A stretch of DNA of 38,144 nucleotides from a virus: the IMG/VR virus record IMGVR_UViG_3300049459_000076, positions 1 through 38,144 of that record. One strand, given 5' to 3'. Position 1 is the first letter of the stretch. Each line of letters opens with the position of its first letter. This document shows, piece by piece, positions 1 through 38,144 of the stretch. Both the position numbers and the translations under genes were made by a program. The notes below the pieces were generated by a model. It was not told where the DNA came from. It was given only the letters and a program-made list of their open reading frames with translations, and did not search any database.

Positions 1-12
1 AGAGGTGGCGTT

Positions 13-717
13 GTGAGCGCCCTAGATTCGCTGCGCCTGACGGCAAAGCTTATTCCAATCATTGCGCCTTTCATCGCCAAAGGCGACATTCGCTATTACC
101 TCAACGGCATCAACGTGCGTCCGCACAAAAGCGGCGGTGCGATTATCTGCGCCACCAACGGCCACGCCCTGGGCGCGATCCATGACCGAAACGCCGTATG
201 TTCTGAAGAGGTAAATCTCCGCCTCGACGCTCGATTGATCCAGGCATGTGCCGCTGGGATCGCTAATGATCGTCAGATCATTGCCATCGGCGGGCGGCTT
301 GTTTTGATCGAGAACGGCTCGACCGAAGTCTATATCCAAGCAGGGAAACCGGAGCTCGGTGGGCAATATCCGAGGTACGAACGCGTTGTCCCAAAATCAA
401 GCGCACTCCACCCCGGGATGCTTGGCTCATACAGCCTCAAGCTGATTGCTTTAGTTGACCGCGCCGCAGCGGCGGCCGGGAAGATTAGTAAATCCCGGAT
501 GTCGTCATCCGACGGCGTGCAGTTCTTCAACGCTGACGGCTCGGGCGGCGGCTCCGCGGTCGCGCGTATTCCGACTCTGCGCGACTTCGTTGCCGTCATC
601 ATGCCGATGCGTTGCGATGCGGTGTCGGCATCTCCATCGTGGGTCAATGAACTTCAATCGAAGGATGACCTCGCTGGGATGTCCACGTCACCGAGCGCTG
701 CCGAGGTGCCAGCATGA
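13..717 (+). CDS. DNA polymerase III beta (sliding clamp)-like phage protein
   Basis: A 234-residue protein starting at GTG with a GAGGTGG Shine-Dalgarno just upstream. Residues about 26-55 have the pattern seen in beta-clamp domains: a strand reading RYYLNG, then a short hairpin, then CATNGHALG, which resembles the TDGHRLA motif of DnaN. At 234 residues it is much shorter than bacterial DnaN (about 366 residues, three domains), so it could hold only about two clamp-type domains. The inferred role is a phage processivity factor or a decoy that binds host clamp partners. It overlaps the next gene by ATGA, so the two are probably translationally coupled. The clamp assignment rests on motif resemblance only. 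The C-terminal tail from about residue 205 is Ser/Ala-rich and looks disordered. The window may begin inside its operon. Confidence 0.6.
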   Translation: MSALDSLRLTAKLIPIIAPFIAKGDIRYYLNGINVRPHKSGGAIICATNGHALGAIHDRNAVCSEEVNLRLDARLIQACAAGIANDRQIIAIGGRLVLIENGSTEVYIQAGKPELGGQYPRYERVVPKSSALHPGMLGSYSLKLIALVDRAAAAAGKISKSRMSSSDGVQFFNADGSGGGSAVARIPTLRDFVAVIMPMRCDAVSASPSWVNELQSKDDLAGMSTSPSAAEVPA

Positions 718-1157
718 CCACCTCCATCAGCCTCACCGGCCGCACCAAGCTGCGCGTCGCTAACATCCGCCGCCTGATCGCCGCTCTCGGCCAGCGCGAA
801 ATGAAACGCGGCGAAATCTACGAGTTTCTGCACATGTCGCCGTCCGGCGGGCGCAAGTACCTGTTCGACCTCAAGCCAGCCATCGAAATCGCACGCGTCA
901 TCCCTGGCGCCATCGGCCGACCCGGTCATCCCGTCTATCGCCTGGCCAGTCCGGAAGCGGTAAAGCAGTTCCTCGACACGCTCGACGCGAATGCCGTCCC
1001 GTACCGCGCGAAGGACAAGCGCGGGCAGACGCCGGTCGGGCGCCGCTTCCACATCATGGAGGACGACGTCGGCTTCGCGGTCAAGGTGCATCGCTCGGCG
1101 GTTGCGGCTGATCCGATGGCACTGCCGCGGCCTTTCTTTGATGGAGCGCGGCCATGA
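714..1157 (+). CDS. Small helix-turn-helix DNA-binding-like protein
   Basis: A 147-residue basic protein. Residues about 15-60 look like a winged-helix or helix-turn-helix unit: IRRLIAALGQ, then a segment that reads like 'make a choice of rule, then recognise' (KRGEIYEFLHMSPSGGRKYL), followed by a wing-like GAIGRPGHPVYRL. This pattern is common in small phage proteins that test for DNA-binding by fold rather than sequence. It overlaps the clamp-like gene upstream by ATGA and the cytosine methyltransferase downstream by ATGA, so it belongs to one operon with them. A regulator or accessory factor of replication is possible. The function is not known, and the call rests on the helix pattern alone. 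Confidence 0.6.
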   Translation: MTTSISLTGRTKLRVANIRRLIAALGQREMKRGEIYEFLHMSPSGGRKYLFDLKPAIEIARVIPGAIGRPGHPVYRLASPEAVKQFLDTLDANAVPYRAKDKRGQTPVGRRFHIMEDDVGFAVKVHRSAVAADPMALPRPFFDGARP

Positions 1158-2068
1158 AGGCAATCGACCTCTTCGCGGGCCTCGGCGGTTTTTCGTGCGG
1201 CGCTGAGATGGCGGGCGTCGACGTTGTGTGGGCTGGCAACCACTGGCCCGCCGCAGTCGAAATTCACGCTGCCAACCACCCAGGCGCCGAACACGCTTGC
1301 CAAGACCTGCAACAGACCAATTGGCGCGACGTGCCGGCCCACGACATTATGCTGGCATCGCCGTGCTGCCAAGGCCACAGCCGCGCTCGCGGCAAGGCCA
1401 ATGGCAATCCGCAGCACGATGCTAGTCGGTCGACTGCGTGGGCGCCGGTTTCCGCGTTGGAGTACCACCGGCCACATTTCGCGGTAATCGAAAACGTGGT
1501 CGACCTTGCGCAATGGACGCTGTACCCGGCGTGGTGCGCTGCGCTGACCGCGCTCGGCTACGCGATGACGCCGATGATCGTTGACGCCGCGGACCATGGC
1601 GTGCCGCAGCACCGTGAGCGCCTGTTCATCGCACTGGTGCTGGGCAAGTATCCGCTCGAAATCAAACTGCCGCAGCGTGAGCATGTGCCGGCCAGTACGT
1701 TCATCGACTTCGATGCCGGTAATTGGCAACCGGTCGAGAAGCCGGGCAGAGCGGCGAATACCCTTGCGCGCGTGGCGGCCGGCCGTGCGCAGCATGGCGA
1801 TCGCTTTATCTCGAGCTACTACGGCGCCTCGCTCGGCGGTCGGGCACTGTCGCGGCCTGTAGGCACGATCACCACGCGCGACCGTCACGCGATCATCGAC
1901 GGCGACCGTATGCGCATGTTCTCGGCGCAGGAATGCCGGGCGGCGATGGGATTCCCGGTCGAATACATCCTGCCCGCCAAGCACTCGGATGCCGTGCACA
2001 TGCTGGGCAATGCTGTGGCGCCGCCAGCCGCGCGCGACGTAATCACAGCGATGCTGGAGGCAGCATGA
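1154..2068 (+). CDS. DNA (cytosine-5) methyltransferase
   Basis: A 304-residue C5-cytosine methyltransferase that would transfer a methyl group from S-adenosylmethionine to cytosine in a specific DNA site. Motif I is DLFAGLGGFS (residues 5-14). Motif IV is SPCCQGHS (69-76), in which Cys72 aligns with the catalytic nucleophile. Motif VI is ENV (113-115), motif VIII is QHRERLF (from 152), and motif X is the C-terminal LGNAVAPPAA. The order of motifs is that of the normal, unpermuted family. The usual proline just before the catalytic cysteine is replaced by Cys71. No partner restriction enzyme is seen nearby, so it is probably an orphan enzyme protecting phage DNA from host restriction or tuning expression. 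The target-recognition region between motifs VIII and IX is short. It overlaps both neighbours by ATGA. Confidence 0.9.
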   Translation: MKAIDLFAGLGGFSCGAEMAGVDVVWAGNHWPAAVEIHAANHPGAEHACQDLQQTNWRDVPAHDIMLASPCCQGHSRARGKANGNPQHDASRSTAWAPVSALEYHRPHFAVIENVVDLAQWTLYPAWCAALTALGYAMTPMIVDAADHGVPQHRERLFIALVLGKYPLEIKLPQREHVPASTFIDFDAGNWQPVEKPGRAANTLARVAAGRAQHGDRFISSYYGASLGGRALSRPVGTITTRDRHAIIDGDRMRMFSAQECRAAMGFPVEYILPAKHSDAVHMLGNAVAPPAARDVITAMLEAA

Positions 2069-2265
2069 CTGCCTACATCGTCAACGGGAAAATTACTGTC
2101 GCCTGCTGGACGGAAGTCGAAGCTAACTCTCCCGAGGAAGCCGTCGCGATTGCGAGGAAGCGCGATGTCGCGGAAATCGAAATCAGCCACAGCTATCCAG
2201 AGGATGAGTGCTGGAACCTCGACAACGGTGGCACGCCACACGACATCAGCGCGGAGCCGAAATGA
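2065..2265 (+). CDS. Small hypothetical phage protein (66 aa)
   Basis: A 66-residue acidic protein that starts at the ATGA overlapping the methyltransferase stop codon. It begins MTAYIVNGKITVACWTEVEA and continues with a helix containing SPEEAVAIARKR, which resembles small phage proteins with a beta-hairpin followed by an 'EEA' helix. I chose this ATG over earlier in-frame codons because upstream codons lie inside the methyltransferase and the overlap is the usual junction in this operon. The GCTGGAGGCAGC just upstream supplies a GGAGG Shine-Dalgarno. It overlaps the next small gene by ATGA. The function is unknown. Confidence 0.65.
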   Translation: MTAYIVNGKITVACWTEVEANSPEEAVAIARKRDVAEIEISHSYPEDECWNLDNGGTPHDISAEPK

Positions 2266-2366
2266 CCTTCCACTCTATCCCCCGCTGCACCTGCTGCGGC
2301 CGCCTCCAGGGCGAGCCTCACGCCGCCGGCTGCCGCTTTGCCATCTACACAATCCGGAGAATCTGA
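2262..2366 (+). CDS. 34-residue putative zinc-binding mini-protein
   Basis: A very short gene fitted exactly between its neighbours: it starts at an ATGA overlap with the upstream gene and stops in a TGATG overlap with the downstream gene. The product contains CTCCGR and, nine residues later, another cysteine (AAGCRF), so it has a CxxC plus C/H arrangement that could hold one zinc ion. Small knuckle proteins of this type are common in phage early regions. The evidence is the coupling on both sides and the cysteine pattern. The function is unknown. Confidence 0.5.
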   Translation: MTFHSIPRCTCCGRLQGEPHAAGCRFAIYTIRRI

Positions 2367-2776
2367 TGCCAAGCTTAAAAATCAAGGGCGTGCCCGGCCC
2401 TACCTCGGCCGCATATATCGCAGGGCGCTCGCTGTTCGCGCGCGGTCCTGGCACCCGCGAGCAGGTCTTCCAGTACGCACGCTTCGGCATCACGGCCGGC
2501 GCGGAGACTGCGAACCTGAATCGTGCAATCGAAAACGGCTGGCTGGTCGCGCTGACGGACAACCTGGTAGGCCTGTCGGACCGGGCGCAGCACTACTACG
2601 CCGGCACCGAGCCAGCGCCAAAGGAAATGGGCAGCCTGGCCACGCCGCGCGAGAACGTGAACGCCATGAAGCCGCTGTCGGCGCGGTATCGGATCAATCC
2701 GCGCGGCCTGCGTGCGGATGCGATGGATAACTCGCTCAAGGCGATGCCGTCGCACCATGCAAAGGTGTCGCCATGA
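2366..2776 (+). CDS. Hypothetical phage protein (136 aa)
   Basis: A 136-residue protein starting at the TGATG junction; an AATCCGGAGAATCTG stretch gives a GGAG Shine-Dalgarno at good distance. Residues about 15-75 look like a compact helical domain, with GTREQVFQYARFGITAG followed by LNRAIENGWLVAL and LVGLSDRAQHYYAG, a pattern that resembles a winged helix (helix, helix, then short strands). The C-terminal half is rich in Pro, Met and Lys. It overlaps the next gene by ATGA. It could be a small DNA-binding accessory protein, but no family was recognised. Confidence 0.65.
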   Translation: MPSLKIKGVPGPTSAAYIAGRSLFARGPGTREQVFQYARFGITAGAETANLNRAIENGWLVALTDNLVGLSDRAQHYYAGTEPAPKEMGSLATPRENVNAMKPLSARYRINPRGLRADAMDNSLKAMPSHHAKVSP

Positions 2777-3072
2777 CGGGGCCGTTCAAGGTGGGCGAGG
2801 TTTGCATTGGGCAGAACTTCATTCCTCCCCTGGAATACAACGGTATGGAGTGCGCCATTGTTGAAGCGCTGGCAGTTGTCGACTGCTACTGCGCAGTGAC
2901 GGGTGACGTTCTTCCAGCGGAGCCTCGGTATTGCGTGCAGTGGTCCGACGGGAAGGTGTGGGCGGTCAAGCCAATGTATCTCCGCCGCAAGCAGCCGCCC
3001 ACCGGCGAACTCTCGATCCTGCGCATGTTCGATGTCACCGCGCCGGCGCCGCACGAAGTGGAGGCGGCATGA
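2773..3072 (+). CDS. Hypothetical phage protein (99 aa)
   Basis: A 99-residue protein, probably a small beta barrel, with the phrase MECAIVEALAVVDCYC followed by RYCVQWSDGKVWAVKPMYLRRK. This resembles short phage proteins that alternate strand segments and end in a positively charged loop. It starts at an ATGA overlap with the preceding gene. It is the last + strand gene before the reverse-strand island, whose nearest gene ends at 3099, so transcription from the two strands converges here. The function is unknown. Confidence 0.65.
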   Translation: MTGPFKVGEVCIGQNFIPPLEYNGMECAIVEALAVVDCYCAVTGDVLPAEPRYCVQWSDGKVWAVKPMYLRRKQPPTGELSILRMFDVTAPAPHEVEAA

Positions 3073-3098
3073 TTGCGTCCGCTTCTGCGAAATCTGTA

Positions 3099-3359
3099 TC
3101 AATGCGGCAGGAGCCCATCACCCAGTTCATCAACAATCTCCTTGGCTTCTCGAAGGGCATTCGCGGCAGCTTCTTCCGCCGTGCCGAAACCAGTAACCAC
3201 ATGGGTGTTACAGCGAATGAAACCCGCACTACTTATACTGAAACTGGCGGTGATCCTGCTGAGGGCGTGATCACCAATTTCTTCCGACGTGCGAATTGCG
3301 ATATCGAAGTCGCCGTAGGTGGTGACCGTAGGATCGCTCATTTTCTTGTCGATCATCAT
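3099..3359 (-). CDS. Hypothetical reverse-strand phage protein (86 aa)
   Basis: An 86-residue protein on the minus strand. The open frame runs back to a TTG at 3380, but I chose the ATG at 3359 because AAGGA lies 7 nt before it on the minus strand. The sequence reads as a small alpha/beta protein: strands with GDFDIAIRT and SFSISSAGF, then GFGTAEEAAANALREAKEIV, an amphipathic helix. It is the first member of a three-gene island that runs against the surrounding operon. A promoter-like TGCTACGAT lies 27 nt before the start codon. It is probably an accessory (moron-like) gene. The function is unknown. Confidence 0.6.
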   Translation of the reverse strand: MMIDKKMSDPTVTTYGDFDIAIRTSEEIGDHALSRITASFSISSAGFIRCNTHVVTGFGTAEEAAANALREAKEIVDELGDGLLPH

Positions 3360-3386
3360 GTCTCGTTCCTTAATTGTCAAAAAGGA

Positions 3387-3395
3387 ATCGTAGCA
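3387..3395 (-). promoter_or_regulatory. Putative extended -10 promoter for the 3099-3359 gene
   Basis: On the minus strand the sequence reads TGCTACGAT: an extended TG motif and the -10 hexamer TACGAT (4 of 6 matches to TATAAT, at 3387-3392). It would start RNA near 3380, about 20 nt before the start codon at 3359. No good -35 hexamer is visible (a T-rich stretch near 3409-3414). The same element occurs before the other reverse-strand unit at 3900. Confidence 0.4.
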
Positions 3396-3431
3396 TGGGC
3401 GAGTGCCGAAAAAGGTGTCTTTGTTGCGTCC

Positions 3432-3704
3432 CTAAATCTTCAGCCCATCAATCAGCTTCCACAGTTGCGCCGTCGCCTCGCCGTGGTAACTGGCGGCCAG
3501 GCGCTCGTCCGTGAAGTGCGGTGTGTCGACACTGATCGCCGTGTCGCTGGAGTAGCTGAACCTGTCACCGTCATGGGCAATCTCGGCCAGGCCGCGCACG
3601 AAGTAGCGGTCCGGCTCGCCGCGCGTCCAGTCGTCGGGGTTGTCGATACCGACAACGGTGCGGATATTCCAGTCGAGGTGGCGGCTTTCGGTGGATCGTT
3701 TCAT
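3432..3704 (-). CDS. Hypothetical reverse-strand phage protein (90 aa)
   Basis: A 90-residue acidic protein on the minus strand that starts four bases after the stop of the zinc-ribbon gene at 3708, so the two are probably translationally coupled. Visible phrases are DWNIRTVVGIDNPDDW, then RYFVRGLAEIAHDGDRFSYS, and an end ATAQLWKLIDGLKI, consistent with a small alpha/beta fold ending in an amphipathic helix. No family was recognised. It lies between the two copies of the promoter-like repeat and so seems to be part of an inserted accessory unit. Confidence 0.6.
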   Translation of the reverse strand: MKRSTESRHLDWNIRTVVGIDNPDDWTRGEPDRYFVRGLAEIAHDGDRFSYSSDTAISVDTPHFTDERLAASYHGEATAQLWKLIDGLKI

Positions 3705-3707
3705 GGG

Positions 3708-3875
3708 TTACGAGTCGAATTGAACAATGATCGGCATTTGGCCGGGGACTTCCAGGGTCATCAGCACATTCCGGTGCTGGCAAGCCGGGCAGACGAAGAA
3801 GAAACCATCCTCGTCGATGTCTGGCTCCGCGTCTTCGAGCTCAATCGCATCCTGGCACTGTTTGCACTCGACCAT
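3708..3875 (-). CDS. Zinc-ribbon mini-protein (55 aa)
   Basis: A 55-residue minus-strand protein with two CxxC knuckles: CKQC at residues 4-7 and CPAC near residue 30, separated by a very acidic loop (ELEDAEPDIDEDG). This is a classic four-cysteine zinc ribbon, and the chain between the knuckles is about the usual length. I chose the ATG at 3875 rather than the open-frame start at 3920 because GGAGG sits five bases before it on the minus strand. It is the first gene of the two-gene unit with 3432-3704. Its divergent neighbour at 3908 starts only 32 bases away. The partner is unknown; such proteins usually bind nucleic acid or protein. Confidence 0.7.
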   Translation of the reverse strand: MVECKQCQDAIELEDAEPDIDEDGFFFVCPACQHRNVLMTLEVPGQMPIIVQFDS

Positions 3876-3899
3876 CGCTTCCTCCGCCTCAATCGGGGG

Positions 3900-3927
3900 A
3901 TCGTAGCATGAAGCGCTCACCCATCAA
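3900..3927 (-). promoter_or_regulatory. Putative promoter for the 3708/3432 reverse-strand unit
   Basis: On the minus strand: a -35-like TTGATG (3922-3927), a 16-nt spacer, then the extended -10 TGCTACGAT whose hexamer TACGAT is at 3900-3905. RNA would start near 3893 and the ATG is at 3875. The ATCGTAGCATG string, read on the + strand, also holds the start codon of the gene at 3908. It matches the copy at 3387-3397 in 11 of 11 bases. Confidence 0.5.
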
Positions 3928-4399
3928 GCCGGGCAAGGCGTTCAAACCGCGTGTCAAAACGATGTCAGGCGGAAAAACTTCCAGTGCTGCAGCTGGTTTG
4001 TTGCGCGTCGCGGCTGTACAACGCGAGCGCAAGTCGAAGCCACTTAAGCACGGCAAGAAGCCGGCAACCGTCGAGGAAAAGCGCTGGATGGCAAGCGTCG
4101 CGGCTTTCGGCTGCATCGTCTGTCACCTGCAGGGCCGCGGCTACGTGCCGTGCGCCGTACATCACATCGTTGAAGGCGGGCGCCGCGTCGGGCACCTCTG
4201 GACCATTGGACTTTGCGACCCTGGCCATCATCAAAACACGCCGGACCGTACGGAAATCAGCCGCCACCCGAACAAGGCTCGGTTCGTTGCGGCGTACGGC
4301 ACGGAATACGAATTGCGCGAGAAGTTCATCGCGCTTATTAGCGGAACCAGCGAGGCGGCAACCCCGCTGGCTCCTGAACATTTATCACTGGAGCAATAA
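3908..4399 (+). CDS. Ref-like RecA-dependent HNH nuclease
   Basis: A 163-residue protein of the type of phage P1 Ref, which nicks DNA in RecA-coated D-loops. The first 60 residues are very basic and probably disordered, as in Ref. The C-terminal part has the zinc/HNH signature: CIVCHLQGRG, then VHHIVEGGRRVGH, then LCDPGHHQ. The family pairs two cysteines, a His-His metal-binding motif and a terminal His-His pair. A GGGGGAT sequence before the ATG gives a Shine-Dalgarno, and the frame is coupled to the next gene through TAATG. In this position the protein would help phage recombination or DNA processing. The family call is from the motif order and length. Confidence 0.7.
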   Translation: MKRSPIKPGKAFKPRVKTMSGGKTSSAAAGLLRVAAVQRERKSKPLKHGKKPATVEEKRWMASVAAFGCIVCHLQGRGYVPCAVHHIVEGGRRVGHLWTIGLCDPGHHQNTPDRTEISRHPNKARFVAAYGTEYELREKFIALISGTSEAATPLAPEHLSLEQ

Positions 4400-5079
4400 T
4401 GCCTCGCATAATCATAACGGAAAAAGTAAGGCGTCGATTCGAAAAGAAATTTCGCGTCACGCCAGGTTGCTGGATTTGGACGGCCGGGACCGGGACATAT
4501 GGCTACGGTCGTATCGGAATCGCCGGCGACAACATGATCGCTCCGCGCGTTTCATACACGATGTACGTGGGCGAAATCCCTGAAGGCCTGTGGGTGTTGC
4601 ATAGCTGCGATAACCGCCTTTGCGTTAATCCGGATCATTTGCGCGCGGGTACGCTGCAAGACAACGTTGACGACATGATGGATCGCGGTCGTCATGTCGG
4701 CAAAGCGAAACTTACGCACGCCCAAGTCGCGGCGATCCGCCTTGATGGCCGGCCGCTGAGTGTCATCGCCATGCAGTACGGGGTAACCATCCCTAACATC
4801 GCAGCCATCCGAAACGGCCGCAGTTGGAAGCGATTGCCCGGTCCGCGTGTCGATAAGCATAAAAAGCAATCGCGCCCGCACAACCGGCGCAACTGGACCG
4901 AGCAAGAGATTGACCAGGTGCGCACGCGCTATTCCACAGAAGAGGCGTCCGCCATCGCTACGAGCTTGAATCGCAGCACTGCGCACATCTACGCGAAAGC
5001 CAAAGTGCTCGGCTTGAAAAAGAGTAAGGCGCGCGGCGCGCCTCCCGCTCTCGTAAGTCAATCGGGAGCACAACCATGA
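4399..5079 (+). CDS. Free-standing HNH endonuclease with helix-turn-helix C-terminus
   Basis: A 226-residue protein. Residues about 20-95 fit the HNH family that has CWIWTAG at the start, a LWVLHSCDNRLCVNPDHL core (His, Asn, His of the catalytic motif), and a GTLQDNVDDM tail. After it, residues about 105-145 contain KLTHAQVAAIR and VIAMQYGVTIPNIAAIRNG, a helix-turn-helix repeat that typically directs such enzymes to DNA. The last 60 residues (WTEQEIDQVRTRY...) look like a Myb/SANT-type helical domain. This layout is typical of phage homing-like nucleases. It is placed between Ref and a methyltransferase, starts in the TAATG overlap, and is itself followed by ATGA. Insertion as a mobile gene is plausible. 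Confidence 0.8.
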   Translation: MPRIIITEKVRRRFEKKFRVTPGCWIWTAGTGTYGYGRIGIAGDNMIAPRVSYTMYVGEIPEGLWVLHSCDNRLCVNPDHLRAGTLQDNVDDMMDRGRHVGKAKLTHAQVAAIRLDGRPLSVIAMQYGVTIPNIAAIRNGRSWKRLPGPRVDKHKKQSRPHNRRNWTEQEIDQVRTRYSTEEASAIATSLNRSTAHIYAKAKVLGLKKSKARGAPPALVSQSGAQP

Positions 5080-6230
5080 CGTCCAACGCAAACGACTGGA
5101 CGAACAAGGTCCATTTCGGCGACTGCCGCGACCAACTGCGCAAGATGGCGGCGGCCGGCGTCAAGGTCCAGATGTGCGTGACGTCGCCGCCGTACTTCGG
5201 CCTGCGCGACTACGGCGTCGAGGCGCAAATCGGTCTCGAAGCCACGCCGGAGCAGTTCATCGCGGAATTGGTCGAGGTGTTCCGCTGCGTGCGCGACGTA
5301 CTGGCCGACGATGGCACGTTATGGGTCAATATTGGTGACAGCTACGCCGGCAGTTGGGGCGCGCAGGGGCGGTCAGGCGGCAACGGCGACGGCAAGCACG
5401 CGTACAACGAGAGCATCAGCGCGACGCAGATCGAAGCAGCGCCGCGGAAGTTGACGCGCACCGGCGCGATCAAGGTCGATGGCGTCAAAGCCAAAGACCT
5501 GTATGGCATCCCGTGGATGCTCGCTTTCGCGTTGCGCGCCGACGGCTGGTACCTGCGGCAGGACATCATCTGGCACAAGCCAAACCCGATGCCAGAAAGC
5601 GTTACCGATCGATGCACGAAGGCGCATGAGCATTTGTTTTTGCTGGCGAAGTCGTCCAGCTATTTCTATGACGCTGAGGCGGTGCGCGAGCCGGCGGCAG
5701 AATCCAGCATCGCGCGGTGGGCGCAGGACGTCGAGTCGCAGGCGGGCAGTGACCGCGTACCCGGCAAAACAAATGGGGCGATGAAAGCGGTCGGTGGCGC
5801 GCGGCGCAACAGTTTTGCGCGCACGACGAAGGACAGTGCGGGTACTCACGGCCAGAAACCTCAATTCCGCGTAGACCGCGATCTTGTCGCTTACAGCGCC
5901 GAAACGCGCAATCGCCGGTCGGTATGGACGATCGCAACCCGCCCGTATAAAGGCGCACACTTCGCAACGTTCCCGCCGGCGCTGGTTGAGCCTTGCATCC
6001 TGGCGGGTAGTCGCCAGGGCGACGTTGTACTCGACTGCTTCATGGGGAGTGGCACGACAGCGGCCGTCGCTATTGAGCATGGCCGCTCGTTCATCGGCTG
6101 TGATTTAAATATCGAATACAAGCCGCTGCAGGACGCCCGCATTGCCGATGCACATATTTCACTCGCCGCTGCGCAAGAAGCCGCCGACCTGGCCGCACGC
6201 CAGATCGACCTGTTCGCGGAGGCTCCATGA
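5076..6230 (+). CDS. DNA N4-cytosine/N6-adenine methyltransferase (beta class)
   Basis: A 384-residue DNA amino-methyltransferase. The catalytic motif IV, TSPPYFGLRDYG, is near the N-terminus (Ser37-Pro-Pro-Tyr40), and the SAM-binding motif I, DCFMGSGTTA, is near the C-terminus (from Asp320), which is the order of the beta class. SPPY is found in both N4-cytosine and N6-adenine enzymes, so the base cannot be decided. After the motif I strand comes FIGCDLN, as in the family. No restriction partner is next to it. With the C5 enzyme at 1154 the phage carries two DNA-modifying enzymes. It overlaps both neighbours by ATGA. Confidence 0.9.
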   Translation: MTSNANDWTNKVHFGDCRDQLRKMAAAGVKVQMCVTSPPYFGLRDYGVEAQIGLEATPEQFIAELVEVFRCVRDVLADDGTLWVNIGDSYAGSWGAQGRSGGNGDGKHAYNESISATQIEAAPRKLTRTGAIKVDGVKAKDLYGIPWMLAFALRADGWYLRQDIIWHKPNPMPESVTDRCTKAHEHLFLLAKSSSYFYDAEAVREPAAESSIARWAQDVESQAGSDRVPGKTNGAMKAVGGARRNSFARTTKDSAGTHGQKPQFRVDRDLVAYSAETRNRRSVWTIATRPYKGAHFATFPPALVEPCILAGSRQGDVVLDCFMGSGTTAAVAIEHGRSFIGCDLNIEYKPLQDARIADAHISLAAAQEAADLAARQIDLFAEAP

Positions 6231-6916
6231 CACGCCGCGAGAAAAACGCCTCCGTCGGCCGCGGCCAGCGCAACGATGCACGCGTCACCGCGCTACTGGT
6301 CGGCAAGAAGCTGAGTAATCAGCAAATCGCCGACGCACTTCACATGTCCCGCGACAGCGCGATCATTTACACCCGCCGCCTGCGGGCGTGCACGCCGAAG
6401 CGCGTCTACCTTTCCGGATGGCTCCCGTCGCCAGAGGGGAGACCGGCGCCACTGTTCTCGGCCGGAGACCATCCGGACGTCGAGTATGTCACTACCCGCA
6501 AAAAGAAGCTTCCCGACCGCGTTCAGGTGCAGATCACTCGCATCACCGCCACGCTGGCGGAGCCGTGCACGGCAAAGCAGTTGGCTGCCGCAATTTCGCG
6601 CAGCCTTAGCCGCACGCACAAGTACCTGTCAATGCTGCGCGCTGACGGGAAGGTCTACATCAAGGATTTCGCTCCGCCCGACGGCCGCGGCGATCAAGCG
6701 CCAATCTACGCATTGGGCAACCTGCCTGACGCAGTTAAGCGCCGGCAGACGCGTGCGGAACGTTATCAACTGGAAGTTAGCAGTCCAAGCCGGAAGTTCC
6801 AGATGGCCGCAGCACGCCGCGCGCGGTACCGCAAGGATCACGGCCTGCCGCCGCCGGCGCCGGCCAACCCTTTCGCGGCGCTGTTCAATCAACCGAAGGA
6901 GGGCGCAGCATGCTGA
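6227..6916 (+). CDS. Winged-helix DNA-binding-like protein
   Basis: A 229-residue basic protein with two helix-turn-helix-like parts. Residues about 20-50 contain ALLVGKKLSNQQIADALHMS followed by RDSAIIYTRRL, a clear recognition-helix pattern. Residues about 100-150 contain ITATLAEPCTAKQLAAAI, SRTHKYLSMLRADGKVYI and then APIYALG, which fits a winged helix with its wing. The C-terminus (from residue 165) is very basic and then Pro-rich. Possible roles are transcription control or origin binding, since the next genes are an antirepressor and replication proteins. The overlap with the next gene is 7 nt. Confidence 0.65.
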   Translation: MTRREKNASVGRGQRNDARVTALLVGKKLSNQQIADALHMSRDSAIIYTRRLRACTPKRVYLSGWLPSPEGRPAPLFSAGDHPDVEYVTTRKKKLPDRVQVQITRITATLAEPCTAKQLAAAISRSLSRTHKYLSMLRADGKVYIKDFAPPDGRGDQAPIYALGNLPDAVKRRQTRAERYQLEVSSPSRKFQMAAARRARYRKDHGLPPPAPANPFAALFNQPKEGAAC

Positions 6917-7590
6917 CGACTAACCCAACCATGACCAGCCGCGAGATTGCCGACCTGGTCGAATCTCGTCACGACAGCGTCAAGCGGACCATCGAACGGC
7001 TGGCCGCCGCCGGCGCCATCGGTGTTCCACCGGTGGTGGAATACCTCGATTCCCTTGGGCGAGCAGCCACCGAATACCGGATCGGCAAGCGCGATAGCTA
7101 CGTCGTCGTCGCTCAACTGTCGCCCGAGTTCACCGCGCGCCTGGTCGACCGCTGGCAAGAGCTAGAGCACGCAGCTACGCCAGCGCTTCCGCAAAGCTTC
7201 GCTGCTGCGCTACGCCTGGCAGCCGACCAGCAGGATGTAATCGCACAGCAGGCTGAGCAGCTGGCCGCCGCGGCGCCGAAGGTCGACTTTGTTGACCGGT
7301 ACGCCGACAGCACCGGCCTGAAAGGCTTCCGCCAGGTCGCCAAGCTGCTCGGCGCCAAGGAAAACGTGTTCCGCGAGTTCTTGCTCGACGAAAAGATCCT
7401 CTATCGCCTCGGTGGCGAAATGGTGCCATTTGCGCCGCACCTGGACGCCGGCCGCTTTGCGGTCAAGGCCGGCACCGCCGACACGGGCCATGCATTCAAT
7501 AGCGCCAAGTTCACGCCGAAGGGCGTGGCCTGGGTGGCTGGCGAGTTCGCCAGGTGGCAACTGAAACAGAAAGAAGGCCAGCATGCGTGA
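6910..7590 (+). CDS. Rha/KilA-C-type phage antirepressor
   Basis: A 226-residue protein with two recognisable halves. Residues about 7-85 resemble the Rha-type regulatory domain: MTSREIADLVESRHDSVKRTIERL, the DNA-binding-like helices, followed by the strands of EYLDSLGRAATEYRIGKRDSYVVVAQLS and FTARLVDRWQELE. Residues about 125-220 resemble the KilA-C domain: GLKGFRQVAKLLGAKENVF, then LLDEKILYRL, and a C-terminal TPKGVAWVAGEFAR. Such proteins counter a repressor or bind DNA and are linked to replication genes in many phages. It starts with ATG inside the end of the previous gene. A repressor partner is not in this window. Confidence 0.8.
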   Translation: MLTTNPTMTSREIADLVESRHDSVKRTIERLAAAGAIGVPPVVEYLDSLGRAATEYRIGKRDSYVVVAQLSPEFTARLVDRWQELEHAATPALPQSFAAALRLAADQQDVIAQQAEQLAAAAPKVDFVDRYADSTGLKGFRQVAKLLGAKENVFREFLLDEKILYRLGGEMVPFAPHLDAGRFAVKAGTADTGHAFNSAKFTPKGVAWVAGEFARWQLKQKEGQHA

Positions 7591-8452
7591 CTACGGAAAA
7601 GTGCAGACTACTTTCTGGACAAGCCAGGACACGAGCACGATGAGCGACACCGGTCGCATGCTCGCGCTGTACTTGCTTACCAGCCCGCACTCGAACATCC
7701 TGGGCTGCTTCCACCTGCCTATTGGATACGTTTGCGAAGACCTTAAATGGGCGCCAACAAGGGTTGAGGAAGGGTTTGCCGAACTGTTCGACAAGGGTTT
7801 CGCAACCCATGATAAAGCGTCGAAATGGGTGGTGATGCATGCCTACCTCAAGTGGAACCCGATCGAAAATCCTAACCAAGGCATCTCGGCCGGGCGCTTG
7901 TTCGAGCAGATTCCCGATAAGTCCACCGTGAAACCCGCTCTGGCTGCGGCTTTGCGCGAATTTGCGAAGCATTTCCCTCGCTCGATTCTGGACCATTTTG
8001 CAACCGTTGCGCAACCCTTACCCAAACCGTTTCGAAACCAGGAACAGGAGCAGGAACAGGAACAACAACAGGAGCAAGAACAGGAAGAGGCGAACAGCGC
8101 CGCCGGAAAGCTCGCGCCGACCAAGGCAAAACCCAATGCATCCGGTTCCCGGCTGCCTGCCGACTGGAAGCCAAGCCAAGCCGATGTCGAGTATTGCAAA
8201 ACCCAGCGTCCCGACTTGCTGCCATCCTTGGTGGCGACGAACTTTTATGACTACTGGATCTCCAAGGCCGGCGCCGGCGGTCGCAAAACGGATTGGTCGG
8301 CAACCTGGCGCATGTGGGTACGCAAGGAAAGCGCAGCCACCGCGGGCCGGCCGGCCGGCGCCGTGCTGGACCTAGACGCTGCCCGCAAGGCATCGAACGA
8401 CGAGGCGAAGCGTCGCCTGTTCGGCAACAAGTCGGAGGTGATCGATGGTTGA
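7583..8452 (+). CDS. O-like phage replication-initiation protein with DnaT-like C-terminus
   Basis: A 289-residue protein. The N-terminal part (residues 1-100) resembles phage replisome-organiser N-termini: KVQTTFWTSQDTSTMSDTGR, LYLLTSPHSN, GCFHLPIGYV and EGFAELFDKGF. Residues about 153-172 form a Gln/Glu-only linker (nucleotides 8039-8092). The C-terminal part has DWKPSQADVEYC, FYDYWISKAG and DWSATWRMWVRK, which match the DnaT-type DNA-binding end in which the end helices bind single strands. The order N-terminal organiser, linker, DnaT-type domain and the next P-like gene suggest an O/P pair that recruits the host helicase to the phage origin. An origin was not identified. It overlaps the preceding gene by 8 nt. 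Confidence 0.75.
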   Translation: MRDYGKVQTTFWTSQDTSTMSDTGRMLALYLLTSPHSNILGCFHLPIGYVCEDLKWAPTRVEEGFAELFDKGFATHDKASKWVVMHAYLKWNPIENPNQGISAGRLFEQIPDKSTVKPALAAALREFAKHFPRSILDHFATVAQPLPKPFRNQEQEQEQEQQQEQEQEEANSAAGKLAPTKAKPNASGSRLPADWKPSQADVEYCKTQRPDLLPSLVATNFYDYWISKAGAGGRKTDWSATWRMWVRKESAATAGRPAGAVLDLDAARKASNDEAKRRLFGNKSEVIDG

Positions 8453-9203
8453 GCGCGACTACGACGAGTTCGCTGACATGCTCGACTCGGCCTACGACCT
8501 GATCGGCTCGGGCGCTAACAAAGTCATCAGCGCCGGCGCCAAGAGCATGTTCTTCGCGGCGATGTCCACGTACCCGATCGAGACCGTGCGCGCCGCCCTG
8601 AATGCGCATTGCCTGGACCGGGTGCGCGGACGCTTTACACCGAAGCCGGCTGACCTGATCGAGCAGATCGAAGCGTCCGCATCGAACGACGGCCGACCTG
8701 GTGCTGAAGAAGCCTGGGCCATCGCCCTGACCAGCCGCGATGAAGCCGACACGGTTGCCTGGACCGCTGAATGCGCCGAGGCGTTCGGGCTCTGCCAGCC
8801 CGTTCTGTCGATGGGCGACGAGGTCGGCGCGCGCATGGCGTTCAAGGAGGCATACACCCGCATCGTGGCGCAAGCCCGGGCCGAGCGGCGGCCGGCGCAA
8901 TGGCTGACGTCAGCTGGCTGGGACGCTGGCCGGCGCACCGCAGCAATCTCGAAGGCGGTACGCGCTGGGCTGCTGCCGGCGCCGGCGCCGGCAACTGCTC
9001 GCCTGCTGGCTGGACCCGACGATGCACCACTGGATGAAAAGGCTCGCGCGCAACTGGCGAAGATCAAGCAGATGCTCGCTGACTCCGAAGCGCAGAAAGC
9101 GGCCGAGTACCAAGCACGTCTCGACAACGAGCGCGCCGACACGGATGAGTTCAAGGCGCGCACAAGGCAGCAGGTTGCCGACTACTTGGCGAGCAAGTCA
9201 TGA
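8445..9203 (+). CDS. P-like helicase-loader-type replication protein
   Basis: A 252-residue protein directly after the O-like gene, overlapping it by 8 nt. Residues about 10-70 have FADMLDSAYDLIGSG, then FFAAMSTYPIETVRAALNAH and GRFTPKPADLIEQIEA. The 'FTPKPADLI' type of phrase occurs in phage P and G39P-like helicase loaders (compare the KFMPKPGDIL pattern in lambda P). The rest is a helical region with a long charged helix at the C-terminus (KIKQMLADSEAQKAAEYQAR). The likely role is to bring DnaB to the O-bound origin. The assignment rests on the motif and the position. Confidence 0.6.
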   Translation: MVERDYDEFADMLDSAYDLIGSGANKVISAGAKSMFFAAMSTYPIETVRAALNAHCLDRVRGRFTPKPADLIEQIEASASNDGRPGAEEAWAIALTSRDEADTVAWTAECAEAFGLCQPVLSMGDEVGARMAFKEAYTRIVAQARAERRPAQWLTSAGWDAGRRTAAISKAVRAGLLPAPAPATARLLAGPDDAPLDEKARAQLAKIKQMLADSEAQKAAEYQARLDNERADTDEFKARTRQQVADYLASKS

Positions 9204-9526
9204 GCGCCAAATGCTGCGGCCGCTGCGCGCACTTCACCCTCGTCGACGCGCCGCGCGCATCGGAAGGCGAGGGCCGCTGCACGATCTACGGCGATGGCAA
9301 CCCGGAGCCGCTGGTGCGCTGGGACCATGCATGGACGGTGCTGTTCACGCCGGTAAAGGATCGAGTGGCGAGCGACAGGCGAGAGGCCTGGATTCAGCAA
9401 ATGCGGCGGAAAGAATCAGCAGATGTCACCGCCGATGCCGCGCCTGCTGCATCTGCGGGGCCGCCAAGCGACGAGCGTGACCGAGTGGCTACATCGCCTC
9501 ATCCGACCAAGATTGCCGCGCTCTGA
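9200..9526 (+). CDS. Small Cys-rich hypothetical protein (108 aa)
   Basis: A 108-residue protein whose first 35 residues contain CCGRCAHF and later GRCTIYG, so three or four cysteines could form a zinc knuckle. The GDGNPEPLVRWDHAWTVLF segment follows. The rest (from residue 60) is Ala/Pro/Ser-rich and probably disordered. It overlaps the previous gene by ATGA and is followed by a 23-nt gap before the nuclease gene. The function is unknown. Confidence 0.6.
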   Translation: MSAKCCGRCAHFTLVDAPRASEGEGRCTIYGDGNPEPLVRWDHAWTVLFTPVKDRVASDRREAWIQQMRRKESADVTADAAPAASAGPPSDERDRVATSPHPTKIAAL

Positions 9527-9549
9527 GCGCGTTTAAACGAAAGAGAAAA

Positions 9550-9873
9550 ATGGGATTTGCAAAGAAAATCGACGCCAACCAGCCGGCCGTGGTGAAGGCC
9601 CTGCGCGGCGCCGGCTGCACTGTCGAGCACCTCCATGCAGTCGGCTCCGGCTGTCCGGATCTGCTGTGCGCCATCGAGAACGAAGTGTTCCTCATCGAGG
9701 TGAAGGATGGCGCCAAGCCGGCGAGCGCGCAAAAGCTCACGCCCGACCAGGTCGTCTGGCATGCCGCGTGGCAGGCCGATGTCCACATCGTCAACTCGAT
9801 CCCGGCCGCGCTGGCAGTGGTCGAGATTTACCGGGCGCGGGCGGCGTCGAAAATTCAAGGAGAAAAAGCGTGA
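9550..9873 (+). CDS. VRR-NUC-like PD-(D/E)xK nuclease
   Basis: A 107-residue nuclease-like protein of the compact VRR-NUC type, which are single-domain, structure-specific nucleases. The key motifs are GSGCPDLL (Asp37), then FLIEVKDG (Glu50-Val-Lys52), giving the PD-(D/E)xK metal site, and then QKLTPDQVVWHAAW. The length is normal for the stand-alone phage type. Its likely role is resolving branched DNA before packaging. It starts at ATG after AAAGAGAAAA, with GAG as weak Shine-Dalgarno. Confidence 0.8.
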   Translation: MGFAKKIDANQPAVVKALRGAGCTVEHLHAVGSGCPDLLCAIENEVFLIEVKDGAKPASAQKLTPDQVVWHAAWQADVHIVNSIPAALAVVEIYRARAASKIQGEKA

Positions 9874-10046
9874 ACGACGCCGACAAGGGCTTGGTAGCAC
9901 AGGCGCAACTGATGAAGTCGATCGCCGAAAACTGGGCGGCGCACCTGGAGTGGATGACGCTCGACGCGCGAATGAAGCGCGCGAAGTACTTGGCGCTCGT
10001 GAAAGAGGGCTTTACCGAAGTGCAAGCCATTGAACTGACAAAATAA
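9870..10046 (+). CDS. Small hypothetical helical protein (58 aa), GTG start
   Basis: A 58-residue protein that begins at GTG in a GTGA overlap with the nuclease gene. AAGGAG sits at good distance upstream, which supports this start. The sequence is one or two helices: GLVAQAQLMKSIAENW and ARMKRAKYLALVKEGF, with the last helix reading FTEVQAIELTK, a phrase often seen in short phage proteins. The function is unknown. The neighbours suggest a replication or regulation role. Confidence 0.6.
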   Translation: MNDADKGLVAQAQLMKSIAENWAAHLEWMTLDARMKRAKYLALVKEGFTEVQAIELTK

Positions 10047-10058
10047 CCGGAGCAAGAA

Positions 10059-10490
10059 ATGAGCAAATATTCACAGCAAGAACTGCAAGCTATGGCAGCC
10101 GCCCGCCCGCGCCGTGTCATCCCAGTGTCCGACCGCGTCGAACTTTCCGGCACAGACCAATGCCTTGCGTACTGGAAGGAATGGATGGGCCGCAACGATA
10201 CCGACCTGGGCGTGAAATCTCAGTCGACGTTGAAATCGGACGGTGACGGCTATGACAGCGGCGACAGCTCAAACATGCGGCGCGAGAACGAGATTGCCGA
10301 GGCCACGGACGCGATGATTCGCAGCCTGCAGCGCTCGCATCAGTGGGCAATGCGGATCCAGATGGGCATGGCCGGAATGGGCGGATGGAAGTTTCCGCAA
10401 CTCGACTATATCGCCGAAGCGCAGCTGGCGCGCAACGCACTTGAGGTGCTGTTGAAAAAGAACGTTGCAACGCGCCTTCTTTTCCATTAA
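10059..10490 (+). CDS. Q-position protein, possible late antiterminator analogue
   Basis: A 143-residue protein with a basic N-terminus (ARPRRVIPVSDRVELS) and a helical C-terminus: NEIAEATDAMIRSLQRSHQW, then MGGWKFPQLDYIAEAQLARN and a final KNVATRLLF. It is the last early gene, and the putative late promoter TTGCAA-TAAAGT overlaps its 3' end, followed by an intrinsic terminator. In lambda-type phages this is where Q sits. No clear Q family motif was seen, so the role is inferred from position. A strong AACCGGAGCAAGAA Shine-Dalgarno precedes the ATG. Confidence 0.6.
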   Translation: MSKYSQQELQAMAAARPRRVIPVSDRVELSGTDQCLAYWKEWMGRNDTDLGVKSQSTLKSDGDGYDSGDSSNMRRENEIAEATDAMIRSLQRSHQWAMRIQMGMAGMGGWKFPQLDYIAEAQLARNALEVLLKKNVATRLLFH

Positions 10491-10493
10491 AGT
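10465..10493 (+). promoter_or_regulatory. Putative late promoter (pR'-like)
   Basis: TTGCAA (10465-10470), a 17-nt spacer, then TAAAGT (10488-10493). Each hexamer matches the sigma70 consensus at 4 of 6 positions and the spacer is the optimal length. The start would be near 10500. It lies over the end of the preceding gene and just before a terminator, as in lambda pR'. Confidence 0.5.
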
Positions 10494-10506
10494 AGCGTCA
10501 CTGGCT

Positions 10507-10526
10507 GGTCTCGCTATGGCGAAACC
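10507..10526 (+). other. Leader hairpin between late promoter and terminator
   Basis: TCGC (10511-10514) pairs with GCGA (10519-10522) around a TATG loop, and GGT (10507-10509) pairs with ACC (10524-10526) with one C-A mismatch between. It would be the first structure in the short leader RNA and may take part in pausing or factor loading. Confidence 0.35.
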
Positions 10527-10539
10527 GGTTATGAATTGA

Positions 10540-10571
10540 AGCCCGCACCGAAAGGTCAGCGGGCTTTTTTT
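10540..10571 (+). terminator. Intrinsic terminator downstream of the late promoter (tR'-like)
   Basis: AGCCCGC (10540-10546) pairs perfectly with GCGGGCT (10559-10565) and a run of seven T follows. It would stop leader RNA of about 70 nt from the promoter at 10465, and it could also end the early transcript. Confidence 0.85.
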
Positions 10572-10588
10572 ACGCCCAAAGGATTTCG

Positions 10589-10807
10589 ATGCGCTTCTAC
10601 GAGCAGATCAACGAGGGGCGCACTGTCATCAGTGCCGAAGTCATCCCGGAGGTGCGCTATGCCGACCGCGTGACCGACAGCGTTGACGCGGATTGCTGGA
10701 TCGACGCTAAGCAAAAGCTCGGGTACATGCTCAGTGCCACGCAAGACTGGCTGCTCGCTGAGTTTTATCGCAAACAAGGTTCCCGCTCTGCGCAAGCATC
10801 GGGCTGA
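10589..10807 (+). CDS. Small hypothetical phage protein (72 aa)
   Basis: A 72-residue protein with AAAGGA at suitable distance before the ATG. It begins MRFYEQINEGRTVISAEVIP and continues with YADRVTDSVDADCWIDAKQKL, mostly alpha-helical and acidic. It is the first gene after the terminator at 10540 and so the first that would need antitermination if the late promoter is used. The function is unknown. Confidence 0.55.
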   Translation: MRFYEQINEGRTVISAEVIPEVRYADRVTDSVDADCWIDAKQKLGYMLSATQDWLLAEFYRKQGSRSAQASG

Positions 10808-10879
10808 AGTCCTCGCAAGGGGCCTGCCGGGCAGATCGTCGCTCGGCTGACTATTCCAACTGAGCTTGCTCGGGCCGAT

Positions 10880-11030
10880 CCGCAAGGTTGCGGCTTGGTA
10901 CAGCGCGCACTTGATGCGCCGAATGCCTCACGAAACGAGGCACCACACGCATGCTGATTAGCTGCCGGGGATTGACCTGGCTTTTGCGACTGGCGCAGTC
11001 AGCAGCCGTGTGGTCAAGCGCGTCGTCGCG
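10880..11030 (+). ncRNA. Candidate structured RNA in the late leader
   Basis: Most of the 267-nt gap between genes (10808-11074) folds locally. Helices seen: CCGCA/TGCGG with an AGGT loop (10880-10893); GCGCA/TGCGC (10905-10919); TGCCTC/GAGGCA with a 7-nt loop (10924-10942); a long multi-part stem ACCACACG/CGTGTGGT (10942-10949 with 11007-11014), inside it GCTGA/TCAGC (10953-10957 with 10999-11003) and CCGGG/CCTGG (10965-10969 with 10976-10980); and CGCG/CGCG (11019-11030). No open frame with a good start fills it. The DNA is GC-rich, so some helices can be chance, but the closed 8-bp and 5-bp pairs with a symmetric 3x3 internal loop are unusual. Confidence 0.45.
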
Positions 11031-11074
11031 TAGGGTTGGGAGTTCCCGGCCGCCACAATATTCAAAGGATAGTT

Positions 11075-11269
11075 ATGACCGTCATTACGCCAGCACGATC
11101 AATCAGCCCAGTTGACTTCGGCTACGAGGTGCGTGGCATCATCACCCGCGTGTTCGGCACCAACGGCTACGGCGAACTGCTGCCAGTGGAATACACAGAC
11201 CAGGGCGGCGGCAAGTTCGCGCTGATTCATGCGCCATACGGCCATATCTACGCCGAAGTGGTGCGCTGA
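11075..11269 (+). CDS. Small hypothetical phage protein (64 aa)
   Basis: A 64-residue protein. I chose the ATG at 11075 because AAAGGA lies five bases before it; an earlier in-frame TTG at 11036 lacks a ribosome site. The sequence reads as a small beta barrel: GYEVRGIITRVFGT, then GELLPVEYTDQGGGKFALIHAP, ending in HIYAEVVR. It follows the structured non-coding stretch. The function is unknown. Confidence 0.6.
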   Translation: MTVITPARSISPVDFGYEVRGIITRVFGTNGYGELLPVEYTDQGGGKFALIHAPYGHIYAEVVR

Positions 11270-11282
11270 AACCGAGTCTCCA

Positions 11283-11302
11283 GCGCCACTTTTCCGTGGC
11301 GC
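11283..11302 (+). other. Perfect 7-bp hairpin between small late genes
   Basis: GCGCCAC (11283-11289) pairs with GTGGCGC (11296-11302) around a six-base TTTTCC loop. No T run follows directly, so it is not a typical terminator. It may be a processing or stabilising structure, or a weak pause site. Confidence 0.45.
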
Positions 11303-11346
11303 CTTCCCGTTGGCCTGTGCTGGCGGTCTTTTATTCCGAGGTACGC

Positions 11347-11538
11347 ATGACAGCCCATCCACACAGCCGGACGCTGACGCTCGAAGTCCGCATCGCCTGG
11401 TGGCTGCGCATCTACTTCATCGGCATTGCAACGGCGGCCTCACTGACCGGCAGCGAACCAGACTGGACGAAGGTTAAGCGGTGGGTAAATCGCGGCGTTC
11501 AGGCACGCATCGCAGGAACGAAAGGTCGCTGGCAATGA
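11347..11538 (+). CDS. Small basic hypothetical protein (63 aa)
   Basis: A 63-residue protein with GAGGT before the ATG. It has a central hydrophobic stretch (VRIAWWLRIYFIGIATAASL) that could lie in a membrane or pack as a helix, followed by a basic C-terminus (KVKRWVNRGVQARIAG). Similar small phage proteins carry the WWLRIYF phrase. It overlaps the next gene by ATGA. A small membrane-associated protein is possible. Confidence 0.55.
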   Translation: MTAHPHSRTLTLEVRIAWWLRIYFIGIATAASLTGSEPDWTKVKRWVNRGVQARIAGTKGRWQ

Positions 11539-11735
11539 GACAGCACCACTGGCGCGCCCTCATCAGCCGCGCCGTTCACAGCAACAACCCTGACCAGATC
11601 AACGCCTTGGCATCGCGCCTCGCTGCTGACGAACGCCTGGCCATCGCACTCCAGGCCCACGGACACATCCTGAACGGCCAGCCCATCGACGTGGTGGTAT
11701 GCCGCGCACTGAACATGAAGGCTCTCGATGAATAA
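11535..11735 (+). CDS. Small hypothetical phage protein (66 aa)
   Basis: A 66-residue helical protein starting in an ATGA overlap with the previous gene. It reads WRALISRAVHSNNPDQINAL, then RLAADERLAIALQAHGHIL, with the last part DVVVCRALNMKALDE. No family was recognised. The position in a chain of coupled genes suggests it is expressed. Confidence 0.55.
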   Translation: MRQHHWRALISRAVHSNNPDQINALASRLAADERLAIALQAHGHILNGQPIDVVVCRALNMKALDE

Positions 11736-11901
11736 CTTGTCCGCTACCGACATCCTGTTGTACGGCGCGCTGGTCGGCGCTGTCGTGGTTGCCTTCGGCG
11801 CTGTGCTGTGGGCATGCGCATATCGTGGCCGGCAGCGCTGGAGTGCTGAACGTCGCGCTTTTTATGAGCGCGCCGCCCAGGTCGGTCACGGTGGATCGTG
11901 A
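11728..11901 (+). CDS. Small single-pass membrane protein (57 aa)
   Basis: A 57-residue protein that overlaps the previous gene by 8 nt. Residues about 9-31 form one hydrophobic segment (ILLYGALVGAVVVAFGAVLW followed by AC), enough for one membrane pass, and the C-terminal part is basic and helical (RGRQRWSAERRAFYERAA). A holin-type or Rz-type part is possible, but no lysis gene is next to it. It was found by eye, since it is short. It ends in a GTGA overlap with the next mini-gene. Confidence 0.55.
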   Translation: MNNLSATDILLYGALVGAVVVAFGAVLWACAYRGRQRWSAERRAFYERAAQVGHGGS

Positions 11902-11996
11902 ACGCACAGTTCGATTATTCGGCGAATCAGCCTGCAGCAACGAACGAAGCGCAGAACATACGCGGGGCTGCGACTAACAAAGTTCGGTTTGTCTGA
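11898..11996 (+). CDS. 32-residue coupled mini-ORF
   Basis: A GTG start in a GTGA overlap with the membrane-protein gene, ending in a TGATG overlap with the HNH gene. The product is mainly polar (FDYSANQPAATNEAQNIRG). The only support is that both junctions are of the coupled type used throughout this operon. It could equally be a translated spacer. Confidence 0.35.
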   Translation: MNAQFDYSANQPAATNEAQNIRGAATNKVRFV

Positions 11997-12325
11997 TGGC
12001 CTGGGGAACGAAGAGTCGGCAGGAGCGCGGATACGGCGCAGCGTGGGATAGGGTCCGCAAGGCAGTGATGAACCGCGATGCCGGACTGTGCCAGCCTTGC
12101 CGCAAGGCCGGACGTCTCGGCGTGCTGGCTCAAGCGGTCGACCACATCATCAGTAAGGCCAATGCAGCCAAGATGAAATGGACGCAGGCACGCATTGATC
12201 ATCCGGACAATCTCCAGGCGATCTGCCATGACTGCCATAAGGTCAAGACCGAGGTGGAGCAGGGTAAAAACAAGCGTCGTCGGTGCGTTTCAGTTGCGGG
12301 TGACGGGTGGCCAGTGGTGCGGTGA
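11996..12325 (+). CDS. HNH endonuclease (terminase-associated type)
   Basis: A 109-residue HNH nuclease. It contains RGYGAAWDRVRKAVMNRDAG, CQPCRK, the VDHIISKA core (Asp-His of the motif), a loop to HPDNLQAIC, and CHDCHK, so two CxxC zinc sites and the catalytic His-Asn-His pattern are present. The length is typical of the phage HNH proteins that lie next to TerS/TerL in HK97-type phages and help in cos cleavage during packaging. It starts in the TGATG overlap. Its link with the terminase genes 1.2 kb downstream supports the packaging role. Confidence 0.85.
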   Translation: MAWGTKSRQERGYGAAWDRVRKAVMNRDAGLCQPCRKAGRLGVLAQAVDHIISKANAAKMKWTQARIDHPDNLQAICHDCHKVKTEVEQGKNKRRRCVSVAGDGWPVVR

Positions 12326-12373
12326 CGAGCCCGACGGCACATCACGTACCTCAGGAGTAAGATGGAAACAACA

Positions 12374-12406
12374 AGGCCCGATCAGTGCGCTAACACTGCC
12401 GGGCCT
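12374..12406 (+). other. Two-part hairpin upstream of the second HNH gene
   Basis: AGGCCCG (12374-12380) pairs with CGGGCCT (12400-12406), and CAGTG (12383-12387) pairs with CACTG (12394-12398) around a six-base CGCTAA loop, with a 2x1 internal loop. No T run follows. The hairpin lies inside a reading frame that opens at 12362 behind an AGGAG Shine-Dalgarno, just before the HNH gene. Confidence 0.6.
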
Positions 12407-12438
12407 CTAAACACAACAGCCTGGATAAGAGGTCATCA

Positions 12439-13341
12439 GTGTCTGATGCAGATTATACCTGCGCCGCACCTGCGTGCGCATGCGGCAATACCATCACGAA
12501 GTTCTTTAGTAACGGCAAGCCAGGGAAGTACTGTTCCGGCTGTCGAGACAAGCAAAAGGGCGTACATCGCAGCGGCCCGCGTGACGTTCAGTGCGCGCAG
12601 TGTCATAAGCCATTTACGACATCGCGCCCGTTGCAGCGGTTCTGCTCTAGCAATTGCAAGTACACGCATCGAGATCGTGCTGCTGGAATCAAGCCGATGC
12701 GGTACGTCGCCATCGCGCATTGCGGCAACTGCAAGAAAGAGTTCAAACCTCGATTAACACGGCACTCTGCGTACTGTTCGCGCGAGTGCTCATTTGAGGC
12801 GCGAGCTGCCAATGCTTGGTCGCCCATCTTCACAGGCTTTTGCGTGGCGTGCCAAAACCCATACGTGGGGCGCCATGCAAGGAAGTATTGTTCCGAGAGC
12901 TGCTGGCCAAAGCCGATGTACACGCCGCTGCCGTCCCGTGCATGCAAGTTTTGTGGCGAAGCGTTTGCTCCCAGATATACAGGCGGTGGTGTCACAGACT
13001 GCTGCAGCAAGGCCTGTGCCCGAGACGTGATGGCAGCATCTAAGCGAATCGACAAGGCAAAACGTAAGGCGTTGTTGGCTAAGGTCACCATCGAAAAGGT
13101 GGATCCGTTTGTCGTGTTTGATCGGGACAAGTGGAAGTGCCAGCTGTGCGGAGTTAAGACTCCTCTTGCGAAGCGCGGGACGTACGACGATGACGCACCA
13201 GAGCTTGATCACATCGTCACACTAAAAGATGGTGGCGAGCACTCCTACCGGAACACTCAGTGTGCATGCCGTCGCTGCAATCGCGCGAAGGGCGGCCGGT
13301 CATACGGTCAACTGTTGCTTGCGATGCATTGGACTTGCTAA
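12439..13341 (+). CDS. Cysteine-rich HNH endonuclease, possibly a mobile gene
   Basis: A 300-residue protein starting at GTG with AAGAGG upstream. The first about 190 residues carry repeated cysteine pairs (CACG, CSGC, CAQC, CSSNC, CGNC, CSREC, CVAC, CKFC, CSKAC), that is, a chain of small zinc knuckles. The C-terminal part is a full HNH domain: KWKCQLCG, then PELDHIVTLKDGGEHS, then NTQCACRRCNRAKGG. Compared with its neighbours this gene has lower GC by eye and does not couple to the gene before it. These signs suggest a homing-like gene that inserted beside the packaging genes. A direct function in packaging is also possible. Confidence 0.8.
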   Translation: MSDADYTCAAPACACGNTITKFFSNGKPGKYCSGCRDKQKGVHRSGPRDVQCAQCHKPFTTSRPLQRFCSSNCKYTHRDRAAGIKPMRYVAIAHCGNCKKEFKPRLTRHSAYCSRECSFEARAANAWSPIFTGFCVACQNPYVGRHARKYCSESCWPKPMYTPLPSRACKFCGEAFAPRYTGGGVTDCCSKACARDVMAASKRIDKAKRKALLAKVTIEKVDPFVVFDRDKWKCQLCGVKTPLAKRGTYDDDAPELDHIVTLKDGGEHSYRNTQCACRRCNRAKGGRSYGQLLLAMHWTC

Positions 13342-13411
13342 TAAGTATCATTCTTGCTTAATTTCTCGGATGAAATTGTTTCACATGGGTAAGGGTGGGT
13401 TAAAACTTCAG

Positions 13412-13432
13412 GGACCTCATCCATAGAGGACC
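13412..13432 (+). other. Dyad in the pre-terminase gap, candidate cos/TerS region
   Basis: The gap 13342-13490 (149 nt) contains an imperfect inverted repeat: GGACCTC (13412-13418) and GAGGACC (13426-13432) with a seven-base ATCCATA centre and one A-A mismatch. It sits directly upstream of the small terminase gene, a place where cos or TerS-binding sites occur in HK97-type phages. The assignment to cos is inference. Confidence 0.35.
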
Positions 13433-13490
13433 GCCCGATGCCTCTTTACGCACACCCGCGAAATGAAACCTTTTTTCTGGAACTGAAATT

Positions 13491-13961
13491 ATGGCTGGAC
13501 GGCGCCCAAATCCGACGGCCTTGAAACTCGTCAAAGGGAATCCGGGCAAGCGCGCAATCAACAAAAAAGAGCCGAAGCCGAAGCGGGTTATTCCATCTTG
13601 CCCTGATCACTTGGGGCAGTCTGGCCAGGTTGCCTGGGGTCGGCTGACGGTTTTACTGGATCGCATGGGCGTTTTGACGGAGGCCGACAGTTTCGCGCTC
13701 GAGCGGCTTTGCGACTGCTACACCGACATTCTTGAATGCCGAATTCTGATCGAACGTGATGGGCGCACCTACACGACCGACTCGCAAGGCGGAACCCTGA
13801 TCAAGACGAACCCTGCGGTCAACCAGCTCCGTGCTGCTGACTCTCAATTTAAAAGCTACCTGGTCGAATTTGGCCTGACCCCTGCTGCGCGGTCGAAAGT
13901 GAATGCGGAACCGCCTGATGACGACGACAAAAAGGACCCGCTCGGCGAATTCTTCGGATGA
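13491..13961 (+). CDS. terS: Phage terminase small subunit (P27 family)
   Basis: A 156-residue protein with the features of the P27 TerS family: the basic GRRPNPTALKLVKGNPGKR at the N-terminus, then CPDHLGQSGQVAWGRLTVLL, FALERLCDCYTDI, and the C-terminal LVEFGLTPAARSKV, with an acidic tail. TerS recognises phage DNA and delivers it to TerL at the procapsid. The length is typical. No good Shine-Dalgarno is seen (GGAA 10 nt upstream). The large-subunit gene starts inside it, so the two are coupled. Confidence 0.9.
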   Translation: MAGRRPNPTALKLVKGNPGKRAINKKEPKPKRVIPSCPDHLGQSGQVAWGRLTVLLDRMGVLTEADSFALERLCDCYTDILECRILIERDGRTYTTDSQGGTLIKTNPAVNQLRAADSQFKSYLVEFGLTPAARSKVNAEPPDDDDKKDPLGEFFG

Positions 13962-15648
13962 CCCGGTAACGGAGTACGCGCAGTCAGTTGTCGACGGAAA
14001 ACGCATCGCAGGCCCGCACGTTCGAGCTCAATGCGCGCGACACTTGCTCGATCTGAGAGACGGGAAAAAGCGTGGTCTGACGTGGGATGTTGAGGAATCG
14101 AACAAGGCAATGCGGTTCTACAGCAACGTCTTGAAACTCAATGGCGGCGACTTCGAGGGTCGGCCATTTCAGTTGCTGCCCTGGCAGAAGTTCGTTGTTG
14201 GCAGCATCTTTGGATGGAAGGGTGTCGACGGTTACCGCAGGTTTCGTGTTGTGTACGTCGAAACGGCCAAGGGAAGCGGCAAATCGCCGCTGGCGGCCGG
14301 CGTAGGCATGAAGGGGCTGGTCGCTGATGGCGAATCCCGTGCAGAAATCTATGCCGCCGCGACGAAAAAAGACCAGGCGATGATCCTGTTTCGCGACGCA
14401 GTCGCGATGCACGACCAGTCACCCGAGCTTTCGAAGCGACTTACGAAGAGCGGAACTGGTGAGAAAGCCTGGAATCTGGCCTATCTACAGACCGGATCAT
14501 TCTTTCGGCCGATTAGTAGCGACGACGGACAGTCTGGACCGCGCCCACACATTGCACTAGTCGATGAATTCCACGAACACAAGACCGGCACAGTGCTGGA
14601 AATGATGCGAGCGGGTACGAAGAGCCGGCGCCAGGCGCTGATCTTCATCATCACCAATGCCGGCGCGGGTCGAAAGGGTCCGTGCTGGTCGTATCACGAA
14701 TACGGCGCGCGGGTTGCGGCCGGCGACCTGGTTGATGATGCTTTTTTCCCCTATATCTGCGCGCTCGATGAGGAGGACGATCCTTTCGAGAGTGAGGAAT
14801 GCTGGCCGAAGGCGAACCCCAGCCTTCAGGACGCGGATCTGCCTGGATACAAGTACATCCGGGAGCAGGTGACCGAGGCAAAGGGCATGCCGTCGAAGGA
14901 ATCTATCGTTCGGCGCCTGAATTTTTGCCAGTGGACAGACGCCGAGTCTCCGTGGATTTCGCATGAAGTATGGAAGGGCGCCGAACTGGCCTACGAGGTT
15001 GAATCGCTGCGTGGGCGCCGCGCTGTCGCTGCGCTCGATCTGTCCAGCACGACTGACTTGACCGGCATGGTGTTCCTTGTGGAGCCGATCGCCGATAACG
15101 AGCCATGGAAGCTTGTTCCATACGCGTATTTGCCCGACGTCGACCTGCAGCGCAAAGCTGACACTGACCACGTTCCCTATGTCGAGTGGAAGGCGCAAGG
15201 CCTGCTCGACACGACCCCGGGCAGGGCGATCAGTAAGCGGGTGATCCTGCAAAAACTGTCTGCAATGTGCGATTTCTTCGAGATCGTCGGCTGCGCATAC
15301 GACCGCTGGCGCATCGAGGACTTAATGCAGCTGGCGGCCGATGAAGGCATCAGCCTGCCAGTGATGACCGCGTTCGGACAGGGCTACAAAGACATGAGCC
15401 CGGCCATTGAGGCATTCGAAACGATGCTGCTGAATGGCGAAATTGCCCACAACGGGCACAAGATTTTAACGATGTGCGCTGGTAATGCGGTTACAGACCA
15501 AGACCAGGCTGGCAATCGGAAGCTGGACAAAGAGAAGGCAACCGGTCGCATCGACTTGATCGTCGCCGCGGTTATGGCTGCGGGCCTGATCAACGCCATT
15601 GCACCACCCCCAAATAACGACTGGATCGACGACATCATCGTCGGATAA
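13918..15648 (+). CDS. terL: Phage terminase large subunit (HK97-type)
   Basis: A 576-residue packaging ATPase-nuclease. The N-terminal ATPase has the Walker A-like AKGSGKS (residues 117-123) and the Walker B-like IALVDEFHEH. The C-terminal nuclease has acidic residues in AALDLSSTTDLTG, CAYDRWRIEDL, and RIDLIVAAVMAAG, which fit the RNase-H-like fold. Length and layout match the HK97-type family. I chose the ATG at 13918; an in-frame ATG at 13903 is also possible. It overlaps the small subunit gene by 44 nt, with the portal gene 9 nt downstream. It packages DNA into the prohead. Confidence 0.92.
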   Translation: MTTTKRTRSANSSDDPVTEYAQSVVDGKRIAGPHVRAQCARHLLDLRDGKKRGLTWDVEESNKAMRFYSNVLKLNGGDFEGRPFQLLPWQKFVVGSIFGWKGVDGYRRFRVVYVETAKGSGKSPLAAGVGMKGLVADGESRAEIYAAATKKDQAMILFRDAVAMHDQSPELSKRLTKSGTGEKAWNLAYLQTGSFFRPISSDDGQSGPRPHIALVDEFHEHKTGTVLEMMRAGTKSRRQALIFIITNAGAGRKGPCWSYHEYGARVAAGDLVDDAFFPYICALDEEDDPFESEECWPKANPSLQDADLPGYKYIREQVTEAKGMPSKESIVRRLNFCQWTDAESPWISHEVWKGAELAYEVESLRGRRAVAALDLSSTTDLTGMVFLVEPIADNEPWKLVPYAYLPDVDLQRKADTDHVPYVEWKAQGLLDTTPGRAISKRVILQKLSAMCDFFEIVGCAYDRWRIEDLMQLAADEGISLPVMTAFGQGYKDMSPAIEAFETMLLNGEIAHNGHKILTMCAGNAVTDQDQAGNRKLDKEKATGRIDLIVAAVMAAGLINAIAPPPNNDWIDDIIVG

Positions 15649-15657
15649 CAGGAATTC

Positions 15658-16965
15658 ATGAGCGAAACGAAAGATAAAGCGCCAGGCCGGATCAAATCCG
15701 CTGTCCTGAAGTGGCTTGGCGCGCCCATTTCGCTGACGGATGGCGATTTCTGGGCCGCTTGGGGTGGCGGCGGGAAGGCGCTGACCGTCGACGCCGCGCT
15801 CCAATTGTCGACTGTTTGGGCCTGCGTGCGCCTGATTTCCGAGACTATTTCTACGCTGCCGCTGGGTTTCTACGAAAAAATGCCGGACGGATCGCGCCGA
15901 TACGCCTCGGATTACGTCTATCACGGGCTGATTCACAGCCAGCCAAACGCGGACATGACCGCGACCCAGTTTTGGGAGGCTGTAATTGCCAGCATGCTCC
16001 TGTGGGGCAATGCGTACATTGAAAAGGCGAAGCTCGGCAAGAAGGTGGTCGCGCTGAATTTCCTCATGCCGCATCGAGTGACGAAAAAGCGGCTGTCAGA
16101 CGGGTCAATGGAATACAAGTACCGCGACCTGGACGGTCGTACTCGCCCGATCGCTGAGGCCGACCTCATCAACATCCCGGCATTCAGCCTGGACGGCGTG
16201 AACGGGCTGACGCCGATGTCGTATGGCGCCAAAGTCTTCACAGGCGCCGCTTCGACAGAGGAGGCCAGCGCGAAAGTATTCTCGACGGGCATGCGCGCCG
16301 CCGGATTCCTGAAGGTTAAAGCCACGCTCGACAAACCGCAGCGCGAGGCCTTGCGCGATCGTCTACGTGAGTTCTCCGCTGGCGGCCAAAACGCCGGGTC
16401 GTCAATGGTTCTGGAAAACGACACCGACTACCAGCAGCTGTCGATGAATCCGAACGATTCCGAGATGCTGGCGTCGCGCGAATTTAACGTCGCCGAACTT
16501 TGCCGCTGGTTCCGCGTGCCGCCATCGATGGTTGGCCACGGCGGCGCTGCGTCGAACTGGGGCACGGGCATCGAGCAGCAGTTGATCGGCTTCCTGACGT
16601 TCACGCTGCGGCCATGGTTGACACGTATCGAGCAGGCGCTCGACAAGTCGCTGCTGCCGGCCGGTGACCGCGCCCGCTTCTTTTCCAAGTTCTCCATCGA
16701 AGGCTTGCTGCGCTCTGACAGCGCGGCGCGCGCCGCGTTCTATTCGTCTGCCTCGCAAAACGGCTGGATGACTCGCAACGAAATCCGCGCGCTGGAGGAC
16801 TGGCCGCGCGTCGACGGCGGCGACGAACTGACCGCACAAACGAATTTGGCGCCGCTGCACATGCTCGGCGAGAAATCAGACGGCGCCGCAAAAGCGGCCG
16901 TTCGCGACTGGCTCGGGATTGTCGATCCGCACGAGGCCGAAACAAAAACCGCACCAAAGCCTTAA
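15658..16965 (+). CDS. Phage portal protein (HK97 family)
   Basis: A 435-residue portal, the dodecameric ring at the head vertex. Typical phrases: ALQLSTVWACVRLISETIST (the N-terminal wing), PLGFYEKMPDG, HGLIHSQPNADMTATQFWEA, LWGNAYIEKAK, ISIPAFSLDG-like 'LINIPAFSLDG' with the loop LTPMSYGAKV, and GAASNWGTGIEQQ near residue 300. The C-terminal part, LTAQTNLAPLHML, is also typical. It is the third gene of the packaging block (TerS, TerL, portal). The Shine-Dalgarno is weak (CAGGAATTC). Confidence 0.93.
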   Translation: MSETKDKAPGRIKSAVLKWLGAPISLTDGDFWAAWGGGGKALTVDAALQLSTVWACVRLISETISTLPLGFYEKMPDGSRRYASDYVYHGLIHSQPNADMTATQFWEAVIASMLLWGNAYIEKAKLGKKVVALNFLMPHRVTKKRLSDGSMEYKYRDLDGRTRPIAEADLINIPAFSLDGVNGLTPMSYGAKVFTGAASTEEASAKVFSTGMRAAGFLKVKATLDKPQREALRDRLREFSAGGQNAGSSMVLENDTDYQQLSMNPNDSEMLASREFNVAELCRWFRVPPSMVGHGGAASNWGTGIEQQLIGFLTFTLRPWLTRIEQALDKSLLPAGDRARFFSKFSIEGLLRSDSAARAAFYSSASQNGWMTRNEIRALEDWPRVDGGDELTAQTNLAPLHMLGEKSDGAAKAAVRDWLGIVDPHEAETKTAPKP

Positions 16966-16985
16966 CGCACACCAAGGAGTTTTAC

Positions 16986-17660
16986 ATGTCAGTTTTGACC
17001 AAATCGATCCCTCTCGAGCTGAAAAGCTTGTCGGACGAAGGCGGCTTCTCGGGTTACGGCTCTGTCTTCAACGTCGTAGACAAGGGTGGCGACATCGTAG
17101 CGCCCGGAGCCTTCTCCGAAAGCCTTGCAGCCTGGAAGAAGGCCGGGCGCACCGTCCCGGTCCTGTGGCAGCACCAGACCGACCAGCCAATCGGCGCATG
17201 GGGCGACCTGAAAGAGGACGAGCACGGCTTGCTGGGCGAGGCTTCCTTATGGCTTGCTGAAGCGCCGTACGCGCGCTTGGCCCACAAAGGCATGCAGACA
17301 AAGGCTATTACCGGCCTGTCCATCGGCTACCGCGTCAAGGATTACAGCGTCAACAAAGAAACCGGGGTCTACACGCTGATGAAACTCGACCTAGTCGAAA
17401 TCAGCGTCGTGACAAACCCGATGAACGATGACGCCCGCGTGGCTGATGTCAAGGCATTGATAGAAGCAGGGCGCCTGCCCTCGCTTTCCGAATTCGAAAA
17501 GTTCCTGTGCGAGGCAGCGGGCTTTTCAAAAACGCAGGCTAAAGCCATCGCCGGCCAAGGTCTGTCGAAATTGCTTGCTCGGCGCGAGGCCGAGGGCGAA
17601 ACCGGCGAAGACGAAACAAAGGCGCTCAGCTTGCTGGCCGCGTTCACCCTCACCCAATAA
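16986..17660 (+). CDS. Prohead maturation protease (HK97/S78 family)
   Basis: A 224-residue serine protease that cuts scaffold-like segments in the prohead. The fold's key parts are visible: FSGYGSVFNVVDKGGDIVAPGAF, then WQHQTDQPIG with the catalytic His63, then TGLSIGYRV with the catalytic Ser112, and VEISVVTNPMN. These are the hallmark residues of the S78 family. CCAAGGAG gives a strong Shine-Dalgarno. Position between portal and capsid genes is canonical. It probably cleaves the N-terminal delta domain of the capsid protein encoded next. Confidence 0.93.
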   Translation: MSVLTKSIPLELKSLSDEGGFSGYGSVFNVVDKGGDIVAPGAFSESLAAWKKAGRTVPVLWQHQTDQPIGAWGDLKEDEHGLLGEASLWLAEAPYARLAHKGMQTKAITGLSIGYRVKDYSVNKETGVYTLMKLDLVEISVVTNPMNDDARVADVKALIEAGRLPSLSEFEKFLCEAAGFSKTQAKAIAGQGLSKLLARREAEGETGEDETKALSLLAAFTLTQ

Positions 17661-17669
17661 GGAAACACA

Positions 17670-19046
17670 ATGAACAAACGCAATCTCATCCGCGGCATTT
17701 TCCTCGCCGCCAGCGCCCTCGGTGCCGGCATTGCGCAGGCAGCGGGCGTCGACGTCGTCGGCTTCGTGCATTCGCGGCCGGATCTGGCTGCTGGCCTGCT
17801 CATGGCCAGCATGGCGGGCGAAATGGATATGAAAGGACTGGAAGTCGCCCTCGGCAATATCAAAGGCCAAGTTCAGGAGGCCGCTGAAAAGACCCTTGCT
17901 GAAGCAAAAAAAGGCGTCCTGATGTCGCAGGAGCAAAAGGACCGCCTGGACAATCTGCTGACCGAATTTAACGGCGCCAAAGCAAATCTGGCGGAGATCG
18001 CCGGTCTGAAGGCGCAGGTCACCGAGCTCGAGCAGAAAGCTGTTCGCCGCCCGGGCGATGGTGAAGGCGAGTTCAAGACCGCCGGCCAGCGCGTGGTGGA
18101 AAGCGAGGCCTTCAAGGGCATGGATAGCTCGTCCCGCGGCAAGTCGATGCGCGTGTCAATGGAACGCAAGGATCTGATGAACGTGACCGCGACCGTCGGC
18201 ACCGGCGTCAGCCCTGGCAACTCGCTGGTGGGCGGCGACCGTCAAGTGGGCATCATCGCGCGCCCGAATCGTAAGATGACCATCCGTGACCTGCTGATGC
18301 CTGGCCAAACCGACGGCTCGTCCATCGAATACGTTGTCGAGACCGGCTTCACCAACAACGCCGGCATGCAGGTCGAAGGTGCTGCGAAGGGCAAGTCGAA
18401 TATTACGTTCGACTTGAAAAGCGCGCAGGTCCGCACGATCGCCCACTACTTCAAGGCATCGCGCCAGCTGCTGGACGACGCCAAAGGCCTGGCCAGTTAC
18501 ATCGACGGCCGCGCCGAATACGGCCTGCGCTACAAAGAAGAGCAGCAGTTCCTGTCCGGCGACGGTTCCGGCGCCAACATCCTGGGCTTGATGCCACAAG
18601 CGTCGGCATTCGTTGCCAATACCAACGTCACCGTGACCAATGGCACCGCGCTGGACCGCATGCGTTTGGCGTTGCTGCAGGTCGTTCTGGCCGAATACCC
18701 ATCGTCGGCGTTCATCCTGAACCCGATCGACTGGACGCAGATCGAATTGACCAAGGATCTGGACGGCCGCTACATCATCGCGTCGGCCGTCAACGGCACT
18801 GACCCGCGTATGTGGGGCCTGCCGGTGGTGGAAACCCAGGCGATGGCGCAAAACAACTTCCTGACCGGCGCGTTCAATCTGGCGGCCCAGATTTTCGACC
18901 GTATGGACGTTGAAGTGCTGCTGTCGACAGAAAACGAGGATGATTTCATCAAAAACATGTGCACAATTCGTGCCGAAGAGCGGACCTTGCTGGCCGTTTA
19001 TCGCCCTGAAGCGTTCGTCACCGGCCTGGTCAAACCTGCCGCTTAA
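17670..19046 (+). CDS. Major capsid protein (HK97 fold) with signal-peptide-like N-terminus
   Basis: A 458-residue protein. Residues about 45-125 are a coiled-coil delta-like region (KGLEVALGNIKGQVQEAAEK, LDNLLTEFNGAKANLAEI), and the rest shows the HK97 fold with phrases such as GDRQVGIIARPNRKMTIRDL, then EGAAKGKSNITFDLKSA, ASRQLLDDAKGLASYIDG and the C-terminal EDDFIKNMCTIRAEERTLL. The first 30 residues look like a Sec signal: basic KRNLIR, a hydrophobic FLAASALGAG, and an AQA end. The ATG at 17670 is supported by AAGGAA six bases before it; a later ATG at 17823 (MDMKGLEV) has a poor site. It forms the shell after cleavage by the protease. A terminator follows. Confidence 0.92.
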   Translation: MNKRNLIRGIFLAASALGAGIAQAAGVDVVGFVHSRPDLAAGLLMASMAGEMDMKGLEVALGNIKGQVQEAAEKTLAEAKKGVLMSQEQKDRLDNLLTEFNGAKANLAEIAGLKAQVTELEQKAVRRPGDGEGEFKTAGQRVVESEAFKGMDSSSRGKSMRVSMERKDLMNVTATVGTGVSPGNSLVGGDRQVGIIARPNRKMTIRDLLMPGQTDGSSIEYVVETGFTNNAGMQVEGAAKGKSNITFDLKSAQVRTIAHYFKASRQLLDDAKGLASYIDGRAEYGLRYKEEQQFLSGDGSGANILGLMPQASAFVANTNVTVTNGTALDRMRLALLQVVLAEYPSSAFILNPIDWTQIELTKDLDGRYIIASAVNGTDPRMWGLPVVETQAMAQNNFLTGAFNLAAQIFDRMDVEVLLSTENEDDFIKNMCTIRAEERTLLAVYRPEAFVTGLVKPAA

Positions 19047-19061
19047 TCGTCAAAACCCATG

Positions 19062-19085
19062 AAAAGCCGCCTAAGAACGGCTTTT
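19062..19085 (+). terminator. Hairpin terminator after the capsid gene
   Basis: AAAAGCCG (19062-19069) pairs perfectly with CGGCTTTT (19078-19085) around an 8-nt loop, so the T's of the tract are part of the stem. It lies 16 nt after the capsid stop codon and may act as a partial terminator that keeps capsid output high. Confidence 0.65.
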
Positions 19086-19101
19086 CTCACCGGAGAAGAG
19101 C

Positions 19102-19317
19102 ATGAGCGAAGTAACCGTCAAAGCAATCCGCCCATTCGAGGGCGACGAGGGGTTCAAAAACTCCGAAAGCGAACCATTTACCGTGTCGCGCCAACGATTC
19201 GCCGACCTGAAAGCCAATGGCCTGGTCGAGGAAGTCAGCGCCAAGGCCGCCCCTGAGCCAGAAAACAAGATGCAGCCGGCCGCCGCAAACAAAGCCGCCG
19301 CACCGAAAACCAAATAA
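19102..19317 (+). CDS. Small hypothetical protein after the capsid gene (71 aa)
   Basis: A 71-residue protein with GGAGAAG before the ATG. The first 45 residues are ordered: EVTVKAIRPFEGDEGFKNSE, then FTVSRQRFADLKANGLVEEV, as in small head-associated phage proteins that end a strand-helix unit in 'ANGLVE'. The last 25 residues are Ala/Lys/Pro-rich. It follows the terminator at 19062. Its position suggests a head protein of unknown role. A similar composition is seen in the gene at 26847. Confidence 0.6.
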   Translation: MSEVTVKAIRPFEGDEGFKNSESEPFTVSRQRFADLKANGLVEEVSAKAAPEPENKMQPAAANKAAAPKTK

Positions 19318-19332
19318 GCCTGGGCGCACACG

Positions 19333-21918
19333 ATGACCACCCGATCCCGCATCACACTGTTCCTGGTCGCCGCCCTGATGGCCGCCAGCGCAGCCGCCGC
19401 CGGCGCAATCACCGATGTGCGCTTCCAGAATACCGGCGCCGCCCAGTCCAACGTGCCTGTCACCTTCGGCCAGGTGTTCGCCGTCGGCGATGTCAAGAAG
19501 ACCGACGTCCTGGTCGGCACGCTCGACGGCGCCAAGCTTCAGCTGCAGACTGACGTCAAGGCGACCTATGCTGACGGCAGCGTGCGCCACGCGATCATCT
19601 CGGCCATCGTGCCGTCTCTGAAGGCTGGCGCCACCGGCACGATGCTGCTCAACACTGGCGGTACCGCGACGCCCGGCGCCGTCACCACGGTCAACCTACT
19701 GGCCGACGGTTTCACCGCATCGGCCGCCGCCACCATCGCCGGCGTCAAGTACTCGGCATCCGCTGACCAGCTGCTGAAGGTCGGTGCCAAAGCCACATGG
19801 ATGGCCGGAGCCGTTGCGAACGAATGGCAGGTGTCGGCGCCGTTGACGACGGTCGCCGGCGTGGCACACCCGCACCTGCAGGCGCGTTTCGCCATCCGCT
19901 ATTACAGCGCGGTGAAGAAAGCGCGCGTCGACGTCACGATCGAGAATGCCTGGGCGTACGAGCAGGGCCCAGCGAACTTCACCTACGACGCCGAAATCAT
20001 CGTCGGCGGCAAATCCGTCTACAGCAAGGCGGGCCTGACGCACCTGCACCACGCGCGCTGGCGCAAACTGTTCTGGTGGGGCGGCGATGCACCCGCTGTC
20101 AACGTGCAATCGAACGTGCCATACCTGATTTCCAGCCGTGCTGTACCGAATTACGACCAATCGGTGCTGCCGTCGACCGCCGTGCTGACCGGTTACGGTA
20201 ACGTGGCTGTAGAGCCGATGGGCATGGGCCTGTCGAATGGGTACATGCCTATGACGGGCGGTAACGATGGCATTGGCATCCTGCCGGCCTGGGCCGCAGC
20301 CTTCGTGGTGACGATGGACGCCCGTGCGCGCAGTGCCACCTTGGCCACCGCCGACGCCGCCGGCAGCTACTCGATGCACTACCGCGACCGCGCCACGGAC
20401 CGCCCGGTCAGCCTGGTCAACCATCCATACATGACCGTCGATGGCCAGTACGGCGATACGTGGAATCCGAACACGAACCTCATGGAAGCGTTCCCTGGCT
20501 GCCCTGCTGGTTGTCAGTCGCCGTACACGCACGACATTTCGCACCAGCCGAGCCTCGCGTACCTGCCGTACCTGATCACCGGCGATTATTTCTACCTGGA
20601 AGAAATGCAGTTCTGGGCGATGTACGACACGTTCGCGTCGAACCCGAACTACCGCGAGAAGGCCAAAGGGCTGCTGACGCCCGAGCAGTTGCGCGGCCAG
20701 GCATGGGGCCTTCGCACGCTGGCGCAAGCCGCTGCCCTGACGCCCGACGCTGATCCACTCAAGAGCGACCTGGTCGGCTTCATGACCAACAATCTGGATT
20801 GGTACAACGCGAACTATTCGAACAACGCCAGCGCAAACAAGCTGGGCATCCTGTTGAATGGCTACGCCGTGGCCTACAACAACGGCACAGCGCTGGCGCC
20901 CTGGATGGACGACTTCTTTACCTCGGCAATCGGGCACGCCGTCGACTTGGGATTTGACAACGCCAAACCGCTGCTCGCATGGAAGGCAAAATTCCCGGTC
21001 GGCCGCATGACGGCGCCGGGCGTGTGCTGGACTCAGGGAGCGCCGTATGCGCTGACGATCCGCACCACGCCGGACACGCCCGTATTCGACACTCTGCTGC
21101 AGGGCTACACCTACGATGCCGGCACGAACCCTTACCTGAGCCTCGGCTGCAACAGCGTCGCCATGATGACCGCGCTCGGCCGCAAACTGGGCGACATGGG
21201 CGGCGTTTCGGACGGATACCTGGGCTACCCGTCGAACATGCAGCCTGCGCTGGCCTATGCGGTAGATGCCGGCGTGGCAAATGCGCAAAAGGCCTGGGAT
21301 CTGTTCATGAGCCGGACGATCAAGCCAAACTACAGCCTGGGTGTGCAGTTCAACATCGTGCCGCGCAACTACACCGCGGCAGTGGTCACGCAGCCTATCG
21401 ACACCGCGCCGCCCGTGGTGATCGCCCCTGTTGCCCCCGCGGCCCCGTCTGCACCTGTCAATGTGCAGCCGACCGTGCCAGGCACATGGGCGAAGATCGG
21501 TGTCGAAAACGCGGTCGTTACCGTCCCCGCCGACACTTTCGTGCGGTACGGCGCACCCGGTGCGTACGTCTACGCCAAGGTCAGTGGGACGTTCACAGCA
21601 TCGAATGAATTCTTCGGCCGCGATCCCGCTGTGACGGTCATCAAAACAGTGGAGGCATTCACGCCCGCTGCGGCCAAGCCAGGCAAGGTCACGACGCCGC
21701 AAAACATCAAGCTGCAAAAGCTGACGGGCCTGACAGTCACGCTTGTCGATCCGGTCACGCTCGATGAAGCCAAGGAATTTACTGGTGTCACTGCCACGTC
21801 GAAAGGCGTTCTCACGTTCAGCGATGCATCCCTGACGCCCGGTACCGTCTACATCGTGCGTGTCGCCGATGGCGGCGGCAAGGTGTTGGACGTGATGTAC
21901 CCGATTACTTCGAACTGA
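19333..21918 (+). CDS. Secreted rhamnogalacturonan-lyase-like (PcRGLX/YetA-like) protein
   Basis: An 861-residue protein with a signal peptide: TTRSR, then hydrophobic ITLFLVAALMAAS, and an AAAAGA cleavage zone. The N-terminal 250 residues form a beta-sandwich with VPVTFGQVFAVGDVK, then ATYADGSVRHAIIS, and FAIRYYSAVKKARVDVTIEN, as in exported lyases of the PcRGLX/YetA kind. Residues about 350-660 (SYSMHYRDRATDRPVSLVNH, DISHQPSLAYLPYLITGDYF, AWGLRTLAQAAAL) look like an alpha/alpha toroid. The C-terminus has a small tail-type domain (TWAKIGVENAVVTVP). It may degrade host polysaccharide. The family call is tentative. The 15-nt gap upstream gives no good Shine-Dalgarno. It lies between capsid and connector genes, an unusual place. 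Confidence 0.6.
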   Translation: MTTRSRITLFLVAALMAASAAAAGAITDVRFQNTGAAQSNVPVTFGQVFAVGDVKKTDVLVGTLDGAKLQLQTDVKATYADGSVRHAIISAIVPSLKAGATGTMLLNTGGTATPGAVTTVNLLADGFTASAAATIAGVKYSASADQLLKVGAKATWMAGAVANEWQVSAPLTTVAGVAHPHLQARFAIRYYSAVKKARVDVTIENAWAYEQGPANFTYDAEIIVGGKSVYSKAGLTHLHHARWRKLFWWGGDAPAVNVQSNVPYLISSRAVPNYDQSVLPSTAVLTGYGNVAVEPMGMGLSNGYMPMTGGNDGIGILPAWAAAFVVTMDARARSATLATADAAGSYSMHYRDRATDRPVSLVNHPYMTVDGQYGDTWNPNTNLMEAFPGCPAGCQSPYTHDISHQPSLAYLPYLITGDYFYLEEMQFWAMYDTFASNPNYREKAKGLLTPEQLRGQAWGLRTLAQAAALTPDADPLKSDLVGFMTNNLDWYNANYSNNASANKLGILLNGYAVAYNNGTALAPWMDDFFTSAIGHAVDLGFDNAKPLLAWKAKFPVGRMTAPGVCWTQGAPYALTIRTTPDTPVFDTLLQGYTYDAGTNPYLSLGCNSVAMMTALGRKLGDMGGVSDGYLGYPSNMQPALAYAVDAGVANAQKAWDLFMSRTIKPNYSLGVQFNIVPRNYTAAVVTQPIDTAPPVVIAPVAPAAPSAPVNVQPTVPGTWAKIGVENAVVTVPADTFVRYGAPGAYVYAKVSGTFTASNEFFGRDPAVTVIKTVEAFTPAAAKPGKVTTPQNIKLQKLTGLTVTLVDPVTLDEAKEFTGVTATSKGVLTFSDASLTPGTVYIVRVADGGGKVLDVMYPITSN

Positions 21919-21924
21919 ATGTAG

Positions 21925-22116
21925 TTATTTCGTTTGAACAAATGCGCGCTCTGATCCGGCTTGCCAGTCTCTCGCTTCCACAGTCCCCGGCTCAAAGGGG
22001 CATGGGGTCGGGTTGATTGGATCATCGAGATAAGAAGCGAACCCCATGTCAAATGCCGGTGTTTCTGGCTGTGGCTGGAAGAACGAAGCGAGTTTTTGTA
22101 GGGCGGTGCGAACCAT
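21925..22116 (-). CDS. RMF-like small protein, reverse strand (63 aa)
   Basis: A 63-residue protein encoded on the minus strand between two long + strand genes, with AGGAGG six bases before its ATG. The C-terminal part fits the ribosome-modulation-factor pattern: FDMGFASYL, then a Cys-Pro-aromatic (PCPF), then EARDWQAGSERAF, that is G-aromatic, CP-aromatic, R-x-W-x2-G-x3-A. In RMF these residues belong to the ribosome-binding fold. The N-terminus is a basic helix (VRTALQKLASFF). A minus-strand promoter lies just upstream. It ends 6 nt from the stop of the converging gene. It may act on the host when the late operon is silent. The call is by motif only. Confidence 0.6.
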   Translation of the reverse strand: MVRTALQKLASFFQPQPETPAFDMGFASYLDDPINPTPCPFEPGTVEARDWQAGSERAFVQTK

Positions 22117-22136
22117 TAGTTGCCTCCTGAATTTGG

Positions 22137-22164
22137 AAAATAGTAGCACACCGAAAAAACTCAA
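22137..22164 (-). promoter_or_regulatory. Putative promoter for the RMF-like gene
   Basis: On the minus strand: TTGAGT (22159-22164), a 16-nt spacer, and TATTTT (22137-22142), each with 4 of 6 consensus bases. The start would be near 22130, some 14 nt before the start codon at 22116. It allows expression apart from the late operon. Confidence 0.45.
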
Positions 22165-22193
22165 CGCCATAGAGCAGACTTGAAGGACGATAG

Positions 22194-24359
22194 ATGGCAA
22201 ATGATCTGAACGGATACAGCGCAGTATTTAATTCTTCTGGAAATTTCGGGGGCAGCTTCTCAGGTGGGACTGCTGATCGAGCCGGTGTAATCCCAGGATC
22301 GACATGCACCTTGGAGACGTGGTTTAAAACGCCCGCGCAAGGTACGCTCCGCATAATGATGGGACAAGATCCTGCTGTGTGGATCGGCATTTCAGCGTCA
22401 GATACATTGAAAGCCAGCTATGCAGATCCGAGCAATGCTGATGTACCGCTCGAATCTTCAGTAAATATTGCTGATAACCAATGGCATCATGTCCGCCTCG
22501 TATTCAGCTCGTCCGGGTCTATTCTTTTCCTGGACGGCGTTTCTGTTGCATCGAATGTAAAGCTGTTGGGATCTGGGGCATACAACTCATTTTTCAGGGT
22601 CCGCTGCTTCGGCGTGGGCGCGCCGCAGTACAACTGGGGCGGCGAGATTGATGAAATGGCAGTATGGTCGATTGCCAAAAGCACGGCAAACTTCACTCCC
22701 GCCACCTCCCCATACGTCGGGACCGAAACCGGCCTCGTGGCACTGTATCGCTTCAATAATAATTTGGTAGACAGCAAGGGAATTGTTGCCGCTGCGCCGT
22801 CCCAAGTAACCTTGACTCTCGGGGCGAGCACTGGCGCTGTGGGCGTGCCTGTCTCATTCACCGTCGGGACCGACCAGTTACTTGCTTCAGGCCAGCCGCA
22901 AGCGGTAAGCATGACTGCAAGCGTTGCCGGCTCCTTTAGCCAAACCAACTTCACCTTGTCGGACAGCGTGCCTACGGCGACCGGCACATTCACGCCGTCC
23001 GCGGCGGGAACGGCGACCTTCACGGCCAGCGCGACTGGCACGCCAACGTTGACCGCCGGGTCGGCTTCGTACACCGTCACCGCCACTGCCAATAATGCGC
23101 TGACCAACGCAACGAGTAAAGTTCTGTGGTCGCCTGGGAATTGGAGCGTTGGTGCCAGCTCGGCGAAAACGATTTGCCCTGGCGCTTACTTCAAGACGAA
23201 ATTCACCGGAACGGCGTGCACCCTGCAATTCGACATGACTGGCATTCTCACGCCGTTGCCGCAAATCTGCTACCAGGTGGACGGCATTGGCGCATGGGTT
23301 ACGGTTTCGCTCGCGGCCAGTGTCGCCATTGCCGTTCCATCGCTCACGGCCGACTACGCAAATAAGGGCGGTCACTTCCTTGAGGTCGTATTTAAATCGG
23401 CAACGCAAGCGCAAAGCCGCTGGTCGCCCCAGGCCGCAGCGTTGTCGCTCACCGGCATTGTTTTAGACGCCGGCGGAACGTTGACGAAGCCCCCAGGGTT
23501 GCCTTCTGACATCTGGTTTTACGGCGATAGCATCACAGAGGGCTATTTCAGCGTGAATGGCACGGCGACTAACGAATGCGACCGAAACGACGCTCGGCAA
23601 AGTTGGGCGCGCATCGCGGCGCAAAATCTGGGAATGGAATTCGGCATTATCGCCTTCGGCGGTGCGAGCATGAACAATACCGGGCCCGGTGGCATTCCGG
23701 CGCTTCCATTGAGCTACCAATATCAGTATTCCGGCGTAGCGCGCTCTTTCGCCAGCGCACCTGCCGCGATCGTGACCATGATGGGTACGAACGATTCGGG
23801 TGATATCACATCAGCCATGACTACGTTCTTAAATGGTCTAATCGCGGCGACGCCCAGCACCACAAAAATCATCGTGATCCGTCAGTTCAATGGCACTTCT
23901 CATGAAGCACAAACACAAGCTGCGATAGCCGCAACCACCACACCAGCACGCGTCAGCTACGTGTCGTCTGCCGGATGGTACAACTCAGCCAACAGCTACG
24001 ACACGTCGCACCCGTACGGTCCGGAAAACATCAACATCGGATACTCGGCGGCAGCAGCCATTCGCCCTATTTTGGCGGGCAGCGCTCCCCTGGCAAGCCG
24101 CACGGTGACCATGGCCCTGCGCGGCTCGGATGGCGCCTTGGCGGCAAATCTGATTGGAGTGCAAGTTTCCGTCGTGGATAACCCACTACGCCCGGCTGGC
24201 GAGGTCGTGCGCTACCAGACCACAACGGGCACCACCAACAGCGCCGGCGTTCTGTCGTTCACGTACCAGTCGACGTTGGCCGCTGGTGGGACGTGCGGCG
24301 TTGATATCGTCATGCCCGTTGATAAGCGCAACATGGCCGTGTCAGTCGTGGTGGCGTAA
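22194..24359 (+). CDS. LamG/Ig-like/SGNH carbohydrate esterase-like virion protein
   Basis: A 721-residue multi-domain protein. Residues about 1-185 resemble a LamG lectin domain (STCTLETWFKTPAQG, NQWHHVRLVFSSSG, FLDGVSV, GEIDEMAVWS). Residues about 200-300 are an Ig-like or bacterial repeat domain (LTLGASTGAVGVPVSFTVG). Residues about 310-430 look like a jelly-roll domain. Residues about 440-625 are an SGNH hydrolase: FYGDSITEG with Ser446 (block I), FGGASMN (block II, Gly489), MMGTNDS with Asn533 (block III) and YDTSHPYG with Asp603 and His606 (block V). The C-terminus is a beta domain. It would remove ester groups (for example acetyl) from surface glycans. GAAGGA gives the Shine-Dalgarno. 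It overlaps the next gene by TAATG. Confidence 0.75.
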   Translation: MANDLNGYSAVFNSSGNFGGSFSGGTADRAGVIPGSTCTLETWFKTPAQGTLRIMMGQDPAVWIGISASDTLKASYADPSNADVPLESSVNIADNQWHHVRLVFSSSGSILFLDGVSVASNVKLLGSGAYNSFFRVRCFGVGAPQYNWGGEIDEMAVWSIAKSTANFTPATSPYVGTETGLVALYRFNNNLVDSKGIVAAAPSQVTLTLGASTGAVGVPVSFTVGTDQLLASGQPQAVSMTASVAGSFSQTNFTLSDSVPTATGTFTPSAAGTATFTASATGTPTLTAGSASYTVTATANNALTNATSKVLWSPGNWSVGASSAKTICPGAYFKTKFTGTACTLQFDMTGILTPLPQICYQVDGIGAWVTVSLAASVAIAVPSLTADYANKGGHFLEVVFKSATQAQSRWSPQAAALSLTGIVLDAGGTLTKPPGLPSDIWFYGDSITEGYFSVNGTATNECDRNDARQSWARIAAQNLGMEFGIIAFGGASMNNTGPGGIPALPLSYQYQYSGVARSFASAPAAIVTMMGTNDSGDITSAMTTFLNGLIAATPSTTKIIVIRQFNGTSHEAQTQAAIAATTTPARVSYVSSAGWYNSANSYDTSHPYGPENINIGYSAAAAIRPILAGSAPLASRTVTMALRGSDGALAANLIGVQVSVVDNPLRPAGEVVRYQTTTGTTNSAGVLSFTYQSTLAAGGTCGVDIVMPVDKRNMAVSVVVA

Positions 24360-25315
24360 TGGCCGATTTCTACTTGCACCCGGAAAAGATCGGCGGCGAT
24401 TATTACCTCGCGCCGACCGATGCGCCCACCGCTGGCGATACCACCGCGCCCACCCTGACCGCAGCAAGCGCTACGGCGACAGGTCAGACAACAGCCACCG
24501 GCGCTGTCACTACGAATGAGGCCGGCGGCACGCTGTACTGGCTGGCCAACACCAGCGCGACGGCGACAGCGGCGCAGGTCAAGGCAGGCAGCAGCAAGGC
24601 CGTGACGGCAGCGGGCGCGCAATCGGTGAGTCTGACCGGGCTGGCGGCCGGCACTTTGTATTACCTGCATTTCCTGCATGCCGACGGGGCGGCGACACTG
24701 AATGAATCAGCGGTGGCGAACACGGCGAGCTTCACCACGCAATCCGCTGGCGACACCGCCGGCCCAGTCATGCAGGGCGCGATCAGCTTTACGAAGACGT
24801 CCACGACCACCGACATCAGCTGGCCAGCAGCGACAGATGCGGTCGGCGTGACGGAGTACTTTGTCAGCAAGGACGGCGGTGCCGCAGTCAGCACCGGTCT
24901 GACCAGGTCGAAAAGCTTTACCGGACTGGCGCCGCTGACCGCGCACCAGTACGAAGTCACGGCGCGCGACGCTGTTGGCAACGTGTCGAGCAATTCGCTG
25001 TCGGTCACGGTTGTAACCGATGCGGCCAGCACGGATCCCGACCTGGTCGAAAAGTCGATCGTGATCACGCTGAAAAAGTCGAAGACGCTCGAGCTGCAGG
25101 TCAACGTCGGCGGTATTTACTGGACCTGGTCCGATGCGCGGGGCCAGATCACATCATCGGGCGGCCCGGTTGCATCGAATGCATCTGGCGTGGTTTCTGT
25201 CCCGATCCGCACTCGGCTCCTGTCCGACGGAGTGGGCATGCTCACCCTGGACAATTACAACGGCGGCAACCCCCTGACGTATTTCGGCTTTGTCGGCCCG
25301 GTGCGCGTGCCGTGA
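24359..25315 (+). CDS. FN3-domain protein (318 aa)
   Basis: A 318-residue protein with two fibronectin-III/Ig-like repeats. The first (about residues 25-130) has APTLTAASATATGQTTATG and LAAGTLYYLHFLHAD; the second (about 133-225) has ATDAVGVTEYFVSKDGGAAV and LTAHQYEVTARDAVGNVSS. The C-terminal part from about 230 (KSIVITLKKSKTLELQVNVG) is a beta domain also seen in phage structural proteins. Such domains bind surface glycans weakly and commonly decorate heads and tails. It starts in a TAATG overlap with the esterase gene and stops in a GTGA overlap with the next one, so the three genes form one cassette. It has no signal peptide, which fits a virion protein. Confidence 0.75.
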   Translation: MADFYLHPEKIGGDYYLAPTDAPTAGDTTAPTLTAASATATGQTTATGAVTTNEAGGTLYWLANTSATATAAQVKAGSSKAVTAAGAQSVSLTGLAAGTLYYLHFLHADGAATLNESAVANTASFTTQSAGDTAGPVMQGAISFTKTSTTTDISWPAATDAVGVTEYFVSKDGGAAVSTGLTRSKSFTGLAPLTAHQYEVTARDAVGNVSSNSLSVTVVTDAASTDPDLVEKSIVITLKKSKTLELQVNVGGIYWTWSDARGQITSSGGPVASNASGVVSVPIRTRLLSDGVGMLTLDNYNGGNPLTYFGFVGPVRVP

Positions 25316-25494
25316 TCCGTGTGATTTTCGACCGGCAGCAGGGCGTCGATGGCCTGATCTTCGACGTTCCGGCGCAGCAGGTAAAGCCGGCGCCGGCCGG
25401 CAGCGGCACGCGCCGCACTCCGCCGCACCAGCAGCGCCCCGTACAGCAACCAGTTCACCGCGATAACAAGGAATGCGAATGGCTCACCGAATAA
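25312..25494 (+). CDS. Small hypothetical protein (60 aa), GTG start
   Basis: A 60-residue protein that starts at GTG in a GTGA overlap with the FN3 gene. The first 20 residues look ordered (IRVIFDRQQGVDGLIFDVP), and the rest is Pro/Gln/Arg-rich (AGSGTRRTPPHQQRPVQQ). It overlaps the connector gene by 16 nt. It may be a small head protein or a translated linker. The start is supported only by the overlap. Confidence 0.5.
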   Translation: MIRVIFDRQQGVDGLIFDVPAQQVKPAPAGSGTRRTPPHQQRPVQQPVHRDNKECEWLTE

Positions 25495-26021
25495 TCACGC
25501 CGCCGGCAACGATGGTCGTCTCGCTGGCTGCTGCCCGCACCGCCGCGCGCGTGAATGGCACCGCGCTAGATGACGAGATCAAGATCGCCGTCGGCAACGC
25601 GACGACCGAGGCGGAGCACTACACCGGTCGCGCTTTCGTGAACCGCACCTATCGCATCACGCTGGACCGCTTTGCCGGCGACATCGAAATTCCCGCGTCG
25701 CCTATTTCGGAGGTCATCGACTTCCGCTACGTCGATATCGACGGCGATACGCAAGAGCTCGACCCTGCCGACTTCCGCTTCGACACCGCGCGCGAGCCTG
25801 GATACATCGTGCCAGCATTCGGCAAAACGTGGCCAGCCGTGGGCGGCAACATCGATTCGGTCATGGTCGATGTGGTCTGTGGCTACGGGCCCGATGAAAC
25901 GACGGTGCCGGATGCCGTCAAGGCCTATGTCTTGGCTCGCGTGCGGGAGCAGTACGCGCCGGCCGGCATGCCACAGTCACCATGGCTGAAAGCTGGCCTC
26001 GACGCGCTGAAGGTTTACTAG
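25479..26021 (+). CDS. Head-tail connector protein (gp6-like, phiE125 gp8 type)
   Basis: A 180-residue protein. I chose the ATG at 25479 because AAGGA lies 6 nt before it; an ATG at 25473 would be too close. Sequence features fit the head completion adaptor family (HK97 gp6 / phiE125 gp8): VVSLAAARTAARVNGTALDD, EIKIAVGNATTEAEHYTG, RAFVNRTYRITLDRF, and later PDAVKAYVLARVREQYAP. The protein forms a ring under the portal. It follows the glycan cassette, where connector genes would normally be next to the capsid gene. Confidence 0.85.
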   Translation: MAHRIITPPATMVVSLAAARTAARVNGTALDDEIKIAVGNATTEAEHYTGRAFVNRTYRITLDRFAGDIEIPASPISEVIDFRYVDIDGDTQELDPADFRFDTAREPGYIVPAFGKTWPAVGGNIDSVMVDVVCGYGPDETTVPDAVKAYVLARVREQYAPAGMPQSPWLKAGLDALKVY

Positions 26022-26372
26022 ATGGCAGCCCCATTCACCTGCGACGACCAAGTCAGCATCGAGCATCGTGTCACGACGAAAGACCCGGTCTACGGCACAG
26101 CGATCGAGGAATGGGTGCCGCTGCACGCTTATTTCTGGGCGAATGTGCAAGACCTGCTGCCGAGCCGAGCCGAGGCGACCGATAACGGCTTGACCGTGGG
26201 CGTCACGCGCACGCGTTTGCGCATCCGGGATGCCTTCGGCGTCGATATGGCTATGCGCGTGGTGCTGCACAGCCGCGGTGCCCGGGTAATGCAGATCATC
26301 GCTGGGCCGGCGCACCTGGATGATGGCGTGCACGACGAGTACATGCTGGAAGGATATACAAATGGCCAATAG
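26022..26372 (+). CDS. Head-tail joining / head closure protein
   Basis: A 116-residue protein, directly after the connector gene (no gap). It resembles the SPP1 gp16 / phage head-tail joining family: CDDQVSIEHRVTTKDPVYGT, EWVPLHAYFWANVQDLL, RTRLRIRDAFGVDMAMRVV, ending IIAGPAHLDDG. The family closes the head and binds the tail. The length is typical. Confidence 0.85.
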   Translation: MAAPFTCDDQVSIEHRVTTKDPVYGTAIEEWVPLHAYFWANVQDLLPSRAEATDNGLTVGVTRTRLRIRDAFGVDMAMRVVLHSRGARVMQIIAGPAHLDDGVHDEYMLEGYTNGQ

Positions 26373-26850
26373 CAGCGACACAATCACCGGTGGGCGCGAG
26401 CTGGACGCATTCCTGCAGACGTTGCCGGTCAAGGTCGAGCGCAACGTTCTCCGATCCAGCTTGCGCGCTGGCGCAAACGTATTCAAGGGTGCAGCGAAAG
26501 CGAAAGCACCGCGGAAAACGGGGAAACTCATCAAGAGTCTCGCCGTCACGACAAGCTCCAAGGGCGGCACGGTGACGGCAAAGTTAAAGGCGCGCGGCAA
26601 GATCGCGCCCCATGCAATTTTGGTCGAATTTGGCACGAAGCCGCACAAGATCAAGCCGAAGAAAAAAGGTGGATTGACCGTCGGCGGCAACATCGTTGCT
26701 GAGGTCGATCACCCTGGCGCGCGCGCGCGCCCTTTCATGCGTCCCACGTTTGACGGAAACACGGCACCGGCTCTGGCCGCAGTCGTCGCCCAGGCACGCA
26801 AGCGGCTAACAAAAGAAGGCCTTAACTCATCCACCCCGGAGATCGAATGA
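26362..26850 (+). CDS. HK97 gp10-like tail completion protein
   Basis: A 162-residue protein. The ATG at 26362 follows GGAAGGA. It fits the HK97 gp10 family: GGRELDAFLQTLPVKVERNV, RAGANVFKGAAKAKAPRKTG, HAILVEFGTKPHKI, and GARARPFMRPTFDGN at the C-terminus. The phrase 'PRKTGKL...VEFGT...PFMRP' is typical. It acts at the head-tail interface. It overlaps both neighbours. Confidence 0.88.
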   Translation: MANSSDTITGGRELDAFLQTLPVKVERNVLRSSLRAGANVFKGAAKAKAPRKTGKLIKSLAVTTSSKGGTVTAKLKARGKIAPHAILVEFGTKPHKIKPKKKGGLTVGGNIVAEVDHPGARARPFMRPTFDGNTAPALAAVVAQARKRLTKEGLNSSTPEIE

Positions 26851-27077
26851 AAATCAAGATGGCAGAGACAGTGCAGGGCTCGCTCGACGGCGAAACCGTG
26901 CAAGAACTGAAAAAAGGCGAGACCTACGACACGGTTGAATCGCCGCGCGGCGATCGCCTCGCCGTGTACCACGTGGAAACGATGGGGCAGGCGGTCTACG
27001 TCAAAGCCGCTTCGGCGCCAGCCGCCGATGAGCCGGCCTTGGACGCTAAAGCATCCACCGTGAAACCTCGCAAATAA
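26847..27077 (+). CDS. Small hypothetical protein (76 aa) in the connector block
   Basis: A 76-residue protein starting in an ATGA overlap. Residues 1-55 are probably a beta barrel (IKMAETVQGSLDGETVQELK, then RGDRLAVYHVETMGQAVYV), and the tail is Ala/Pro/Lys-rich. It shares its layout, an ordered half plus an Ala/Lys tail, with the gene at 19102. The function is unknown. Confidence 0.6.
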   Translation: MKIKMAETVQGSLDGETVQELKKGETYDTVESPRGDRLAVYHVETMGQAVYVKAASAPAADEPALDAKASTVKPRK

Positions 27078-27484
27078 TGGACGCAGTCGCCGTCATGCGC
27101 GCGCTACTGCTGGCGCACGCCCCGCTGACCGACCTGGTCGGCGATCGCATCATCGCCGGCACTGTGCCGCTGTCGGCAGTTACTCCGGTCGCCGTCGGGC
27201 TCACCGAAGTCGGCCGCAACGACGCCGACACGGTCGCGCGCGAGGGCGCTACAACACTTGTCACGGCGCGTGTGCAAGTCACCGTGTACGCGACGACCTA
27301 CCCCGCGATGAAAGCCGCGCTGAACGCCGCACGACTCGGAAGCGGCGTGTTCACAGGCGTGATTGCTGGCCTCCAGGTACGCAGCGTGCTGCGTGACAGC
27401 GTGGGGCCGGACCTTTCAGACGAAGAGCCTGGGATCGCGGAGCAATCTCGAGACTTCATGGTCACGTACATCGAGCCGAATTAA
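27077..27484 (+). CDS. Tail terminator-like protein (DUF3168 type)
   Basis: A 135-residue protein starting in a TAATG overlap. Family features: MRALLLAHAPLTDLVGDRII, then RVQVTVYATTYPAMKAALNA, and SRDFMVTYIEPN at the end. This DUF3168-type protein forms the ring at the end of a siphovirus tail tube, and its place before the tube gene fits. A tandem terminator follows. Confidence 0.85.
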   Translation: MDAVAVMRALLLAHAPLTDLVGDRIIAGTVPLSAVTPVAVGLTEVGRNDADTVAREGATTLVTARVQVTVYATTYPAMKAALNAARLGSGVFTGVIAGLQVRSVLRDSVGPDLSDEEPGIAEQSRDFMVTYIEPN

Positions 27485-27500
27485 GTAGTTCCACATCAAC

Positions 27501-27524
27501 AAGCCGCCTCCGGGCGGTTTTTTT
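27501..27524 (+). terminator. Intrinsic terminator 1 after the tail terminator gene
   Basis: CCGCC (27504-27508) pairs with GGCGG (27513-27517) around TCCG, and the AAG before the stem pairs with TTT after it. A run of seven T follows (27518-27524). Confidence 0.8.
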
Positions 27525-27540
27525 ACGCCCAATGCTTTTC

Positions 27541-27577
27541 AACCTGCCTGCCCGCGATCCCGCCCGGCAGGTTTTTT
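27541..27577 (+). terminator. Intrinsic terminator 2 before the tail tube gene
   Basis: AACCTGCC (27541-27548) pairs with GGCAGGTT (27566-27573) with a 17-nt loop that can fold further, followed by TTTTTT. It makes a tandem with the terminator 17 nt upstream. Confidence 0.75.
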
Positions 27578-27592
27578 ATTAGGAGTTTCACC

Positions 27593-28045
27593 ATGGCAGG
27601 AATCGATTTTGACACCGTCGCAGGCACCAAGCTGTATGTCGCACTCGCAGCTCCTGCAACCTACGACGCCTCCGGCTACGCCGCCCTGACCTGGGTGGAA
27701 GTCGGCCAGATCACGAACGTCGGCGGCGTCCTCGGTCGCGAATACAACACGGCAACGCTGGAAACCGTCGGCGATGCGCAGGTGCGCGAGAAGAAAGGCA
27801 ACTTCAAGCTGCCGAATGCGGAATTCGAATGCGCATGGGCCGAGAGCGACGCCGGCCAGATCATCCTGGCCACGGCTGCAAACAACAACAGCGTGCCGTC
27901 GTTCAAGCTCGTCAAGCAGGACACCACGAAGCTGCGCTACTTCACCGCCCAAGTGATGAAGTTTGTGGAGAACCAGGGCGCCGCAAACGACGCCGTCAAG
28001 GGCGCATTCACGCTGCTGCGCCAGCGCGACACCGTCATCGTCTAA
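27593..28045 (+). CDS. Major tail tube protein
   Basis: A 150-residue protein with a strong Shine-Dalgarno (TAGGAG, 9 nt before the ATG). It starts MAGIDFDTVAGTKLYVALAA, continues LTWVEVGQITNVGGVLGRE and AQVREKKGNFKLPNAEFE, and ends KGAFTLLRQRDTVIV. The repeated beta strands are those of siphovirus tail tube proteins, and the place between two terminators and the chaperone gene agrees. It builds the tail tube as hexamer rings and would be needed at high level. Confidence 0.88.
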   Translation: MAGIDFDTVAGTKLYVALAAPATYDASGYAALTWVEVGQITNVGGVLGREYNTATLETVGDAQVREKKGNFKLPNAEFECAWAESDAGQIILATAANNNSVPSFKLVKQDTTKLRYFTAQVMKFVENQGAANDAVKGAFTLLRQRDTVIV

Positions 28046-28079
28046 ACCATCACGGCCATTCGGCCATCACCAGCACCGG

Positions 28080-28116
28080 CGCGACGCTGTCTCCTTTCGC
28101 GGGGAGCGGCGGCGCG
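28080..28116 (+). other. Imperfect long hairpin between tail tube and chaperone genes
   Basis: CGCG (28080-28083) pairs with CGCG (28113-28116), CGCT (28085-28088) with GGCG (28108-28111, one G-T pair), and CTCC (28091-28094) with GGAG (28103-28106). No T run follows. It may stabilise the tail tube mRNA or lower read-through to the chaperone genes. Confidence 0.45.
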
Positions 28117-28153
28117 CGCGGGCATTTAATCCCACCGCGAATAGGAAAACACC

Positions 28154-28585
28154 ATGTCGAATAACCTGAAAAAATTTGCACTCGTCCCGACCATCATCCA
28201 TCACCTGCTGGACGGCGACGACAGCCCGATGTACGCCGACGGCGCCGATGGACAACCCGATCTGTCGCGCCCGATGCGCGCACACATGTACGGCCCGGGC
28301 ACGAAGCAGTACGCCAAGGCGCAGGCCGCCCAGTCGAACCGCAGCGTCGACCGCTTCAAGGCGAAAGGCAAATCGAAGCAGACCGCCGAGGAGCAAGCCA
28401 CCGAGCGCGCCATGTTCCTGGCCGCCTGCACCGTAAAACTGGAAAACGTCGAAGTCGACCAGCTGGAAGGCGAGGCCCTGGCCATGGCCGTCTACACCGA
28501 CCTCGAGCTGTGCTTCATCCCAGCGCAGCTCGACAAGCTGATCGGTGACACGGCAAATTTTACCAAGGCGTCGCAGACGAGCTAA
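28154..28585 (+). CDS. Tail assembly chaperone, short form (G-like)
   Basis: A 143-residue protein, the likely short tail assembly chaperone. It starts at ATG after AATAGGAAAACACC, with AGGA as Shine-Dalgarno. Typical parts: KKFALVPTIIHHLLDGDDSP, YAKAQAAQSNRSVDRFKAKG, then a helix with LAACTVKLENVEVD and an end that reads LDKLIGDTANFTKASQTS. It is followed in the -1 frame by an open frame without its own start codon that fits an extension (see the next entry). The chaperone probably coats the tape measure during assembly, with the extended form binding the tube. Confidence 0.85.
   Translation: MSNNLKKFALVPTIIHHLLDGDDSPMYADGADGQPDLSRPMRAHMYGPGTKQYAKAQAAQSNRSVDRFKAKGKSKQTAEEQATERAMFLAACTVKLENVEVDQLEGEALAMAVYTDLELCFIPAQLDKLIGDTANFTKASQTS
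28555..28579 (+). other. Programmed -1 frameshift site and stimulatory hairpin
   Basis: A_AAT_TTT lies in frame with the short chaperone (28555-28561), the heptamer X_XXY_YYZ form used for -1 shifts. Seven bases after it, CGTC (28569-28572) pairs with GACG (28576-28579) around GCA, a small hairpin that could help pausing. After the shift the next codon is TAC at 28561. Confidence 0.75.
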
Positions 28586-29019
28586 GCCTGCATGTCCGGC
28601 ACGCCGCCTGGCTCGGGGCGGCGCCGGACAAGCACAAGAGCAACACGTCGGACGCGCCCAGCATCACACGGGCGCAGTCGATCAAAAACGCATTCGAGGA
28701 TGAATCCTACGAGCCGGACATGCCGCCAGTCGAATGCGCAAATCACTTGCTCGGCTATTTCTGGAAGTGGGGGCCGACGCTTGCCGGCTCGATGGGGCAG
28801 GTTGCCCTGTCCCATGTTGACCTCGTCGCCTGCCAGGCAAACACCGGAATTGACCTGACGCCGTGGGAGGCAGAAACCCTCATTCGGCTTTCGCGTGAAT
28901 ACCTGAGTGAATCTAGTGCAGCGACAAAGCAGGACCGCGAGGCGCCGTTCAGGTCGGCAGATGCCGCACGACTGCATGAGCATCGAATGCAGAAGCAGTT
29001 GGACGACTTTTTTGGATGA
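28561..29019 (+). CDS. Frameshift extension of the tail chaperone (GT-like product)
   Basis: The -1 frame stays open from the slippery site to the stop at 29017-29019. It would add 152 residues to the first 136 of the short form, giving a 288-residue GT-type protein. The extension begins YQGVADELSLHVRHAAWLGA and continues ALSHVDLVACQANTGI and LTPWEAETLIRLSREYL, ending KQLDDFFG. This matches what is known for lambda gpG/gpGT and HK97, where a rare longer product links the tape measure to tube monomers. The best in-frame ATG inside (28720) has no good Shine-Dalgarno, and so is not a better start. The extension is supported by the slippery site and uninterrupted frame. Confidence 0.78.
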   Translation, partial: YQGVADELSLHVRHAAWLGAAPDKHKSNTSDAPSITRAQSIKNAFEDESYEPDMPPVECANHLLGYFWKWGPTLAGSMGQVALSHVDLVACQANTGIDLTPWEAETLIRLSREYLSESSAATKQDREAPFRSADAARLHEHRMQKQLDDFFG

Positions 29020-29023
29020 CCAC

Positions 29024-29046
29024 AGCCACCTTCGGGTGGCTTTTTT
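29024..29046 (+). terminator. Strong intrinsic terminator before the tape measure gene
   Basis: AGCCACC (29024-29030) pairs with GGTGGCT (29035-29041) around a stable TTCG loop, followed by a T run. It lies between the chaperone stop codon and the Shine-Dalgarno of the tape measure gene. Confidence 0.85.
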
Positions 29047-29058
29047 ATTGGAGACCGC

Positions 29059-32000
29059 ATGATCGTTGGCGACATGGAAATCCGGCTGCGAGCCGATATC
29101 GCGCGCTTGCAGCGCGATATGGACGCGGCTCGTCAAACGGTCACAAGTGCGACCAACAGCATGGCGCGCGCTGCCGATGCTGCCAAGTCAGCGCTCGCCG
29201 GCATTGGCCTGGGGATTGGCTTGGCGCAGGTCATCCAGATGTCGGATCAGTACACGAAATTTACGGCGCAACTGCGCCTCGCAACCCTCTCGACCCGCGA
29301 ATACACTCAGGCGTTGGCCAGCGTAAAAGCCATCTCCACTGAGGCGCAGGCAAGCCTCGCCGACACCGGCGTCCTTTACGCGAAGATCGCGAACGGAACC
29401 CGGGAGCTCGGCAACACCCAGAAGCAAGTAGCCGACATAACGGAAGTCGTCGGCCTGGGGCTTAAGGTCAGCGGCGCCACCGCGCAAGAGGCATCGTCAG
29501 CGATGCTGCAGCTGTCCCAGTCGTTCGCGTCGGGCGTCCTGCGCGGCGAAGAATTTAACGCTGTCAACGAGGCCGGGCCGCGCATCATGCTTGCCCTAGC
29601 AGACGGCATCGGCGTGCCGGTCGGCGCGCTGAAGAAAATGGCGGAGGAGGGCAAGCTGACGTCCGCCGTGCTGTCCGAAGCGCTGCCGCGCTCGCTGGAA
29701 AAGCTGCGCGAGGAGGCAAAAGAAATCCAGACCATCAGCGGCGCGTTCCAGGTGCTGAAAGATCGCGTAATGGAAGTCACCGCGGTGCGCGCCAAAGATA
29801 ACGGTACTGTCGCGGCACTGACGCAAGGTATTGGACTGCTCGCGAGCAACCTGAACGGTTTGCTGACCGTGATGACTGGCCTGACCGTCATCAAAGCTGC
29901 GACCTGGGCGGCGGAGTGGGTAGTGGCGACGCAGGCGCGCATCGTGGCAAACCGCCAGTTGACGGCATCAGCTGTCGAGTCTGCTGTCGTGGAGTTGCGG
30001 CGCGCGCAGGCTGACCAGCAATCCGCCCTGATTGCTCAGTCGCGGGCCAGGGAGGCTACAGCTGCAGCTCGCATCGAAGTCGCTGCGGACCAGCAGCGCA
30101 TGGCGTCCGCTGCTGCTGCGGCCGAAGCCGCTGTAGCGGCCCGGGTGGCGCAATTTGCGGAAACGCGCGCCATCGTGATGGCCGAAATCGAACTTGAGCA
30201 AGTCCGGCTGGCGGCGCAAATCAATGGCATCGGCAGGGCGCAGCGCGTCGCTGAGCTTGGTCGACTGGGATCTCAGGTGGCGGCAATCAATGCCGGCATG
30301 GCCGCCTCGTCTGCCGAACTGACGGCGGTGCGCATCGCCAATGAGAACGCCGCTGCCGCCGCTGCTGCTGCTGGCGCCGCCAAAATTGCTGCTGCGCGGG
30401 AGGCGGAGACATTGGCCACTGGTGGTGCTGCTGCCGCCACCCTGCGTATGCGCCTAGCAACTGGCGCAATGACGACCGCCATGAGCGCGGCCTCACTGGC
30501 ATCAGGCATCCTCCGTGGCGCCCTGACATTGCTGGGTGGGCCGATTGGCGCTGTGATCACCCTGCTGACACTGGGCGGCCTGGCTTGGATGCAGTGGGGA
30601 AATAAGGCAGAGGAGGCTAGCGACAAGGCTTCTGCCGCCGTCGAGGAATCGACGGTCGAGATGATCGCGCGCCTCGACAAGCAAATCGAGAAGCTGAAGG
30701 AGCGAAACAAGCTTGCCGAGACTGAGCCGCGCATCAAGTCGCTGACTGACTTGAGTGATGCCGATCGCGACGGCCTGGCCCGCGCTAAGGCCCGCCTGGA
30801 CGCCGTGCGCGCAGGGGCTGGAGAGTTCGCCGGCAAGGACATAACGTCGCGTCAGCTGCTTGAAATTGACATCGCAAACAACTACGAAGTCGCATTGAAG
30901 CGCGTCGGTCAGGCTCAGGATGAAGCGACCAAGGCCGCCAATCGCGGGCGCGACGCCAAAATCGCGAAGTGGGTAGGCGAGAACGGCACAGCCGCGCAGA
31001 AAACCGCCTATGAACTGGAGAATATGCGCAAAGAGTTCGGCGAGCTGACGCCGGCGATGGAGAAATTCGTACGTGATAAATACGCCGATAAGGATGCAGC
31101 CAAAAATATCCGCCAAGAGGCGAGCGCCTACGCCACGTTGGTGACCGCTATCGGCGAGAAGGCTGCGGCCAACCGTCTAGAGCTTTCCGGCTACGACAAG
31201 CTGTCCGAATCGCAGAAGCTGACGATTAAGCTGGATGAGGCTATTGCCTTCGGTAAAAACAAAGTTAGCGCCGGGCACATTGAGTCGGCACGCGCAAAGA
31301 TTGCCGAGGTGGCCGCGCAGGAGCGGCTGATCGAAGAAAACAAGTTTTATCAAGAGCAGGCAGAGGAAAGCCTCAAAACTGCCGGTGCTGCGATCAAGGC
31401 AGCAAATGACGAGGCGGACCGCAATGAGGAGTTGGCCAAGACCTTTGGCATGACCAAGAGTGCTGTAGAACTGCTGACTGTTGCGCGGCTAGAAGATCAG
31501 CTCGCGCAGGCAGCGTCCGACAAAGGCTATACCGTCGAAATGGCCCAGCTTGAGGCCCTAATCGATGCAAAGAAGCGTAGCGCTGCCGCCTTGGGCGACA
31601 TCGAAGAGAAAGAGGCAAGCAAAAAGCTTGCGGATCAGCAGCTTGAAGACCAGAAAAAAACGTGGGAGGCGATCGAGACGACGGCCCATGACACTTTTGT
31701 CAGCATCTTCGACAGCGGCAAGTCGGCATTTGATCGCCTGCGCGACACGCTCAAGAACGGACTGTTGGACCTGCTGTATCAGATGGTTATCAAAAAGTGG
31801 GTGCTGAACATCGGCGCCTCGGTCGGCCTGACCGGCGCTGCTGGCCTGGCTCAAGCGGCGAGCGGTGGCGACGGTGTCGCTGGGGCAGCGTCAGGTGCGA
31901 GCGGGCTTATCGGCATGGCGCAGACCGCATCGAGCCTGTACAAGGCAATCTCAGGCGGTTTCTCGGCACTCAGCGGCACCGTTGCGGACGCCGTCCAGGT

Positions 32001-33927
32001 CGGGCTATACGAAACTGGCATGAGTTCGGAATTGCTCGTCAATGGCGCAATTGCGAAGGGCGCCGGCGCATTCGCGGGCGTGGCAGCAGGTGTGCTTGGT
32101 GGCGTCATGGGCGGGCGCCTGATTTCGGGCCAGTACGGCAGCAACACCACTGTGAACGTCGGCACCGCTGTCGGCGCTGCTGTTGGCTCGGTGGTCCCAG
32201 TCATCGGCACGGCAATCGGCGCGCTCGTGGGCGGCCTTCTGGGCGGCATTGGCAATCGCCTATTCGGCATGGGCGACAAGAACGTGACAGCCACCGGCAT
32301 GGCCGGCACGTTGTCCGACGCCGGCTTGTCCGGTTCGAACTATTCGAAGTGGACCCAGAAAGGCGGCTGGTTCCGCAGCGACAAGAGCGGCACCGACAAG
32401 TCGCCGTTCGATGAGGAAGTCACCAAGCAGTTTGTCCAGGGTTTTGCCACCATCAAGGCAGCATCGGCCGGCTTTGCCACGTCGCTTGGCGCATCCACCG
32501 ACAGCCTGGCCAGCTACAGCAAGACCTTCGACATCGCGCTGACGAAAGATGCAGCGGCCAACGAAAAGGCGATCACGGATTTCTTCACAGGTGTAGGCGA
32601 CGAGATTGCGCTGCGCCTGGTGCCTGGCCTTGCCCAGTTCAATAAATCCGGCGAAACGATGGCGACGACGCTGCAGCGGTTGGCCGGCGACTTCGACGCG
32701 ACCAATCAAGTTGCCATGCTGTTGGGGAAAAACGGCACCAGCATGTTCGGCTCGCTGACGATCGATTCGGCGGCGGCGCGCGAGCGCCTGATCGAGTTGG
32801 CTGGCGGAGTGTCGAACCTGACTACGCAGGCCACGGCATTCGCGCAGAACTACCTCACTGAGGCCGAGCGCCTGGCGCCAGTGTCGGAAGCGGTAGCAGC
32901 AGCGATGGCATCGCTCGGACTGGCCAGCGTCACCACGCGTGACCAGTTCAAAACGGTGGTGCAGGGCCTGGACGTCACGACCGCAGCCGGCGCGCAGCAG
33001 TTCGCATCACTGATGGCCCTGTCCGATGCGTTTGCGCAGGTGCACCCCGCGATCGAGGCAACGACCATCGCGCTGCGCACCGAGGCTGACGTGCTGAGTG
33101 AGCGCAAGGATTTGCAGGGTCAAGTCGACAAGTTGACGTTGACATCGGTCCAGTTGCGCCAGAAAGAGCGCACCGCGATTGATGCCAGCAACTTGGCTCT
33201 GTTCGACCAGATCACCGCCCTGCAGAACGCTGCCTCGCTGTCCGACACGCTGAAGACGTCGATCGACAGTCTGAAGTCATTCCGCGACGGCATCGTGTCG
33301 TTCAAAGACTCGCTGACGCTGGGCAGCCTGTCGACGCTGACGCCAATGCAGAAAGCCGCCGAGGCGCAGCGCCAGTACGAAGACATGCTGGCCAAAGCGA
33401 AGGGCGGCGACACCGCGGCACAGTCCGGCATCCAGGCTGCAGCCACGGCATACCTGACGGCGAACCAGGTGATCAACGCCAGCAGCAGCGCATACGTCGC
33501 CGCGTCGGCTAAGGTGCAGTCCGACCTCGCTACGCTGGCATCCATCGCCGGCACGCAGTTGACGGACGCCCAGCAGCAGCTCGCCGCGCTCGACAAGCAA
33601 ACGAGCGAACTGTCGGCGCTCAACGCCACGGCAAGCAGCATCGAGGCCGCACTGACCATGCCGACGCCGGTTCTGAACTGGAGCGACATGGGCACGGTCA
33701 ACATGGCACCGTTGACGGAGGAGATCAAAGGTCTGCGTGCGGATAATGACGACCTTCGCGCTGACAACGCGGCGCTGCTTGCTGCAATAAATCGCCAAAC
33801 GGACGCGGTGGTGCAGGCCACGCTGACGGCAGCGGCAAACAACGCTGAGGCCGTCACTACCGGAAACGCGCAAACCACGCGCAACCAGTCGTGGAAAGCT
33901 CAAATGTACGCCGAGGCCGCGCAATGA
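29059..33927 (+). CDS. Tail tape measure protein
   Basis: A 1622-residue protein that sets tail length and is carried inside the tube. The N-terminus has the tape measure domain: DMEIRLRADIARLQRDMDAA, QYTKFTAQLRLATLSTREYT, VLYAKIANGTRELGNTQ, then LKKMAEEGKLTSAVLSEALP. Residues about 485-515 are a hydrophobic membrane-type segment (LTLLGGPIGAVITLLTLGGL), and residues about 1035-1065 form a glycine-zipper segment (AVGAAVGSVVPVIGTAIGAL). Long helical parts rich in Ala, Lys and Glu lie between. The length points to a tail near 0.24 micrometres by the usual rule of about 0.15 nm per residue. GGAG lies five bases before the ATG. It overlaps the next gene by ATGA. Confidence 0.95.
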   Translation: MIVGDMEIRLRADIARLQRDMDAARQTVTSATNSMARAADAAKSALAGIGLGIGLAQVIQMSDQYTKFTAQLRLATLSTREYTQALASVKAISTEAQASLADTGVLYAKIANGTRELGNTQKQVADITEVVGLGLKVSGATAQEASSAMLQLSQSFASGVLRGEEFNAVNEAGPRIMLALADGIGVPVGALKKMAEEGKLTSAVLSEALPRSLEKLREEAKEIQTISGAFQVLKDRVMEVTAVRAKDNGTVAALTQGIGLLASNLNGLLTVMTGLTVIKAATWAAEWVVATQARIVANRQLTASAVESAVVELRRAQADQQSALIAQSRAREATAAARIEVAADQQRMASAAAAAEAAVAARVAQFAETRAIVMAEIELEQVRLAAQINGIGRAQRVAELGRLGSQVAAINAGMAASSAELTAVRIANENAAAAAAAAGAAKIAAAREAETLATGGAAAATLRMRLATGAMTTAMSAASLASGILRGALTLLGGPIGAVITLLTLGGLAWMQWGNKAEEASDKASAAVEESTVEMIARLDKQIEKLKERNKLAETEPRIKSLTDLSDADRDGLARAKARLDAVRAGAGEFAGKDITSRQLLEIDIANNYEVALKRVGQAQDEATKAANRGRDAKIAKWVGENGTAAQKTAYELENMRKEFGELTPAMEKFVRDKYADKDAAKNIRQEASAYATLVTAIGEKAAANRLELSGYDKLSESQKLTIKLDEAIAFGKNKVSAGHIESARAKIAEVAAQERLIEENKFYQEQAEESLKTAGAAIKAANDEADRNEELAKTFGMTKSAVELLTVARLEDQLAQAASDKGYTVEMAQLEALIDAKKRSAAALGDIEEKEASKKLADQQLEDQKKTWEAIETTAHDTFVSIFDSGKSAFDRLRDTLKNGLLDLLYQMVIKKWVLNIGASVGLTGAAGLAQAASGGDGVAGAASGASGLIGMAQTASSLYKAISGGFSALSGTVADAVQVGLYETGMSSELLVNGAIAKGAGAFAGVAAGVLGGVMGGRLISGQYGSNTTVNVGTAVGAAVGSVVPVIGTAIGALVGGLLGGIGNRLFGMGDKNVTATGMAGTLSDAGLSGSNYSKWTQKGGWFRSDKSGTDKSPFDEEVTKQFVQGFATIKAASAGFATSLGASTDSLASYSKTFDIALTKDAAANEKAITDFFTGVGDEIALRLVPGLAQFNKSGETMATTLQRLAGDFDATNQVAMLLGKNGTSMFGSLTIDSAAARERLIELAGGVSNLTTQATAFAQNYLTEAERLAPVSEAVAAAMASLGLASVTTRDQFKTVVQGLDVTTAAGAQQFASLMALSDAFAQVHPAIEATTIALRTEADVLSERKDLQGQVDKLTLTSVQLRQKERTAIDASNLALFDQITALQNAASLSDTLKTSIDSLKSFRDGIVSFKDSLTLGSLSTLTPMQKAAEAQRQYEDMLAKAKGGDTAAQSGIQAAATAYLTANQVINASSSAYVAASAKVQSDLATLASIAGTQLTDAQQQLAALDKQTSELSALNATASSIEAALTMPTPVLNWSDMGTVNMAPLTEEIKGLRADNDDLRADNAALLAAINRQTDAVVQATLTAAANNAEAVTTGNAQTTRNQSWKAQMYAEAAQ

Positions 33928-35495
33928 TTGACCTGATCTTTGACGCGCCCGCGACTGATGCGGCGTTGGTCTTCGACGCGCAAACGCCGCCGGCGCCGGT
34001 CCCGGATATCGTTCCAATTTCCGATCCTGAGTTCGAAGCCTGGCTGTCGTCCCCCGATGCCATTCGGGTCACGCTGTTCGAATCTCAGGTGCTGGTCGAC
34101 GGGATGGAGGTCACGCGCTACACCTGCAACGGCGCGTTTCCGATTACGGCACCCAACGATGCGCCGGCCAACACTTACTACGAGCCGGTGGCATCGGCCG
34201 GCGTGCAGTTCACTGAGCAACTGTCGTTGACCGGCGCGGCCACTGCCGCCGTCGGCGACATTGAATTCGACAACGGCGAGTTTGCGCGGGACAACTGGTA
34301 CCTGAATGACATCTGGGCCAGCCGGGCGCAGCGCGCATACCTGGGCGACGTGCGCTGGGCGCGCAGCAATTTCCGGATGATCCTCAATGGCATGGCCTCG
34401 GGGATCGCTCGCAAGGAGCGGTTCAAGCTGGCCGTGAAGCTGCGAGACCAGCTGCAGCGCCTCGACACGCCACTCTCGGAGCGCGTGCTGGGCGGCGCGT
34501 CGCTGACGTCCGAGACGCTGTATCCATCCTGTTTCGGCGAGTGCTTCAACGTCACGCCCGTCTACGACCCTTCGACCGACCGTTATTTTGTCCACTACGG
34601 ACCGGTTGAATGGATCTTCGAAGTGCGCGTCAACGGCTTGCCGGTCGACGCCACGATCGACAATGCGACCGGATCATTTCAGTTGAACGTCGGCTTGCCG
34701 CCGTCAGGAGTTGTGACGTGCTCGGTCCAGGGTGACAAGTTCGGCGGCGTCTACCGCAACACGGTCGCCGCACTGGTCCGCCGCATTGTTACCGGTTATG
34801 GCAAGGACGACGGCCAATTCACCGATGCGGACATTGACCTGGACAACTTCGACAAGTTCGAAGCGTCGCACCCGCAGAAGGTCGGCATCTACATCAAGGA
34901 CCGCACGAACATTCTGGCCATCTGCAATCAGCTGGCCGACAGCCTGGGCGCGCAGATGGTCCCGTCGCGGCTGGGCAAGTTGCGCCTCATCCAGATCGGC
35001 ATCTCGGGCGAAAGCACATTCAACATCCGCGCCCACCACATGAAGGGCGGCACGCTGGAACCTGTGACCAGCTTGGCGCCGGTGCCGGCGGTGTCGATCG
35101 GCTACGACCGTAACTGGACCGTGCAGGACAACCTGCAGACGGCGCTGTCCGAGCGGGACAAACAGTTTTACGACGACGAGTACCTGTACGCCGGCATGGT
35201 CAACGGAAACGTGGTGAGCGACTACCGCATGTCGAGCGCTGTGACGGCGAAAGCCACGCTCCTGAAAATCCAGGCCGAGGCCGCCGCTGAGGCAGCGCGC
35301 CTGGCCACGTTGAACGGTCGCCCGCGCGGCACCTACAAATTTGAAGGAACTCCCGAAATGCTGCAGCTCGTGCTCGGTCAGCAAGTGACCATCTACCATC
35401 ACGAAAACAGTATGCAAGACGGCGTGCGTGCGCAGGTGATTATGCTCGCGCCCGACTATAAGACTGGCAACTGCGATGTCGGGGTGCTCGTTTGA
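33924..35495 (+). CDS. Tail tip/baseplate hub-like protein
   Basis: A 523-residue protein. The start is the ATG at 33924 in the ATGA overlap with the tape measure. It has the style of phage tail hub proteins: EAWLSSPDAIRVTLFESQVL, TYYEPVASAGVQFTEQLSLT, an adaptor-like NWYLNDIWASRAQRAYLGDV, RLRQ-type helices, a FDKFEASHPQKVGIYIKDRT block, and QLVLGQQVTIYHHENSMQDG near the end. The position between the tape measure and the J-like gene is right for a distal tail or hub protein. No single family name is given with confidence. It stops in a coupled 4-nt overlap with the next gene. Confidence 0.75.
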   Translation: MIDLIFDAPATDAALVFDAQTPPAPVPDIVPISDPEFEAWLSSPDAIRVTLFESQVLVDGMEVTRYTCNGAFPITAPNDAPANTYYEPVASAGVQFTEQLSLTGAATAAVGDIEFDNGEFARDNWYLNDIWASRAQRAYLGDVRWARSNFRMILNGMASGIARKERFKLAVKLRDQLQRLDTPLSERVLGGASLTSETLYPSCFGECFNVTPVYDPSTDRYFVHYGPVEWIFEVRVNGLPVDATIDNATGSFQLNVGLPPSGVVTCSVQGDKFGGVYRNTVAALVRRIVTGYGKDDGQFTDADIDLDNFDKFEASHPQKVGIYIKDRTNILAICNQLADSLGAQMVPSRLGKLRLIQIGISGESTFNIRAHHMKGGTLEPVTSLAPVPAVSIGYDRNWTVQDNLQTALSERDKQFYDDEYLYAGMVNGNVVSDYRMSSAVTAKATLLKIQAEAAAEAARLATLNGRPRGTYKFEGTPEMLQLVLGQQVTIYHHENSMQDGVRAQVIMLAPDYKTGNCDVGVLV

Positions 35496-37894
35496 GCGCG
35501 GTTGTCGGCGAGCGCGACCGGATTCTTCGCGGCACGGTCCCGCGTAACATCAATCCGACTCTGGGGAAATCGCTGCTGATCGATGTGGACCCGCCAGCGT
35601 TCCATCAGAACTCGGCCGGCATGCCGACGTTCAGTTCAGCGAAATTCACCGCCACGCCAGTCGGCTTTGTCGGGACGGTGCTGTGGTCGATCACGTCTGG
35701 CGGCAAGCTGACCGGCACGACGCCGAACGAGCGCACTTTGCTGTTTGATGATATGACTGCCGAAGCCGTGACGGTCACGGCCACGATCGTCTACGACGGC
35801 CAGGCTTACCTGCGCACGAAGACTTTCTACAAGCTAACCGACGGGAAAAATGGCACCGATGCCGATCCTACCGACCTGTCGCCCGAAGCGCTGGCCGCGG
35901 CGCTTGAGAACCGGATCACCGAGTCGCAGCTCTCTGCGGACTTGCGTTCGCGCATCGACCTGGTCGACGGCCCGGCATCCAATCCTTCAACGGTGCAGGG
36001 CCAGATCAAGAAAGAGACTGATCTTCGCGTCAGCGCGATTAATCAGGAAATCGCTGATCGGATCGCCGCTCTAGTCGCGGAAGCTGGCGCCCGCACGACG
36101 TACGTGCAGAGTTTTACCTATAGCAAGCAGGATATTACCAACGCTATTTCGATCAAAGCGGATGCGATCACGGCCGCCTATACGGCATACGCCGATTCGA
36201 CCAAAGCCCAAGCGAAGGCGGACGCGGCTGCTGACGTGCGGCAGTACGCGTACAGCAAGGCCGATATCGACAGTTCTGAGGCGGCACAGACAAACACTAT
36301 CACCACGAATTACAAGAGCTATGCGGACGGTGTGGGCGCAGCAGCTACAAGCAATTCCAACTCCTACATTCAAACGTACGCATATGGCAAGTCGACTATC
36401 GACAGCACGCTGGCGAGTCTCGCGACCCAACTTCGATCCGAGTTCACGGATAACAACGGAGTCAGCGTCGCATACCTGAGCAACTACGCCTTCAGCAAGG
36501 CAGAGACGAACAGCGCGATTTCGTCGGCCACGCAGACGCTAAGCACCACTGTCGGACAGCACACAACGTCCATTCAATCGCAAGCAACATCGATTGATGG
36601 GCTGAGCGGCCAGCTGGTATGGAAAATCGACAACAACGGCCATGTGACCGGCTTTGGCCTGGCCAGTACGCCCATTAACGGCGTGCCGTACAGCACCATG
36701 ATTTTTAACGTGGACGTCCTGGCTGTCGCGCTTCCGGGTGGTACCGGCAAGCCGATTTTTACAGTCGGTCAAGTCAATGGCCAGTCGCAGGCGGTTTTTC
36801 GCACGGAGCTATTTGTCGACGGCGCAATTACCGCGCGAATGCTCAAGATTGGCACCAGCGACAACATCGTTCCCGATCCAGCTTTCAACGATCTTTGGTG
36901 GTGGGACCGGCCCACCGCCACTGTCGTTCAGGAAAGTTCCTTCTGGCGCGGAGGCGCGACTCTTTTTTTCACGCCGGCTAACGCCAACGTCGCTACCGAC
37001 CGATCAAGCCACAATTTCCCCCTGACCCCCGGAGCGACGTACTGGTTTGAGATGCAGGTCGGCCTGAGTGAGGATTTCCAAGGGCAGCTATCGATTGGGG
37101 CGCTGATTCCCGGGGTTGGGTGGCATCAGTTCGGCAAATCGCCCGCCGGCGAGAACTGGCCCGATGGCTACCCGATGCAGTTTAACGGGTCGTCAACGAA
37201 AGGAAACTTCACGTTCGGCGAGGCGTACACAGTCCCGGATAATGGAGCGGCGACGTACTCAAACATCCGTACCAGGGTCTATGTTCTGGCTGGCGCATGC
37301 AAGGTCGGGAGCATCAGCATTACGCGCGTTGTCGACTCGACGCTGATTGGCCCTGGCGTTGTGCAGACTAAGCACCTCGAACTCTCGAACGGTGGAAATA
37401 TTGCACTGGGAACGACGGGATACGATGCAGGTAATGGTCTGTGGTTTGAGGGACCAGGAAGCGGGCATGGAGCACGACTATTCGCTGGCAACTCAGCCGG
37501 CAAGAAGTTTCTATGCGATCCCCAGAACGGCGTTTTGGGCCTCTTCGGCGCCGATATCAACAGCCCAAACTTGACACTTGCGCCGTTCTCAGCCAACGCC
37601 GGTGGAGACGTCAACGTTACGTTCACAAATGGCCCGGTTCGCACCGTGGCGACGCGTACCGTTACGGTATCCGGTGGAACGGCGCCGTACTCCTACACGT
37701 GGGCTGGCATTAGTGCGGTAGAGGGAGGCTTCCTGCTGTCGAACAATACAACAGCGACGGTGACGGTTCGGGCGGGGGGATTCAATCAGGTGCGCGCGGA
37801 CACCATCAGCGTGGTCGTTCGCGACAACAACGGACTGATCGCCACGAGCACATTCAACGTTGCAGCTACCTACGGAACGCCGCCAGCAGAATGA
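35492..37894 (+). CDS. J-like central tip / tail fibre protein with repeats
   Basis: An 800-residue protein. Residues 1-150 hold an Ig-like part (SAKFTATPVGFVGTVLWSIT). Residues about 195-340 carry four repeats of the form Y-x-Q-x-[FY]-x-Y-[SG]-K (Y204, D248, Y292, Y328), spaced 44, 44 and 36 residues. Residues about 370-460 match the domain at the end of phage J-type tip proteins (NGHVTGFGLAS, TMIFNVDVLAVA, VDGAITARMLKIG). A jelly-roll carbohydrate-binding part follows (from PDPAFNDLWWWD), then an Ig-like end (from VTVSGGTAPYSYTW). The gene starts with TTG (coordinates 35492), overlapping the preceding stop. It is probably the receptor-binding tip. It overlaps the next gene by ATGA. Confidence 0.8.
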   Translation: MSAVVGERDRILRGTVPRNINPTLGKSLLIDVDPPAFHQNSAGMPTFSSAKFTATPVGFVGTVLWSITSGGKLTGTTPNERTLLFDDMTAEAVTVTATIVYDGQAYLRTKTFYKLTDGKNGTDADPTDLSPEALAAALENRITESQLSADLRSRIDLVDGPASNPSTVQGQIKKETDLRVSAINQEIADRIAALVAEAGARTTYVQSFTYSKQDITNAISIKADAITAAYTAYADSTKAQAKADAAADVRQYAYSKADIDSSEAAQTNTITTNYKSYADGVGAAATSNSNSYIQTYAYGKSTIDSTLASLATQLRSEFTDNNGVSVAYLSNYAFSKAETNSAISSATQTLSTTVGQHTTSIQSQATSIDGLSGQLVWKIDNNGHVTGFGLASTPINGVPYSTMIFNVDVLAVALPGGTGKPIFTVGQVNGQSQAVFRTELFVDGAITARMLKIGTSDNIVPDPAFNDLWWWDRPTATVVQESSFWRGGATLFFTPANANVATDRSSHNFPLTPGATYWFEMQVGLSEDFQGQLSIGALIPGVGWHQFGKSPAGENWPDGYPMQFNGSSTKGNFTFGEAYTVPDNGAATYSNIRTRVYVLAGACKVGSISITRVVDSTLIGPGVVQTKHLELSNGGNIALGTTGYDAGNGLWFEGPGSGHGARLFAGNSAGKKFLCDPQNGVLGLFGADINSPNLTLAPFSANAGGDVNVTFTNGPVRTVATRTVTVSGGTAPYSYTWAGISAVEGGFLLSNNTTATVTVRAGGFNQVRADTISVVVRDNNGLIATSTFNVAATYGTPPAE

Positions 37895-38144
37895 CAACCT
37901 ACTTTTTCCTTGAGATTCGCGCCGTCGACGATGGCGTCGAAATGCAGCATCACGTCGATTGGGATGATGAAGGTCCGCCCGCTGAGCCCGTGCCACTTGA
38001 CGGGAACTACATCACGGCAATTCAGGCGTCAGCTTCTTTTGCGCAGCCGACTCGCACATCACAACCGTATTGGATCGATGGTGCTTTTGCATGGGTCGAA
38101 ATGGCCAGCCTGGACGAACTGCGATCTGCCAAGACTGCAGAGAT
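37891..38144 (+). CDS. Tail fibre assembly-like protein (partial)
   Basis: A frame starting at ATG in an ATGA overlap with the fibre gene and open to the end of the window (84 codons). The product begins MTTYFFLEIRAVDDGVEMQH, and near the end reads FAWVEMASLDELRSAKTAE, a phrase like the small tail fibre chaperones in many phages that place a charged helix after a W-V/E strand. The 3' end is cut off by the window. The assignment is by resemblance only. Confidence 0.55.
   Translation, partial: MTTYFFLEIRAVDDGVEMQHHVDWDDEGPPAEPVPLDGNYITAIQASASFAQPTRTSQPYWIDGAFAWVEMASLDELRSAKTAE

Follow-up and report, generated by a model that had tools for sequence, protein, structure and literature searches.

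Organization of the chaperone locus

Positions 28154 to 29019 of the window (the whole 38,144-nucleotide stretch analyzed here, an IMG/VR virus record with a G+C content of 61%) contain two overlapping frames between the genes for the major tail protein and the tape measure protein, the usual siphophage place of tail assembly chaperones. Going toward the tape measure, head completion and neck genes come first, followed by a tail terminator-like gene, the major tail protein gene, and the two unnamed frames. This is the gene order by which G/GT pairs are recognized, with the major tail protein on one side of the overlapping frames and the tape measure on the other. The features of the region are as follows.

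27077-27484: tail terminator-like gene
27593-28045, plus strand: major tail protein gene, upstream neighbor (phrog_158 major tail protein, E 1e-13)
28154-28585, plus strand: G-like tail assembly chaperone frame, 143 aa (homologs, phrog_313 matches in relatives, and predicted fold)
28544-28548, plus strand: GGTGA, containing the −1-frame TGA at 28546-28548
28555-28561, plus strand: candidate slippery heptamer A_AAT_TTT, in phase with the 143-codon frame (tallied over 131 homologous loci)
28561-29019, plus strand: T-like −1 extension, 152 codons plus stop (phrog_20700, E 6e-5; PF23812 via relatives)
28569-28579, plus strand: small hairpin CGTC-GCA-GACG, 4 bp, seven bases past the heptamer (from sequence only)
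28583-28585, plus strand: TAA stop of the short chaperone, with its end 24 nt past the heptamer
28590-28633, plus strand: stable hairpin farther downstream, within the T frame (folding of 79 nt gives −41.5 kcal/mol, z −4.0)
28720-29019, plus strand: 99-aa open reading frame expected from a gene caller, without the conserved N-terminal part of T
29024-29041, plus strand: intrinsic-terminator-like hairpin with a T tail in the gap that separates the tape measure gene from the chaperone pair (consensus match only)
29059-33927, plus strand: tape measure protein gene, downstream neighbor (Pfam TMP_3, E 7e-52; phrog_3519, E 4e-79)

The short plus-strand frame runs from ATG at 28154 to TAA at 28583 to 28585 and encodes 143 aa. 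As a preliminary description of this DNA had stated, A_AAT_TTT lies in the correct phase of this frame, and AAATTTT occurs only this once on the plus strand of the entire window. A TGA at 28546 to 28548 closes the −1 frame, which is open from 28549, only 6 bases 5' of the heptamer, and continues to the stop at 29017 to 29019; its overlap with G is 37 nt, or 12 codons, within which the longest homopolymer run is four T. The listed genes of the window have 16 in-phase canonical heptamers per 11,266 codons, and the chance expectation for one in a 12-codon overlap is 0.017. Since the earliest ATG, GTG, or TTG of the −1 frame in the window is at 28720, the description was also right that this frame is open for 152 codons without a good start of its own, and translating the frames and joining them at the heptamer reproduced its product sizes of 143 aa for G and 288 aa for the G-T fusion. 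The predicted junction peptide of the fusion is ...GDTANFYQGVADELSLHVR....

Upstream of the heptamer, GGTGA (28544 to 28548) is a possible Shine-Dalgarno-like stimulator; the Gly codons at this position in relatives favor GGT over GGC (Fisher p 6e-5). Downstream of T, the terminator-like hairpin at 29024 to 29041 reads AGCCACC-TTCG-GGTGGCT followed by a T run, and comparable hairpins are found 3' of T in 12 of 80 relatives. Such a hairpin could lower tape measure expression relative to that of the chaperones. In eight Vibrio phages (L015, L016, L019, L021, L022, L025, L026, and L029), the same gap between T and the tape measure gene contains at least one reverse-strand open reading frame, which in F89 g1 encodes an HNH endonuclease; the gap looks like an insertion hotspot.

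The proposed slip site across relatives

The first relatives recovered, six further contigs and cultured phages (Acinetobacter phages Effie and MD-2021a and Salicola phage CGphi29), have the identical two frames with T one base back. Their site is A_AAT_TTT throughout, with the exception of C_AAT_TTT in one of them (L007). A 20-base DNA pattern around the site, used alone on IMG/VR, identified at least 119 stretches, at least 78 of which are T homologs with an in-phase heptamer, and the G stop ends 24 nt after the heptamer in 76 of 78 among the pattern-found relatives listed. This set is selected on the heptamer. An unbiased set was obtained by protein searches with probes downstream of the site, and comprises 36 bacterial genome loci (from Janthinobacterium, Duganella, Massilia, Variovorax, Sphingomonas, Sphingobium, Novosphingobium, and others) and 80 viral relatives kept out of 400. 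Together with the first relatives, this set gives 131 loci, with a minor bias from a few contigs that entered via G-protein probes, one of which covers the site residues.

Among the 131 homologous loci, the site is A_AAT_TTT in 80, A_AAT_TTC at the window's codon pair in 14, the lambda-type G_GGA_AAN one codon upstream in 9, and T_TTT_TTN in 4, and 24 have a weaker site at best, such as C_AAT_TTT or G_TCT_TTT. The preliminary description had called A_AAT_TTT less common than A_AAA_AAG; in this family, that generalization fails, as A_AAT_TTT is the majority site. When T proteins were grouped at 70% identity, a canonical in-phase heptamer was present at the site in 64 of the resulting 81 clusters, against a background of canonical heptamers at 7 of 8,667 upstream codons of those G frames. 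AAT and TTT dominate at the site, although the rest of G uses AAC and TTC more often. In sphingomonad relatives the residues are changed, and a slippery heptamer is retained as G_GGA_AAR/AAC. Such heptamer-for-heptamer swaps at one place are hard to explain without selection for slippage. Two-frame coding could account for some of the nucleotide conservation at the site.

The alignment in relatives, proposed earlier as a check, thus finds the site kept or swapped for another canonical heptamer, with both frames homologous. Loss of the heptamer with both frames kept, which had been named as evidence against a frameshift, does not describe the 64 canonical clusters; the other 17 clusters have a weaker site. 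The 24 less canonical loci imply either that weaker sites are sufficient or that some loci use another route.

In seven relatives (L198, L204, L210, L232, L238, L256, and L165), A_AAT_TTC directly abuts the TAA stop of G, so that a slip would occur beside the stop codon, possibly making this arrangement a stop-stimulated variant of the site. Two loci found by the slip-site DNA pattern (L071 and L127) encode a divergent type of T (YEELGEALAEAV...) that is weakly similar to the main T family and has the identical site.

Conservation of T from the proposed slip point

In the first relatives, similarity to the window's T starts at, or within one residue of, the post-slip residue. Across 46 aligned T proteins, residues L8, V12, R13, A16, W17, P22, and R37 are invariant or nearly invariant, and all precede M54, the first possible start in the window. 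The T structure model (pLDDT 95) predicts residues 2 to 19 as a confident helix. Past the G stop, the first four differences between the window and its relative L001 (28587, 28608, 28617, and 28629) all fall on the third base of T-frame codons. First-start positions of T vary widely among relatives, and none is conserved. Public records of the first relatives give T an internal start and list it as a hypothetical gene of its own, just as the preliminary description had anticipated of a gene caller.

Family identity of G and T

The T proteins of relatives match Pfam family PF23812 (Phage_TAC_18) in 7 of 9 members at an E value of 1, and in a second comparison in 8 of 10 family members at an E value of 0.01. 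The T of one relative (L063) scored 28.7 bits, above the curated cutoff of 27. Because the window's own T has no Pfam match at an E value of 1, membership in Phage_TAC_18 runs via its homologs. For G, 5 of 46 relatives match phrog_313 (tail assembly chaperone), and searches of Pfam and PHROGs with the window's own G gave nothing convincing.

Structure prediction points to a chaperone-like fold for G. The best match of the G model (pLDDT 92) among solved structures is 2ob9, the tail chaperone of HK97, with a Z of 5.3 and an rmsd of 4.9 over 97 residues, and the next match, an unrelated structure, has a Z of 2.6. The modest Z score, at 6% identity, suggests that the modeled G has a common fold with the HK97 protein. 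Foldseek found no match to the G model in the PDB at an E value of 0.001; in BFVD, Caulobacter phage Sansa supplies the best named matches, namely its two chaperone products (E 1e-4 and 2e-4). The T model had no clear fold match in the PDB, and PDB searches returned no sequence relative.

Several other searches came back empty. Neither a nucleotide search of phage records nor tblastn of G against phages produced a match. A first genome scan with the window's T alone found none, and an alignment query was needed instead; nine distant T proteins, once aligned, were too divergent to serve as one. A literature search, with most subscription papers outside its reach, found no description of A_AAT_TTT in tail chaperones. 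A Wolbachia paper with AAATTTT was set aside as concerning a different, unrelated gene.

RNA structure near the site

The preliminary description had also noted a small hairpin seven bases after the heptamer. It is present at 28569 to 28579, but its 4-bp stem is weak and absent from the lowest-energy folds, its stability was not above chance when tested, and a role for it gained no support. Farther downstream, the distal hairpin at 28590 to 28633 has a z score of −3.5 against synonymous-codon shuffles, and the window and L001 differ by a compensatory pair within it (28608 C>G with 28617 G>C). Throughout the window's group, 40-nt stretches 31 to 77 nt past the heptamer show greater stability than synonymous-codon shuffles that do not preserve local composition (mean z −1.5, 81 clusters, p 5e-12, a value that is too small because the clusters are related); the first 47 nt do so only slightly. 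For the distal region of 53 sequences, RNAalifold found no consensus structure, and a hand-written 12-bp distal helix had 64% of cells paired with weak covariation, which argues against a single fixed helix there.

A different arrangement is found in eight distinct Vibrio sequences, where a stem starts exactly 6 nt past the heptamer and its covariation is higher than in any of 500 shuffles or any slid control. In weak-site clusters, structure tends to be more pronounced proximally (p 0.055) and less so distally (p 0.025), a relation between slip-site strength and structure that is a lead and not a result. One speculative explanation, which we consider rather unlikely, is a trade-off in which strong heptamers are paired with structure 30 to 77 nt downstream and weak P-site heptamers with the 6-nt stem. 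If true, the distal structure would be a nonclassical regulator of the G:GT ratio.

A −1 frameshift as the proposed route to a G-T fusion

With the anatomy of the locus, its synteny, and the conservation of the site and both frames directly supported, we conclude with high confidence that the locus is a G/GT tail assembly chaperone pair joined by a −1 slip at A_AAT_TTT. Judging from sequence comparison, slippage at this heptamer very probably occurs in the window phage and in more than a hundred relatives. The lambda-like G/GT pattern put forward in the preliminary description is likewise supported by the site and both frames in relatives and by T homology that begins at the slip point. We infer the occurrence and efficiency of slippage, the partners bound, and any part played by RNA structure, as follows.

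Most ribosomes would read 28154 to 28585 and produce the 143-aa chaperone G. In a smaller share of them, the Asn-tRNA that reads AAT in the P site and the Phe-tRNA that reads TTT in the A site would slip back in tandem by one base, the former from AAT to AAA and the latter from TTT to TTT. These ribosomes would then stay in the −1 frame to 29019, yielding a minor 288-aa G-T fusion. By analogy with lambda, G would coat the tape measure protein and the T part would recruit the major tail protein, a division of labor under which the slip rate would set the G:GT ratio.

Treating T as a separate gene, initiated internally (for example, at ATG 28720, giving 99 aa) or by translational coupling past the G stop, agrees with the depositors who annotated second genes in Effie, MD-2021a, CGphi29, and the Vibrio phages. 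However, the window offers no ATG, GTG, or TTG in the T frame before 28720, a start there would lose the most conserved N-terminal part of T, and start positions are not conserved; the working start codon that the preliminary description had named as counterevidence was looked for, and an ATG precedes W17 in only 10 of the 81 clusters. A separate T is accordingly quite improbable. We give a similarly low probability to other forms of recoding, either transcriptional slippage or ribosomal slippage elsewhere in the 37-nt overlap. The 12-codon width of the overlap leaves room for these, as do the relatives that have no canonical heptamer at the codon pair, but transcriptional slippage usually needs tracts longer than four T, the longest run available, and the heptamer is in phase or swapped for a canonical heptamer at or next to the site.

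The heptamer could also be fixed by dual coding of Asn-Phe and, in the second frame, Lys-Phe-Tyr, with slippage incidental, because constraint at AAT TTT TAC would lock most bases. This is less probable still: the −1 frame is closed 6 nt upstream, so that −1 translation past the site needs a frame change there, and the sphingomonads remain slippery despite their changed residues. Finally, the window is a single metagenomic contig, in which a sequencing or assembly frameshift might have split one gene, or the pair might be a decayed gene. That the two-frame layout recurs across isolates, prophages, and over 100 independent contigs already refutes this explanation, and its probability is negligible.

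The frameshift mechanism proposed for this G/GT pair is ordinary and known from phage lambda. New here are how broad the family is, how A_AAT_TTT dominates in it, that heptamer types are swapped, and that most public annotation of the family fails to join the G and T frames. Joining them corrects the annotation of a large, mostly unannotated group of Pseudomonadota phages and prophages that spans Janthinobacterium, Duganella, Massilia, Sphingomonas, Sphingobium, Variovorax, Vibrio, Acinetobacter, and Salicola. The group also provides a natural series of one frameshift site, from A_AAT_TTT through A_AAT_TTC, G_GGA_AAN, and T_TTT_TTN to weaker sites, with differing RNA structures, useful for testing determinants of slippage efficiency.

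Comparison with known systems

The G/GT tail assembly chaperones of lambda were reportedly described by Xu, Hendrix, and Duda in 2004. The lambda slip site is G_GGA_AAG, compared with A_AAT_TTT in the window; in both, a canonical heptamer lies near the end of G. In lambda, too, the pair has the major tail protein gene on one side and the tape measure gene on the other, and it encodes a short G and a −1 frameshifted GT, with G binding the tape measure, T recruiting the major tail protein, and a ratio of 30:1 (PMC5009743).

The Vibrio group (phiHSIC, K24, and vB_VaS_L1) has a homologous T in the −1 frame after the identical codon pair. It differs in its sites, G_GCT_TTT or A_ACT_TTT, and in the annotation of T as a separate gene with a TTG start.

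A further known system is Caulobacter phage Sansa, with a tape-measure chaperone pair (KT001913, CPT_Sansa35/36) whose fusion type constitutes PHROG 4966 (phrog_4966). Its G and T match the family profiles at 27 and 20 bits, and its products of 161 and 310 aa compare with 143 and 288 aa in the window. Sansa has a different site (G_GGA_AAA), a longer joining segment, and only remote similarity to the window, yet it is annotated with "ribosomal slippage" at the point equivalent to that proposed here. Together with the profile matches, this annotation means that an annotated frameshifted member of the wider family already exists.
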